A stretch of DNA of 64,000 bases from Actinomycetes bacterium. Its GTDB lineage: Bacteria; Actinomycetota; Acidimicrobiia; Acidimicrobiales; GCA-2861595. The position numbers were made by a program, and so were the translations under genes. Numbering within the stretch: position 1 is the first letter of the stretch; each line of letters starts with the position of its first letter. The DNA lies in NCBI GenBank assembly GCA_023264975.1, contig JAHFUS010000006.1:19923-83922 (forward strand). The letters run 5' to 3'. A model generated the notes under the pieces. That model made no database searches. It was given only the letters and a program-made list of their open reading frames with translations, and had not been told where the DNA came from. Shown here piece after piece: positions 1-64,000 of the stretch.

Positions 1-1290
<1,290 letters not shown>

Positions 1291-1295
1291 CGTCC

Positions 1296-1332
1296 GGTAC
1301 CTAGGTCACCGAAAAATGGTGACCCGTGTACC
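1296..1332. terminator. Hairpin between convergent genes ligA and the minus-strand membrane protein
   Basis: GGTAC...GGTCACC-gaaaaat-GGTGACC...GTACC (5+7 bp with internal loop). Confidence 0.5.
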
Positions 1333-1337
1333 CGGGG

Positions 1338-1886
1338 TCAGGAGACGTTGAAGCACCAGCGGAAGCTGCCGGGGTCTGCGCCCGGGTTGACGGCCTGGTC
1401 GAAGGCGATGACGGCGCAGGTGCGGCCGGGGGGCAGCTCGTCGATCTCCTTGCCGTCGGCCGGTGTGAACGAATAGCGGTTGAGGCCCTCGATCACGTCG
1501 AGCTGGTCGTTCGGGATGACGGTGCCGTTGATGGTCAGGGAGCCGGTGTACGCGGGGTCGAGCTCGACGAAGATCTCCGTCTGTCGGAGCTGGAGGCTGC
1601 CCGGCTCGGGCGACACCGTCCCGACCGCCCGCGGCCGCAGCCGGGGGTTGGGCGTGTCGTCGTGCATGATGAAAGCGACGACGAGGCCGCCGAAGGCGAC
1701 GACCAGCAGTACGGACGACACCACGCGCCGGAACGTGAATATGCGGGCGGCGGCGGGGGGCACGGTCCCATTGTTGTCGAGCGGGGACGCACAGCGGCTG
1801 CAGCGCCGGTTGCGTCGCTTGTGCCCGCCGCGGTCGACCGGCCGCCGGGTGCCCCCCGCGGGTGTCCACGGAATCGGGTCGCCCAA
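1338..1886 (-). CDS. Hypothetical membrane protein with N-terminal CxxC and one TM segment
   Basis: ORF; RRVVSSVLLVVAFGGLVVAFIM TM segment. Confidence 0.6.
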   Translation of the reverse strand: MGDPIPWTPAGGTRRPVDRGGHKRRNRRCSRCASPLDNNGTVPPAAARIFTFRRVVSSVLLVVAFGGLVVAFIMHDDTPNPRLRPRAVGTVSPEPGSLQLRQTEIFVELDPAYTGSLTINGTVIPNDQLDVIEGLNRYSFTPADGKEIDELPPGRTCAVIAFDQAVNPGADPGSFRWCFNVS

Positions 1887-1902
1887 CCGCTAGCCTCGCA
1901 CC

Positions 1903-3792
1903 GTGGCCACGTCGAGCATGGCCGACCACGTCGGTCGCGTCCTCGGGGGGCGCTACCGTCTCCTGACCCCGATCGGAACAGGCGCGTCCGCGCAGGTCTT
2001 CCTGGCCGAGGACGTCACGTTGCGCAGGCAGGTGGCGGTGAAGGTCCTCCACCCCGCACTTGCCGAGGACGAGTCCTTCCTGCGCCGCTTCCGGGCCGAG
2101 GCACAGCAGGCGGCCGCCCTCAACCACCCCAACGCCATGAGGGTGTTCGACTGGGGCGAGTCGCCCGACGGGCCCTTTCTCGTCCTCGAGCACCTGGGCG
2201 GGGGCAGCCTGCGCGACCTGCTCGACAGCGGGAACCTGCTGTCGCCGTCACAGGCCCTCCTCGTGGGCCTGGAGGCGGCCAGAGGCCTCGACTACGCCCA
2301 TCGCCGGGGTCTGGTCCACCGTGACATCAAGCCCGCCAACCTGCTCTTCGACGATGAGAGCCGCCTGTGCATCGCCGACTTCGGCCTGGCCCGGGCCCTG
2401 GCCGAGGCGGCCTGGACGGAGCCGGCCGGCGCCATCCTCGGCACGGCCCGCTACGCCTCGCCCGAGCAGGCGCAGGGCCTGTCGGTGGACGGCAAGGCCG
2501 ACGTGTACTCGTTGGCGCTCGTGCTGGTGGAGTCGGTGACCGGACTGGTGCCCTTCTCGGCCGACACCACCATCGCCACGCTCATGGCCCGGGTGAACGC
2601 CCACTTCGAGGCGCCCGCCGCCCTCGGCACGCTCGGCCCTGCACTCGAGAAGGCCACCCACCCTGACCCCACCGAACGGCTCGACGCCCGCCAGCTGGTG
2701 GCCGCCCTCGAGGTGGCGGCGAGGGCGCTGCCCCCTCCCGCCCGTCTGCCGCTGGCGCCGCGGTCGGCCGGGGCCGACGCCACCGTCGTGCTACCCGGAC
2801 CGGCCACCGACATCACCGAGCTCGGCGTCGTCCCCCGCCCGGCCGCCGATCAGCCGGCGGGCGACGTCCGTGCCGCCGGTGCAGGCGCCGACCTGCTCCT
2901 GCCCGCCGCCCGCCGGCGCCGCCGGCGCTGGCCCTGGGCCGTGCTCGCCCTGTTCGTGCTGCTGCTTGGAGCAGCGAGCGCCTACGCCATCAACCAGGCC
3001 CGCATCCCGAAGCACCCGGTGCCGTCACTGCGGGACAAGACGGTGGACGAAGCCCGCACGGACGTGGCTGACGAGAAGTTCACGATCAAACTGGGCGTGG
3101 CACGGTTCGACGAGGCGGTGCCGGCCGACCGGGTCCTCGATCAGGACCCGTCCCCCCCGGCCAGCATCCGCGAGGGCGACAGCGTCACCGTCGTCGTGTC
3201 CAAGGGCCCGCCGCCGCGTGGGGTTCCCGACCTCGCCGGCACCGACCAGGCGACGGCCGAGCAGCGTTTGCGGGCCGCCGGCTTCGAGCCCCAGGTTGTG
3301 GCGAAGCCCGACGAGGTGCAGGTGAAGGGCGCGGTGCTCGACTGGTCGCCCAAGGGACTGCTGGCCAAGGGCACCCCGATCACCGTCACCGTGTCGAGCG
3401 GGCCGGTGCCCCGCGAGATCCCCGACGTGACCGGCAAGTCCTACGAGGAAGCGGCCGCCGCCATCACGGCCGTGAACCTGAAGCCCCAGCAGGTCGAGGT
3501 GTTCAGCTCCGACGTGGAGAAGGGCCTGGTCGTTTCCACCAAGCCGGGCGTGGGCAAGCCGGTGGAACGCGACTCCGTGGTCACCGTCAACGTCTCCAAG
3601 GGCCCGGACACCGTCGCCGTGCCCGACGTGACGGGAAAGTCGGTGGCCGATGCCACCGCCGCCCTCCAGGCCGCCGGCCTCCAGGTGAGCGGCACCGGCG
3701 GTCGCCCAAAGGGCCAGACGGTCTTCCTCACGGACCCGGTGCCGGGCGTGAAGGTGCCCCGCAACACGGGCGTCTTCTTGTACGTCCGCTGA
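1903..3792 (+). CDS. Serine/threonine protein kinase with C-terminal PASTA repeats (PknB-like)
   Basis: HRDIKPANLL, DFGLA, GTARYASPEQ kinase motifs; TM; repeated VPDVTGKS... PASTA units. Confidence 0.95.
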   Translation: MATSSMADHVGRVLGGRYRLLTPIGTGASAQVFLAEDVTLRRQVAVKVLHPALAEDESFLRRFRAEAQQAAALNHPNAMRVFDWGESPDGPFLVLEHLGGGSLRDLLDSGNLLSPSQALLVGLEAARGLDYAHRRGLVHRDIKPANLLFDDESRLCIADFGLARALAEAAWTEPAGAILGTARYASPEQAQGLSVDGKADVYSLALVLVESVTGLVPFSADTTIATLMARVNAHFEAPAALGTLGPALEKATHPDPTERLDARQLVAALEVAARALPPPARLPLAPRSAGADATVVLPGPATDITELGVVPRPAADQPAGDVRAAGAGADLLLPAARRRRRRWPWAVLALFVLLLGAASAYAINQARIPKHPVPSLRDKTVDEARTDVADEKFTIKLGVARFDEAVPADRVLDQDPSPPASIREGDSVTVVVSKGPPPRGVPDLAGTDQATAEQRLRAAGFEPQVVAKPDEVQVKGAVLDWSPKGLLAKGTPITVTVSSGPVPREIPDVTGKSYEEAAAAITAVNLKPQQVEVFSSDVEKGLVVSTKPGVGKPVERDSVVTVNVSKGPDTVAVPDVTGKSVADATAALQAAGLQVSGTGGRPKGQTVFLTDPVPGVKVPRNTGVFLYVR

Positions 3793-4027
3793 TCGGGCCC
3801 TGACTGACTAGTCCGTTTGGGCTATTTTCAAGTTGGCCCTGGACACCCGATGGCGCCGCCGTTGAGAATGACCTCGAACAGGCCAACGGGGCGGAGCTTG
3901 TCGAGGTAGCGATCCCCCAGCCGTTACCGGTGCTCGCCCGCCCCCTTGGTCTTGTCAAGGCGTCGACGCCCGGCCTCCCCCAGGGCCGGGCGCGCGCCGC
4001 GCCCGGCGTTACGGCGTGCCGCAGGTT

Positions 4028-4453
4028 TCAGGCCGTGATCTCGGCAATCCGCCGCTGCGCCTCGCCGGCCAGCGACTCCGGCGGCGCCTGAACGACCGTG
4101 AGCAGCTTGGTCATGTCGCCCTGCACCTTGATCTTGCCGGCCATGAAGTGCTGGATGGCGCTCTGGGGGTCGAGGAACACGGCCTTCGCCGTCTCGTAGT
4201 CGAGGGTGATGGCCACGTCGGCGTCGTCGAGGTGGCCGGTCTCCATCTCCAACTCGCCGCCCGAGGTGTCGAGATGGGCGTGGAGCGTGCCCTCGCCGAA
4301 GGGGACGTCGGTGATCACCTGGTTGAGCTTCACGGAGGGCTCGCCGGCCGGCACCTGATCCTTGAACTCCTCGCGGATCGCCCTGGCAGCAGCGATCCAC
4401 TCGTCGCTCAGGAAGGGATGGGACTCGGCCACGGTGTCTCCTTGGGTGTGCAT
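4028..4453 (-). CDS. SCP2 sterol-binding domain protein
   Basis: Translation resembles SCP2 fold (ITLDYETAKAVFLD..SAIQHFMAGKIKVQGDMTKLL). Confidence 0.8.
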   Translation of the reverse strand: MHTQGDTVAESHPFLSDEWIAAARAIREEFKDQVPAGEPSVKLNQVITDVPFGEGTLHAHLDTSGGELEMETGHLDDADVAITLDYETAKAVFLDPQSAIQHFMAGKIKVQGDMTKLLTVVQAPPESLAGEAQRRIAEITA

Positions 4454-4501
4454 GAGAGACTGCGGACGCTAGCGGGCGGCGGGCATCGGTACGGTTCACC
4501 C

Positions 4502-5260
4502 GTGCCCACCCCCAGCATGGACGAGCGCGAGGGCCGCCGGCTGCCGGGCGGCCCCTCCGGTGTCCTCGTGCTGCATGGGATCACGGGCACGCCGGCGTCG
4601 GTGGATCGGCTGGCGGCCGCCTTCGCCGACGCCGGATTCGCCGTGGATGCGCCGCTGCTGCCCGGCCACGGCACCGTGGTGGACGATCTGGCCACGGTGG
4701 GCTGGCACGAGTGGACAGACGCCGTCGAGCAGGCCTACCGGAGGCTGGCGGACAGCTGCGGGCCGGTTCTGGTGGCGGGGCTGTCCATGGGCGCCACGCT
4801 GGCGTGCTGGTTGGCGTCCACCCATCCCGAGGTGGTCGGCGTGGTCTGCATCAACCCCTACGTCCTGCCACCGGCCGAGTCGTTCCTCGCCCTCCTGCGG
4901 GACTGGCTGGCCAACGGCGCCGACATGCTCCCAGCCATCGGCGCCGACATCGCCCGTCCCGGCGCGAACGAGCCGTCGTATGCGCAGTTGCCCGTGGCGC
5001 CGATGCTCTCGCTCCTGGAGGCGGTTGGGCGTCTCGAACCCGACCTGGAGCGCATCGCCTGCCCGATGCTCCTGTTCACCAGCCGGGCCGACCACGTGGT
5101 GCCGCCGGCGTCCAGCGACTTCCTGGCCGAACGGGTGTCCGGGCCGGTGGAGCGGGTCTTCTTGGAGCGCAGCTTCCACGTGGCGACTCTCGACTACGAC
5201 GCAGAGGAGATCGAGCGCCGGGCCGTCGCCTTCGCCCTGAGGCTCAGGCAGGGCGGGTAA
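4502..5260 (+). CDS. Alpha/beta hydrolase (carboxylesterase / monoacylglycerol lipase type)
   Basis: LHGITGTP, GLSMGA nucleophile elbow, SFHVATLDYD His region. Confidence 0.85.
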   Translation: MPTPSMDEREGRRLPGGPSGVLVLHGITGTPASVDRLAAAFADAGFAVDAPLLPGHGTVVDDLATVGWHEWTDAVEQAYRRLADSCGPVLVAGLSMGATLACWLASTHPEVVGVVCINPYVLPPAESFLALLRDWLANGADMLPAIGADIARPGANEPSYAQLPVAPMLSLLEAVGRLEPDLERIACPMLLFTSRADHVVPPASSDFLAERVSGPVERVFLERSFHVATLDYDAEEIERRAVAFALRLRQGG

Positions 5261-5341
5261 GGCCTCAGCGGCCGGACGGCGACCCGTCGGGAGTCTTCAT
5301 CGCCAGTCGGGGCGGACGACCGTCTCCTAGGCTCGGAACCA

Positions 5342-5640
5342 GTGCCCGACCGCATCACCACGGCCGACGTGGCCCACGTGGCCCAGCTCGCCCGGCTCGA
5401 CCTCACCGAGGCGGAGCTCGAGCGCCTGGTCGTCGACCTCGGCGCTGTGCTCGACCATGCTGCCGGCGTGGCCGCCCTCGACACCGCCGGCGTGCCTCCC
5501 ACCGCCCACCCCCTGCCGCTCCAGAACGTCCTGCGCCCCGACGAGGTACGGCCCAGCCTCGATCGTGACGAGGTCCTGGCCATGGCGCCACAGGCCGAGG
5601 ACAACCGGTTCCGCGTCCCGTCGATCCTGGGCGATGGGCC

Positions 5641-5644
<4 letters not shown>
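5342..5644 (+). CDS. gatC: Asp-tRNA(Asn)/Glu-tRNA(Gln) amidotransferase subunit C
   Basis: [23 protein letters not shown]..., upstream of gatA. Confidence 0.92.
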
Positions 5645-7063
<1,419 letters not shown>

Positions 7064-7071
<8 letters not shown>

Positions 7072-8506
7072 CCCAGAAGCCGGAGCCCGAGCCTACGACA
7101 TCGTCGTAGGGCTGGAGGTCCACTGCGAGCTGCGCACGGTGACCAAGCTGTTCTGCGGCTGCCGCAACGCCTTCGGCGACGAGCCGAACACCAACGTGTG
7201 CCCGGTCTGCCTCGGTCTCCCCGGCTCCCTGCCGGTCCTGAACCGCCAGGCCGTCGAGTACGCCATGGCCGTGGGGCTCGCCCTGTCGTGCGAGGTGCGG
7301 CCGAGCCTGTTCCACCGGAAGAACTACTTCTATCCGGACATGCCGAAGGACTACCAGGTCAGTCAGTACGACGAGCCCATCAACGTCGACGGCCACCTGG
7401 ACCTCCCCGACGGCTCGGTGGTCGGCATCGAGCGGGCCCACATGGAAGAGGACACCGGCAAGAGCTCCCACGTGGGCGGCGGCGGTGGCCGCATCCACGG
7501 GGCCGACCACTCGCTGGTCGACTACAACCGGGCCGGCGTCCCCCTGGTGGAGATCGTGAGCAGGCCCGACATCCGCTCGTCGGCCCAGGCCGTGGACTAT
7601 GTGCGCGAGCTGCGCGCCATCCTCGTCACCACCGGCGCCAGCGACGGGAAGATGGAGGAGGGGTCGCTTCGGGTCGACGCCAACGTGTCGGTGCGGCCGG
7701 CCGGGAGCGACACGCTGGGCACCCGCTGTGAGATCAAGAACCTCAACTCGCTGCGCTCCCTCGGCCGGGCCATCGACCACGAGGCGGCCCGCCAGTGGGA
7801 CCTGCTGGATACGGGCGAACGCATCGTGCAGGAGACCCGCCACTGGAACGAGGACCTGGGCCGCACCGTCGCCGGCCGTTCCAAGGAGGAGGCCTACGAC
7901 TACCGGTACTTCCCGGAGCCGGACCTGGTGCCCCTCGCGCCCGACGATGCGTGGCGCGACCGGGTCCGGGCCGCCATTCCCATGCTGCCCGCCGCCCGGC
8001 GGGCCCGCCTCTGCCAAGCGGCCGGGGTCGACGCTGCGCTCGCCGGCACGGTCGTCGAACTCGACCTCGACACCCTGGTGCTGGCCGCAATCTCCGCCAA
8101 GGCCGACGGCCGCCGGGCCGTCAACCGGGCCGTGAACGAGGTGGCCGCCGACATCGACGCCGCCCGCCGGCTCGACCCGGCCGCCTTTACCAAGCTCTTG
8201 CTGCTCGAGGACCAGGGCAAGCTCACCGCCACCCAGGCCAAGCAGGTGCTGGCCGAGCTGCTGACCGCCGGCGGCGACCCGGTGGACATCGCCGCCGCCC
8301 GCGGCTTCGAGGCACTCGGCGACGATGCGCTCGCCGGCGCCGTCGACGCCGCCATCGCCTCCAACCCGGCCGAGTGGGAGCGCTTCAAGGGCGGCGACGC
8401 CAAGGTCACCGGGTTCTTCGTGGGCCTGGTCATGCGGGCCAGCGGCGGCAAGGCCGACGGCAAGGCGGTCACCGCCCTGCTCCGGGAGCGGGCCGCCGCC
8501 GGATGA
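7064..8506 (+). CDS. gatB: Asp-tRNA(Asn)/Glu-tRNA(Gln) amidotransferase subunit B
   Basis: [32 protein letters not shown]; GatB/YqeY tail. Confidence 0.96.
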
Positions 8507-8516
8507 CGGGTCGGGA

Positions 8517-9410
8517 GTGATCGCCCGGCGTCGCCGGCGGGCGGTGACGGGGGCGGCGGCGGTAGCCGCCCTGGTGTTGGGCGGCGCCTGCGGCGGCGGA
8601 GGGGGCGGCGGGGACAGGCAACGGGCGTTGGCCGCCGCCACGTCCACCACCTCCTCGACGGCGCTCGCGGCCAGCGTCACCGCCGCGCCCGCCACCGCCG
8701 CCGCGGCGTCGCCCCCGACCATCGCCGGCCGCACGCCTCGGACGACTGCGCCGGCCCGGGCGGCCACCACGTCATCCACCCCGTCCCCGAGCACGACTGC
8801 CGCCCGGTCGGCGCCCGCTCCCGGGCTCACGTTCGCGACGCCCGGCACGTACCGCTATGCCACGACCGGGTCGTTCACTTCGACGCTCACCGGGACGCAG
8901 TCGCGCACCGGCCAGAAGACCCTCACCGTCGACCCACCGTCGGGTTCGGACCAGCACAGCGTGCTCGGCGGGCTGGGCCAGACCACCGACCAGGTCCTGC
9001 GCCTCGACGGCGGGAGCGCCTACCTGGTGTCGCTCCACCTCACCGACACCGGGGTCGACAAGGAGGTGCGCCCGTCACCTCCCGCCCTGGCCGTCCCGGG
9101 CGACGCCGCTCCCGGTCGCACGTGGTCGTGGCGGGCGATGTCGACCGACGGCAAGACCGTCGTCGACTCCTCCTTCACGGCGGTCCGGACCGAGGACGTG
9201 TCGGTGGGGGCGGAGCGGGTCCCCGCCCTCGTGGTGGAGGTCGTGCTCGCCCTCAGCGGCGACATCATGTCGACGTCGAGACAGACCTTGTGGCTCTCCG
9301 CCGGCCACCGAATCGTCCTGCGCCAGGACGAGTCGACGAACGGCCGGTTCGGCCTCTTCACGTTCTCCAGCACGTCGACCGACAGCCTGCTGTCGCTCAC
9401 GCCGGGCTGA
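8517..9410 (+). CDS. Putative lipoprotein, Thr/Ser/Ala-rich N-terminal linker
   Basis: Signal with lipobox LVLGGAC; GTG start after gatB. Confidence 0.65.
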   Translation: MIARRRRRAVTGAAAVAALVLGGACGGGGGGGDRQRALAAATSTTSSTALAASVTAAPATAAAASPPTIAGRTPRTTAPARAATTSSTPSPSTTAARSAPAPGLTFATPGTYRYATTGSFTSTLTGTQSRTGQKTLTVDPPSGSDQHSVLGGLGQTTDQVLRLDGGSAYLVSLHLTDTGVDKEVRPSPPALAVPGDAAPGRTWSWRAMSTDGKTVVDSSFTAVRTEDVSVGAERVPALVVEVVLALSGDIMSTSRQTLWLSAGHRIVLRQDESTNGRFGLFTFSSTSTDSLLSLTPG

Positions 9411-9456
9411 GGGGCGCCACCACGCCCGGCGGCGCCATCAAGCCCGGCGGACGGAG

Positions 9457-10146
9457 TCAGTTGCGTTCGCAGCGGTCGAGGGCCTCCGACTGCGCACCCA
9501 GGCGACCACCCGGTGCCGCCGGGAGCGCCGCCATGTACGTGGCGTAGTCGCTGTCGCTCAGGACGAGCATGCACATGTTGAGGGTCGTGGTGACGGAGCG
9601 GGTCCTCCAGCCCGAGTGGTAGCTGACCTCGATCCGGGGCAGGCGGTATAGGCCGGGGCGCCGCGCAGCGACCGAGATGGCGATGCGGGTTGCGTCCGGG
9701 CTCTCCAGGGGCCCCTCGATGCGCGTTCCCAGGAGGGGAGCTACCGCGTACGCATCCGCCAGGCTCCCGCGGTACGTGCCCAGATCCCCATCCTTGAGCC
9801 GGTGGAACTCGACCTGGAGGCCGTCCGTCGCGCCGATGGCACGGACGCCGGTCAACTCCACAGGGTGGCCGTGCGTGGTGCCGAGTGTGCCGGCGAAGCT
9901 GAGAGGGACGTTCACCGGGCTCGGCCCGCTGCCGACGGCAACGCCGAGGGTGAGTGTCTCGCCTCGATCGGCCCACCACAGCGTCGTCGAGAGGATCGCC
10001 ACCACGCCGGCCACCGCCACGCCCGCCACCGCCACGCCCGCCCGTCGTGCTCCCCTCGAGGTCACATGGAAAATGAACCACGGCCGCGACGGGCCCGCCC
10101 GGCCCACGCATTTCCGGCGATGCGCGCGAACGCTGCTGGTGCTCAC
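9457..10146 (-). CDS. Hypothetical single-TM exported protein
   Basis: ORF with TM AGVAVAGVAVAGVVAILSTTLWW. Confidence 0.6.
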   Translation of the reverse strand: MSTSSVRAHRRKCVGRAGPSRPWFIFHVTSRGARRAGVAVAGVAVAGVVAILSTTLWWADRGETLTLGVAVGSGPSPVNVPLSFAGTLGTTHGHPVELTGVRAIGATDGLQVEFHRLKDGDLGTYRGSLADAYAVAPLLGTRIEGPLESPDATRIAISVAARRPGLYRLPRIEVSYHSGWRTRSVTTTLNMCMLVLSDSDYATYMAALPAAPGGRLGAQSEALDRCERN

Positions 10147-10355
10147 CTTCGGGGCCGGTCTCCTGCCGGTGATCGTGAAGCTGGCGGCCGTCGGCGAGTG
10201 TCGGCGGTGCCGTCTAGGGTCGCGCCGTCGTGCGTACCGGCCGCCGTCTCCAGCTGGCGGATGTGCTGCGAGCCGCCTGACGGGCGGTCACGGCGACGTC
10301 GCTCGACACCGGAATCAGGTTCCGGGCCCGGCCCGTTCCGCCGTAACCTCGGGCC

Positions 10356-12047
10356 ATGACGGCTGACAACCGACCTCGCTCGCGCGAGGTCACCGAAGGG
10401 TTCGAGCGGGCACCGGCGCGGGCGATGCTGCGGGCGATCGGCATGACCGACGCCGACTTCGACAAGCCGCAGGTCGGCGTGGCGTCGTCGTGGAACGAGG
10501 TCACCCCGTGCAACATGCCGTTGGCCGCCCTGGCCCAGCGGGCCAAGGACGGCGTGCGCACCGCCGGGGGCTTCCCGATCGAGTTCGTCACCATCGCCGT
10601 CAGCGACGGCATCTCCATGGGCCACGAGGGCATGCGGGCGTCCCTGGTGAGCCGGGAGGTCATCGCCGATTCGGTGGAGACCGTGATGCACGCCGAGCGC
10701 TTCGACGGCATGGTGTGCCTGGCCGGGTGCGACAAGTCGCTGCCCGGCATGCTCATGGCGTCGGCCCGGCTGAACCTGCCGGCGGTCTTCCTCTACGGCG
10801 GGTCGATCCTTCCCGGGCGCATCCCGGGCGACCCGGCCGAGCGCAACCTCGACATCGTCAGCGTGTTCGAGGCGGTGGGCGCCCGCGCCGCCGGAACGCT
10901 CACCGACGAGGAGCTGTCGCTGATCGAGCGCCACGCCTGCCCCACGATCGGAAGCTGCGCCGGCATGTTCACGGCCAACACCATGGCGGCGGTGGGGGAG
11001 GCCCTGGGCATGTCGCTGCCGGGCAGCGCGTCGCCGTCCGCCGTCGACCCCCGGCGCGACGACGCCGCCCGCCGGTCCGGGGAGGCGGTGCTCGGCTTGT
11101 TGAACGCCGGCATCCGGCCCCGCCAGATCCTGACCAGGGAGGCGTTCGAGAACGCCATCGCAGTGGTCATGGCCCTGGGCGGTTCCACCAACGCGGTGCT
11201 GCACCTGCTGGCCATCGCCAGCGAGGCCCGGGTCGAACTCACCCTCGACGACTTCAACCGGGTCGGCCGGCGCACCCCCCACATCGCCGACACCAAGCCC
11301 CACGGCCGCTACCACATGGTCGACATCGACCGGGTGGGCGGCGTGCCGGTCGTGCTGCGCGAACTGCTCGACGCCGGTCTGATCCACGGCGACTGCCTCA
11401 CCGTCACCGGCCGCACGATGGCCGAGAATCTGGCCGACCTCGACCCGGCCGGTCCCGACGGCTCGGTCATCCACCCACTGTCGAACCCCATTCACGTCGA
11501 CGGCGGCATCGCCGTCCTGTCCGGCTCCCTCGCGCCGAAGGGGGCGGTGGTCAAGGTCGCCGGCCTCGACGTCGCCCGCTTCGACGGTCCGGCCCGCGTA
11601 TTCGACGGTGAGCAGGCCGCCCTCGACGCCGTGCTCGCCGGCGGCATCGAGCCCGGCTGCGTGGTCGTCATCCGCTACGAGGGGCCCAAGGGCGGGCCCG
11701 GGATGCGCGAGATGTTGGCCGTCACCGGCGCCATGAAGGGGGTGGGCCGGGGTGGCGACTGTGCGCTGCTCACCGACGGCCGCTTCTCCGGCGGCACCCA
11801 CGGATTCTGCATCGGCCATGTCGCCCCCGAGGCGGTGGACGGCGGCCCCATCGCCTTCGTGCGTGACGGGGACCGCATCGTCATCGACGTCACTGCCCGC
11901 ACCATCGACCTCCTGGTCGACGAGGCCGAGCTGGTCGTGCGCCGGGGCGAGTGGAAACTGCCGGAGCCCCGTTACACCACCGGCGTCCTTGCCAAGTTCG
12001 CCAGGCTGGTGACGGGGGCCGAGCGGGGGGCCGTCACCGAGCCGTAG
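10356..12047 (+). CDS. ilvD: Dihydroxy-acid dehydratase
   Basis: [27 protein letters not shown], full length. Confidence 0.97.
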
Positions 12048-12167
12048 GAACCGCGGCTTCGCTGCCGTCTCGTCCGCCGCGTGGCGATCAGCGGGGCGCT
12101 GACCGGTCGGCGGCGGACAGGGGCCTGACGCCCTTGCTTGCCGTTGTGCGTGCGGAGGTGCAACACT

Positions 12168-12209
12168 GTGAGCACTGTGACCGCGACCCGAATCCTCGTA
12201 GCCACCTAA
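12168..12209 (+). CDS. Putative ilv leader peptide [13 protein letters not shown]
   Basis: GTG AGC ACT GTG ACC GCG ACC CGA ATC CTC GTA GCC ACC TAA; consecutive Ile-Leu-Val codons ahead of a terminator hairpin. Confidence 0.75.
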
Positions 12210-12265
12210 CGCACGCCGTCCCTCTGCGCGTGCGTCACGACCTCCCAGCCGGGAGGTCGTTTTCG
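12209..12265 (+). promoter_or_regulatory. Transcription attenuator upstream of ilvB
   Basis: Hairpin ACGCACG/CGTGCGT (12209-12235), then terminator ACGACCTCCC-agcc-GGGAGGTCGT-TTTcgTT (12237-12265). Confidence 0.8.
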
Positions 12266-12314
12266 TTCCCGACCACAAACGCTCCGTCACTCCCGACACA
12301 GAAGGCGCACACCA

Positions 12315-14041
12315 TGAAGCTGACCGGGGCCCAGGCCCTCATCAAGAGCCTCGAGATGGAAGGGGTGGAGGTCATGTTCGGCCTCCCGGGCGGGGCCATA
12401 CTCCCCGTCTACGACCCCATCATCGACTCCACCATCCGCCACATCCTCGTGCGCCACGAGCAGGGCGCCGGCCACATGGCTGAGGGCTACGCCCACGTCA
12501 CCGGCCGCCCCGGCGTGGCCATCGTGACGAGCGGGCCGGCGGCCACCAACATCGTCACGCCCCTGTGCGACGCCTACATGGACTCGATCCCTCTCGTCGT
12601 GATCACCGGTCAGGTGCCGTCGGCCGCCATCGGCAGCGACGCGTTCCAGGAGTGCGACACCACCGGGATCACCATGTCGGTCACCAAGCACAACTGGCTG
12701 GTGATGGACGCCCAGGACATCCCCCGCATCGTGCGTGAGGCGTTCCACATCGCCACGACGGGGCGGCCGGGGCCCGTGCTCATCGACGTCCCCAAGGACG
12801 TGAGCATGCAGATGATGGACTGGTACTGGCCGAACAGCGTCGACCTGCCGGGGTACAAGCCGACCACGGTCGGCCACCCCCGGATGATCAAGGAGGCGGC
12901 CCGCTTCATCAGCGAGAGCCGCCGCCCGGTGATCTACGCCGGCGGCGGCATCTTGAAGGCCCGGGCGGCGGAGGCGCTGCGCACGCTGGCCGAGATGACG
13001 GGGATCCCCGTCGTCACCACACTCATGGCCAGGGGAGCCTTCCCCGACCGCCACGAGCTGTGCCTCGGCATGCCCGGCATGCACGGCAACTACACGGCGG
13101 TCACCGCCATGCAGAAGTCCGACCTCCTGATCGCCCTGGGGTCGCGGTTCGACGACCGGGTCACCGGCAAGGTCCCGTCGTTCGCCCCCGAGGCGAAGAT
13201 CATCCACGTCGACATCGACCCGGCCGAACTGGGCAAGGTGCGCCGGCCCGACGTGCCCATCGTGGGCGACTGCCGCCAGGTCATCCAGGAGCTGGTGAAG
13301 GCGATCGAGGCCATGGGCGGCGCCGATTCGCAGCCCGACCGCACGGAGTGGATGGCCCAGTTGCGCCAGTGGCAGAAGGAGTTCCCGCTCCACTACGAGC
13401 AGTCGTTCGACGAGGGTGGGGCGCTCAAGCCGCAGTACGTCATCGAGCAGCTGCGCGACGCCACGCCCGACGACTGCATCGTTGTGTCCGGCGTGGGCCA
13501 GCACCAGATGTGGACCTCGCAGCACTGGAAGTTCGACTACCCCTACACCTGGGTCAACTCCGGCGGCCTCGGCACCATGGGCTTCGCGGTGCCGGCGGCC
13601 ATCGGGGCCAAGGCCGGCATGCCCGACCGCATGGTGTGGGCCGTCGACGGCGACGGCTGCTTCCAGATGACCGCCCAGGAGCTGGTGACGGCGGCGGCGG
13701 AGCGGATTCCCGTCAAGATCGCCATCTTGAACAACGCCTACCTTGGCATGGTGCGCCAGTGGCAGGAGATGTTCTACGAGGAGCGCTATTCCGAGGTGTA
13801 CCTGTCGCCCGACCTCCCGGACTACGTGAAGTGGGCCGAGGCCATGGGATGTGTCGGCCTGCGGGTCGAGCGGCCCGAAGAGGTCCTGCCGGCCATCGAG
13901 AAGGCCAACTCGATCGACGACCGCCCCGTGGTCATCGACTTCCGCACCGACTCGTCCGAGAAGGTGTACCCGATGGTGGCCGCCGGCCACTCCAACGACG
14001 ACATCATCGTCGACCCCGCCCACGGCGAGGGCGGCCGATGA
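12315..14041 (+). CDS. ilvB: Acetolactate synthase large subunit
   Basis: [37 protein letters not shown]-enzyme motifs. Confidence 0.96.
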
Positions 14042-14583
14042 GCCCGTCCGCAGCGACGCCGGCCCACCACACCCTGTCGGTCCTGGTCGAGAACAAGGCG
14101 GGTGTTCTCACCCGTATCGCCGGTTTGTTCGCCCGCCGCGGGTTCAACATCTATTCGCTGGCAGTGGCGCCCACCGACGACGAACGGTTCAGCCGCATCA
14201 CCATCGTGGTCGACGTCGAGTCTAAGCCCCTCGAACAGATCACCAAGCAGCTGTTCAAGCTGATCAACGTGGTGAAGATCAACGAGCTGGACCCCGACGA
14301 GTCGGTGGAGCGCGAGCTCGTCCTCTGCTCGGTCCGGGCCGGCGCCGGCGGCACCCGGGGCCAGGTCATCGAGCTCGTGCAGGTGTTCGAGGGGAAGATC
14401 GTCGACGTCGGCCCCGACCAGCTCACCGTGATGATGGCGGGCACGCCGGCCAAGGTCGACGACTTCGAGGAACTGATGCGGCCGTACGGGATCATCGAAC
14501 TACAGCGCACCGGCCGGGTGGCGCTGCCCAAGTTGGAGCGGCAGGCACCGCGCCTGCGCAGCGTGAGTGGAAAGGTGGGCTGA
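14038..14583 (+). CDS. ilvN: Acetolactate synthase small subunit
   Basis: ACT domain [33 protein letters not shown]. Confidence 0.95.
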
Positions 14584-14586
14584 CCC

Positions 14587-15615
14587 ATGGTCGCCAAGAT
14601 CTCCTACGAGAACGACGCCGATGCAGGGCTGGTCGGCAGCCGCAAGGTCGCCGTCATCGGCTACGGGTCGCAGGGCCACGCACATGCCCTGAACCTGAAG
14701 GACTCGGGCATCGACGTGCGCGTCGGCCTGCGCGAGGGCTCGTCGTCGTGGGCCAAGGCGGAGGCCGCCGGCCTGTCGGTTCGCACGGTGGCGGACGCCA
14801 CGGCCGAGTCGGACCTGGTGATGATCCTGCTGCCCGACACCGAGCAGAAGTCGGTGTACGACGAGTCGATCGCCCCCAACCTCTCCGAGGGCGACGCCAT
14901 CTTCTTCGCCCACGGCTTCAACATCCGCTTCAACCTCATCACGCCCCCGCCGGGCGTCGACTCGGCCATGGTCGCCCCCAAGGGCCCCGGCCATCTGGTG
15001 CGGCGCACCTACACCGAGGGCGGCGGCGTGCCGGCGCTCATCGCCGTCTCCCAGGACGCCTCCGGCAAGGCCCGCGACCTGGCCCTGTCCTACGCCCACG
15101 CCATCGGCGCCACCCGGGCCGGCGTGCTGGAGACCACCTTCGACGAGGAGACCGAGACCGACCTGTTCGGCGAGCAGGTCGTGTTGTGCGGGGGTCTCAC
15201 GGCGCTGGTGATGGCCGGCTACGAGACCCTGGTGGACGCCGGGTACCAACCGGAGTCCGCCTACTTCGAGTGCCTCCACGAGCTCAAGCTCATCGTCGAC
15301 CTCATGTACGAGAACGGCATCGCCGGCATGCGCTTCTCCATCTCCGACACCGCCGAGTACGGCGACGTGACCCGGGGCCCGAGGATCATCAACGACGGCG
15401 TGAAGGCGGAGATGCGCAAGATCCTGGACGAGATTCGCAGCGGCAGGTTCGCCGAGGAGTGGATCGCCGAGAACAAGGCAGGCCGCCCCAATTTCGAGGC
15501 CTTGCGCGCCGCCGGCAAGGACCACCCCATCGAGAAGGTCGGCGCCGAGCTCCGCGCCATGATGCCCTTCATCTCCGCCGGCAAAGTGCGCCCCCAGGAC
15601 GTCAGCGGCGGCTAA
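14587..15615 (+). CDS. ilvC: Ketol-acid reductoisomerase
   Basis: [21 protein letters not shown]. Confidence 0.97.
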
Positions 15616-15648
15616 CCTCCCCTGCAGGTCCACCTCTTCCCCCGATTC

Positions 15649-15697
15649 GCTTTCGAGTAAATAGGGTGTCATTGTGACACCCTATTTACTCGAAAGC
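15649..15697 (+). repeat. Palindrome family copy 1
   Basis: GCTTTCGAGTAAATAGGGTGTCA-ttg-TGACACCCTATTTACTCGAAAGC, perfect 23-bp arms. Confidence 0.97.
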
Positions 15698-15726
15698 CGT
15701 GAGAACGCCTCGGATGAGGAGCGATC

Positions 15727-16644
15727 ATGGTGGACGAAGCTGTGGCTGAACTTGCACGTCGGCAGTACGGAGTCTTCTCGAGACGGCAGGTGCTGGCCGT
15801 CGGCGTGACTGCAACGGTGATGACCGGCCGATTGCGCGCTGGTCGTTGGCTGCAGATCGCGCCCGGCGTGTACTCGCTGCCGGGCATCCCACCCTCATGG
15901 CGGCGGTCGCTGATGGCCGCCTGCCTGGAAGCAGGCCCGGGGGCGGTGGTGTCGCACGAGGCGGCTGCCGCCCTGCACTGGTTCGCCACCTTCACGTCCG
16001 GGCCGGTCGTGGTCACGCTGGCACACGGGGACCACCAGCAGCTGCGGCTCGGCAGACTTCGCCAGTCCACTGACCTCCAGTCCCACCACTGCACGACGAT
16101 CGACGGCCTCCCGGTCACGACGGCGGCCCGCACGCTCGTGGATCTGGCCGCGGTGGTCCGGCCGGGGCGGTTACGCATCGTCGTGGAGGACGCGTTGGCG
16201 GCGCGGGCGTGCCGTCTGGAGGACGTGAGCGGGTGCCACCAGGAGTTGCGCCGGCCCGGCAAGCGTGGGATGGCGTGCCTGGCCCTTGTCCTCGGTGCGC
16301 TCGGCCCTGGCCGCGTCCCGTCACCGTCGGTGCTCGAGCGACGATTTCGTGAGGTCCTGCGCAAGGGCGGACTTCCTGCGCCGGTACGTGAGCATGCACT
16401 GCCGTGGCGCTCGGACGTCGAGGGCCGGGTCGACTTCGCCTACCCGGCGGCCAAGGTCCTCATCGAGGCGGACAGTAGGCGCTGGCACACCCGCGACCGG
16501 GACTTCGAAGTCGATCGGCGGCGCGACCGGGAGGCGCAGCTCGCCGGATGGGACGTCTACCGGTTCACCTGGCATGACCTGCGCACCGACCCGGAGGACG
16601 TGGTAACCACCGTCCGCCGTGGCCTCGCTCTTTCGAGTAAATAG
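15727..16644 (+). CDS. AbiEi-antitoxin-like N-terminus fused to DUF559 (Vsr-like) domain
   Basis: ARRQYGVFSRRQVLAVGVT..LRAGRWLQIAPGVYSLPG; C-term VDFAYPAAKVLIEADSRRWHTRDRDFEVDRRRDREAQLAGWDVYRFTW. Confidence 0.8.
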   Translation: MVDEAVAELARRQYGVFSRRQVLAVGVTATVMTGRLRAGRWLQIAPGVYSLPGIPPSWRRSLMAACLEAGPGAVVSHEAAAALHWFATFTSGPVVVTLAHGDHQQLRLGRLRQSTDLQSHHCTTIDGLPVTTAARTLVDLAAVVRPGRLRIVVEDALAARACRLEDVSGCHQELRRPGKRGMACLALVLGALGPGRVPSPSVLERRFREVLRKGGLPAPVREHALPWRSDVEGRVDFAYPAAKVLIEADSRRWHTRDRDFEVDRRRDREAQLAGWDVYRFTWHDLRTDPEDVVTTVRRGLALSSK

Positions 16645-16676
16645 GGTGTCATTTTGACACCCTATTTACTCGGGAG
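16630..16676 (+). repeat. Palindrome family copy 2
   Basis: ctttCGAGTAAATAGGGTGTCA-ttt-TGACACCCTATTTACTCGggag; contains stop codon of the 15727 CDS. Confidence 0.97.
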
Positions 16677-16679
16677 CGG

Positions 16680-17816
16680 TCAGGACAGGGCGGCGATGAC
16701 GTGGTCGACGCAGCGGGTGAGGGCGGCGACGTCTTCGGGGTCGATGGCGGGGAACATGGCGAGGCGGAGCTGGTTGCGGCCGAGCTTGCGGTAGGGCTCG
16801 GTGTCGAGGATGCCGTTGGCCCGCAGGGCCTTGGTGACGGCGGTGGCGTCGATGGAGGCGTCGAGGTCGATGGTGCCGACCACGTGGCTGCGCTCGGCCG
16901 GTTTGGCCACGAAGGGCGAGGCGTAGGGGGACGACTCGGCCCAGCCGTAGAGGTACTCGGCCGAGCGGTCGCAGCGGGAAGCGGCCCACTCGAGCCCGCC
17001 GTTGGCGAGCATCCACTCGACCTGGTCGGCGAACAGGAACAGGGTGGCGAGCGCCGGCGTGTTGTAGGTCTGGTCGAGGCGGGAGTTCTCGAGGGCGATG
17101 TGCAGGTCGAGCGAGGCGGGCACCCAGCGGCCAGCCCGGTGCAGGTTCTCCACCCGGTCCACGGCGGCGGGGGACAGGAGCGCCACCCACAGGCCACCGT
17201 CCGAGGCGAAGCACTTCTGGGGGGCGAAGTAGTAGGCGTCGGTCTGGCCGGCGTCGACGCGCAGGCCGCCGGCGGCGGAGGTGGCGTCGACGGCCACCAG
17301 CGACCCCGCGGGCGCCGCTTCCGGGCGGGCGATGGGCATGGCCACGCCGGTAGACGTCTCGTTGTGGGTGAGGGCGTACAGGTCGACGTCGGCCCGGGCC
17401 TCGGGGAGCGGGTGGGTGCCCGGGGACGACTCGATGACCTCGGGCGCATCCAGGTGGGGTGCGGCGCCGGCGGCGGCGGCGAACTTGGAGGAGAACTCCC
17501 CGAACACCAGGTGCTGGCTGCGCCGGCCGACGAGGCAGAACGTGGCGACGTCCCAGAAGCAGGTTGCACCGCCGTTGCCGAGCACGACCTCGTAGCCGTC
17601 GGGCAGGTCGAAGAGGGTGGACAGGCCCTTCCGCAGGCGCCCGACGACGGACCGTACGCCGGCCTGGCGGTGGCTCGTGCCGAGGAATCCGGGGGCGGCG
17701 GCGGCCAGCGCCGAGACGGCTTCGGGCCGGACCTTGGACGGGCCGCACCCGAACCTCCCGTCGGCGGGGAGGAGTGATGTCGGGATGCGGATGTCGGCTG
17801 GGGACTGGGTGCTCAC
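16680..17816 (-). CDS. serC: Phosphoserine aminotransferase
   Basis: RFGCGPSKVRPEAVSALA; full-length. Confidence 0.9.
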   Translation of the reverse strand: MSTQSPADIRIPTSLLPADGRFGCGPSKVRPEAVSALAAAAPGFLGTSHRQAGVRSVVGRLRKGLSTLFDLPDGYEVVLGNGGATCFWDVATFCLVGRRSQHLVFGEFSSKFAAAAGAAPHLDAPEVIESSPGTHPLPEARADVDLYALTHNETSTGVAMPIARPEAAPAGSLVAVDATSAAGGLRVDAGQTDAYYFAPQKCFASDGGLWVALLSPAAVDRVENLHRAGRWVPASLDLHIALENSRLDQTYNTPALATLFLFADQVEWMLANGGLEWAASRCDRSAEYLYGWAESSPYASPFVAKPAERSHVVGTIDLDASIDATAVTKALRANGILDTEPYRKLGRNQLRLAMFPAIDPEDVAALTRCVDHVIAALS

Positions 17817-17833
17817 TGTGACAGCATGGCCCC

Positions 17834-19027
17834 ATGGGACGCATTTCCGCACGTGTGGCTGCCGTCACCGAGTCCGCCACCCTTGCCATCGACGCCAAGG
17901 CGAAGGCCCTCAAGGCAGCCGGTGAGGACGTCATCGGGTTCGGCGCCGGGGAGCCCGACTTCCCCACGCCCGCCCACATCGTCGACGCCGCCGCCGAGGC
18001 ATGCAGGGACCCGAAGAACCACCGCTACACGCCCGCCGCCGGCCTGCCCGAGCTGCGCCAGGCGGTGGCCGACAAGACTAGGCGGGACTCCGGCCTAGAG
18101 GTGAAGGCCGACCAGGTCCTCGTCACCAACGGGGGCAAGCACGCCGTCTACAACACCTTCGCCACCCTTCTAGACGAGGGCGACGAGGTCCTCCTGCCCG
18201 CCCCGTACTGGACCACCTACCCCGAGGCCGTCGCCCTGTCGGGTGGGGTGAGCGTGGTGGTGCCCACCGACGAGACAACGGGATTCCGGGCCACCGTCGA
18301 CCAGCTGGAGGCGGCCCTCACCGACCGCACCAAGGTCCTCCTGTTCGTGTCACCGTCGAACCCGACGGGCGCCGTGTACAGCAGGGCCGAGATCGAGGCC
18401 GTCGGCCGGTGGGCGGCCGAGCACGACCTGTGGGTGGTCACCGACGAGATCTACGAGCACCTCGTCTACGGCGACACCGAGCACCACTCGATGCCGGTCG
18501 TCGTTCCCGAGCTGACCGACCGCTGCGTGGTGGTGAACGGCGTGGCCAAGACCTACGCCATGACCGGCTGGAGGGTGGGGTGGATGGTCGGGCCGGCCGA
18601 CGTCATCGCGGCATCCGCCAACCTCCAGTCCCACGCCACGTCCAACGTGGCCAACGTCTCGCAGCGGGCCGCACTGGCGGCGGTGACCGGCGACCTGTCC
18701 GCCGTCGACGAGATGCGCGCCATCTACGACCGCCGGCGCCGCAAGATGCTCGAGATGCTCCTGGACATCCCCGGCGTCGAGTGTGCCGAGCCGCAGGGGG
18801 CGTTCTACGCCTTCCCGTCCTTCAAGGGCACCCTCGGGCGCGACATCGGCGGCCGAACGCCCCGGTCCACCCTCGAGCTGGCCGAGGTCATCCTCGACGA
18901 GGCCAAGGTGGCCCTGGTGCCGGGCGAGGCGTTCGGCGCCCCCGGCTACATGCGCCTCTCCTACGCCCTGGGTGACGACGACCTCGTCGAAGGCGTCACC
19001 CGGGTCGCCAAGCTCCTCGCCGGTTAG
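17834..19027 (+). CDS. aspC: Aspartate aminotransferase, class I/II
   Basis: [21 protein letters not shown]. Confidence 0.92.
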
Positions 19028-19031
19028 ACGG

Positions 19032-19796
19032 ATGGCGAGCGGCAAGGGCAAGGGCAAGAAGCGTCCCCCCGCCAAGCGGCCCCCCGCCGCCAGGGCCCAG
19101 GGAACGAGGCCCCCGGCGACCACCGGCACGGCCGGCGACGGCAGCGCCCCCATCGCCACCACGCCGGCGGCCGGCACGCCGCAGCCGGCCAAGGTCAAGG
19201 CCACACGGGCCGAGCGCCTGGAGGCGGCCCGCCGGGCCCGCCAGCGCAAGGCATTACTCACCCGGGCCGGCATCGCCGGCGCCGTGGCTCTCCTGGTCCT
19301 CATCGTGGCCGTCGTGGTCGTCAACGACAAGAAGGACGCCAAGGCGGACCAGGCCCGGCTGACGGCCGGCTCGTGCACTTACGACACCAGGTCCGACCGG
19401 ACCGACCCGGCGCCCGGCAACCATGTGCCGCCCGCTTCGTACAAGGTGGACCCGCCGGCGGGCGGCAACCACGACCCCTCCCCGCCGGGAGCCGGCCTCT
19501 ACGACAAAGCGGACCAGTCCCCGCCCACCGACGCCCGGCTCGTGCACTCGCTCGAGCACGGCTTCGTGGTGCTGTGGCACCGCCCGGACCTGGACGAGGC
19601 CGACCTGGACGCCATCCACGGCGTGTTCGACGACCACAGCGACGACGTGATCGTGGTGCGGCGGGCGTCGCTCAAGGGCAAGGTTGTCGCCACCTCATGG
19701 GGGCGGCGCCTACTGTGCGGGGAGGTCGAGCCGGCACGCCTGAGCGAGTTCGTGGACCTGTACAAGAACAAGTCCCCGGAAGGCGGAATCCGTTGA
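19032..19796 (+). CDS. DUF3105-type membrane-anchored protein
   Basis: PPAGGNHD...VHSLEHGFVVLWHRP pattern. Confidence 0.8.
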   Translation: MASGKGKGKKRPPAKRPPAARAQGTRPPATTGTAGDGSAPIATTPAAGTPQPAKVKATRAERLEAARRARQRKALLTRAGIAGAVALLVLIVAVVVVNDKKDAKADQARLTAGSCTYDTRSDRTDPAPGNHVPPASYKVDPPAGGNHDPSPPGAGLYDKADQSPPTDARLVHSLEHGFVVLWHRPDLDEADLDAIHGVFDDHSDDVIVVRRASLKGKVVATSWGRRLLCGEVEPARLSEFVDLYKNKSPEGGIR

Positions 19797-21367
19797 TGGC
19801 GCGCATCCTTGTCACCGAGCAGCTGGCCCAGCGGGGCCTCGACCTCATGACCGCCGCCGGCCACCAGGTCGACGAGCAGCTCGACCTCGACCCGGCCGGC
19901 CTGGTGCAGGCGGTGCCCGGGGCGGCCGCCGTCATCATCCGGTCGGCCACCCAGGTCACCGCCGAGGTGCTCGACGCCGGCACCGACCTGGTGGTGGTCG
20001 GCAGAGCCGGCATCGGCCTCGACAACGTCGACGTGGTGGCCGCCACCCGCCAGGGCGTGATGGTGGTGAACGCTCCGCAGTCCAACGTGCTGTCGGCGGC
20101 CGAGCACACCATGGCCCTGCTCCTGGCCCAGGCCCGCAACATCCCCCAGGCCAGCGCGGCGCTCAAGCAGGGGCGGTGGGAGCGCAGCCGGTGGGAGGGT
20201 GTGGAGCTGTACGGCAAGACCCTCGGCGTGATCGGGCTGGGCCGCATCGGCACGCTCGTGGCCCAGCGGGCCCTCGCTTTCGGGATGCGCCTGGTGGCGT
20301 TCGATCCGTTCGTGTCGCCCGACCGGGCACGCCAGCTCGGCATCGAGCTGGCCCCGTCGGCCGAGGACCTGGTGAGCCAGGTCGACTTCCTCACCATCCA
20401 CGTGTCGAAGACGCCGGAGACCATGGGCATGGTGGGCGCCGAACTGCTGGCCAAGGCCAAGCCGGGCCTCCGCATCGTGAACACTGCCCGTGGCGGCATC
20501 GTCGACGAGGCGGCCCTGGCCGAGGCGGTGGCGTCCGGCCAGGTCGCCAGTGCCGGCCTCGACGTGTTCGCCACCGAGCCCACGACGGAGTCCCCCCTCT
20601 TCGCGCTGGACCACGTCACTGTCACGCCGCACCTGGGTGCCAGTACAGCGGAGGCACAGGACAAGGCGGGCGTCACCATCGCCGAGCAGGTGCTGCTGGC
20701 CCTGGCCGGCGAGTTCGTCCCCTACGCGGTGAACGTAAGCGCGGCCGAGGCGTCGGAAACGGTGCGCCCCTTCCTGCCGCTGGCGGAGCGCCTGGGCGCC
20801 ATGTTCGGGTCGCTGAACGAGGGAACACCGCCCCAGCTCGAGGTCGAGTACCAGGGCGCCCTGGCCGACTACGACACCTCCATCCTCACCCTGTCGGTGT
20901 TGAAGGGCCTGCTGTCGTCGGGCTCCAACCTCGACCCCGTCTCCTACGTGAACGCGCCCCAGCTGGCGGTCGAGCGGGGCCTGGTGTGGAAGGAGTCCAA
21001 GACGGCCACCGCCCACGACCACGTGAACCTCGTCACCCTCCGGGGCGGCAGCCACTCGGTGGCCGGCACCCTCGCCGGCCTGCGGGGCGAGCCCCGCATC
21101 GTGATGGTGGACGACCACGCCGTCGACCTTCCGCCCGGCCGCCACATGCTGGTTGTGCGCAACGACGACCGGGTCGGCATGCTCGCCCTGGTGACCGGGG
21201 TGGTGGCGGCGGCCGGCGTGAACGTCGGCAACATGACGCTTGGCCGATCGCCGTCGGGCGACACCGCCCTGATGGTGCTGGGCACCGACACGCCGCTGCC
21301 CGCCGACGGCCTGGAGGAACTCCGGGCCGCCCCTGGCATTCTCGACGTCCGTTCCGTCACGCTCTGA
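19796..21367 (+). CDS. serA: D-3-phosphoglycerate dehydrogenase
   Basis: LGVIGLGRIGTLVAQRA, NTARGGIVDEAAL, C-terminal ACT domain. Confidence 0.95.
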   Translation: MARILVTEQLAQRGLDLMTAAGHQVDEQLDLDPAGLVQAVPGAAAVIIRSATQVTAEVLDAGTDLVVVGRAGIGLDNVDVVAATRQGVMVVNAPQSNVLSAAEHTMALLLAQARNIPQASAALKQGRWERSRWEGVELYGKTLGVIGLGRIGTLVAQRALAFGMRLVAFDPFVSPDRARQLGIELAPSAEDLVSQVDFLTIHVSKTPETMGMVGAELLAKAKPGLRIVNTARGGIVDEAALAEAVASGQVASAGLDVFATEPTTESPLFALDHVTVTPHLGASTAEAQDKAGVTIAEQVLLALAGEFVPYAVNVSAAEASETVRPFLPLAERLGAMFGSLNEGTPPQLEVEYQGALADYDTSILTLSVLKGLLSSGSNLDPVSYVNAPQLAVERGLVWKESKTATAHDHVNLVTLRGGSHSVAGTLAGLRGEPRIVMVDDHAVDLPPGRHMLVVRNDDRVGMLALVTGVVAAAGVNVGNMTLGRSPSGDTALMVLGTDTPLPADGLEELRAAPGILDVRSVTL

Positions 21368-21406
21368 GCCCGCCGCCGGCCACGGGCGCCGACGCGGCCC
21401 CAGGGG

Positions 21407-22291
21407 TCAGCGCTTGGCGCGGATGAAGCCGTCGGCCTCGGCCGCCTCGCCGTCGACATAGCAGCGGTCGGGCCGGGTCCGGTCGTAGAAGGCCATGCCC
21501 GGCAGGTGGTAGAGCATGCTCGAGAGCTTGGCCTTCACCGGGTGCGTCGCGGGCGTGCCGGTGCCGAGGGGCTCCACCCAGGGCTGCTGGCGGGCCTTGC
21601 GGACCCGGCGCCTGGCCGGTGCGGCGGCGCCGGTGTCCTGTGTAACCACCTCGAGGGGCGCCGCCTTCCTGACCGCCTTGACGGCCTTCTTGGGGGCCTT
21701 CTTCACCGCCTTGTTGACCACCGGTGTGGCCGGCGCGGGCGGATCCATGTGGGGTACCGGGGGAACTGGCGGCACGTCGGCGGCCGGCGGTGAGGCCCAC
21801 GGGTCGGCCCCCGGCTCCGCCGGCTGGGGGCCGGCCGGTCGTGCAGGAGGCGCCGGCTCAGCCGGGGCCGGGGCCTGGGCAGCAGCGGGCTCGGCGGAAA
21901 CGGGGCGGGGGAGCGGCGGCGCGGCCGCCCGCTCGGGCAGGGGTGCCGGACGCATGGACGGCGGAGTTGACGACGCCGCCGGCGGGGGCGCAGGCGGCGC
22001 TGCGGCAGCCGGGGTCGGCGGGGGTGTGACGGGACGGGTGCCCGTCGGCGCCGGCGCAGGGGGAGGCGGCGGCGGGGAGGTGCTCGGAGCGGCCGGGAAC
22101 GGCGCCTCCGACCGCATGCGCCCGGTGACCGTCTGGGCGGCAGGCTCGAGGGTGACCGGCTCGGGTTGGAGGGGCGGCCACGTCGGTTCCCCGCGGGTCG
22201 AGCGGCGGGACCGGACCACCTTGATCACGGTGACGAGCACGCCCGCCAGAAGGCCGATCCGTAGCCCCAGGCGGAAGGATCGACGCACCAT
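21407..22291 (-). CDS. Pro/Ala-rich membrane-anchored protein with C-terminal sunset-like domain
   Basis: N-term TM; C-term VKAKLSSMLYHLPGMAFYDRTRPDRCYVDGEAAEADGFIRAKR. Confidence 0.65.
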   Translation of the reverse strand: MVRRSFRLGLRIGLLAGVLVTVIKVVRSRRSTRGEPTWPPLQPEPVTLEPAAQTVTGRMRSEAPFPAAPSTSPPPPPPAPAPTGTRPVTPPPTPAAAAPPAPPPAASSTPPSMRPAPLPERAAAPPLPRPVSAEPAAAQAPAPAEPAPPARPAGPQPAEPGADPWASPPAADVPPVPPVPHMDPPAPATPVVNKAVKKAPKKAVKAVRKAAPLEVVTQDTGAAAPARRRVRKARQQPWVEPLGTGTPATHPVKAKLSSMLYHLPGMAFYDRTRPDRCYVDGEAAEADGFIRAKR

Positions 22292-22344
22292 GGGGCCAAC
22301 GGTAGCTTGACCGGCGCCGAGTGGTCTGCGACCATGAGGTCGTC

Positions 22345-22383
22345 ATGACTGCCCGTACCCGCTGCGTTCTCCTGCTTACGTAG
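22345..22383 (+). CDS. Putative leu leader peptide MTARTRCVLLLT*
   Basis: ATG ACT GCC CGT ACC CGC TGC GTT CTC CTG CTT ACG TAG; three consecutive Leu codons. Confidence 0.78.
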   Translation: MTARTRCVLLLT

Positions 22384-22446
22384 AGCGAGCCTCCCTCTCC
22401 GGGGCTCGCTTCGCCTCCTGCGCCTTCGGGCCAGGAGGTTTTTTGT
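22382..22446 (+). promoter_or_regulatory. Transcription attenuator upstream of leuA
   Basis: Hairpin AGCGAGCC/GGCTCGCT, then terminator CCTCCTG-n-CAGGAGG-TTTTTTG (22414-22446). Confidence 0.82.
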
Positions 22447-22487
22447 TTCCCCGATTCCAGCTGATCCACCGCCGAAAGGAACCTCCG

Positions 22488-24041
22488 ATGTCCGAGCGCC
22501 TGATCATCTTCGACACCACGTTGCGCGACGGCGAGCAGTCGCCCGGCATCTCCCTCGACGTGGCCGAGAAGCTAGAGATCGCCGAGCAGCTCGCGCGCCT
22601 CGGTGTCGACTACATCGAGGCCGGGTTCCCCGTCGCCAGCCAGGGGGACTTCGAGGCGGTGGAAGCCATCGCCAAGACGGTGCGGGGGCCGGTGATCGCG
22701 GGTCTGTCCCGCACCAACCTGGCCGACGTCGACCGCTGCTGGGACGCCGTGCGCCACGCCGACCGGTCGCGCATCCACGTGTTCGTCTCCACCAGCCCCA
22801 ACCACATGGAGCACATGCTGAAGATGACGCCGGCCCAGGTGCTGGCCGAGACGAGGTCCGGGGTGGCCCGGGCCCGAGAGCACACCGACGACGTGGAGTT
22901 CAGCCCCCAGGACGCCACCCGCACGCCGCTCGACTTCATGATGGAGGTGCTGCAGGCGGCGGTCGACGCCGGCGCCACCACGCTGAACATCCCCGACACC
23001 GTCGGCTACGGCATCCCGTGGGACTTCGGCGCCCTCATCCAGTACGTCCGCCGCAACATCGGTGGCGACTACATCACGTCCACCCACTGCCACAACGACC
23101 TGGGACTGGCCACCGCCAACTCCCTGGCCGGTGTGCAGGCCGGAGCCCGCCAGGTCGAGGTCTGCGTGAACGGGCTGGGGGAACGGGCCGGCAATGCCGC
23201 CCTGGAGGAGGTCGTCATGGCGGTGCGCATCCGCGCCGACCAGTTCCCCGGCATCGAAGTCGGCGTGCGCACCGAGGAGCTGGCCCGCACCAGCCGCCTG
23301 GTGAGCCGCCTCACCGGCTACCCGGTGCAGTTCAACAAGGCGGTCGTCGGCCGCAATGCCTTCGTGCACGAGTCGGGCATCCACCAACACGGTGTGCTGG
23401 CCAACTCGTCCACCTACGAGATCATCGACGCCTCGTCGGTGGGCCAGCAGGGCAGCCAGATCGTTCTGGGCAAGCACTCCGGCCGCCACGCCTTCAGCGA
23501 CACGCTGGAGAAGATGGGCCTGCACGTCCAGGGCGACGCCCTCAACGCCGCCTTCGCCCGCTTCAAGGAGCTCGCCGACCGCAAGGTGCAGCTCACCGAG
23601 GCCGACCTCGAGGCCATCGTGGCCGAGGAGATCGGCGGGGTGGGGGCCGAGCCGGCCTTCACCCTGGAGTCGCTGGAGGTCACCGGCGGCACGGTCGGCG
23701 TCCCCCGGGCCCGGGTCGTCCTCATCCGCGACGGCGAGAAGACCGAGGCGTCGGCCGACGGTGACGGCATGATCGACGCTGCCTGCCAGGCCATCAAGGC
23801 GGCTACCGGCATCGACGCCCGCCTCACCGACTTCAACGTGTCATCGGTGACCGGCGGCGTCGACGCCCTGGGCGACGTGATCGTCCAGCTCGACGCCGAC
23901 GGCGTGAAGGTGTCGGGCCGGGGCGTGTCCACCGACGTCGTGGAGGCCTCGGCCCGGGCCTTCCTCAACGCCACCAACAAGGTGGTGCGGGTGCGGGCCC
24001 GCACCGAGGCACGCGCCCGCATCGACGAGGTCACGCCGTAG
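22488..24041 (+). CDS. leuA: 2-isopropylmalate synthase
   Basis: [43 protein letters not shown]; regulatory C-terminal domain. Confidence 0.96.
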
Positions 24042-24105
24042 TTGGGGACGTGACGGCTGCCCACGCAAGGGCCGCCGCCGTCCCCGCTGCGTCCGGCGAG
24101 GTGCG

Positions 24106-25251
24106 CTAGCGGACGACGTACGCGGTGAGCTGCTGGACGCCGAAGTCCCGGCAGTAGGCGGTTGACGGGTTCCAGATGTCGAGGCGGCGACCCTTGATGG
24201 CGCCGCCGGTGTCCATGGCCCGCTTGACGCCGAGGCCGCCCACGAAGATCTCGGTGCCGAGAGGGACGGCCCGGGGGTCGACCGCCACGATGTCCTTGGC
24301 GACCGGTGCGCCACTGGCCGTGATGCCCTTGAGGGCGTAGCAGGTGACGCCGAAGTTGCCGATGGCCTCGCCACCGGTGGCGAGCCAGACACCGTCGCCC
24401 GACTGGGTGGCCTCGAGGGCTACCACAGGGGCGTTGGTGGCGCCGGGCAGGGCGGTTGACGGGGCGGGTGCGGAGCCGAACGCGGCCACGCTGCCGTCGT
24501 TGGCCGCCACCCAGTAGCCGGCGCCGTCGGCCGCGGTGGCGATGTCGACGAACGGGCCACGGCGGTCGACCGGCGACCCGGCGAACGCGGCGTCGCCGAA
24601 GGCGAAGACGCCGCCGTCACGGGCCAGGAGCCGGTAGCCATTGCCCGACGGGGTGGAAGAGATGCCCACGACGGGCCCGTTGAGGGCGGTGCCGCCGGCC
24701 GAGCCGAGGAACGTGGCGTCGCCGAAGGCGAAGACGCCACCGTCCTCGGCCGCCAGCCAGTAGCCCTTGCCGGTGGGCGTGGGGGCGATGCCGACGAGCG
24801 AGGCATTCAGGCGCAGGTCGCCGAGGGAGCCGGCGTAGGCGGCGTCGCCGAAGGCGAACACGCCCCCGTCGTGGCCGACCAGCCAGTACCCCAGCCCGGA
24901 GGCGGTGGCGGCGATGTCGACGATGGGCTGGCGCAGAGGAGCGGGGGCGGTGCCGTAGAACGCGGCGTCACCGAACGAGTACACACCGCCGTCAGACGCG
25001 GCGAGCCAGTACCCCTTGCCGGACGCGCTTCGGGCCATGCCGGTGACCGGACGACCGGCGGCGCCGCCGAAATTGGCGGCGGCGCCGAGGGTGACGACCT
25101 GGCCGGTGGCGTTGTCCACAGCCCGGACGGGGCCGTTGGACGCCATCGGGAAGGCGAGCAGACCTATCAGGCCGACGAAGCCCGTACGTCTGAGCTTGAC
25201 GAAACGTCGAGGCCGGATTCGGGAATGGAGACGGGAACAACGGACGGGCAC
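24106..25251 (-). CDS. Secreted protein with about five GYWLxxxDGGVFxFGDA repeats and a 3D domain
   Basis: Signal/TM segment, repeated motif, C-term DIVAVDPRAVPLGTEIFVGGLG..AMDTGGAIKGRRLDIW. Confidence 0.8.
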   Translation of the reverse strand: MPVRCSRLHSRIRPRRFVKLRRTGFVGLIGLLAFPMASNGPVRAVDNATGQVVTLGAAANFGGAAGRPVTGMARSASGKGYWLAASDGGVYSFGDAAFYGTAPAPLRQPIVDIAATASGLGYWLVGHDGGVFAFGDAAYAGSLGDLRLNASLVGIAPTPTGKGYWLAAEDGGVFAFGDATFLGSAGGTALNGPVVGISSTPSGNGYRLLARDGGVFAFGDAAFAGSPVDRRGPFVDIATAADGAGYWVAANDGSVAAFGSAPAPSTALPGATNAPVVALEATQSGDGVWLATGGEAIGNFGVTCYALKGITASGAPVAKDIVAVDPRAVPLGTEIFVGGLGVKRAMDTGGAIKGRRLDIWNPSTAYCRDFGVQQLTAYVVR

Positions 25252-25497
25252 AGGGTGGTCCTTCCTTGTCAGCTCCGTCCGGCGCCCCACGCACGCGACA
25301 AAGGTGGTGGTGGGGTTGGGACGAGGCACCGGTGGGCCCTCCGCCGCGCGGTTCCGCCTGCGGCTGAGGGGGCACCTGGCACGTTCCGCCGCCAGGCACG
25401 CATGTGCTGTGTCGGAGATCACACTAGTGGAACTCGGTGACAAAGGGCCAAACCGGGCCGGTGGTCGCCGGCCCGTCCAGCCGGTAGACAGGGGCCC

Positions 25498-25770
25498 ATG
25501 GCCCCGCCCGAGCGTTCCCCCCAGGATCTGGATGTGGCTGAGGCGGAGCGGTTGCGCCGGCTCCATGTGCGGCTCCGGAAGGCGTCCCAGGATCTGGAAG
25601 GGTTCACGGTGCCCAGGCGGATGAAGGGCCGGTGGGACAATGCCCCTGTTCCCGACGAGGCCGTGAAGGCGACGGGCGCCGAGCTGGCGGCGGCCTACGG
25701 CGCCCTGTGGTCGGCCTACCGGGAGTTGCTCGGATGGACCGGCGCAGGTTCAGGCGACGAGGGGGACTGA
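25498..25770 (+). CDS. Small hypothetical protein
   Basis: 90-aa ORF of plausible composition. Confidence 0.5.
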   Translation: MAPPERSPQDLDVAEAERLRRLHVRLRKASQDLEGFTVPRRMKGRWDNAPVPDEAVKATGAELAAAYGALWSAYRELLGWTGAGSGDEGD

Positions 25771-25819
25771 TCTCCGCCGCTTGCCCGTGGTGGCGGCGGG
25801 ATCGGTGGCAGCATCGGGC

Positions 25820-26659
25820 ATGGCCTCGCAGACGTGTTACCGCCACACCGGCCGCGTCACGGGGTCCAGTTGCACGCGCTGCGGGCGCCCGATCTGCCCG
25901 GACTGCATGATCGAGGCACCCGTCGGCCACCACTGCCCCACGTGCGTGCACGAGGCCCGAGCGGATATGAGGCATGTCAAGAAGGTGGCGTTCGCCCGGG
26001 GGGGCGCCGGGATGGCGGTGCAGGGCGGCGTCGTCTGTGTGGTGCTGGTCGCCGTAAACGTCATCGTGTTCGTGGTGGGACTCCAGGACCGCACCATCGA
26101 GCTCAGGTTCGCCGACAACGCCCTTGCCATAGCCGGGCACGGCGAGTACTACCGGATGCTCACGTCCGCCTTCCTCCATAGCGGGCTGTTCCACATCGGC
26201 TTCAACATGGTGCTGCTCTACGTGTACGGGTCGCAGGTGGAGGCCACCCTCGGCATCCCGCGCTTCATCGCCCTGTACTTCGCGGCCGCGCTCGGCGGGT
26301 CGGCCTGCTCGCTGTGGTTCACGCCCGTTGCGGCGTTCTCCCTGGGGGCGTCGGGCGCCGTGTTCGGTGTCTTCGGCGCCTTCTTCGTCATCGCCCGCAG
26401 CAAGGGCCAGGACACGTCGCAGATCGTCGGCCTGATTGTGATCAACCTGCTGCTCGGCGCGGTGATACCGCGGGTCGACAACTCCGCCCACATCGGTGGT
26501 CTGATCACCGGCGCCGCCATCGGTGCCCTCTACGAGTGGGCTCGGCGCCGGCGGGGGGTGGGCGGCGTGGCCCTCCAGGTCGCGGGTGTGGCGGCCATCG
26601 CCGCCGTGATCGCGGTGGCGACGGTGGTTCGCATCGAGAACCTCCGGGCCGGGTTCTGA
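25820..26659 (+). CDS. Rhomboid-family intramembrane serine protease with N-terminal zinc-binding motif
   Basis: CTRCGRPICPDCM..HHCPTC; FHIGFNMVLLYVYG; GASGAVFG; AHIGGLITG. Confidence 0.92.
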   Translation: MASQTCYRHTGRVTGSSCTRCGRPICPDCMIEAPVGHHCPTCVHEARADMRHVKKVAFARGGAGMAVQGGVVCVVLVAVNVIVFVVGLQDRTIELRFADNALAIAGHGEYYRMLTSAFLHSGLFHIGFNMVLLYVYGSQVEATLGIPRFIALYFAAALGGSACSLWFTPVAAFSLGASGAVFGVFGAFFVIARSKGQDTSQIVGLIVINLLLGAVIPRVDNSAHIGGLITGAAIGALYEWARRRRGVGGVALQVAGVAAIAAVIAVATVVRIENLRAGF

Positions 26660-26672
26660 CGGGCCGGTCGGG

Positions 26673-27650
26673 TCAGCCCGCTTCCGCCTGGCGGAAGGTG
26701 CGGCGGTAGGCCTGGGGTGACGTGGCGACGGCGCGCCGGAAATAGGTGCGAAGGTTGGCGGCGGTGCCCATGCCGCAGCGGTAGGCGACCAGCTCGATCG
26801 AGTCGTCGGTGGTCTCGAGGAGGCGCGAGGCGAGCAGCACCCTCTGGCTGAGCAGCCACTGGTGCGGCGTGGTGCCGGTGACGGCGCGGAAGCGGCGGGC
26901 GAAGTGGCGGGGGCTCATGTGCGCGCGCTCAGCCAGGTCGTCGACGCCGAGCGGCTGGTCGAGATGCTCGAGCATCCAACCGAGGGTCGTGCCGAGCGGA
27001 TCGTCGCCGGCGCTGGGGGCGACCGGCGCCTCGACGAACTGGGCCTGGCCGCCGTCGCGGTGGGCCGGCACCACCATGCGCCGGGCGACGGCGTTGGCCA
27101 CCTCGGCGCCATGGTCGAGCCGAACGATGTGCAGGCACAGGTCGATGCCGGCCGCCGTGCCAGCGGACGTCATGACGTCTCCCTCGTCCACGTAGAGCAC
27201 CTTCGGGTCGACCTCGATCTCGGGGTGCCGCTTGGCCAGCAGGTCGGCGTACATCCAGTGCGTCGTCGCCCGCCGCCCATCGAGCAGGCCGGTGGCGGCC
27301 AGGACGAATGCGCCCGAGCACACCGACACGAGACGGGCGCCTCGCTTGTGGGCGGTGCGCAGCGCCTCGATGAGGTCGGCCGGCACTTCCATGTCGCCGC
27401 GGGCACCCCAGGCCGGGATGATGACCGTGTCGGCCCGCCGCACCTCCTCCAACCCGTACGGCGTGTCGATGGTGAAGCCCACGGACGAGCGGGTCGGCCC
27501 GGGCGTGGAGGCGCACACGAGGAACCGGTACCAGGGGTCGATCAGCTCCGACCGGTCGATGCCGAAGACCTCGCATCCAACGGCCAGTTCGAACGGTGCG
27601 ACACCGTCGGCGATGACGGCGGCGACGGTGTGGCGGCGGCGTCGGGCCAT
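26673..27650 (-). CDS. GlxA-family AraC transcriptional regulator (DJ-1/PfpI + AraC HTH)
   Basis: SVCSGAFVLAATGLLDGRRATTHW; AraC HTH MSPRHFARRFRAVTGTTPHQWLLSQRV. Confidence 0.92.
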   Translation of the reverse strand: MARRRRHTVAAVIADGVAPFELAVGCEVFGIDRSELIDPWYRFLVCASTPGPTRSSVGFTIDTPYGLEEVRRADTVIIPAWGARGDMEVPADLIEALRTAHKRGARLVSVCSGAFVLAATGLLDGRRATTHWMYADLLAKRHPEIEVDPKVLYVDEGDVMTSAGTAAGIDLCLHIVRLDHGAEVANAVARRMVVPAHRDGGQAQFVEAPVAPSAGDDPLGTTLGWMLEHLDQPLGVDDLAERAHMSPRHFARRFRAVTGTTPHQWLLSQRVLLASRLLETTDDSIELVAYRCGMGTAANLRTYFRRAVATSPQAYRRTFRQAEAG

Positions 27651-27720
27651 GGCAGGATTCTAGCGAAAGTTGTCGTTCCTGCCAATGGTCATAGCCGCGG
27701 GAAGGCGGGACGATCGGGAC

Positions 27721-28283
27721 ATGGATGCTCCCCAGCTCACCCGGGTCGACGGTGTCGAGGTCGACTGTGTCGAGGTCGACGGTATCGAGGTCGACGGTAT
27801 CGAGGTCGACGGTATCGAGGTCGACGGTATCGAGGTCGACGGTATCGAGGTCGACGGTATCGAGGTCGACGGTAAGTTCCCCGGCAGCCTCCGTGCGGCC
27901 GCTACCGGGGACCACACCGACGCGGCCGCCGTGGCCCGGAGGGAGGCGTGGCAGCTGCCGGTGCTGCGGCAAGGCCGCCTCAGCCGCAGTCTGCCGGAGA
28001 CGTGGGAGGGCGTCCACCTCCGCCTCCGAGCCGCCCTGTGGGAGGTGGCCGCCAGCGCTGACGTCCCGTGCCGCCAGGCGCCTCCGTCGATGCGGTGGCC
28101 CGGCTCCTCGTCGGCTACGGCGCCATCATCCCGCCGGCCGGCGACGGCGTCCGGGCGCTTGCTGCCATCGCCGAGGCGGGCTGCTCAGGTCGCGAGACCA
28201 GCGGCGGCCCGGATGTGGCCGAAGCCGCCCGCCTCGGCGAACGCCTGTCCGGCTACCTCGCATTGCGGGCCCGCTTCGGTTGA
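27721..28283 (+). other. Hypothetical gene with N-terminal (G/C)(V/I)EVD repeat, probably frameshifted near 28060
   Basis: Frame from 27721 (MDAPQLTRVDGVEVD...) degrades after 28060; natural-looking continuation VPPGASVDAVARLLVGYGAI..LALRARFG* lies in the frame of 28068-28283. Confidence 0.45.
27751..27870 (+). repeat. 15-bp tandem repeat, 8 units
   Basis: GGTATCGAGGTCGAC x6 identical plus two variant units. Confidence 0.98.
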
Positions 28284-29063
28284 GGCGCCTGCGACCGGGA
28301 ACTGCCCGACGTCGACCCGAGACTTGCGACGCGAGGCTCGGTTGACCGTGGCGTCATCCGCGAGCGGCGGGACCGTGCGGGGCTCGACGTCGACCGGCTC
28401 GAGGCGACTCTGGCGGGCGCGCTCCTCGGCCTGTCGCAGTTCCCGGCGGTGGTGCTCGGCGGCGGCCCGCGCCTCGGCCTCGGGGCCGACCAACGGATCG
28501 GCGGCCAGGGCCAGGAGCTTGGTGTGCCAACGCTCGCCGAGGGCGCCGCCAACTGTCGAGCCGGTGAGCATGGCGACCAACGAACCGATACCGGCGACGG
28601 TGCCGAGGTCGCCCCATTCGGCACTCGACGTCGGGACGCCGACGCTGCGGAGGTTGCGCAGGATCTCGTCGCCGTCGGTGAACACGTTCACCAGGCCGGC
28701 CACGCCGGCGGCCACGACGACGCCGAAGACGAACACCATCAGCCCGTTGGTGGCGCCGGCCCGGCGGGCCATGCGCCCGGCCACGTAGCCGCCGAAGAGG
28801 TAGCAGAGGAGCAGGACGCCGGCGATGATCGCACCGCCGGCTGCGCCGAGAGTGCGCCACTCGTTCGTGCTCAGGTCCGTGTCGAACCCGACCGCTTCCG
28901 CTACGGCGCCGGTGATGGCGAGCAGCACGGTAAACGCCCCGTACGCCACCAGGGTGCCGGCCAGCACGCTGGCCAGCGAGACCCGCCCGAGGCCGGCATG
29001 CTGGGCCAGGACCGCCCGGTCGCTGCGGGTCTCCACGGCAAGCGCCCTTGTCGCTCGTGCCAT
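28185..29063 (-). CDS. Hypothetical multi-TM protein
   Basis: VSLASVLAGTLVAYGAFTVLLAITGAV..GGAIIAGVLLLCYLFGGYVAGRMARRAGATNGLMVFVFGVVVAAG. Confidence 0.7.
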   Translation of the reverse strand: MARATRALAVETRSDRAVLAQHAGLGRVSLASVLAGTLVAYGAFTVLLAITGAVAEAVGFDTDLSTNEWRTLGAAGGAIIAGVLLLCYLFGGYVAGRMARRAGATNGLMVFVFGVVVAAGVAGLVNVFTDGDEILRNLRSVGVPTSSAEWGDLGTVAGIGSLVAMLTGSTVGGALGERWHTKLLALAADPLVGPEAEARAAAEHHRRELRQAEERARQSRLEPVDVEPRTVPPLADDATVNRASRRKSRVDVGQFPVAGASTEAGPQCEVAGQAFAEAGGFGHIRAAAGLAT

Positions 29064-29174
29064 GTCTGCCTCCTCGACGAGAGTCCGGTGATGGAACTGT
29101 CCCCGCCGGGCGGCGTCGGGAAACCGGAAGGAGCGTCTCCGCGCCGGCCTCCGCGGCACGGAGGGGATGACTGC

Positions 29175-29780
29175 CTATCCGCCCACGGGCGAGGTGGTCG
29201 GCAGCCAGCGAGGACGTGTGGACTCATACCCGGTGATGTCGGGCTCGTGGCGCAGGCTCAGTCCGATGTCGTCGAGCCCTTCGAGGAGGCGCCACCGTGT
29301 GAAGTCGTCGAGCGGGAAGGGCGCCTCGATGCCGGCGGCGGGCGCCCGCACGACGCGGGCCTCCACGTCCACTGTCACCTCGATGGTGGGGTCGGCCTCC
29401 ACCGCCGCCAGCAGGGCCGCCGCCGTCTCGACGTCCAGCTGGGCCGGCACCAGGCCGGCTTTCGTGCAGTTGGAGCGGAAGATGTCGGCGAAGCGGGGTG
29501 ACACCACGGCCCGGAAGCCGTAGTCGGTCAGCGCCCACACGGCGTGCTCGCGCGATGAGCCCGTGCCGAAGTTGGTGCCGGCCACCAGCACGCTGGCGCC
29601 GGCGTACTGCGGCTGGTTCAGGACGAACGACGGGTCCTTGCGCCACGCCGAGAACAGGCCGGCGGCGAAACCTGTGCGCTCCACCCGCTTCAGCCATTCG
29701 GCCGGGATGATCTGGTCGGTGTCGACGTCGGACCGGTCGAGGGGAACGGCGGTGCCGGTGATGGAACGGATGGGGTCCAT
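29175..29780 (-). CDS. leuD: 3-isopropylmalate dehydratase small subunit
   Basis: GTAVPLDRSDVDTDQIIPAEWLKRVERTGF; GTGSSREHAVWAL. Confidence 0.96.
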   Translation of the reverse strand: MDPIRSITGTAVPLDRSDVDTDQIIPAEWLKRVERTGFAAGLFSAWRKDPSFVLNQPQYAGASVLVAGTNFGTGSSREHAVWALTDYGFRAVVSPRFADIFRSNCTKAGLVPAQLDVETAAALLAAVEADPTIEVTVDVEARVVRAPAAGIEAPFPLDDFTRWRLLEGLDDIGLSLRHEPDITGYESTRPRWLPTTSPVGG

Positions 29781-29781
29781 G

Positions 29782-31191
29782 TCAGTTCAGCTCCTGAGGC
29801 GTGGCGAAGTGGCCGGCCACCGCGGTGGCGGCGGCGACGGCGGGGGACACGAGATGGGTGCGGCCTCCGGGGCCCTGGCGACCCTCGAAGTTGCGGTTCG
29901 ACGTGGATGCGCACCGCTCGCCGGGCGCCAGCTTGTCGGGGTTCATGGCCAGGCACATGGAGCAACCGGCTTCCCTCCATTCGAAGCCGGCCGCACGGAA
30001 GATGCGGTCGAGACCCTCGGCTTCCGCCTCCGTCTTCACCAGCGCCGAGCCGGGGACGACCAGGGCGCGCACACCGTCGCGCACGTGGTGGCCGTCGAGC
30101 ACGGCCGCCGCGGCCCGAAGGTCCTCGATGCGGGCGTTGGTGCACGAGCCGATGAACACGGTGTCGACCGCGATGTCACGCACGGCGATGCCGGCGGCCA
30201 GGCCCTGGTAGGCGAGGGCACGTCGGGCCGCGTCGCGCTCGGCCGGGTCCGCTATGGCCTCGGGGTCAGGCACGTTGCCGTCGATAGGCGCGACCTGCGA
30301 CGGGTTGGTGCCCCATGACACGTGGGGCACGAGGGTGGTGGCATTGAGCTCCACCCCCTTGTCGAACGAGGCGTCGTCGTCGGTGGCCAGTGAGCGCCAC
30401 ACGTCGAGTGCCTCCTCCCACGCCTTGCCTTTCGGCGCGTGGGCCCGCCCTTCCAGGTAGGCGAAGGTGGTGTCGTCGGGCGCCACCAGGCCGGCCCGGG
30501 CGCCGCCCTCGATGCTCATGTTGCACACCGTCATGCGACCCTCCATCGACAACGAGCGGATGGCCGATCCCCGGTACTCGATGACCGAGCCCATGCCGCC
30601 GCCGGTGCCGATTCGGCCGATGACGGCGAGGATCATGTCCTTCGCTGTGACGCCCGGCGGGAGCTCGCCGTCGACCGTGACCGACATCGTGCCTGGCCGG
30701 CGTTGGGGCAGTGTCTGGGTGGCGAGCACGTGCTCGACCTCGCTGGTGCCGATGCCGATGGCCAGCGCCCCGACGGCCCCGTGGGTCGACGTGTGACTGT
30801 CGCCGCACACGATCGTCATCCCCGGCTGGGTGAGGCCCAGCTCGGGGCCGATGACGTGGACGATGCCCTGGTTGCGGTGCCCCATCGGGTAGAGCGGGAT
30901 GCCGAACTCGTCGCAGTTGGCGCCCAGCACCTCCATCTGCTTCTTGGAGATCGGGTCGTCGACGACCATGGCGCCGCCGGCGTCGAGGGTGGTGGGGACG
31001 TTGTGGTCCATCGTTGCCAGGGTGAGGTCGGGCCGGCGCACCGGGCGCCGGGCCATGCGCAACCCGTCGAAGGCCTGCGGGGACGTGACCTCGTGCACGA
31101 GATGGAGGTCGATGTAGAGCAGGTCGGGCTCACCCTCGGCCGACCGCACCACATGGCGGTCCCACACCTTCTCGCTCAGCGTCCGTCCCAT
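29782..31191 (-). CDS. leuC: 3-isopropylmalate dehydratase large subunit
   Basis: [36 protein letters not shown]. Confidence 0.97.
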
Positions 31192-31217
31192 CTGCGCTCC
31201 TCTGCTACTTGCCCGTC

Positions 31218-31234
31218 GTCTCAGAATATGAGAC
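31218..31234. promoter_or_regulatory. Inverted-repeat operator candidate between leuC and IclR-type regulator
   Basis: GTCTCA-gaata-TGAGAC in the divergent intergenic region. Confidence 0.6.
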
Positions 31235-31245
31235 CCTTATCTCGG

Positions 31246-31899
31246 ATGACAAGACAGAGTGTAAACGGCGTCGGCGTGCTCGACAAAGCCATTGCGATTC
31301 TCGACTCCCTCGAGGAGGGCCCGCTCGGCCTCGCCGCTCTCGTGTCGGCCACCGGGCTGTCCCGCCCCACCGCCCACCGCCTGGCCACCGCCCTGGAGGG
31401 CCACGACCTGGTTGCCCGAGACAGCGCCGGCCGGTTCATCCTCGGGCCCCGCCTCGTGCGGCGCCCGCTGGAGGAGGCGGCCCGCCCTGCGTTGGCGGCC
31501 CTGCGGGACGCCACCGGCGAGAGCGCCCAGCTCTACGTTCCCCGCAACGGGGCCCGCTTGTGCGTCGTCGCCCTGGAGTCGCCCCACGGCCTGCGCACCA
31601 TCGTCCCGGCCGGCGCTGTCCTGCCGCTCGACCAGGGCTCGGCCGGCGCCGCCCTCCGCGGCTCGCCCGAGGTGCTGCGACGGGGGTGGGCCCAGAGCGC
31701 CGAGGAGCGCGAGCCCGGAGTGGCCTCGGTGAGCGCCCCCGTCCTCCACGACGGCGCCGTGGTGGCCGCCGTGTCGGTGTCGGGCCCGGTGGAGCGCACG
31801 ACTCGGTCACCCGGCCGGCGCTACTCGGCGGCGGTGGTGGCCGCCGCCCGTGCCGTGGAGGTCGCCATGGGCTGGAACCAGTCCCTTTCGAGTAAATAG
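31246..31899 (+). CDS. IclR-family regulator (NdgR/LtbR-like), divergent from leuCD
   Basis: VGVLDKAIAILDSLEEGPLGLAALVSATGLSRPTAHRLATALEGHDLVARD; genomic position. Confidence 0.88.
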   Translation: MTRQSVNGVGVLDKAIAILDSLEEGPLGLAALVSATGLSRPTAHRLATALEGHDLVARDSAGRFILGPRLVRRPLEEAARPALAALRDATGESAQLYVPRNGARLCVVALESPHGLRTIVPAGAVLPLDQGSAGAALRGSPEVLRRGWAQSAEEREPGVASVSAPVLHDGAVVAAVSVSGPVERTTRSPGRRYSAAVVAAARAVEVAMGWNQSLSSK

Positions 31900-31927
31900 G
31901 GTGTCGAATTGACACCCTATTTACTCG
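31889..31927 (+). repeat. Palindrome family copy 3
   Basis: CGAGTAAATAGGGTGTC-gaatt-GACACCCTATTTACTCG; supplies stop codons to genes on both sides. Confidence 0.97.
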
Positions 31928-32793
31928 GGAACGGGGAGGTTGGCGCGGGTGGCGACGTCGGTGCAGGCGTCGAGGAGGGCGGGGACGTAGCGGGCGGCAT
32001 CGGTGACGCATGCGCCGTGGTCGCCCTCCACCTCCGACAGGCGGGCGCCGGGGATGGCGGCGGCCAGGGCGTGCTGGCGACGGGGGCTGACCACCTGGTC
32101 GAGCGTGGTGACGATGACTGCGGCGGGGATGCCGGCGCCGCCGATCCAGCCCGAGGAGTCGAAGCGGCCTATGGCCCAGCCCGCTTCGAGGACGGCGGCG
32201 GCATCGCCGCGCTCCATCTCGGACTGGCCCCAGCCGGCCAGCGCGGCGCCCTGGAGGCGGCGCCGGATGAGGCTGTCTGCCACCTGCTGGCGCACCTGGG
32301 ACGGAGTGAAGCGGGCCACCACGGACAGCCCGAGCAGCGCCGAGAAGTAGGCCCGCGACCGGGCGTCGGGGTTGGAGAAGCTGCAGGCGGTGGCGCTCAG
32401 CACCAGACCGGCGACGAGGTCGGGGTGACGGCGCCATAGCAATTGCGCGATCGGCCCGCCCATCGAGTAGCCGACGGGGACCAGGCGGTCGATGCCCAGT
32501 TCGACGGCGAGGGCGGCGGCGTCGTCCGAGCAGTCCTCCAGCCGGAACGGCCGTCTCGAGCGGATCCCCTGGCCGTGTCCCCGGTGGTCCATGGCGACGA
32601 CCCGGAAGTGTTCGGCCAGCGGTGCGTAGCAGGCGAACCAGTTGAGGTCTGCCGTCACCGTCCAGCCGTGCAACAGGAGCAGGGTGGGTGCTCCCGGCGG
32701 CCCGGGCGCCTCGCGCACGAACGTCTGCCCACGACCCGGGAGCAGGACCGGCCGGCCGGCAGGCAGCGGGACCGGCGGAACAGCCGAGGACAT
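31921..32793 (-). CDS. Alpha/beta hydrolase
   Basis: LLLHGWTVTADLNW, VGYSMGGPIAQLL, GDHGACV. Confidence 0.88.
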   Translation of the reverse strand: MSSAVPPVPLPAGRPVLLPGRGQTFVREAPGPPGAPTLLLLHGWTVTADLNWFACYAPLAEHFRVVAMDHRGHGQGIRSRRPFRLEDCSDDAAALAVELGIDRLVPVGYSMGGPIAQLLWRRHPDLVAGLVLSATACSFSNPDARSRAYFSALLGLSVVARFTPSQVRQQVADSLIRRRLQGAALAGWGQSEMERGDAAAVLEAGWAIGRFDSSGWIGGAGIPAAVIVTTLDQVVSPRRQHALAAAIPGARLSEVEGDHGACVTDAARYVPALLDACTDVATRANLPVPE

Positions 32794-32834
32794 CGAGTGA
32801 GCGTAGGGGAGGGCCCGTGCGGCAGGATTCGGGC

Positions 32835-33812
32835 ATGTCCGCTCGGAGTGTCCGTCTGGCGGTGGGGATACTGTCGGTGACGCTCGTTGCCGGGTGCAGC
32901 AGCGATGAGGGCGGGGGAGGCTCGTCGCGCGACCGGGACGGTGCGGTCGGCGCCCCCCTCGGAGCCCTTCCCGTCCCCCGCACGGAGGTGGCCGGCGCCA
33001 CGTGGACGGGCCGGCTGGTGGTGGCGGGCGGCCTCACACCCGACGGCGGGGCCAGCGCGCTGGTACACGTTTACGAGGCCAGGACAGGCCGGTGGCGGAA
33101 GGTGTCGTCGCTGCCGGTGCCGCTGCACCATGCCGGCCTGGCCGTGCTGCGCGGCAGGCTCTTCATCGCCGGCGGGTACACCAACGGCCCTGGCGAGGAA
33201 TGGTTGCCGCAGGCGGCCGTGTGGAGTCTGGGCCGCGACGACGAGGAGTGGCGGGGCGAGGCGTCCATGCCGGCCGGGCCCAGGGGCGCCCTCGGCTTGG
33301 CGGCGTCGCTCTCCACCATGGTGGCGGCCGGCGGCGAGTTCGGGGGACAGGCGCTCACCCGGACCGAGTTCTACGACGCCGAGGCTCGGACGTGGAGGGC
33401 GGGCCCCGCCCTCGACCACCCCCGCGAGCACCTTGCCCTCACGGCCGACGGCGACCGGATCTACGCCATCGCCGGCCGGACGGCGGCGGGCGGAAACCTG
33501 GTCAGCGTGGAGTCGATCGACCCGATCCAGGAGTTGGCCTGGCGCGACGAACCGGTCCTGCACGACGCCCGTGGCGGGATCGGGGCGGCGACGGTGGAAG
33601 GTCGGGTGTGCGTGGCGGGCGGAGAAGCGCCGGACGGCACCATCGCATCGGTCGAGTGCCTCGACGGCTTCGACTGGGTGGAGGCGGGTCGTCTCGAACG
33701 CCCGCGCCACGGCCTCGCCGTCATGGCCCTCGACGGACGCCTGCACGTCGTGGGCGGCGGCGAACAGCCCGGCTTGTTCGTGAGCGACGCCCACGAGGCG
33801 ATCGATGTGTGA
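32835..33812 (+). CDS. Kelch-repeat-like lipoprotein
   Basis: Lipobox LVAGC; repeated GG..blades (FIAGGYTNGPGEEW, VAGGEAPDGT). Confidence 0.75.
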   Translation: MSARSVRLAVGILSVTLVAGCSSDEGGGGSSRDRDGAVGAPLGALPVPRTEVAGATWTGRLVVAGGLTPDGGASALVHVYEARTGRWRKVSSLPVPLHHAGLAVLRGRLFIAGGYTNGPGEEWLPQAAVWSLGRDDEEWRGEASMPAGPRGALGLAASLSTMVAAGGEFGGQALTRTEFYDAEARTWRAGPALDHPREHLALTADGDRIYAIAGRTAAGGNLVSVESIDPIQELAWRDEPVLHDARGGIGAATVEGRVCVAGGEAPDGTIASVECLDGFDWVEAGRLERPRHGLAVMALDGRLHVVGGGEQPGLFVSDAHEAIDV

Positions 33813-33846
33813 GCCGACCGGCCTTGCCATCGGTCACAATGGCGGG

Positions 33847-34632
33847 GTGCGCGTCGGGATCGCAGGCAAGGGCGGCGTCGGCAAGACCACCATCTCGTCG
33901 GTGCTGGCCCGCACGCTCGCCCGGCGGAGCTACCGGGTGATCGCCCTCGACTGTGACTCGGACCCCCACCTGGCCATGAGTTCCGGCATCGAGCAGGATC
34001 GGATCGACGCCATGCGCCCGTTCGTCGAGCGACGGGGCCGGGGCGATTCGTTCACCACCGACGCTGTCACGCCGGAGGAGATCCTGGCCAGGCACGGCCT
34101 CGAAGGGCCGGACGGCGTCGTCTACATGCAGGCGGCCCGGATCACCAAGCCGGGCGGCGGCTGAACAGGCGGCTCCCATGTCACGGTTCGTGGCTTCATC
34201 GAGAACATCGAGGCGGAGTACCCCGGCACGGTCGTGATCGCCGACATGGAGGCCGGCCTCGAGCACCTGTCATGGGCGGGCGGCACCCTTCGCTACGTCG
34301 ACGCCCTTCTCCTGGTGGCCGAGCCGCAGAAGAAGGTGCTGCTCACCGCCCGCCGGGCCCACCGCCTCGCCGGCCAGTTGGGCATCGAGCGGGTCGCCTT
34401 CGTGGGCAACCGGGTCCGCGCCGGCGAGGAGCCGATCCTGCACGAGTTCGTGGCGTCGCTCGACGCCGACCTCCTGGCCGCCGTACCGGAGGACCCTGCC
34501 GTGGTGGCTGCCGACCGGGAGGGCCGTTGCCTCCTCGACGCCGCCCCCGACTCGCCCGCCGTCCTCGCCATCCAGCGCCTGGCCGACGACCTCGAGGACC
34601 GCTACCTCACCCGAGTCCCCGTTCCCGAGTAA
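33847..34632 (+). CDS. CooC-like P-loop ATPase (MinD/NifH fold) interrupted by an in-frame TGA at 34162-34164
   Basis: VRVGIAGKGGVGKTTISSVLART..VIALDCDSDPHLA; TGA; same frame continues TGGSHVTVRGFIENIEAEYPGTVVIADMEAGLEHLSWAGGTLRYVDALLLVAEP... to TAA at 34632. Confidence 0.8.
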
Positions 34633-34668
34633 ATAGGGTGTCGTTTTGACACCCTATTTACTCGGGAG
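34622..34668 (+). repeat. Palindrome family copy 4
   Basis: TTCCCGAGTAAATAGGGTGTC-gtttt-GACACCCTATTTACTCGGGAG; contains stop codon of the CooC-like gene. Confidence 0.97.
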
Positions 34669-34677
34669 TGTGCGGGT

Positions 34678-35148
34678 TCAGGCGACGTCGACGATCTCGA
34701 CCTTGAGGGTGGCGCCCGTGGGCGTCTCGTACTCGACCTGCTCGCCCGTCTTCCGGCCCAGAAGGGCCTGGCCGAGCAGGGAGCCCGGGGTGATGATGGT
34801 GACGCCCTCGACCCGCTCCTCGATGGAGCCGACCAGGTAGCGCTCGACCTCGTCGTCGCCCTCGTAGCGCAGTGAGACGGTGGAGCCGGCCACCACCTTG
34901 CCGCCGGTGTCGGCGTCGTCGTCGACGATGGAGGCCTGCGACAGCACCCGCTCGATGTGGCGGATGCGCGACTCCATCTTCCCCTGCGAGTCCTTGGCCG
35001 CGTGGTAGTCGCCGTTCTCCGAGAGGTCGCCGAGCATGCGCGCCGCCTCGATGGCCCGGGCGATCTCGACCCGGCCCCGGGTGGTGAGATCCTCCAACTC
35101 CTCACGGAGGCGGTCGTGAGCCTGACGGGACAGATGCGTCTCGCTCAT
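34678..35148 (-). CDS. greA: Transcription elongation factor GreA
   Basis: LREELEDLTTRGRVEIARAIEAARMLGDLSENGDYHAAKDSQG. Confidence 0.95.
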   Translation of the reverse strand: MSETHLSRQAHDRLREELEDLTTRGRVEIARAIEAARMLGDLSENGDYHAAKDSQGKMESRIRHIERVLSQASIVDDDADTGGKVVAGSTVSLRYEGDDEVERYLVGSIEERVEGVTIITPGSLLGQALLGRKTGEQVEYETPTGATLKVEIVDVA

Positions 35149-35213
35149 GGGGGGAGGCTAGTGCCGGAAGTGGCTAGCGCCTACGGGCGGCTACCCGGTA
35201 CAGTGGCATTGCC

Positions 35214-35246
35214 ATGACCGCCACCTCCGTAGCCGTCATTCCGTAG
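35214..35246 (+). CDS. Putative leader peptide MTATSVAVIP* for leuB-ilvE-cimA
   Basis: ATG ACC GCC ACC TCC GTA GCC GTC ATT CCG TAG; Val/Ile codons ahead of a terminator. Confidence 0.72.
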   Translation: MTATSVAVIP

Positions 35247-35302
35247 CGCACACCGTTCCCGGTGTGCGCTGTTCGACCGTCCACGCAGTGGGCGGTTTTT
35301 TC
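35246..35302 (+). promoter_or_regulatory. Transcription attenuator upstream of leuB
   Basis: 10-bp hairpin GCGCACACCG-ttcc-CGGTGTGCGC (35246-35269), then terminator ACCGTCCA-cgcag-TGGGCGGT-TTTTTC (35276-35302). Confidence 0.8.
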
Positions 35303-35321
35303 TTTCCAAGGAGCACGAGAC

Positions 35322-36296
35322 GTGGCCCACAGGGTCGGGATCATCGCCGGAGACGGCATCGGGCAGGAGGTCGTGCCGGAGGCGCTGAAGGTCGTGCGCG
35401 CGGCCGGCGTCGATCTCGACACCATTGACTACGACCTGGGCGGTGCGCGGTACCTGCGCACCGGCGAGGTCCTTCCGGAGGCCATCCTCGACGAGCTGCG
35501 CGGACTCGACGCCATCCTGCTGGGCGCCGTCGGCACGCCCGAAGTCCCCCCCGGCGTGATCGAGCGCGGCCTGCTGCTGCGCCTGCGCTTCGAGCTCGAC
35601 CTCTACGTCAACTTGCGTCCCATGGAAGGGGCGCGGATCGACTGCGTGGTTGTCCGCGAGAACACCGAGGGCAGCTACGCCGGCGAGGGCGGGGCCCTGC
35701 GGAAGGGCACGCCCCACGAAGTTGCCACCCAGGGCTCGGTGAACACCCGCTTCGGGGTCGAGCGGTGCCTGCGGTTCGCCTTCGAGCTCGCGCAGTCCCG
35801 CCCCCGGCGCCACCTCACACTCGTGCACAAGACCAACGTCCTCACCTTCGCCGGCGACCTGTGGCAGCGGGCCTGTGACGAGGTGGCGGCCGCATACCCC
35901 GACGTCGCCACCGGGTATGACCACGTCGACGCCGCCTGTATCCACCTGGTCGAGCGGCCCGAGCGCTACGACGTGATCGTCACCGACAACCTCTTCGGCG
36001 ACATCCTCACCGACCTCGGTGGCGCCGTGGCCGGCGGGATCGGCCTCGCCGCGTCGGCCAACCTGAATCCGGCCGGCACAGGCCCGTCGCTGTTCGAGCC
36101 CGTCCATGGGTCGGCGCCCGACATTGCCGGTACAGGCCGTGCGAACCCGCTCGCCGCCATACGATCGGCGGCGATGATGCTCGAGTTCCTCGGGGAGGCT
36201 GACGCGGCCGCCCGGGTCACCAAGGCGGTCGCGGCAGCGGCGTCGCTGTCGGGAACCACATCCGAGTTGGGCGACGCCGTCGCGGAAAGGGTATAG
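35322..36296 (+). CDS. leuB: 3-isopropylmalate dehydrogenase
   Basis: [57 protein letters not shown]. Confidence 0.94.
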
Positions 36297-36300
36297 AGAC

Positions 36301-37221
36301 ATGCCCCTGCAGAAGGTGGACAAGATCTGGATGGACGGCGTGCTCGTCGACTGGGACGACGCCAAGATCCACATCCTCACCCATTCGCTCCATTACGGCT
36401 GCGGCGTGTTCGAGGGCATCCGTGCCTATGCCACCACAAGTGGCCCGGCTGTGTTCCGCCTGACCGACCACATCGTCCGCCTGTTCGACAGCGCCAAGAT
36501 CTTCATGCTCGACATCCCCTACACGGTCGAGCAGCTTGTCGCCGCCACCAAGGAGACGGTGCGGGTCAACGGTCTCGACTCGTGCTACATCCGCCCGCTC
36601 GTGTACCTGGGCTACGGCGAGATGGGCCTCAACCCGCTGCCGTGCCCGGTGAACGTCTCGATCGCCGTGTGGCCGTGGGGCAGCTACCTGGGCGACGAGG
36701 GAATCAAGCGCGGCGTGCGCATGAAGATCTCGTCGTGGCAGCGCCACGACCCCAACGCCATGCCGCCGGCGGCCAAGGGCACGGGCATGTACATCAACTC
36801 GTCGATGGCCAAGGTCGAGGCGCTCAAAGCCGGCTACGACGAGGCCATCCTCCTGTCGCCCCAGGGATACGTGAGCGAGTGCACGGGCGAGAACATCTTC
36901 ATCGTGAAGAAGGGCCGCATCATCACCCCGCCCGTCAGCGCCGGCGCCCTCGCCGGCATCACCCAGGACTCGGTGATGACCATCGCCCGCGACCTCGGCA
37001 TCGAGTGCGAGGTGGGCCACATCCTGCGCAGCGACCTCTACACGGCCGACGAGGCGTTCCTCTCCGGCACGGCGGCCGAGGTGGTGCCGATCCGGTCGGT
37101 GGACGACCGCGAGATCGGCGACCCCGGCCCCGTCACCCGCAAGCTCCAGGAGGTCTTCTTCGCCGCCATCAAGGGCGAGGTCGACCGTTACAAGGACTGG
37201 TGTGAACACGTCGACGCGTGA
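36301..37221 (+). CDS. ilvE: Branched-chain amino acid aminotransferase
   Basis: LTHSLHYGCGVFEGIRAY; YVSECTGENIFIV. Confidence 0.95.
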   Translation: MPLQKVDKIWMDGVLVDWDDAKIHILTHSLHYGCGVFEGIRAYATTSGPAVFRLTDHIVRLFDSAKIFMLDIPYTVEQLVAATKETVRVNGLDSCYIRPLVYLGYGEMGLNPLPCPVNVSIAVWPWGSYLGDEGIKRGVRMKISSWQRHDPNAMPPAAKGTGMYINSSMAKVEALKAGYDEAILLSPQGYVSECTGENIFIVKKGRIITPPVSAGALAGITQDSVMTIARDLGIECEVGHILRSDLYTADEAFLSGTAAEVVPIRSVDDREIGDPGPVTRKLQEVFFAAIKGEVDRYKDWCEHVDA

Positions 37222-38851
37222 CGCGGCGGCGCCCCTTGGGCGCGGCCGCCACAGCCCGTTGCCCGACCTGCCCGAGGCGGTCGACATCTACGACACCACC
37301 CTCCGGGACGGCAGCCAGCAGGAGGGCCTCTCCCTCACGGTGGACGACAAGCTCCGGGTCGCCCGCCAGCTCGACCACCTCGGTGTCGCCTATATCGAAG
37401 GCGGCTGGCCGGGCGCCAACCCCAAGGATGAGGAGTTCTTCCAGCGGGCGCCCGACGAGCTGAAGCTGGAGACCGCCACCCTGGTGGCCTTCGGCTCCAC
37501 CCGCCGGCCACGCAGCCGGACCGACACCGACGACACGCTCCGCCACCTGGTGAAGGCGAAGACCTCGGCCGTGTGCATCGTGGGCAAGTCGTGGGACCGC
37601 CATGTCACCGAGGCGCTGCGCACTGACCTCGACGAGGCGGTGGCAATGACGAGCGAGTCGGTGGCATTCCTGCGGGCCAACGGCCTGCGGGTGTTCTTCG
37701 ACGCCGAGCACTTCTTCGACGGCTACAGGTCCGACCGGGAGTTCACCCTCCGGGTCCTGCGGGCAGCCGAGGAGGCCGGGGCCGGGACGCTGGTGCTGTG
37801 CGACACCAACGGCGGCACGCTGCCCCACGAGGTCGAGCAGATCGTCTCCGAGGTGCGGGCTGAGGTGTCCGCCCAGATCGGCCTGCACTTCCACAACGAC
37901 GGGGGTTGCGGGGTGGCCAACACCCTCACCGGCGTCCGCCTCGGCGCCACCCATGTGCAGGGATGCGTGAACGGCTACGGCGAACGCACCGGCAACGCCG
38001 ACCTGTGCGCCGCCATCGGTGACCTCAGCGTCAAGATGGGCGTGCGCACCATCGACCCGGAGCGACTGGAGCGGCTGCGGCCGGTGTCCCACCACATCGC
38101 CGAGCTGGTCAACATCGCCCCCAACCCGCAGCAGCCGTTCGTGGGCCACTCGGCCTTCGCCCACAAGGCCGGCCTGCACACGTCGGCGATCGCCCGGGGC
38201 CGCGACCTCTACGAGCACATCCCGCCCGACACCGTAGGGAACGGCTCCCGCTTCGTGGTCAGCGAGCTGGCCGGCCGGTCCACCCTCGCCCTGAAGGCCG
38301 AGCAACTCGGTCTCGCCCTCGACGGCTCGGCGCTGGGCGCGGTGCTGGAGCAGCTCAAGGACCTGGAGCACCGCGGGTACCACTTCGAGGTGGCCGACGG
38401 GTCCCTGGAGCTGTTGATGCGCAGGGCGACCGGGTGGGAGCAACCCTTCTTCCGGCTGGAGTCGTTCCGGGTGATCACCGAGCAGCGCGAGGACCACCAC
38501 TTCGACACCGAGGCCACCATCAAGGTCCATGTGCAGGGCGAACGGGTGGTGGCCACGGGGGAGGGCAACGGCCCCGTCAACGCCCTCGACGCAGCGCTGC
38601 GCCGGGCGGTGGGGGAGAAGTACCCGGCGCTGTCCGGCGTCCACCTCACCGACTACAAGGTTCGGGTGCTCGACACGTCGAAGGGCACGGGCGCCGTCAC
38701 CCGGGTGCTGATCGACTCGACCGACGGCGAGCACACATGGTCCACCATCGGCGTGTCGGAGAACATCATCGAGGCGTCGTGGCAGGCCCTTTCCGATGCC
38801 GTCGTCTACGGTCTGCTCCACAGCGCCGCGGGCGCCGACGACAAGGGGTAG
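37202..38851 (+). CDS. cimA: Citramalate synthase
   Basis: DIYDTTLRDGSQQEGLSLTVDDKLRVARQLDHLGVAYIEGGWPGANPKDEEFF. Confidence 0.93.
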   Translation: MNTSTRDAAAPLGRGRHSPLPDLPEAVDIYDTTLRDGSQQEGLSLTVDDKLRVARQLDHLGVAYIEGGWPGANPKDEEFFQRAPDELKLETATLVAFGSTRRPRSRTDTDDTLRHLVKAKTSAVCIVGKSWDRHVTEALRTDLDEAVAMTSESVAFLRANGLRVFFDAEHFFDGYRSDREFTLRVLRAAEEAGAGTLVLCDTNGGTLPHEVEQIVSEVRAEVSAQIGLHFHNDGGCGVANTLTGVRLGATHVQGCVNGYGERTGNADLCAAIGDLSVKMGVRTIDPERLERLRPVSHHIAELVNIAPNPQQPFVGHSAFAHKAGLHTSAIARGRDLYEHIPPDTVGNGSRFVVSELAGRSTLALKAEQLGLALDGSALGAVLEQLKDLEHRGYHFEVADGSLELLMRRATGWEQPFFRLESFRVITEQREDHHFDTEATIKVHVQGERVVATGEGNGPVNALDAALRRAVGEKYPALSGVHLTDYKVRVLDTSKGTGAVTRVLIDSTDGEHTWSTIGVSENIIEASWQALSDAVVYGLLHSAAGADDKG

Positions 38852-38856
38852 ACGGC

Positions 38857-39366
38857 GTGGCCCAACCGGAGTTCGTCCCGCTCCATGCAGGAGACAGGGT
38901 GCGTGCCGCGGAGCGCCTACCCGCCCATGGTGGGTGGCGCCAGGACCGCCCGGCCGAACTGCTTTCGCCCGATCTGCCCACCGGGGAGCGCTTCGGTTCG
39001 CCCGGTCCCGACCAGGGCTACGCACTCACCCTGGCCGGGCGCTTCGCCGACCGCCTGAAGCCGGCGCCCGGCGAGCACCACGAGGACGCCGTCGCCGGAG
39101 CGGTCGGTGTGGCCATGCGGCGGGCGTCGATGTTCGGGCGGGCGCCGGTGATCCACGATCTCGACCTTGCCTTCACCCTGTTCGGGTATCTGGGCGACGC
39201 GCCGGCGGACCTCGTGACGTTCCGGGCACCGCTGCTGCAAGGCGCGGCGCACAGCTACTGGGTGCAGCGCGACGTGGTCGACAAGGTGAAGCAGGAGACC
39301 CTGCGCATGACGCCGGTCCAGGTGCGGGCCAAGCTCGCCGAGTGGCCGAGCCTGTTCACCTCATGA
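38857..39366 (+). CDS. Hypothetical protein
   Basis: GTG-start ORF between cimA and hydrolase; coherent composition. Confidence 0.6.
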   Translation: MAQPEFVPLHAGDRVRAAERLPAHGGWRQDRPAELLSPDLPTGERFGSPGPDQGYALTLAGRFADRLKPAPGEHHEDAVAGAVGVAMRRASMFGRAPVIHDLDLAFTLFGYLGDAPADLVTFRAPLLQGAAHSYWVQRDVVDKVKQETLRMTPVQVRAKLAEWPSLFTS

Positions 39367-40229
39367 GCGTCGACACCTTCGAGCTCGAGGCCGGTGACTT
39401 CACGTTCACCGCCCACGCCGCCGGGCCCGAGGACGGCCGGCTCGTCCTCCTCCTCCATGGCTTTCCGCAGAACTCGTTCGAGTGGCGCCACCAGATGGCG
39501 GCGTTGGCCGCCGCCGGATACCGGGCCGTTGCCTTCGACCAGCGCGGGTACTCGCCGGGCGCCCGTCCCGAGGGCGTGGAGCAGTACCGCATGGAGCATC
39601 TGGTGGCCGACGTGCTGGCCGTGGCTGATGAGCTCGGTGCCCACCGACTCGACCTGGTGGGCCACGACTGGGGTGGCGCGGTCGCGTGGTTGGTCGCCGC
39701 CCACTACCCGCAGCGGGTGCGCACGCTCACGGCCGTGTCCATGCCGCACCCCGCCGCGTTCGCACTGGCCCTCTCGGGCGGCGACCCCGATCAGGCGGCC
39801 AAGTCCTCCTACATTGAGATGCTGCGCCAGGAGGGGACGGCCGAGGAGGCCCTCCTCGCCGGCGATGGCCGGGGCCTGCGGCGCGTCCTGGCCGCCACCG
39901 GCCACCCTTACCCCGACAACACTGACGAGTACATTCGGCTGCTCTCCGAGCCCGGTGCGCTCACCGGCGCCCTGAACTGGTACCGGGCCGTGTCGGTGAG
40001 CGAGGCGGCAGCCCGCTCGGCCGGTGGGCTCAAGGTTCAGGTGCCCACCATGTACGTGTGGGGCGACGCCGACGCCGCCCTCGGTCGGGTGGCGGCCGAA
40101 AGGAGTGCCGAGTTCGTGGAGGGCCCGTACCGCTTCGAGGTGCTCGAAGGGGTAGGCCATTGGATCCCCGAAGAGGTCCCCGACGACCTCAGCAAGCTCC
40201 TCCTGGAGCACCTGTCCTCCCACGGCTGA
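39363..40229 (+). CDS. Alpha/beta hydrolase (epoxide hydrolase / haloalkane dehalogenase type)
   Basis: LLLHGFPQNSFEWRHQM; GHDWGGAVAW; GVGHWIPEEVPDDL. Confidence 0.9.
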   Translation: MSVDTFELEAGDFTFTAHAAGPEDGRLVLLLHGFPQNSFEWRHQMAALAAAGYRAVAFDQRGYSPGARPEGVEQYRMEHLVADVLAVADELGAHRLDLVGHDWGGAVAWLVAAHYPQRVRTLTAVSMPHPAAFALALSGGDPDQAAKSSYIEMLRQEGTAEEALLAGDGRGLRRVLAATGHPYPDNTDEYIRLLSEPGALTGALNWYRAVSVSEAAARSAGGLKVQVPTMYVWGDADAALGRVAAERSAEFVEGPYRFEVLEGVGHWIPEEVPDDLSKLLLEHLSSHG

Positions 40230-40328
40230 GCGCAGTTCGGCCGGCTGGCGCCGTCCGGTCTGCGAAAACGGTCCGTTCCGGTGGTGTTTAGCTGACCAGA
40301 GCGCCTGTGTCGGTGCGACACTGAGGCG

Positions 40329-41477
40329 ATGCAGCCGATCCTGCTGACCGACGAGCAGCGGGAGTTCCGCTCGGTCCTGCGCCGGTTCAGCGAGGGAAAG
40401 ATCGCGCCGCGCGCGGCCGAGGTCGACGAGCGGGCCGAGTTCTCGTGGGACAACTACCGGGACTGCGTGGCCATGGAGCTGCCGTCGCTGGGTGTGCCCA
40501 CCGAGTACGGCGGGGCAGGCGCCGACGCCGTCACCCAGGCGATCATGGTCGAAGAGCTGGCGCGGGTGTGCGCGTCGACCAGCCTCATGATGCTCATCTC
40601 CAAGCTCGGGATGATCCCAGTTATCAACTGGGGCTCGGAGGAGCTGAAGCAGGCCTACCTGCCACGTGTCGCCTCAGGTCAGGCGCAGGCGTCATACTGC
40701 CTCTCGGAGCCCGACGCCGGCTCCGACGTGGCCGCCATGTCCGCCCGGGCCGTCCGCGACGGCGACTCATACGTGCTCAACGGCGTGAAGTACTGGACCA
40801 CGAACGCCGGCATCTCCGACACCTACACGGTGTTCGCCAAGACCGACCCGGCCGCCGGCCACCGGGGCATCTCCTGCTTCCTCGTGGAGCGCGACTGGGG
40901 CCTGCGGATCGGCAAGCTGGAGAAGAAGCTCGGGGTGCGGGGCAGCCCCACAGGTGAGGTGCTCCTCGAGGACGTGCGGGTCCCCGCCACCCACCGCATC
41001 GGCGAGGAAGGGCAGGGCTTCTACATCGCCATGGGTACGCTCGACCGCAGCCGGCCCTCGATCGGCGCCCAAGCGGTCGGCATCGCCCAGGGGGCCATCG
41101 ACTACGCAGCGGGCTACGTCAAGCAACGCCGCCAGTTCGGGCGGCCGCTGGCCGAGCTGCAGGGCCTCCAGTTCATGCTGGCCGACATGGCCATGAGGAC
41201 CGAGGCGGCCCGGGGCCTGGTGTACCGGGCCTGCGCCCTCATCGACGCCGGCGCCGACGGGGCGGCGGAGCTGAGCGCGGCCGGCGCAATGGCCAAGTGC
41301 TTTGCCTCCGACACGGCGATGGCCGTCACCACGGACGCCGTGCAACTGCTGGGCGGCTACGGCTATACCCGCGACTTCCCGGTGGAGCGCATGATGCGTG
41401 ACGCAAAGATCACCCAGATCTACGAGGGCACCAACCAGATCCAGCGGATCGTGATCGCGAAGAACCTTCTGCGGTAA
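40329..41477 (+). CDS. Acyl-CoA dehydrogenase
   Basis: [53 protein letters not shown]. Confidence 0.95.
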
Positions 41478-41607
41478 GGGGTTTGTGGCTCCGGCGCCGG
41501 CACGGGAACATCGCTGGCACCGGTCATGGAGTCACTGACGTTCGGCAGGGTGAACCCGCTCGGATGCAGGTAGTGCTGCAGGTAGCACTATCGGGGGAGG
41601 TGACAAT

Positions 41608-41646
41608 GAGCCGATCGGACTCTGGCAACCGGGTCCGATCCGGCTC
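41608..41646 (+). other. Strong hairpin in the leader of the Flp pilin gene
   Basis: GAGCCGATCGGAC-tctggcaaccgg-GTCCGAT-c-CGGCTC (13 bp, one bulge). Confidence 0.7.
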
Positions 41647-41732
41647 ACAATGCGAACGGGCCGGTCCCCTGCCGGCTGGAGCGAGTGGCCAGGGCTCGGG
41701 CCCCGCCCGTCAGGAGAGCCCGAGGGAAACCC

Positions 41733-41927
41733 ATGGACGTGTTCGGGATGGTCCGGGCGGCCTACGGGCGCGCGGCACGGCAGTGGAGCAGGTGCCAGCA
41801 CGGTGCCGCACTCGTCGAGTACGGGCTCCTGATCGCCTTCATCGCCGTGACCTGCCTCGCAGCAGTGGCCTACATAGGCGGCTGGGCCAACGACGCCCTG
41901 ACGTCGATCGGCAATCGGATCCAGTAA
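41733..41927 (+). CDS. Flp-type (type IVb) pilin, orphan
   Basis: QHGAALVEYGLLIAFIAVTCLAAVAYIGGWANDALTSIGNRIQ. Confidence 0.85.
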   Translation: MDVFGMVRAAYGRAARQWSRCQHGAALVEYGLLIAFIAVTCLAAVAYIGGWANDALTSIGNRIQ

Positions 41928-42019
41928 GCAAGGCCGCCCGCCGCCGTGTGATTGCCGCCGGCGCGGGTTGTGACCGATACTGGTGGTTGCGTCCGCACTG
42001 GCCGAAAAGCGGACCCGAC

Positions 42020-42475
42020 GTGACCCCGCCTTCCCCGTCCGACTCCGAGTGGTTCGACGACCCTCGCCTCGAGGAGATCTTCGCCTCGTGGGCCGAGAGC
42101 AACCATCCCTCCACCCGCGACACCAGTGCCAAGACCCCTGACCCGGCCGCCGAGGGGGAGGCCGAGCGGCCGCCCGGGGACGCCGGCGCGGGGGACGCCG
42201 GCGCAGTGGATGCCGGCGGGGGGGACGTCGGCGGGGGGGACGTCGGGGACGACCTCGACGCCCGGAGCGCCGCCGGCGCCGACGTGGACTGGGACGTACC
42301 GGACCTCCGCCAGGCGTGGACCGGGGCCGACACCGATCCGGCCCCGGGCCCGCCGGAGGCCACCGGGCCCGATCCGCAGCCCGAGCCGCCGGCCGAGGGC
42401 GGCCCCTGGGCCCGCGACCGCGACGACGTCATCCCCGCTTCCCGCCGGCGGCGGTGGGGACGCCGCAAGGGCTGA
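42020..42475 (+). CDS. Acidic low-complexity hypothetical protein
   Basis: GTG ORF; GDAGAGDAGAVDAGGGDVGGGDVGD repeats. Confidence 0.5.
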   Translation: MTPPSPSDSEWFDDPRLEEIFASWAESNHPSTRDTSAKTPDPAAEGEAERPPGDAGAGDAGAVDAGGGDVGGGDVGDDLDARSAAGADVDWDVPDLRQAWTGADTDPAPGPPEATGPDPQPEPPAEGGPWARDRDDVIPASRRRRWGRRKG

Positions 42476-42484
42476 CCGGGCCGC

Positions 42485-42685
42485 TCAGATCCTCCGCCGC
42501 AGCGGATGGTCCTCGGGCACCTCCACCAGGCGCAGCTCGTTCCCCTTCGGGTCGGTCACCCAGCACTCCACCTGGCCCCACGGCATCGCTGCCGCCTCCT
42601 TCACCACGGTGACGCCGGCCCGGCGGAGCCGGGGACGCGCAGAGCGCGCCGCCTCGTCCCGTAGGTACCAGCGGGACATCGGCAT
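42485..42685 (-). pseudogene. C-terminal fragment of a VOC/glyoxalase-like protein
   Basis: GVTVVKEAAAMPWGQVECWVTDPKGNELRLVEVPEDHP; no N-terminal half. Confidence 0.5.
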
Positions 42686-42822
42686 CTACGCGAGAACTCG
42701 GCTCCTCGAAGGGGCGGGCCGCCTTCGTGGCCTCTTCCACCGCCTCGGCGGCCAGGCCACCATGGCGCCGTCCGATCCGTCGCCGTTGGGCCCGGAGCCC
42801 GCATCGGCGCCGGCCGACTTCT

Positions 42823-43224
42823 CTAGGCGCCCGACTTCCCGGTCGCCGGAGCCTTCTTGGCCGGGGCCTTCCCGGCCGGCTGCTCGTGCTTGGCGCCGCC
42901 GCCATCGCCGTCGCTGCTGGCCTCGGTCTTGGCCGGTGCCTTCCTGGCCGGCGTCGCCTTGGCGCCCCCCGATTTCTTGACCGGCGCGGCGTGGTCGTGG
43001 TCGTGCGCCTCGCCGTGGTGTTCCTGTTCGAAGTTCTCGTGCGGGTAGTGGGCGTGCGAGATCTGGGCATGGTCGTGCTCATGCTCGTGTTCGGAGCTGA
43101 GGTGGTCGAACCCACCTGCTAACCGGTTGTGGTTGTGGGTCACGTGGTAATGCCGGTGCACGTGCACCAGCGCCTCGTGTTCGTGTGTGTCCCACTCCCC
43201 GTGCTGCTCGTGGCCCTCAGCCAT
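42823..43224 (-). CDS. Histidine-rich putative metal-binding protein with Lys/Ala/Pro-rich tail
   Basis: MAEGHEQHGEWDTHEHEALVHVHRHYHVTHNHNRLAGGFDHLSSEHEHEHDHAQISHAHYPHENFEQEHHGEAHDHDHAA. Confidence 0.65.
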   Translation of the reverse strand: MAEGHEQHGEWDTHEHEALVHVHRHYHVTHNHNRLAGGFDHLSSEHEHEHDHAQISHAHYPHENFEQEHHGEAHDHDHAAPVKKSGGAKATPARKAPAKTEASSDGDGGGAKHEQPAGKAPAKKAPATGKSGA

Positions 43225-43291
43225 AGTCCCTCCTGCGTCGGTCGACGTTGTAGCGCTTCCCCCTATCCGAACAGGCGTAGCAGGCAACACC

Positions 43292-44165
43292 CTAAGCCTG
43301 GGACGGTGGCGATGCCGACGCGGTCCCCGGCCACCAGATGGCCGCCACCCGGTGCTCGAGCGGCGGCAGCGTCCGCAGCAGCTCGGCGATCTCCTCGTCG
43401 CGCTCAGGGCCGACCAGAAGCCGGCGTCGGGCGAAGGCCACCCGGTCCGGCGTGACGTCGCGGGGCCGGGGCGGGAGCACCACGTCCTCGCGAGCGGCGT
43501 CGATGCCGAGGGCGGCGATCACCCCCTCTATCTCGTCGGCCACGACCCGGTCGGGGCGGGCGACGCCGTGGATCGCCTCCCACATCGGGGGGGTTCAGGC
43601 CGAGCGGGGGAGCGTGGGACGAGATCTCAAGGACGACCCGCCGCAGGGCCTTCTCCGTGAGAGCGGTGAGGAAGTCCTCGATGTCGTCGGCGAAGTAGAG
43701 GGCGTGGTGACTGACGACCACGTCGACCGGCTCGATCTGGTTGGCCACGTCGGGCCAGGCGCCGAGGACGGCCCGGGCCTCGACCCCAGCCGTGCGTGCG
43801 CTCGCCCGGAAGGAATCGAGCATGCCTTCGAGGCGGTCGACACCCACGACGAGCCCGGCCCGGGGCGCCAGACCGAGGCTGGAGGCGCCGCCACCGACAC
43901 CCACGTCGAGCACCGACCCACCCTGTGGCAGTGCCTCCAGGGCCCGCAGGCGCGACAGCCGGGGCGGCTGCTCGGCGTCCTCCTCCGGTCGCCAACGGAA
44001 CATCTCGGGCTCGAAGGGTGAACGTGGGCTCGGGGGACGGCTGCCGCATCCACTCGGGGACGGCGGCGTCGTACATCGCCTGCCGCCAGCGGTCGCCCGG
44101 TCTCGGCCGCCCTTGGTCGTCCGGCTGCTGGTCCGTCGGGGGAGTGGGAGGATCGGCCACACCGT
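43292..44165 (-). pseudogene. SAM-dependent methyltransferase with two apparent frameshifts
   Basis: MADPPTPPTDQQPDD..EWMRQPSPEP / FEPEMFRWRPEED..VLDVGVGGGASSLGLA..NPP / MWEAIHGVARPDRVVADEIEGVI..WWPGTA in successive frames. Confidence 0.7.
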
Positions 44166-44361
44166 AGTATCGCCCGCCAGGTGTGAGGATGGCGCCATGC
44201 ACGTGGAGCGGTTCGATCTCGTCGTCGTCGGCCGAAGTGAGCCCTGGGCCGGCGAAAGACAAGCGGCCACGGAGTTGGCTCAACGTAACTTCGCGGCCGG
44301 GCGGCGCACCGAGTGGCCGGGGCCTGCCAGACTCGCGGCGTCCCCAGAGACAGGAGTGGTC

Positions 44362-44934
44362 ATGCGTGCACTCTCGTTCCGTCCGGCGCTCACCCTGCGG
44401 GGCAGGACGTTCAAGGGGTTGCGGGGGTGGGCGGGCAAGCCGCTGCACCCGCCGCTCACCGATGTGCCCGTCGGCGCCTACATCCTGGTGGCAGCGTTCG
44501 ACGTGCTGTCGTTCCTTTTCAAGGACGAGCTGTGGGCCCGCGACCTTTACCGGGCGGGCACGTTCACCATGGTGGGCGGCGCGGTGGTGTCGGTGTTCGC
44601 AGCTCTGACCGGCTTATGGGACTGGCTCAAGTCCACCAAGAAGGGCACCCAGGCCCGGCGGACGGCCAACGCCCATGCCTGGACGATGCTCACGGTCACC
44701 GGCCTGGTGCTTGTCGACATAGTGATGCGGTGGTTCCTCTACGAGTACGTCCGGTACACCCCGCCCCGCGTCCTGATAGTGACGCTGGCCGCCGCAGGTC
44801 TCACGTTCATCGGCGGCACCCTCGGCGGCTCGCTGGCCTACGACTACGGCTTCAACGTGGAGACGTCGGGTGACCACCCTGTCTGGCACGAGTCCGAGGT
44901 GGACGTGTTCCCGGGCGACGGGCACCCCGCCTGA
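44362..44934 (+). CDS. DUF2231-type membrane protein
   Basis: GKPLHPPLTDVPVGAYILVAAFDVLSFL; multiple TM. Confidence 0.82.
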   Translation: MRALSFRPALTLRGRTFKGLRGWAGKPLHPPLTDVPVGAYILVAAFDVLSFLFKDELWARDLYRAGTFTMVGGAVVSVFAALTGLWDWLKSTKKGTQARRTANAHAWTMLTVTGLVLVDIVMRWFLYEYVRYTPPRVLIVTLAAAGLTFIGGTLGGSLAYDYGFNVETSGDHPVWHESEVDVFPGDGHPA

Positions 44935-45016
44935 CCCCGGGCGAGCTGCATTCCGTGGAGTCTTGCATCCGGTATGCAGACGCAGTACTCCACAGAATCT
45001 CGCCGTCCGGGGTCAG
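44931..45016. repeat. Long imperfect inverted repeat
   Basis: CTGACCCCGG..GCGAG..ATTCcGTGGAGT / ACTCCACaGAAT..CTCGC..CCGGGGTCAG. Confidence 0.85.
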
Positions 45017-45117
45017 GAGCGGTGGCGATGAGGGCCGTCAGGCCGCGGCGCCGGCGCGGCTTGGTCGGAGAACGTACGATCCGGTCGGCGGCACAATCGG
45101 CGAAGGGAGCGACAGCG

Positions 45118-45696
45118 GTGGGAGAGCACGGCCAGGATCTTCCGTCCCTCTACCGCCGGGCGGTGTCGGGCTTCGGCGACCTCGTGCATGCGGTGGCGAC
45201 CGACCGGTGGACGGCGCCCACGCCGTGCGCCGGCTGGGACGTGCGGCAGTTGGTCAACCACGTGGCCGGCGAGAACGCATGGATCCTGCCCCTGCTGGAG
45301 GGGCGCACCATCGCCGAAGTCGGCGACACCCTTGACGGTGACCTGCTCGGCGACGACCCGGCCGGAGCGTGGGACGAACTGGCGGCGGCGGCCGTGATCG
45401 CCACGGCTGCGGACGGGGCGCTCGACACGGTGGTGCACGTGTCCTTCGGTGACATCCCCGGCAGCGAGTACCTGTCCCAGGTTGCAGTCGACCACGTCAT
45501 CCACGCGTGGGACCTGGCCCAGGGCATCGGCGCCGGCGTGGAGCTGGCCCCCGATCTGGTGGAGTTCGCCTACGACTACCTGGCGCCGCATGTCGAGCAG
45601 TGGCGGGCCGTGGGCGCCTTCGGCGAGCGGGTGGACGTTCCTGACGACGCTGCGCCCGAGGTCCGCCTTCTGGGCCTCGCGGGCCGACGGGCCTGA
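45118..45696 (+). CDS. TIGR03086/maleylpyruvate isomerase-like (DinB fold) metal-binding protein
   Basis: ATDRWTAPTPCAGWDVRQLVNHVAGENAW...VAVDHVIHAWDLAQGIG. Confidence 0.82.
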   Translation: MGEHGQDLPSLYRRAVSGFGDLVHAVATDRWTAPTPCAGWDVRQLVNHVAGENAWILPLLEGRTIAEVGDTLDGDLLGDDPAGAWDELAAAAVIATAADGALDTVVHVSFGDIPGSEYLSQVAVDHVIHAWDLAQGIGAGVELAPDLVEFAYDYLAPHVEQWRAVGAFGERVDVPDDAAPEVRLLGLAGRRA

Positions 45697-45795
45697 TCGC
45701 CTCGGCGACACCGGCGCGTTCCTGTCGGTGCATCGCGGCGAACTTCGCAGCGATCTGCCCGCGAGAAGGGCCGCCGGGGCCGGGCAGGGTTTGCA

Positions 45796-47121
45796 TCAGG
45801 CCGCCTGGCCGGCCGCCTGAATGGCCTCGACCGCCCGCTGCGCACCTGCTGCCTGCCGGCGCCGCAGGCTGGGCATGCCGAGGGCGACCAGGGCCACGAC
45901 CAGGCTGGCGGTCCCGCTGAGCGCCAGGCCGGAGCGCGCCCCCCAGTGCTCCGACACGAAGCCGAGCAGCGGACCCCCGAGCGGCGTGGTGCCGAGGAAC
46001 ACCAGTCCGTAGATGGCCATGACCCGTCCCCGCATGGCGGGCGACGAGTTGAGCTGCAGGGTGGCGTTGGCCGTGGCCAGGAACAGCATCACCGAGACGC
46101 CCACCGGCACGAGCAGCACGGCCACGGTGGCCGCGTTGGGTGCGCCGGCCGTGGCCAGCGTGAGGACGCCGAAGGCGACGCCCGACCCCACCAGCCGGGC
46201 GCGGGTCGGCCTGGCGCGGGAGGCGGCGAACAGGGCGCCGAGCAGCGAGCCCAAGGCCATGACGCCGGTGAGGAGGCCGTAGAGGGGGGCGCCGCCGTGC
46301 AGCGTGTCGCGGGCCAGCAGGGGCAGCACCACGGCGAAGTTGAAGCCGAAGGTGCCCACGACCGCCACGAGGATCAGCGGTGACCGCAATTCGGGGGTTC
46401 GCCACACGTGGCGGAGCCCCTCTCGGATCTGCCCGGGCCGGCGGCCGCAGTCGTCGTCGACCGCCGTGGTGCGGTACAGCTCGGCCGGGCGCATGGCCCG
46501 CAGGGCGGCGATGACCACCACATAGGACACGGCGTTCACCAGGAATGCAGGTGCCACGCCGGCCGTGGAGATCACCACGCCGGCGGCGGCGGGGCCGACG
46601 AGCCGGCCGGCATTGAACATGGCGCTGTTGAGGCCGACGGCGTTGGGCACCTCGTCGGGCCCGACCATCTCGGTGACGAACGCCTGCCGGGTGGGCATGT
46701 CGACGACCTGCACCAGGCCGAGGGCGAAGGCGAGCACATAGACCATCCACAGCTGGACCACGTCGGTGACGACCAGCGTCCACAACGTCAGGGCCAGGAC
46801 GGCGGCCACCGCCTGGGCGGCGATGAGGACCTGGCGCTTGTCGAAGCGGTCGGCGATAACGCCGCCCCACATGCCGAACAGCAGCATGGGCAGGAACTGG
46901 AGCGCGACAGTGAACCCGAGGGCGGTGCCGCTGTCGGTGAGCGTGATCACGAGCCAGCTCTGTGCCACCTGTTGCATCCAGGTGCCCGACACCGACACCA
47001 GCTGGCCGGTGAAGAACAGGCGGTAGTTGCGGACCCGCAACGAGCGGAAGGTGCGCCGGGTGGCCTTGCCGACCGCTGCACGAGCTCCGTCGTCGCCGAA
47101 CGGGCTCCGGGTCAGGCTCAT
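45796..47121 (-). CDS. MFS transporter (EntS-like exporter)
   Basis: FRSLRVRNYRLFFTGQLVSVSGTWMQQVAQSWLV; 12-TM pattern. Confidence 0.92.
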   Translation of the reverse strand: MSLTRSPFGDDGARAAVGKATRRTFRSLRVRNYRLFFTGQLVSVSGTWMQQVAQSWLVITLTDSGTALGFTVALQFLPMLLFGMWGGVIADRFDKRQVLIAAQAVAAVLALTLWTLVVTDVVQLWMVYVLAFALGLVQVVDMPTRQAFVTEMVGPDEVPNAVGLNSAMFNAGRLVGPAAAGVVISTAGVAPAFLVNAVSYVVVIAALRAMRPAELYRTTAVDDDCGRRPGQIREGLRHVWRTPELRSPLILVAVVGTFGFNFAVVLPLLARDTLHGGAPLYGLLTGVMALGSLLGALFAASRARPTRARLVGSGVAFGVLTLATAGAPNAATVAVLLVPVGVSVMLFLATANATLQLNSSPAMRGRVMAIYGLVFLGTTPLGGPLLGFVSEHWGARSGLALSGTASLVVALVALGMPSLRRRQAAGAQRAVEAIQAAGQAA

Positions 47122-47585
47122 TCGGGCACGTCCAGCAGGTGTTCGAGGGCGTCGACGGCAGCGGCCAGGGCGGCTCGGTCGTCGGCGCCGAGTGCGCTGA
47201 GGCGGGCAGCCAGGTAGGCGTCCTTGCGGTGGCGGCTGCGGTCGACGAAGCGCTGCCCGGCGTCGGAAACGGCCACGCGCGACACCCGGCGGTCGGTTGG
47301 GTTCACGGCGCGGGAGACGAGGCCAAGCCCCTCCAGCGACGCGACGATGCGAGTCATGGTGGGAGGCTTCACCCGCTCGGCGGCCGACAGCTCGCCCAGT
47401 GTCAAGGGGCCGCAGTTGGCCAGCGACGCCAGTGCCGAGAGCTGCGAGGCCGAGACGTCCGTGTCGGCCTGCTGGCGCAGGCGCCTGGCCAGGCGCATCA
47501 CGGACAGCCGCAGGCGGGCGGCCAGCTCGGCGCCCGCCTCGTCAGCGCCCGTCGCGTCCGGCTCCACGGAGGTCATGCGTCCCAT
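47118..47585 (-). CDS. MarR-family transcriptional regulator
   Basis: LSALASLANCGPLTLGELSAAERVKPPTMTRIVASLEGLGLVSR; overlaps MFS start. Confidence 0.9.
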   Translation of the reverse strand: MGRMTSVEPDATGADEAGAELAARLRLSVMRLARRLRQQADTDVSASQLSALASLANCGPLTLGELSAAERVKPPTMTRIVASLEGLGLVSRAVNPTDRRVSRVAVSDAGQRFVDRSRHRKDAYLAARLSALGADDRAALAAAVDALEHLLDVPE

Positions 47586-47713
47586 GCTGCATCCAACTCC
47601 TTAGCAATGCGAACTATTTCCGCGACCGGCAGGTTTCTACAGGCGCCCGGTGACCATGCCGAAACCACTCTCGGTGGTCAGTTCCGGCCCCCGAGGAAGA
47701 AGGGAGGCCGTAC

Positions 47714-48121
47714 ATGGCAGACGATGTGCCCCATTCGACGGAGACGCTGGGCCTGCTGCGGGTGCTCCTGGTCGATGACGATCCGGACATGCGCGGCCTG
47801 CTCGTGCTCATGCTGGCCGAGGACGGGCGCTTCGCCGTCGTGGGCCATGCCTCCGACGGTGCCGAGGCCGTGCGCCTGGCCGTCTCCGAGCAGCCGGACG
47901 TGGTCGTCCTCGACCTCCAGATGCCGGGCATGGACGGGCTGACCGCGCTTCCGCTACTGCGCGAGCGACTGCCGCACGCCCGCATCGTCGTGATGTCGGC
48001 GTTTCCCGACCCGCTCACCCTCGCGGACGCCATGCGACGCGGTGTGGACGGGTACATCGACAAGAGCCGAACATGGTGCGAACTGGTTCCCACACTCGAA
48101 GGGCTCTGCGCCCTGGTGTGA
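47714..48121 (+). CDS. Receiver-only response regulator
   Basis: RVLLVDDDPDMRGLL..VVVLDLQMPGMDG; no output domain. Confidence 0.88.
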   Translation: MADDVPHSTETLGLLRVLLVDDDPDMRGLLVLMLAEDGRFAVVGHASDGAEAVRLAVSEQPDVVVLDLQMPGMDGLTALPLLRERLPHARIVVMSAFPDPLTLADAMRRGVDGYIDKSRTWCELVPTLEGLCALV

Positions 48122-48202
48122 CGTCCGGCAGGGAAGCAGGCGACGTGTCCTGGCCGCCCTTTCCCACCCGCCTCCGTGGGCCAGCGGTGGTCGCCCGGTA
48201 GC

Positions 48203-49648
48203 ATGCGCGGCGTGGCGGTCAGGCTCCGATTCTCGCCGTCGCCCACGGGGTACTTCCACGTCGGTGGAGCCCGCACCGCCCTGTACAACTGGCTCGAGGC
48301 CCGTCGCCAGGGCGGCACCTTCATCCTGCGTATCGAGGACACCGACACCGAGCGCAATCGCCCGGAATGGGTCGACGGGATCCAGTCCGCCATGCGGTGG
48401 TTGGGCCTCGACTGGGACGAGGGGCCCTACTTCCAATCGCTGAGGGCGCATCTGTACGAGGCGGCCGCCGCCAAGCTGATGGTCGGTGGGCAGGCGTACT
48501 GGTGCGACTGTACGCGCGAGGTGGTGCTGGAGCGCACAAGGGGAAACGCCATCCCCGGCTACGACGGCTTCTGCCGTGACCGCGACCTGGAGCCGGGCGC
48601 CGGCCGGGCCCTGCGCTTCCGCGTGCCCGAGGAGGGATCGACCACGGTGGTCGACATCATCCGGGGGAGGCCCACATTCGAGAACGCCACCATCGAGGAC
48701 TTCGTCATCGTGCGCTCGAACGGCACGTCCCTGTTCGTGCTGGCCAACGTGGTGGACGACGTCGACATGGGCGTCACCCACGTGATCCGGGCCGAGGAGC
48801 ACCTACCCACCACGCCGAAGTACCTGCTACTGCACGGCGCGTTGGCCGGCGGTGTCGACTTGCCCGTGTTCGCCCACGTGCCAGTCCTGGTGGACGAGCG
48901 CCGCAAGAAGCTGTCCAAGCGCACCCACCGGGTGGCGCTCGAGGACTACCGGGAACAGGGCGTCCTCCCCGAGGCCATGCGCAACTACCTGGTCCTGCTG
49001 GGCTGGGCGCCCGGCGGCGACCGGGAGGTGCTGACGCTGTCGGAGATGGTCGAGGAGTTCCGGCTGGAGGACGTGAACTCGTCGCCCGCCTTCTTCGACG
49101 AACGCAAGCTGCTGCACTTCAACGGCGAGTACATACGGGCGTTGGACCCGGATGCCTTCGTGGCCCGGTCGGCTCCCTTTCTCGAGCAGGGGGGATGGGC
49201 ACCGGACGACTTCGACCCGGCAGCCTTCGCGACACTCGCGCCGCTCGTGCAGGAGCGGGTCAAGACACTGGGTGAGGTCCCCGCCATGGTCGACTTCCTG
49301 TTCCAAGCTGAAGCGCCGATCGAGGCCAAGGCGTGGGAGAAGCGGGTGGTGCGGGGCGCCTCCGCCCGGGAGATCCTGGCCGCGGCCGTGGATGTCTACG
49401 GATCGGTGGAGTGGGATGCCGCGACCCTCCATGAGTCGACCGCCGACCTCGGTGACAAGCTCGGGCTGACCCTCGGAAAGGCCCAGTTCCCGATCCGGGT
49501 GGCGATCACCGGGCGCGATGTGGGCCCGCCGCTGTTCGAGTCGCTCGTCGTGCTGGGCCGGGAGCGGTCGATCCGGCGCCTGCGGACGGCGCTGGAGCGG
49601 CTCGACGCGGCCGGGCCGCCGGCCTCTCCCGACCGGCCGGCGGGGTAG
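48203..49648 (+). CDS. gltX: Glutamyl-tRNA synthetase
   Basis: VRLRFSPSPTGYFHVGGARTALYNWL; RIEDTDTERN; KLSKR. Confidence 0.96.
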   Translation: MRGVAVRLRFSPSPTGYFHVGGARTALYNWLEARRQGGTFILRIEDTDTERNRPEWVDGIQSAMRWLGLDWDEGPYFQSLRAHLYEAAAAKLMVGGQAYWCDCTREVVLERTRGNAIPGYDGFCRDRDLEPGAGRALRFRVPEEGSTTVVDIIRGRPTFENATIEDFVIVRSNGTSLFVLANVVDDVDMGVTHVIRAEEHLPTTPKYLLLHGALAGGVDLPVFAHVPVLVDERRKKLSKRTHRVALEDYREQGVLPEAMRNYLVLLGWAPGGDREVLTLSEMVEEFRLEDVNSSPAFFDERKLLHFNGEYIRALDPDAFVARSAPFLEQGGWAPDDFDPAAFATLAPLVQERVKTLGEVPAMVDFLFQAEAPIEAKAWEKRVVRGASAREILAAAVDVYGSVEWDAATLHESTADLGDKLGLTLGKAQFPIRVAITGRDVGPPLFESLVVLGRERSIRRLRTALERLDAAGPPASPDRPAG

Positions 49649-49658
49649 CGGGTCTGCG

Positions 49659-50345
49659 TTGCTGCGCCTGGCGGTGAAGGTGGCGGCCGGACTGACGGCC
49701 GTCATCGTCGTTTATCTGGCCCTCACGTTCATGCAGGTGGTGCGGGCGTCCGGTCGCGACCAGGCCCGCGGGGTGCAGGCCATCGTGGTGCTGGGGGCGG
49801 CCCAGTACAACGGCAGGCCGTCGCCTGTCCTGCGGGCCCGCCTGGACCACGCCGCCGACCTCTACGGCCGGGGCCTGGCAGCCAAGGTGGTGGTCACCGG
49901 GGGCAAGCAGGCGGGGGACAGCCTCACCGAGGCCGCCGTCTCGGCGAACTACCTGGCCCGCCACGGGGTGCCCGAGGGGTCGATCCTGCGAGAGGTCAAC
50001 GGGCGCTCGTCGTGGCAGCAGCTGGCGGCGGCGGCCTCGTTCCTCAAGAAGCGGGGGATCACCCGGGTCCTCCTCGTGTCCGACGGGTTCCACAGCGCGC
50101 GCATCGCCGCCATCGCCCACGAGCTTGGGCTCCAGGGCTACACGTCGCGGGCGACCGAGTCGCCCATCCACGGCGCCGCCGTCCTGCCCTACATGGTCAA
50201 GGAGACGCTGGCCGTGGCCGTCGGCCGCATCATCGGGTACCGGCGGGTGGCCGGCATCTCCACGGGAGCGACCCAGACGCTCGGTCCTGCGGTTCTGGGT
50301 TGGACGGCGAGAAGCGCTTGGCCGGGGATGGTGAGCACCGGCTAA
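49659..50345 (+). CDS. YdcF/DUF218 family protein
   Basis: AIVVLGAAQYNGRPSPVLRARLDHAADLY..VVVTGG..LLVSDGFHSAR. Confidence 0.85.
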   Translation: MLRLAVKVAAGLTAVIVVYLALTFMQVVRASGRDQARGVQAIVVLGAAQYNGRPSPVLRARLDHAADLYGRGLAAKVVVTGGKQAGDSLTEAAVSANYLARHGVPEGSILREVNGRSSWQQLAAAASFLKKRGITRVLLVSDGFHSARIAAIAHELGLQGYTSRATESPIHGAAVLPYMVKETLAVAVGRIIGYRRVAGISTGATQTLGPAVLGWTARSAWPGMVSTG

Positions 50346-50361
50346 CCTCTGAGACGCCCGT

Positions 50362-50432
50362 TCGGGGGTGGTGTAATCGGCAACACGACAGGTTCTGGAC
50401 CTGTTTTTGGGGGTTCGAGTCCTCCCCCCCGA
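50362..50432 (+). tRNA. tRNA-Gln (CTG)
   Basis: Cloverleaf: TCGGGGG/CCCCCGA acceptor, ACAGG-TTCTGGA-CCTGT anticodon arm, GGTTCGAGTCC T-arm. Confidence 0.93.
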
Positions 50433-50461
50433 GCTGACCGCCGGCGCCGCCGGCGGCCAAG

Positions 50462-50534
50462 GCCCCATCGTCTAGAGGCCTAGGACACCACCCTCTCAAG
50501 GTGGCGACACGGGTTCGAATCCCGTTGGGGCTGC
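50462..50534 (+). tRNA. tRNA-Glu (CTC), integration target
   Basis: Anticodon arm CCACC-CTCTCAA-GGTGG, T-arm CGGGTTCGAATCCCG, acceptor GCCCCA/TGGGGC. Confidence 0.95.
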
Positions 50535-50536
50535 AA
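50493..50536 (+). repeat. Left att direct repeat (tRNA-Glu 3' end)
   Basis: CTCTCAAGGTGGCGACACGGGTTCGAATCCCGTTGGGGCTGCAA. Confidence 0.97.
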
Positions 50537-50639
50537 GCAAAACCGCAGTTGAGAGGCCATTTTGGCTCGGCTTGCTTGCTTTCGGTAGGCGGCTTTGCCA
50601 CTCTCTTGCCACTCCATCGAGTGGCGAAGGGAGTGGCAC

Positions 50640-51812
50640 GTGCCCGGTTCCATGCGGCAGCGGGGTGAGTCCTGGGAGCTGAAGGTCTACCTCGGGCGGG
50701 ACGCTGTGACCGCCCGGAAGCGTTGGGCGTACCGCACGTTCCACGGCGGTAAACGTGACGCCCAGCGGGCGCTTACGGCGATGGTGGCCGAGGTCGACAG
50801 GGGCGGGCTGGCCCGTACCAGCGCCACCGTCGGCGAGCTGCTGGAGGAGTGGTTCGCCCATGCCGCCCCCTCGTTCTCACCGAAGTGCGTGCGGGAGACC
50901 CGCGGCGTGCTCGACCGGAACCTGCTGCCCTTCCTCGGCACGGTGCCGCTGTCCAAGCTCGGCGCCGCCGACCTGGACCGGTTCTACCGACGCCTGCGCG
51001 AGAAGGGCGGCCGGGCCGGGCGGCCGCTGTCGCCGGCCACCATCCGGCGTACGCACGGCATCATCCACCGGGCCCTGAACCAGGGCGTGCGCTGGGGGTG
51101 GCTGGCGCAGAACCCGGCGTCTGCGGCCTCGCCGCCCCGGGTTCCCACCCCCGACATCCACCCGCCGTCGCCGGTCGAGCTGGCCAAGCTGTTTGCGGTG
51201 GCCGGCGGCACCGACCCCGACCTGGCCGACTTCATCCTCCTGGCTGCCGCCACCGGCGCCCGGCGCAGCGAGCTGGTGGCGCTGCGCTGGTCGGACGTCG
51301 ACCTCGAGGCCGGACGACTCACCATCAGCCGGGCCATCGTGGCTGGCCCCGACGGTCTGGTGGCCAAGGACACCAAGACCCACGCCGCTCGCAATGTGTC
51401 GCTGGATGCCACGTGCGTCGCCGCCCTGGTGGCGCATCGGGCGCGGGCTTCCGAGCGCGCGTTCCTGTGCGGGGTCGAGCTGGGGCTGTCGGCCTACGTG
51501 TTCAGCGCCGCAGTGGACTGCACGACGCCCTGGTACCCCGACTCGGCGTCGCGGTCCTTCGCCCGGCTGTGCCGCCGGACCGGTGTCGACGGGGTCCGCC
51601 TGCACGATCTCAGGCACTACGTAGCCACCCGGTTGCTCTCGGCAGGGGTCGACGTGCGCACGGTGGCCGGCCGCCTCGGTCACCGTAACGCGGCTACAAC
51701 GCTCAACGTCTACAGCCACTTCCTGGTCGAGGCGGACCGGGACGCAGCCGACGTCCTCGGCCGCATCTTCGACGACGCCGTCGTCAAGGGCGAGGCGGAG
51801 GCCCGAACATGA
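50640..51812 (+). CDS. Tyrosine-recombinase integrase
   Basis: ATGARRSELVALRWSDVDL..RLHDLRHYVATRLLSAGVDVRTVAGRLGHRNAATTLNVYSHF. Confidence 0.96.
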   Translation: MPGSMRQRGESWELKVYLGRDAVTARKRWAYRTFHGGKRDAQRALTAMVAEVDRGGLARTSATVGELLEEWFAHAAPSFSPKCVRETRGVLDRNLLPFLGTVPLSKLGAADLDRFYRRLREKGGRAGRPLSPATIRRTHGIIHRALNQGVRWGWLAQNPASAASPPRVPTPDIHPPSPVELAKLFAVAGGTDPDLADFILLAAATGARRSELVALRWSDVDLEAGRLTISRAIVAGPDGLVAKDTKTHAARNVSLDATCVAALVAHRARASERAFLCGVELGLSAYVFSAAVDCTTPWYPDSASRSFARLCRRTGVDGVRLHDLRHYVATRLLSAGVDVRTVAGRLGHRNAATTLNVYSHFLVEADRDAADVLGRIFDDAVVKGEAEART

Positions 51813-52564
51813 GGTCCCGTCGAGATGCAGAGATGGCGAGCCGGCTGCCGCCGGTCGGGCATGATGCGATGGTGACGAAGCCTCGGATATCGATCCTCGA
51901 ACGGCCGGTCTACGGCGTCTCCGAGGCAGCGTCCATGCTCGGCCTTCGAGCGCCTCGCACCCGGGCCTGGCTCGACGGCTACACGCGTCACGGGGTCGTG
52001 TACCCGCCCGTGATCCGGCAGGAGCCGACCGGTGACGACACCGTTACGTGGGGCGAGTTCGTCGAACTGGGCTACCTGCGGAGCTACCGGAACAAGGGCG
52101 TGCCGCTCCAGCGGCTCCGGCCTGTCATCGACGAGCTCCGGCGCGAGTTCAACACGCCGTACCCCCTGGCGACGGCGAAGCCGTTCGTGCTCGGCAAGGA
52201 GCTTGTCCTCGAAGTCCAGGAGAAGAACGGCATCCCGCAGGCGATCGCCATCGTCATCAGGTCGGGGCAGCAGATCCTGCTCGCCGACGACGCCAGCCGC
52301 TTCTTGAAGAAGGTCGAGTTCGACCCGCCCGACCAGGGCGACGTGTGCCGGATGCATCCCGCCGGCCGGGCGTCGCCCGTGGTCATCGATCCCCTGGTCC
52401 GGTTCGGCCGGCCGTGTGTCCTTGGGGTCTCCACCGAGCGGCTCTGGGAGCTCTTCGACGCCGGCGAATCGGTCGAGGAGATCGCGGGCGGCTACGACAT
52501 GGCGAGCGAGCCGATCCGGGCCGCCATCGCGTACGAGGAGCAGCAGCGGTCACTGGCCGCGTAG
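51809..52564 (+). CDS. DUF433-domain antitoxin with N-terminal HTH-like region
   Basis: YGVSEAASMLGLRAPRTRAWLDGYTR; C-term DPLVRFGRPCVLGVSTERLWELFDAGESVEEIAGGYDM. Confidence 0.82.
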   Translation: MRSRRDAEMASRLPPVGHDAMVTKPRISILERPVYGVSEAASMLGLRAPRTRAWLDGYTRHGVVYPPVIRQEPTGDDTVTWGEFVELGYLRSYRNKGVPLQRLRPVIDELRREFNTPYPLATAKPFVLGKELVLEVQEKNGIPQAIAIVIRSGQQILLADDASRFLKKVEFDPPDQGDVCRMHPAGRASPVVIDPLVRFGRPCVLGVSTERLWELFDAGESVEEIAGGYDMASEPIRAAIAYEEQQRSLAA

Positions 52565-52570
52565 CCGGAA

Positions 52571-52969
52571 GTGGCGGCCCGGTTCTTCGTCGACGAGAGC
52601 GACCTGGGCCTGGGCCGGGCGCTCGGTGAGCGACACGACGGCGTGGTCTTCCCCGGCCACGTCGACTTGCCGGAGGTCCCTCGGGGGACGCTGGATGACG
52701 AGTGGCTTCGTGTCCTCGGCACCAGGCGCCTCGTCGTTATCACCCGTGACCGGCGCATCCGGTACCGGCCCGTGGAACGGGAGATGTGGGTGGCACATCG
52801 CGTGCGCGGCTTCGTGCTGACAGGCACGGCCAGCCAGTCGACCGCTGACAGCCTCGGGCTCCTCGATCACCACTGGGCCCAGCTCGACGGCCTTGTGGAA
52901 TCGGAGCCCAACGGCCCGTGGATGCGGGCGGTCACCCAGGCAGGCCTGCGGCTCATCGATCTCGGCTGA
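52571..52969 (+). CDS. PIN-like toxin (VapC-type partner of DUF433)
   Basis: VAARFFVDESDLGLGRAL..VITRDRRIRYRPVEREMW. Confidence 0.78.
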   Translation: MAARFFVDESDLGLGRALGERHDGVVFPGHVDLPEVPRGTLDDEWLRVLGTRRLVVITRDRRIRYRPVEREMWVAHRVRGFVLTGTASQSTADSLGLLDHHWAQLDGLVESEPNGPWMRAVTQAGLRLIDLG

Positions 52970-53040
52970 GAACCCTGTCGGTCTCTCGGAGAAATCCGCG
53001 AGATGCCGCCTCCTGCAGCGGCCTTCCTGGACGTGAATTG

Positions 53041-53061
53041 GCTGACGACCACGTCGTCGGC
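53041..53061. other. Inverted repeat in the noncoding gap upstream of xis/relaxase (oriT candidate)
   Basis: GCTGACGAC-cac-GTCGTCGGC. Confidence 0.35.
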
Positions 53062-53168
53062 TTCCCGCTGGCAGCAAGGTCGTCGAGGAGCCGACCCGAC
53101 CTGAGCGCTGACGCTCGTCGCTCCTCCTTCTCGCTGGCGCCGCACGCGCCTGTCACAGGAGGAACGAC

Positions 53169-53354
53169 ATGGATACCAACCGACTGACCCTCACCGTCGA
53201 GGAGGCGGCCCAGCTGCTGGGCATCTCCCGGGCCCTCGGCTACGAGCTTGTGGCCCGCGGCGAGCTGCCGAGCATCCGGCTCGGACGGCGAATCGTGATG
53301 CCCCGCCGGGCCCTTGACGCCCTACTGGAGCGCGCGTCGCTGGAGTCGGCATGA
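53169..53354 (+). CDS. Excisionase-like helix-turn-helix protein
   Basis: LTVEEAAQLLGISRALGYELVARGELPSIRLGRRIVMPRRALDALL. Confidence 0.88.
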   Translation: MDTNRLTLTVEEAAQLLGISRALGYELVARGELPSIRLGRRIVMPRRALDALLERASLESA

Positions 53355-53878
53355 GCGCCCTTCGCGTCGACTCGGGTGCGTCGGCCTTGCGCCGCCGCCT
53401 CGGGCCGGTGCCGTGGTTCGTCCTGGAAGAGCTGGTCCTGCTGGCCGGCGCCGACTCGACGGTGGAGACCAGCGTCCGGGCGCTGGCGGCGAGCCTGTCG
53501 CTCAACAAGGACACGGTGGCACGGGCCCTCGGCCGCCTCCGGGACGAGGGCCTGGTGGCGGCCGAGCCCCAGCCCAACCGGGACGGGTGCTTCGGCCCGG
53601 CCCGCTACAAGCACGGCCCCGTCGCCGGCATCCAGTGCCTCGACGACGAGAAGACTTGCCCTCGCTCCCCTCGTCCCCCTCCCGTCCCGCCACCGGCAAC
53701 GAGCATCCAACTCAGCCTCATCGACGGCCCTCCCGCCGGCGACGACCGGCACCCCAGGTCGGAGAGCCCGACGACCCCTTGGAACGATGACGCACTTGCA
53801 CCAGGGGTGCAGGGCCATCCCGCGCCCGTCCCGCGGGACGCGCAGGACGCTGCCCGGACACGGTCGCAGCCATGCTGA
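53351..53878 (+). CDS. Helix-turn-helix domain protein of the mobile element
   Basis: VRALAASLSLNKDTVARALGRLRDEGLVAAE. Confidence 0.75.
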   Translation: MSALRVDSGASALRRRLGPVPWFVLEELVLLAGADSTVETSVRALAASLSLNKDTVARALGRLRDEGLVAAEPQPNRDGCFGPARYKHGPVAGIQCLDDEKTCPRSPRPPPVPPPATSIQLSLIDGPPAGDDRHPRSESPTTPWNDDALAPGVQGHPAPVPRDAQDAARTRSQPC

Positions 53879-56391
53879 GCGTCGCCAAGCTCCGCGCCGG
53901 CCAGGAGGACTACCACCGAGCGGCCCTCGCCGCCGGCCTGGAGGACTACTACGTCGGCGTCCGCGAAGCCCCCGGCCGCTGGGTCGGCCGGGGCGCCGAG
54001 CACCTCGGCGTGGCCGGTCGCGTGGTCACGGCCGAGGGCTTCGAGGCGATCCTCGCCGGCCGCGACCCCATCCGGGGGACAGTGCTGGCGGACCCGCCGG
54101 TGAAGACCATCGGCTACGACGCCACCTTCTGCGCCCCGAAGTCCGTTTCCTTGCTGTTCGCCCTGGGCTCGCCGGAGGTGGCGGCCGAGGTGCGGGCGGC
54201 CCATGACGCCGCCGTGCGGGCGGCCTTGGCCGTGTACGAGGACGTCGCCTGCCGGGCCCGCCGCGGCCACGCCGGAGCGACGGTGGTGGAGGCCGAGGGC
54301 TTCGTCGGCGCCGCCTTCAACCACTTGACCAGCCGGGCCGGCGACCCACACCTGCACACCCACGTCGTACTGGCCTATCCGGTCCGTTTCGCCGCCCGCT
54401 GGACGGCCGCCGACGGGCGACCCTGCTTCCCGTGGGCCAAGCCGGTCGGCCACCTCTACGAGGCCCACCTGCGGGCCGAGCTGACCCGGCGCCTCGGGGT
54501 GGAGTGGGGGCCGGTGCGCAACGGCATCGCCGACATCGCCGCTGTCCCCGGCAGCGTGCTCCGGGCCTTCTCCCAGCGCCGGGCCGAGATCGAGGAGCAC
54601 CTGGAGGAAGCCGGCCTCAGTTCGGCCAGGGCCGCCCAGGTGGCCACCTACGCCACCCGCCGTCCGAAGGACCACGACACGCTCCCGGAGGACCTGTCCG
54701 CCGACTGGCACCGCCGGGCCGCCGAGCTGGGCGTGACCGAGACCACCGTGGCCGCCTGGACCGGACACGCCCGCCGACTCGATCGCGCCGACGCCGACGA
54801 CCAGGACGTGCAGCGGCTGTTCGAGCACCTGGCCAGCCCCGAGGGGCTGACCGCCCGGCGGTCGAGCTTCCATCGGCGAGACGTGGTCCGTGCCGTGGCC
54901 GACTCCTTCGGACCCGGTGCCGACGTCGGCTCGATCATCACGTTGGTCGACGCCTTCCTGTCGTCCGACCATGTCGTCGCCCTCCCCGTACCCGACCGCT
55001 CGGCAGAGATCCTGCGCCGACGGGACGGCACGGTGGTGCCGCTCGAGGTCGACGGTGCCCGCTTCTCCACGCCGGAACTGCTGGCCGTCGAGGAGCGCCT
55101 GATCGCCGGCGCCATCGGGCGCAAGAGCGATGACGTCGCCTCGGTGTCGTGGGCCATCCTCGAACTGGCACTCAGCGAGCGTCCGGAGCTGAGCGCCGAG
55201 CAGCGGACCATGGTGTCGACCATCTGTCGGAGTGGCCGAGGCGTGGACGTGGTCGTCGGCGCCGCCGGCACCGGCAAGACGGCTGCCCTCGGCGCGGCAC
55301 GGGTGGTGTGGGAGGCGTCACGCCATCAGGTGATCGGGTGCGCCCTGGCGGCGCGGGCGGCCGCAGGGCTGACCAAGGGCTCAGGCATCCCGGCGTCAAC
55401 CATCGACCGCCTCCTTTCCTCGACGGCGGGCCGGCTACTGCCGGAGCGCTGCGTCCTCGTGGTGGACGAGACCGGGATGGTGGGGACACGTATGCTGGCC
55501 CGGCTGCTCGATCTGGCTGCTGCCAGCAGCGCCAAGGTCGTGCTGGTAGGCGACCATCGCCAGCTCCCCGAGATCCAGGCCGGCGGTGCCTTCGCCGGCC
55601 TGGCCCGCACCCTTGGAGCGACGACGCTGCGCCGCAACCGCCGCCAGGTCGAGCGCTGGGAGCGTGACGCCCTGGCCGACCTGCGCGACGGCGACCCGCA
55701 GCCGGCCATCGACCGCTACGTCAAGGAGGGCCGGGTGCACGTCGGCGACGCCGCCCGGGCCGTGCAACGCCAGATGGTGGACGACTGGTGGGAGGGGCGC
55801 ACGCAGGGCAAGGAGGTCTTGATGCTGGCCGGCCGGCACACCCAGGTCGACGCCCTCAATCGGCTCTCTCGCAAGCGCCTGCGGGACGAGGGAGAGCTCG
55901 GAGACGACGAGGTCCTGGCGGGCGGCCGGCGGTTCGCGACCGGCGACACCGTGATGGCCGGCTACAACGACTACCGGCTCGGGCTGCTGAACGGCACGCG
56001 GGGAACCGTGACCGCCGTCGACATCCGACGCGGCCGGGTCCAGGTCGCCACCGACGACGGGCGCTCGGTCGACGTCCCTCGCCGCTACCTGGAACTTGGT
56101 CGCCTCACGCACGGGTATGCCTCCACCGTGCACAAAGCCCAGGGCGCCACTGTCGACTCCACGCTGTTGCTGGTGGACGACCAGTCCTACCGAGAGGCCG
56201 CCTACACCGGCCTGTCCCGCGGACGGATGGCCAACCGGGTCTACGTGGTCAGCGACGACGCCGAGGCGGCTGAGGTCCATGTGCCGGCGAGGGAGGTAGC
56301 GGACGAGCTGGCCACTCTTCACGAGGCCGTCAAGCGTTCAGGCGCGCAGCAGATGGCCACGTCAACCCGCGGACGAGGCGTCCGCCGTTGA
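53872..56391 (+). CDS. MobF-family relaxase with helicase domain
   Basis: AAFNHLTSRAGDPHLHTHVVLAYPV; VVVGAAGTGKTAALGA; VLVVDETGMVGTRMLARLLD; TVHKAQGATVDSTLLL. Confidence 0.93.
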   Translation: MLSVAKLRAGQEDYHRAALAAGLEDYYVGVREAPGRWVGRGAEHLGVAGRVVTAEGFEAILAGRDPIRGTVLADPPVKTIGYDATFCAPKSVSLLFALGSPEVAAEVRAAHDAAVRAALAVYEDVACRARRGHAGATVVEAEGFVGAAFNHLTSRAGDPHLHTHVVLAYPVRFAARWTAADGRPCFPWAKPVGHLYEAHLRAELTRRLGVEWGPVRNGIADIAAVPGSVLRAFSQRRAEIEEHLEEAGLSSARAAQVATYATRRPKDHDTLPEDLSADWHRRAAELGVTETTVAAWTGHARRLDRADADDQDVQRLFEHLASPEGLTARRSSFHRRDVVRAVADSFGPGADVGSIITLVDAFLSSDHVVALPVPDRSAEILRRRDGTVVPLEVDGARFSTPELLAVEERLIAGAIGRKSDDVASVSWAILELALSERPELSAEQRTMVSTICRSGRGVDVVVGAAGTGKTAALGAARVVWEASRHQVIGCALAARAAAGLTKGSGIPASTIDRLLSSTAGRLLPERCVLVVDETGMVGTRMLARLLDLAAASSAKVVLVGDHRQLPEIQAGGAFAGLARTLGATTLRRNRRQVERWERDALADLRDGDPQPAIDRYVKEGRVHVGDAARAVQRQMVDDWWEGRTQGKEVLMLAGRHTQVDALNRLSRKRLRDEGELGDDEVLAGGRRFATGDTVMAGYNDYRLGLLNGTRGTVTAVDIRRGRVQVATDDGRSVDVPRRYLELGRLTHGYASTVHKAQGATVDSTLLLVDDQSYREAAYTGLSRGRMANRVYVVSDDAEAAEVHVPAREVADELATLHEAVKRSGAQQMATSTRGRGVRR

Positions 56392-56560
56392 AACTGATCG
56401 GGTGCGCGTTCGAGCCGTTGCCGCCAATGGTTACGACGGTACGCGTTCCGTGCTGGCCGGTTCAGCCCGTGTGTGGGTTACAGCTCGGGAACTTCAACCA
56501 GCGCGGCTGACGGGCGCCTCGCCCCTGCGTGCCACTTGGCGGGTTCCGCCACGAATCGGA

Positions 56561-58324
56561 TCACCGATACCGCTGCGCCTGCAGAGCGTACAACTCGGCG
56601 TAGCGGCCGGCGGCGCCGAGCAGGGCGTCGTGGGTGCCCGTCTCCACCACCCGCCCCCCCTCGAGCACGACGATCAGATCGGCCATCCGCACCGTCGAGA
56701 ACCGGTGGGACACCAGCACGGTCACGCCGCCCCGCCCGCGGGCGGCCACGGACTCGCTGGCGTAGCGCTCGAACAATAGGTGCTCGGCCCGGGCGTCGAG
56801 GGCGGCGGTGGGCTCGTCAAGCACGACAAGCAACGGAGCCGTCCGCATTAGGGCCCGCGACAACGCCACCTTCTGCCACTGGCCTTCGGAAAGGTCGGCA
56901 CCATCCGGGAAGTCCCGGCCGAGCTGGGTCGCATAGCCCGACGGCAGGCCCTCCAGGAAGGGAGCCGCGCCGCCGGCCAGGGCTGCGGCGGCGACCCGCT
57001 CGTGGTCCGCGCTGGCGGACAGGTCGCCAATGCCGACCGCATCTTTGGCCAGGAACCGGAAGCGGACGAAATCCTGGAATGCGCCGGTCGTTGACGCCCG
57101 CCATTGGTCGAGGTCGATGTCGCGCAGGTCGACGTCGTCGACGGTGAGGCGTCCCTGCTGCGGGTCATAGAACCGGCAGAGCAGCTTGACGACGGTCGAC
57201 TTTCCCGCGCCGTTGTCGCCGACCAGTGCCACTGTCGAACCCGCGGGAAGGAAGAGAGAGAGGTCGTCCAGCGCCGGCCGACGGGCGCCCTCGTACTGGA
57301 ATGTCACGCCGTTCAGCCGGATGCCGGCGCGCAGCGCGGCGGGCGCCGGCCTCGGATCTGCCGAGACGGTCAGCTCGGGCCGGTAGTCGAGGAGCCACAG
57401 GTACCGGGTGGCGACGTGGGTGTTGCGGGCGATGTCGGCGCCCATGTTCGTTCCGATGGCGCTGGCGTTGTCGACCGCAGTCCGCAGCACCACAAGCCCG
57501 AGGGCGAGGTCACCAGTGGTGGCCCGTCCCGTCGCGGCCAGGCGGACGAGCCACAGGATGCCCAGCCCGAGCAGCGCGGCCTGAGCCACCCCGCTGACCG
57601 CGGCCGCCAGTACCGGGCCACGCTCCCCGGCGGCCAGTCGACGGGCGACCTCGTCGGCCTCCAGTCGGTGGCGGGCCACCAACCACGGGCCGAGAGCGAG
57701 GGTGCGGACCTCCTTGGCCGCCGAGGGTGATGTGGCCAGCTCGGCCAGGCGCCGGGTCAGGCGCTGGCCGGGCAGAGACTCGTGTATGTAGGCAAGGCTG
57801 CGCCGGCGGCTGGCGGCGTGGAGCACGCCGAGCCCCGCCGCGCCGGCGACGGGCAGGAGCAGAAGCGGATGGACGCCGGCCAGCACGTACAGCGAGACCC
57901 CGAGCCCGAGGAGGCCGCCGAGCACGCCGGCCATCCAGTCGAAGAGCAGTCCCGGGATTCGGGCGTTGGTCCGCACTACCTCCATGGCGTCGGCATAGCG
58001 GGCGCTCTCCAAGTGGTCGATCCCGGCCGGGGCCAGCGCGGCGGCCATCACCGCTTGGGCGGCGGCCTGGTTGGTGCGCAGATCGAGGGCGCGTTGGAGC
58101 CAGTCCCAGAGTGGCCGGTTGGCCAACGGGAACAGGGCGGCGACCACGAGCAGCGCCATCCATCCGGCCCCGCCTCCATTGAGCAGTGCTCGCAGGGCCA
58201 GGCCGGGCAGCAACCCGCGGCACACATCGAACGCCACTGTCACCAGTACTCGGCCGACGGCGCCCGCCGGCCAGGCCCTGAAGGCGAGGGAGGCGGTCAC
58301 CTTCCAGGCCCGCAGCGCGTTCAT
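56561..58324 (-). CDS. ABC transporter ATP-binding/permease protein, subunit A
   Basis: TMD + VALVGDNGAGKSTVVKLLCRFYDP; LSEGQWQK; LLVVLDEPTAALD. Confidence 0.93.
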   Translation of the reverse strand: MNALRAWKVTASLAFRAWPAGAVGRVLVTVAFDVCRGLLPGLALRALLNGGGAGWMALLVVAALFPLANRPLWDWLQRALDLRTNQAAAQAVMAAALAPAGIDHLESARYADAMEVVRTNARIPGLLFDWMAGVLGGLLGLGVSLYVLAGVHPLLLLPVAGAAGLGVLHAASRRRSLAYIHESLPGQRLTRRLAELATSPSAAKEVRTLALGPWLVARHRLEADEVARRLAAGERGPVLAAAVSGVAQAALLGLGILWLVRLAATGRATTGDLALGLVVLRTAVDNASAIGTNMGADIARNTHVATRYLWLLDYRPELTVSADPRPAPAALRAGIRLNGVTFQYEGARRPALDDLSLFLPAGSTVALVGDNGAGKSTVVKLLCRFYDPQQGRLTVDDVDLRDIDLDQWRASTTGAFQDFVRFRFLAKDAVGIGDLSASADHERVAAAALAGGAAPFLEGLPSGYATQLGRDFPDGADLSEGQWQKVALSRALMRTAPLLVVLDEPTAALDARAEHLLFERYASESVAARGRGGVTVLVSHRFSTVRMADLIVVLEGGRVVETGTHDALLGAAGRYAELYALQAQRYR

Positions 58325-60111
58325 GCGAAGCGCCTGGCCTGGAGGCCGTAGAGCTCGGCATACCGCCCACCGGCCGCCACCAGATCGTCGTGGCTGCCGT
58401 GCTCGACCATGCGCCCGCCCTCGAGCACCGCCACCGCTTCCGCCATCCGCACGGTCGAGAACCGGTGGGAGATGAGGAGCGTGGTCAGGCCCTCGGTGAG
58501 GCGGGCGAAGCGCTGGAAGATGTCGTGCTCGAGGCGCACGTCGAGGGCGGCGGTCGGCTCGTCGAGCACCAGCACCGATGCCTGGCGACCGAGACGGGCG
58601 GCCATGGCCCGGGCCAGCGCCATCCGCTGCCACTCGCCGCCCGAAAGGTCGACGCCCCCGAACTCCCGGGCCAGCACGGTGTCCCAGCCCTCGGGTAGGC
58701 GGGCGATGACATCGTCGGCCTTCGCCTGGCCTGCCGCGGTCTGCAGCAGGGCGCCGTCGTCGGCGCGGTCCACGCATCCGGTGCCAATGTTGGCCGCCGC
58801 GTTCAGCGGGAAGTGGATGAACTCCTGGAACACGACGGCCATCCGCCGACGCCACTCGGCCAGGTCAAGGTCGCGCAGGTCCACGCCGTCGAGGGTGATC
58901 CGGCCCTCGTCGGGGTCGTAGAACCGGCAGAGCAGCTTGACGACGGTGGACTTGCCCGCCCCGTTGTCGCCGACCAGGGCGAGCGACGATCCCGCCGGGA
59001 TCCACAGGTCGAGCCCGTCGAGGACCGGCCGGTCGGTACCGGGATAGGTGAAGTGGACGCCCTCGAAGCGGATGCCCGCCACCGGTGCCACCGGCGGGGA
59101 GGCGACAACGGTCACCGAGAGGCGGGGATCGCTACCAGCCAAGTCGACCAGGGCGAATAGGTCGGGCAGGAACTGGGCCGACGCCCGGGCCTCGGCCGGG
59201 AAGGTCTCCACCCATCGCATGGCGCCAAGGAACACGCCGATGGCGATCACCGCGGCGGAGAAGTCGCCGGCGCTGAGGTCGCCGGCGCGGAACCGTTGGT
59301 AGGCGACCACGAACGGGATCACGCTCACGATCGCCTTGGCCGCGCCGACGACAAGGGCCGACCGGAGCTCGCGCCTCATGTCGGCCATGACCGGATCCAT
59401 GGCCTCGTGCCACTTCTTGTCCTGGCGTTCGAGCAGCCACGCCCCGATCCCGAAGAGGCGGACCTCCCGGGCGGGGTCGAGCCCCACCGCCAACTCGGCG
59501 CCGTAGCCGGCATGGCGGAAAGAGGTCATCCGGGCCATGCGCAACGCCCTCTGGGCGCCGATGTGGCGCCAGGCGACGATGGCTCCGGACCAGGGGGTCA
59601 GAGCGAGGAGGACGGGCACCCACCAGCCGATGCGCGCCGCCACGACCGCCGCCCCGACGGCCTGGCTGAACCAGCGGAGGAAGTAGCCGGCGTAGTTGAC
59701 GATGGCCCCCGCCTGGGTGGCCCACTGGCTGGCTTGGATGGCGGAGGCCAGGTCGGGCTGGTCGAAGTGGGCCAGGCCGGGAAGGGCGGCGACCGCCTCC
59801 ATGCGGGTGCCGTCGACGGCCGCGCCGAATCGGTGGTTCACCAGGGAGTTCAGCATGCTCACGACCGCGTCGGCGATGCGGGCGACGGCCAGGGCGAGCG
59901 CCACGGCCACCATGGCGAGGACCGTCGCCCTCCGCGCCGTGTCGGAGTTGGCCGCCGTCGAGGCGTTGTCGAGGAGGGTGGCGCCGGCGGCCACGACAAC
60001 CGTCGGCGCCAGGCCGGCGACGATCTGTACGACCACAAGACCAGCCACTGCTCGGGGAGACGAGCGCACCAGCAGCGTCAGCCCGCGTCGAAGAACCCGC
60101 CCGCTCACCAT
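58321..60111 (-). CDS. ABC transporter ATP-binding/permease protein, subunit B
   Basis: TMD + LALVGDNGAGKSTVVKLLCRFYDP; LSGGEWQR; VLVLDEPTAALD; overlaps subunit A start. Confidence 0.93.
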   Translation of the reverse strand: MVSGRVLRRGLTLLVRSSPRAVAGLVVVQIVAGLAPTVVVAAGATLLDNASTAANSDTARRATVLAMVAVALALAVARIADAVVSMLNSLVNHRFGAAVDGTRMEAVAALPGLAHFDQPDLASAIQASQWATQAGAIVNYAGYFLRWFSQAVGAAVVAARIGWWVPVLLALTPWSGAIVAWRHIGAQRALRMARMTSFRHAGYGAELAVGLDPAREVRLFGIGAWLLERQDKKWHEAMDPVMADMRRELRSALVVGAAKAIVSVIPFVVAYQRFRAGDLSAGDFSAAVIAIGVFLGAMRWVETFPAEARASAQFLPDLFALVDLAGSDPRLSVTVVASPPVAPVAGIRFEGVHFTYPGTDRPVLDGLDLWIPAGSSLALVGDNGAGKSTVVKLLCRFYDPDEGRITLDGVDLRDLDLAEWRRRMAVVFQEFIHFPLNAAANIGTGCVDRADDGALLQTAAGQAKADDVIARLPEGWDTVLAREFGGVDLSGGEWQRMALARAMAARLGRQASVLVLDEPTAALDVRLEHDIFQRFARLTEGLTTLLISHRFSTVRMAEAVAVLEGGRMVEHGSHDDLVAAGGRYAELYGLQARRFA

Positions 60112-60384
60112 GCCCGCCCGACCCTAGCGGCCGCCGTACCCGGCGCTACGGCTGCGCGGATCCTCGTCCGGGCCAGAACGTAGGGCGGCTACACGCCGTC
60201 GCCCAGAAGCTGCGCCCGAGTCTTCAGCGACGGCCTTCTCGGGCTCCTCCTTCATGTCTGCCACTCCATTTGCCACTCCACTCGGCCAACCGGACCGGAC
60301 AGGAGGCCATCCAGCAGATCACCGCACCACCTGTGACCTGCGGCAACGCACCTGAGCGCGCTGGCCGTCACAGGCCTGGACGCA

Positions 60385-60428
60385 CTCTCAAGGTGGCGAC
60401 ACGGGTTCGAATCCCGTTGGGGCTGCAA
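60385..60428 (+). repeat. Right att direct repeat
   Basis: Identical 44 bp to 50493-50536. Confidence 0.97.
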
Positions 60429-61186
60429 AGTCGCTGGTCAGGCCACATGTCCTGACCAGAGTGTCCACACCTCGAAAAGGTGGAGACATTCCGGATCGCC
60501 CGGTATCGGTGCTGTTCAGCGACCTGGTGGCGCCGTCGCTCGCCGTGGGCCCCCGGGGGGGGCCAGCCGGCGACGGCTGTGAGCCGAGCACCGCCTCCAG
60601 CAACTTTGTGCCCACTGGCACAGATCACATCGCATCCATCGGATGAATGAGCATTGCGGTTCCATCACGATGCCGCAGCGCGGATGTTGGACGGCGGGAC
60701 CGTTGACTTGAGATGATCGAGGGCCACGTTTCTGTCGCCCACCCCACTCCTCTCGCTCCGGACTGTTCCCCGTCGTCCCGGCGAAGGAGCCGTCAGCGGG
60801 ACCCTCCGCAGAGGGCCATGCTTGCTCGCCGGGAGGTCTCGGGCCTGTGCGGGCGCTCGCGACGGTTCAACGTAGCGCTCGTTCTGGCACACCCCTCGCA
60901 AGGCCGGCTGCGACCGGAACGCCGACTCGGGCGCGACGCGGTGGTCCTTCTGCGGCGGGCTCACCTCGCTGTTCTGTCGCGGCTCTGGGCTGGCAAGCCC
61001 CGGGCGGACCATGGACGTCCGGGCCGCGTCGTTTCCGAGCGCGCGGGAAGTGCCGATACTCGTGCGCCAGACTGGGCGGCGCCTTACAGCGGGCAGCGGC
61101 ACTGCGGTGCGGGCGTTATCGGGCTCCTTCGCAACGATGACGGGTCGGTCAGGTCACGGGCCAGAACCGCCCGTAGCCTCTCATCC

Positions 61187-62077
61187 GTGCGGATCGTGTC
61201 CCTGCTCCCGTCGGCTACCGAGATCCTCTTCGCCCTCGGCCGGGGCGATCATGTGGTGGGCGTGACTTTCGAGTGCGATCACCCGCCCGAGGCCCGCTCC
61301 CGCCGCATCGTATCGACCTCGGCGCTGCCGGCAGGCCTGGCGCCTGGTGAGATCGACGCGCTCGTGCGTGAGCGCCTCGCCCGGGGGGAGGACCTCTACC
61401 ACCTCGACGCGGGCGCCCTGGCCGACATCGGCCCCGACCTCATCGTCACCCAGGACCTGTGCGCGGTGTGCGCGGTCGACGTATCGGAGGTGGAGGACGC
61501 CCTGGCCCACCTCGGCTGCAAGGCGCTGGTGCTGACCCTTGATCCGATGCGCCTCGACGAGGTCATCGCCTCGGTGGGAACGGTGGGGGCGGCGACGGGC
61601 CGTGAAGCTGCCGCCGCTGAGCTGATGTCTTCGCTGGGGGCCCAGCTCGCCGCGCTGGCGGCCCGCCTCGACGGCGCCCGGACCCGTCGGGTGCTCGTAC
61701 TGGAGTGGACTGACCCTCCGTTCAGCGCCGGCCACTGGGTCCCCGACATGGTTGCGGCCGCCGGCGGGGCGGAGGTCCTGGGCCGAGCCGGAGAGCGCTC
61801 TCGCGCGGTCAGCTGGGACCAGGTCCTGGCCTCGGGGGCCGAGGTGGTGATTGTGGCCCCGTGCGGCTACCACCTCGACGGCGCCCTCAGCCTTGCCGAG
61901 AAGCTCGTGGGTGCCGGCAGTGTGTCGCCCGGAGCCGAGGTCTGGGCCGTTGATGCCGACGCGTTCGTGGTGCGCCCGGGGCCTCGGGTCGTGGAGGGCT
62001 GCGAGATGCTCGCCCGTGTTCTGCACCCGAAACGCTGCGGCGAGCCCGACCTTGCCAGGGCCTGCCGGGTCGCCTGA
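61187..62077 (+). CDS. Cobalamin-binding protein (BtuF-like periplasmic-binding fold)
   Basis: VRIVSLLPSATEILFALGRGDHVVGVTFECDHPPEA..DLIVTQDLCAVCAVDVSEV. Confidence 0.9.
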   Translation: MRIVSLLPSATEILFALGRGDHVVGVTFECDHPPEARSRRIVSTSALPAGLAPGEIDALVRERLARGEDLYHLDAGALADIGPDLIVTQDLCAVCAVDVSEVEDALAHLGCKALVLTLDPMRLDEVIASVGTVGAATGREAAAAELMSSLGAQLAALAARLDGARTRRVLVLEWTDPPFSAGHWVPDMVAAAGGAEVLGRAGERSRAVSWDQVLASGAEVVIVAPCGYHLDGALSLAEKLVGAGSVSPGAEVWAVDADAFVVRPGPRVVEGCEMLARVLHPKRCGEPDLARACRVA

Positions 62078-62436
62078 ACTCACGGCGTGCCGGCAGGCGC
62101 CAGGGTGCTGAAACCCCGGACCCGGTCCCATGCCACTGGCGGACGGGTGGTCCCATCAAGGTGCCCTGGACCTCCCCGACAGCCCCGTCATTGATGCCGC
62201 CACGTTGCGTCGTCCCACTCGATAACGCCGTCGCCCAGAGGGTGACGCCTGCTCGAGCGCAACCCCCTACGCGCCCGCCCTCTTCCGTCGACCATCGCGA
62301 TTCGTCGGGCATCATCGAAGCGTGCTGGACCTTGCCGCGGCGGCCTCAGAGTGGATTGGCTCACGCTGCGGCCTCATCATGTCTGGCGTCGGCGGCGGCT
62401 CGTCGTCGGTCGGGACTCCGCCACCCCGTCCCGGGA

Positions 62437-63021
62437 TCAATCGGCGAGAAGCTTGCCCGCCTCGCTCGCCCGACGCCAGAGCACGAGATGGGAGGTGTGG
62501 AGACCCTCTCGCCGCAGAAGCTCCGATTTGGCGCCTGGATCAGTCGCTCTCTCATACTCGTTCAGGACCGCGAGCTTGTAGGCCGACGTGAAGCGTCGGC
62601 GACGAGGCCGTTCGCTGCGGTCCTTCGACAGTTGCCGAAGAACGTTGACGAGCACGGTCGTCGGGTCGAAGACCACGTACTGGCCGGGCGTGCGGCCGAG
62701 CCGGCAAAGATCCTTGGCACGGCTCACCGACATACTCTTGGAGGTTGTCTCCCAGACGATCACGAATCCGGCCCGCTCGGGAACGTCGAGGCGCCCCGTG
62801 GCCGTTCCGTAGCCTGCGACGTCAAGCCCCGAACGCCCGAGGTGACCGAGCGCGCCGAGGCGGATCACCTCGGAGAGGGCATACGTGCGCCGCCGGTCGG
62901 GACCCTCGGTGACGTGCGACGGGACGATCCATCCTCGACGAGCCCAGTAGTCGAGCTGGCGGTATGTGACGCCCGCCAAGGCCGCTGCCTCGGGTGCGGA
63001 GAACTCATCGGTCGCCGGCAC
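62437..63021 (-). CDS. MerR-family HTH protein fused in frame to a transposase OrfA-like C-terminus
   Basis: AAALAGVTYRQLDYWARRGWIVPS...; C-term RRRRFTSAYKLAVLNEYERATDPGAKSELLRREGLHTSHLVLWRRASEAGKL. Confidence 0.8.
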   Translation of the reverse strand: MPATDEFSAPEAAALAGVTYRQLDYWARRGWIVPSHVTEGPDRRRTYALSEVIRLGALGHLGRSGLDVAGYGTATGRLDVPERAGFVIVWETTSKSMSVSRAKDLCRLGRTPGQYVVFDPTTVLVNVLRQLSKDRSERPRRRRFTSAYKLAVLNEYERATDPGAKSELLRREGLHTSHLVLWRRASEAGKLLAD

Positions 63022-63126
63022 GCCTTGCTCCAGAACCCGGCGGTGACGACCGGTGAAAATTCGGCACGAGCCAAAGAACGACCATGACTGGAAGGGGCCA
63101 GCGGCCCGCCTGAAAGAGCCGCTTCA

Positions 63127-63285
63127 TCGGGTATGGAGGCGACGGTAGAGGGCGACGGTCTCGTCGGCGATCGCCGGCCAACTGAAATGGTCCGCCACCC
63201 GCTGGCGACCCCGCTGCCCGAATAGGCGTGCCTTCGCCGGGTCGGCCAACAACTCGTTGACGCGTGCAGCGATGTCCCTGGCTAG
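63127..63285 (-). pseudogene. C-terminal remnant of a GT4-type glycosyltransferase
   Basis: RDIAARVNELLADPAKARLFGQRGRQRVADHFSWPAIADETVALYRRLHTR*. Confidence 0.7.
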
Positions 63286-63306
63286 ACATCCCACGCTCGT
63301 AGCGTG

Positions 63307-63861
63307 TCAAGCGGCGATTGTTCGGTGGCCCCAGGCGGTGTGCTCGTTGTAGAGGGTGTCGTGGCGTAGGCAGCCGTGGAGGATGCCGACGAGGCGGTTG
63401 GCGAGGGCTCGCAGGGCGCGTTGGTGGGTGTCGCCTGCGGAGCGGTGTTGGTCGTAGAACGCCCGCGCTCCGGGGCTGGTGTTGATGGCGGCGAAGGCCC
63501 ACATCTGGCAGGCGTCAGCGAGCCGCTTGTTGCGGGCGTAGCGGGCAAGGACGACGCGGCTGCGGCCTGATGCCTTGGTGATCGGTGACGTGCCGGCGTA
63601 GTTCTTGCGACACTTGGCATCGGAATAGCGGTTCGGGTCATCCCCGAACTCGCCGAGCACCCGGGCGCCGAGTGTCATCCCCAGTCCTGGCAGGGATCGG
63701 ATGACCTTGGCGGCCGGGTGCTGCTCAAAACGGTCGGCCAGTTCGAGTTCGAGCCCGGCGATCTGGGTGGTCAACTCTGCGGCGACGGCGACGAGGGCCC
63801 GGGCAACCGAGCCCATCGACTCCGACACGAGGTCGGGCGCGCTGAGCTGGTCGGAACGCAA
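63307..63861 (-). mobile_element. IS110-family transposase, C-terminal Transposase_20 region; continues to or beyond window edge
   Basis: IRSLPGLGMTLGARVLGEFGDDPNRYSDAKCRKNYAGTSPITKASGRSRVVLARYARNKRLADACQMWAFAAI. Confidence 0.88.
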
Positions 63862-64000
63862 CGCCGCTTGGATCTCGCCGGTGAATCGGCCTGGGTTTGA
63901 CGGAGGCTCGTTCGGTTGGTTTTGCCGTCCGGCTCGTCGCCGTCTGGCCCCGCGATTGTGGCACGGCGGGCGGCCGGTGTCAGTTGCCGCTGAGGAGCTC

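Follow-up and report, generated by a model that had tools for sequence, protein, structure and literature searches.

The closest described system to the gene analyzed in this study is CooC1 of Carboxydothermus hydrogenoformans, the nickel-insertion ATPase of CO dehydrogenase (PDB 3kje, 3kjg, 3kjh and 3kji), whose Cys112 and Cys114 are ligands of Zn or Ni where the two subunits of the dimer meet (PMC6006190). The protein encoded at 33847-34632 of the window (the whole stretch of 64,000 nucleotides analyzed) shares with CooC1 the deviant Walker A sequence GKGGVGKTT, the fold and the position of the metal-site loop. It differs from CooC1 in having an inferred selenocysteine (Sec, U) in place of Cys112, glycine in place of Cys114 and a conserved histidine five residues after Sec, and no CO dehydrogenase gene was found beside its gene. 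A CooC-type nickel-insertion ATPase has also been described in the group 1m [NiFe]-hydrogenase clusters of Actinobacteriota (PMC9561532), where the same family occurs beside a protease, a NifU-Rieske protein, a TPR protein and a small protein of ~90 aa; similar clusters were found in this study in Pseudonocardia and others. Selenium is not mentioned in that report (PMC9561532), whereas several members identified here have UGA at one or both of the cysteine positions. HypB is comparable in its proposed nickel-delivery role and general P-loop architecture (PMC9164220), but it belongs to the G3E GTPase family, which is distinct from CooC-like ATPases, and neither HypB nor HypA was found over the cut-off in the host genome.

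Known bacterial selenoproteins include [NiFeSe] hydrogenase, MbdU, a CobW-related protein and the SO_0444 Cu/Zn transporter, and as in the present family Sec replaces a metal-binding or redox cysteine and is directed by a bacterial SECIS element (PMC13188914). A 2026 review lists 119 families and subfamilies of prokaryotic selenoproteins, among them no CooC/NifH/MinD-type ATPase and no UxU motif (PMC13188914), and the main text of the GOS and 2016 selenoprotein surveys contains no such ATPase. A literature search on Sec-containing CooC, nickel chaperones and Acidimicrobiia selenoproteins, with preprints and most subscription papers outside its scope, gave nothing relevant. Sec-containing CooC-type ATPases thus appear to be a large uncatalogued family. 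An earlier reading of this DNA from its sequence alone (the sequence-only reading) had considered Sec in this family to be new; absence from the 2026 catalogue agrees with this, and an earlier mention elsewhere is not excluded.

The gene and its in-frame UGA

The reading frame of the gene (forward strand) starts at GTG 33847, is interrupted only by TGA at 34162-34164, beyond which it reads on as TGGSHVTVRGFIENIEAEYPG..., and ends at TAA 34630-34632, giving a protein of 261 aa including Sec106. The read-through protein matched the Pfam family CbiA (E 3.9e-16), and its best match by sequence among solved structures was CooC1 (3kje, E 1.2e-19). Reading of the frame together with this match confirmed the original observation of a TGA inside an otherwise full-length CooC-like frame with a normal stop. 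In the 3kje alignment the TGA lies opposite Cys112, the first cysteine of the CxC motif, as the sequence-only reading had proposed, and the pattern GC.C..H.TV that it gave is present in the family alignment. The CxC expected at this site is found only in part: the first cysteine column is occupied by UGA, and the second, opposite Cys114, by Gly108 (34168-34170), giving U-T-G where most homologues have cysteine in the second column. His111 (34177-34179) is conserved in the alignment across three groups (the UTG, the UTC and the hydrogenase-linked subfamilies) and may, by inference, be an extra metal ligand.

An AlphaFold2 model with 54 homologues as input and cysteine in place of Sec had a pLDDT of 91.8 and matched MinD, CooC1 (3kje, E 1e-13) and nitrogenase Fe proteins in fold. 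In the model the Sec site falls directly before helix 108-124, in a loop that is predicted less confidently (block mean 77). Among the features of CooC, the deviant Walker A with a NifH/MinD-type fold is present in the protein and the CxC metal motif is not (UxG). The Walker A sequence (residues 7-15, 33865-33891) is near-invariant in 55 aligned proteins. The DMEAGLEH motif of the Walker B region (34243-34266) is conserved in the CooC-like family, and D133, M134, E135, A136, G137, L138, E139 and H140 are invariant or near-invariant in the alignment of 55 proteins. The Sec column of alignment A1 is invariant too, but this was left out as evidence, since the members of A1 were chosen for cysteine or Sec at that column. 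No specific NCBIfam model for these CooC-like proteins was found. Assignment as a MinD partition-type ATPase was rejected, with 71.7 bits against the curated TIGR01969 cut-off of 201.75.

Repeats were also observed in the window. The palindrome AAATAGGGTGTC-GTTTT-GACACCCTATTT at 34631-34659 overlaps the TAA stop of the gene and precedes a convergent greA; by inference, it may be a bidirectional terminator serving both genes, or else a repeat element. The perfect form AAATAGGGTGTC-N5-GACACCCTATTT also occurs at 15659-15687, 16639-16667 and 31894-31922. It is AT-rich within a GC-rich genome and has 28 genome copies; the reversed-pattern control gave 0 and the chance expectation in the window is 0. 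Positions 27744-27874 hold a 15-bp tandem repeat of GGTCGACGGTATCGA (8.7 copies, 97% matches), and positions 24494-24929 an imperfect 126-bp tandem repeat (3.5 copies) within a minus-strand ORF.

Exchange of UGA and cysteine among homologues

Homologues were gathered with the window protein as query, and in a protein search of 99 related genomes all stops were read through and counted. The search revealed a CooC-like multigene family with up to ~12 members per genome, carrying 0, 1, 2 or 3 TGAs, and nine matches in the host genome; neither TAA nor TAG was reported inside any strong match. Orthologues with exactly one TGA were found in six other genomes (G001, G003, G033, G045, G070 and G082) at 52-89% identity. 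These matches and 80 further loci from named genomes gave an alignment of 201 distinct members, in which, besides ordinary C-terminal stops, TGA is confined to the two CxC columns. The first column has 46 Sec and 120 Cys, and the second 20 Sec and 131 Cys. The alignment of homologues, suggested by the sequence-only reading as a check, therefore came out in its favour: the TGA position is Cys or UGA in relatives, and no other position is recoded. The motif forms observed are UTG (the subfamily of the window gene), UTC, UAC, UMC, UNC, UNU/UTU, ULU/UPU/UAU, CPU/CLU/CAU, GUGG and CxC. One cysteine homologue falls within the UTG subfamily (L107, CTG), and its genome also has a UTG copy (L106). Two CooC-like genes, L097 1091-1834 (+) and L099 8696-9421 (-), have the metal motif GUGG, with one Sec and no cysteine left, and their SECIS lies 19 nt after the UGA.

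On a tree built by a single quick method (FastTree), the Sec/Cys label requires at least 14 changes against 44 with shuffled labels, so the exchange is repeated but non-random. Values of dN/dS on distant orthologues were saturated and compositionally biased and were discarded; the closest orthologue pair alone gave 0.14 before the TGA and 0.22 after it, i.e. purifying selection on both sides. UGA forms are present in five phyla, and were observed among others in Chloroflexota (with Thermomicrobiales), Gemmatimonadota, SAR324 and one Verrucomicrobia bin. They also occur in two isolates, Pseudonocardia kunmingensis DSM 45301 and P. nigra DSM 104088, which have the CPU form (L164 and L143). The subfamily of the window gene is patchy, as only 9 of 395 sampled genomes of the class have a close relative of the gene.

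The host genome (3.78 Mb, 139 contigs, 98% complete) encodes all the machinery that was searched for. SelA (336 bits), SelB (278 bits, starting directly downstream of SelA), SelD (326 bits) and tRNA-Sec (67 bits, with the gathering score at 47) were found, ARAGORN likewise calling a tRNA-SeC with anticodon tca; their absence would have refuted Sec under the sequence-only reading. SelA also follows the UGA forms across genomes. Among named genomes, 14 of the 16 that have UGA forms carry it, compared with 2 of the 10 that have cysteine forms only (p 0.001); among related genomes it is present in 12 of 13 with UGA forms and in about half of the remainder (p 0.013). It was not found in three genomes with UGA forms (G005, L111 and L112), all of which are metagenome bins.

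The hairpin after the UGA codon

Bacterial SECIS elements are modelled as hairpins 16-37 nt after the UGA with a G in the first loop positions, a stem of 4-16 bp and an MFE of -7.5 kcal/mol or lower (PMC13188914). The hairpin GTCACG-GTT-CGTGGC at 34180-34194, with a 6-bp stem and a triloop GUU, was found as the sequence-only reading had described it, except that the loop starts 21 nt and not 22 nt after the UGA. Its compatibility with bacterial SECIS models was upheld, the spacing, loop, stem and MFE (-8.0 kcal/mol for a 45-nt stretch) all satisfying the above model. This MFE is unremarkable against shuffles (z +1.1), and the stability of the hairpin was therefore excluded as evidence; nor was there a useful difference in MFE between UGA genes and cysteine genes. 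The weight of the hairpin comes from conservation and covariation. The original caution that this was only a candidate is thus right for the hairpin taken alone, but conservation and covariation now give it a stronger status.

Comparison of UGA genes of the H-x-x-V-R type revealed a hairpin loop starting 20-21 nt after the UGA and a 5-bp core stem that is complete in 28 of 31 genes, the exceptions being two SAR324 genes and a Verrucomicrobia gene with a shifted hairpin. None of 52 cysteine homologues with histidine at the same place has a complete core stem (Fisher 4e-19 against the UGA genes), and it is complete in 4 of 43 more distant cysteine homologues with asparagine in place of histidine. 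Sliding one strand, as a control, destroyed the core stem. When synonymous codons were redrawn with the peptides fixed (2000 trials), a mean of 0.81 and a maximum of 5 of the 31 stems were complete, and the corresponding chance of a stem in the window gene by itself was 0.03. Two-sided changes were observed at four of the five stem pairs (GC/AU, CG/UA, CG/UA and AU/GC), and double, compensatory changes occur in 29 cells, compared with 10.1 +/- 2.3 for shuffled and 0-3 for slid structures. In the CxU/UxU subfamily the hairpin is a different one, GAGC-AGUU-GCUC, for example CCCGAGC-AGTT-GCTCGGG. Its distance from the second UGA is exactly 19 nt, and it too shows compensatory changes. One cysteine form, CPC (L149 2320-3072 (+)), retains the entire AGTT hairpin after its TGC codon, and SelA was not found in its genome; it is probably a recent Sec-to-Cys change with a fossil SECIS.

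Our analysis leads us to consider it almost certain that the UGA at 34162-34164 is read as Sec, a conclusion reached without protein-level or read-level data, actual incorporation of selenium being inferred. Of the options left by the sequence-only reading (Sec, nonsense mutation or error), Sec is strongly supported by the machinery, the Cys/UGA exchange and the covarying hairpin. A nonsense mutation in a decaying pseudogene would explain why a gene that is intact in every other respect has one in-frame stop, and with nine family matches in the host genome one member could be lost; but the same TGA is kept in orthologues as distant as 52% identity, purifying selection acts on either side of it in the closest pair, and none of the 201 homologues has an internal TGA at any other column. 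Conservation in practice refutes this explanation, which we consider extremely improbable. The draft state of the assembly, in 139 contigs and without read data, leaves room in principle for a sequencing or assembly error, but this is hardly conceivable: genomes from other genera and families, assembled independently, have the same codon at this position, and the homologous columns carry UGA in five phyla, the Pseudonocardia isolates among them. Equally hard to entertain is reassignment of UGA to another amino acid, or its general suppression, in the host. No supporting evidence for it was found, and it is opposed by TGA being the terminal stop of many genes in the same family, by cysteine at the recoded position in homologues, by the local hairpin kept by UGA genes and by the dedicated tRNA-Sec. 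In bacteria, termination competes with Sec insertion, so that a short product is also made. A functional short form of ~105 aa with incidental read-through could therefore be imagined as regulated truncation, but the region after the UGA, with the DMEAGLEH motif and the whole C-terminal half, is under selection, and judged by the AlphaFold2 model the short piece would lack half of the fold; we judge this highly improbable.

Metal site, hydrogenase clusters and proposed function

With the UGA read as Sec, the following mechanism can be proposed. SelB, guided by the SECIS hairpin directly after the codon, would insert Sec at UGA 34162, where it would replace the first metal-binding cysteine in the interface between the subunits. 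Homology with CooC suggests a metal ion, most likely Ni(II), bound between two monomers, with the binding and hydrolysis of ATP opening the metal site and passing the metal to a client enzyme; the likeliest client pathway would be nickel insertion into hydrogenase. The window protein is probably a metal-handling ATPase of the CooC type, for which there are no Ni-binding or ATPase data, and nickel as its metal is inferred. The window member has no four-thiolate CooC site as such because the second cysteine is missing. We infer that a UxG homodimer, together with the histidine five residues on, could offer two selenolates and two imidazoles.

The neighbours of the window gene, called by a simple GC-frame method and then clustered and annotated, are leuC, leuD, an alpha/beta hydrolase, a kelch protein, greA and leuB-like, ilvE-like and leuA-like genes. 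No nickel enzyme is among them, and the gene lies outside any [NiFe]-hydrogenase gene cluster. No consistent neighbour of its subfamily was found: close relatives share only the leuC/leuD/greA arrangement, and in other genomes the adjoining genes are unrelated. Sister subfamilies, with both Sec and Cys members, occur in clusters with the large and small subunits of [NiFe] hydrogenase, accompanied by a HycI/HybD protease, a NifU-Rieske protein, HypC, HypD, HypE and HypF, and in Chloroflexota and SAR324 also by a family-5 solute-binding ABC transporter. Sec forms were observed in [NiFe]-hydrogenase gene clusters (L113, L114, L115, L118, L124, L164, L143 and L052), and a Pseudonocardia hydrogenase cluster holds a CPU member, its CxC-less partner and two cysteine members together. 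The host genome has two [NiFe]-hydrogenase large subunits (G000:C79 and G000:C82), one of them adjoining a CLC paralogue at G000:C79. Given the homologues in hydrogenase clusters and two host hydrogenases without HypA or HypB, hydrogenase nickel insertion is the likeliest client pathway, and the CooC-like set of the host provides good candidates for it. The link of the window member (UxG) to hydrogenase is indirect and inferred only; that this member itself delivers nickel for hydrogenase is plausible but, on balance, not something we would assume.

CxU/UxU genes and CLCCGSH genes are adjoined by another CooC-like gene, which has an intact Walker A but lacks CxC, and this CxC-less neighbour suggests, as an inference, heterodimers with one metal-binding half. 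At L045, 8968-9693 (-) with 9765-10532 (-), a two-Sec CooC-like protein lies directly beside such a partner, and the same pairing of a two-Sec form (ULU, UAU) with a CxC-less gene was observed at L057, L058, L091, L093, L094, L095 and L054. A selenium-dependent nickel chaperone system, in which sets of Sec CooC-type ATPases with UxC, CxU, UxU and UxG sites, some with CxC-less partners, replace HypA/HypB for [NiFe] hydrogenases, is offered only as a tentative proposal.

Sec might instead be inserted for redox chemistry, as a selenol/disulfide-type switch on the ATPase, and not as a nickel ligand. Selenoproteins are mostly thought to be redox proteins (PMC13188914), UxG with one Sec makes a poor four-ligand metal site, and the CxC-less tandem partners suggest hetero-oligomers with another chemistry. 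Against this, Sec stands exactly at the Zn/Ni-binding position of CooC, the sister subfamilies are tied to [NiFe] hydrogenase and the family-5 solute-binding ABC transporter, and a conserved reductase partner is absent; a redox role is thus unlikely without being negligible. The preferred account as a whole, namely that the gene encodes a selenoprotein, a CooC-type ATPase with SECIS-guided Sec and with nickel as its inferred metal, is considered very likely.

The results add P-loop metallochaperone-type ATPases as a class of selenoproteins, some members of which have two Sec in one metal site, and standard annotation splits their UGA-containing genes in two. The Sec, Cys and mixed forms, together with a cysteine form with a leftover SECIS, make this family a good system for the study of Sec/Cys exchange. 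If the hydrogenase link is true, H2 oxidation in soil Actinomycetota and other phyla would be tied to selenium supply, and the question would arise why a selenolate is used over a thiolate as nickel carrier. If the proposed chaperone system is true, hydrogen oxidation would be selenium-dependent through the assembly machinery and not through the enzyme itself.
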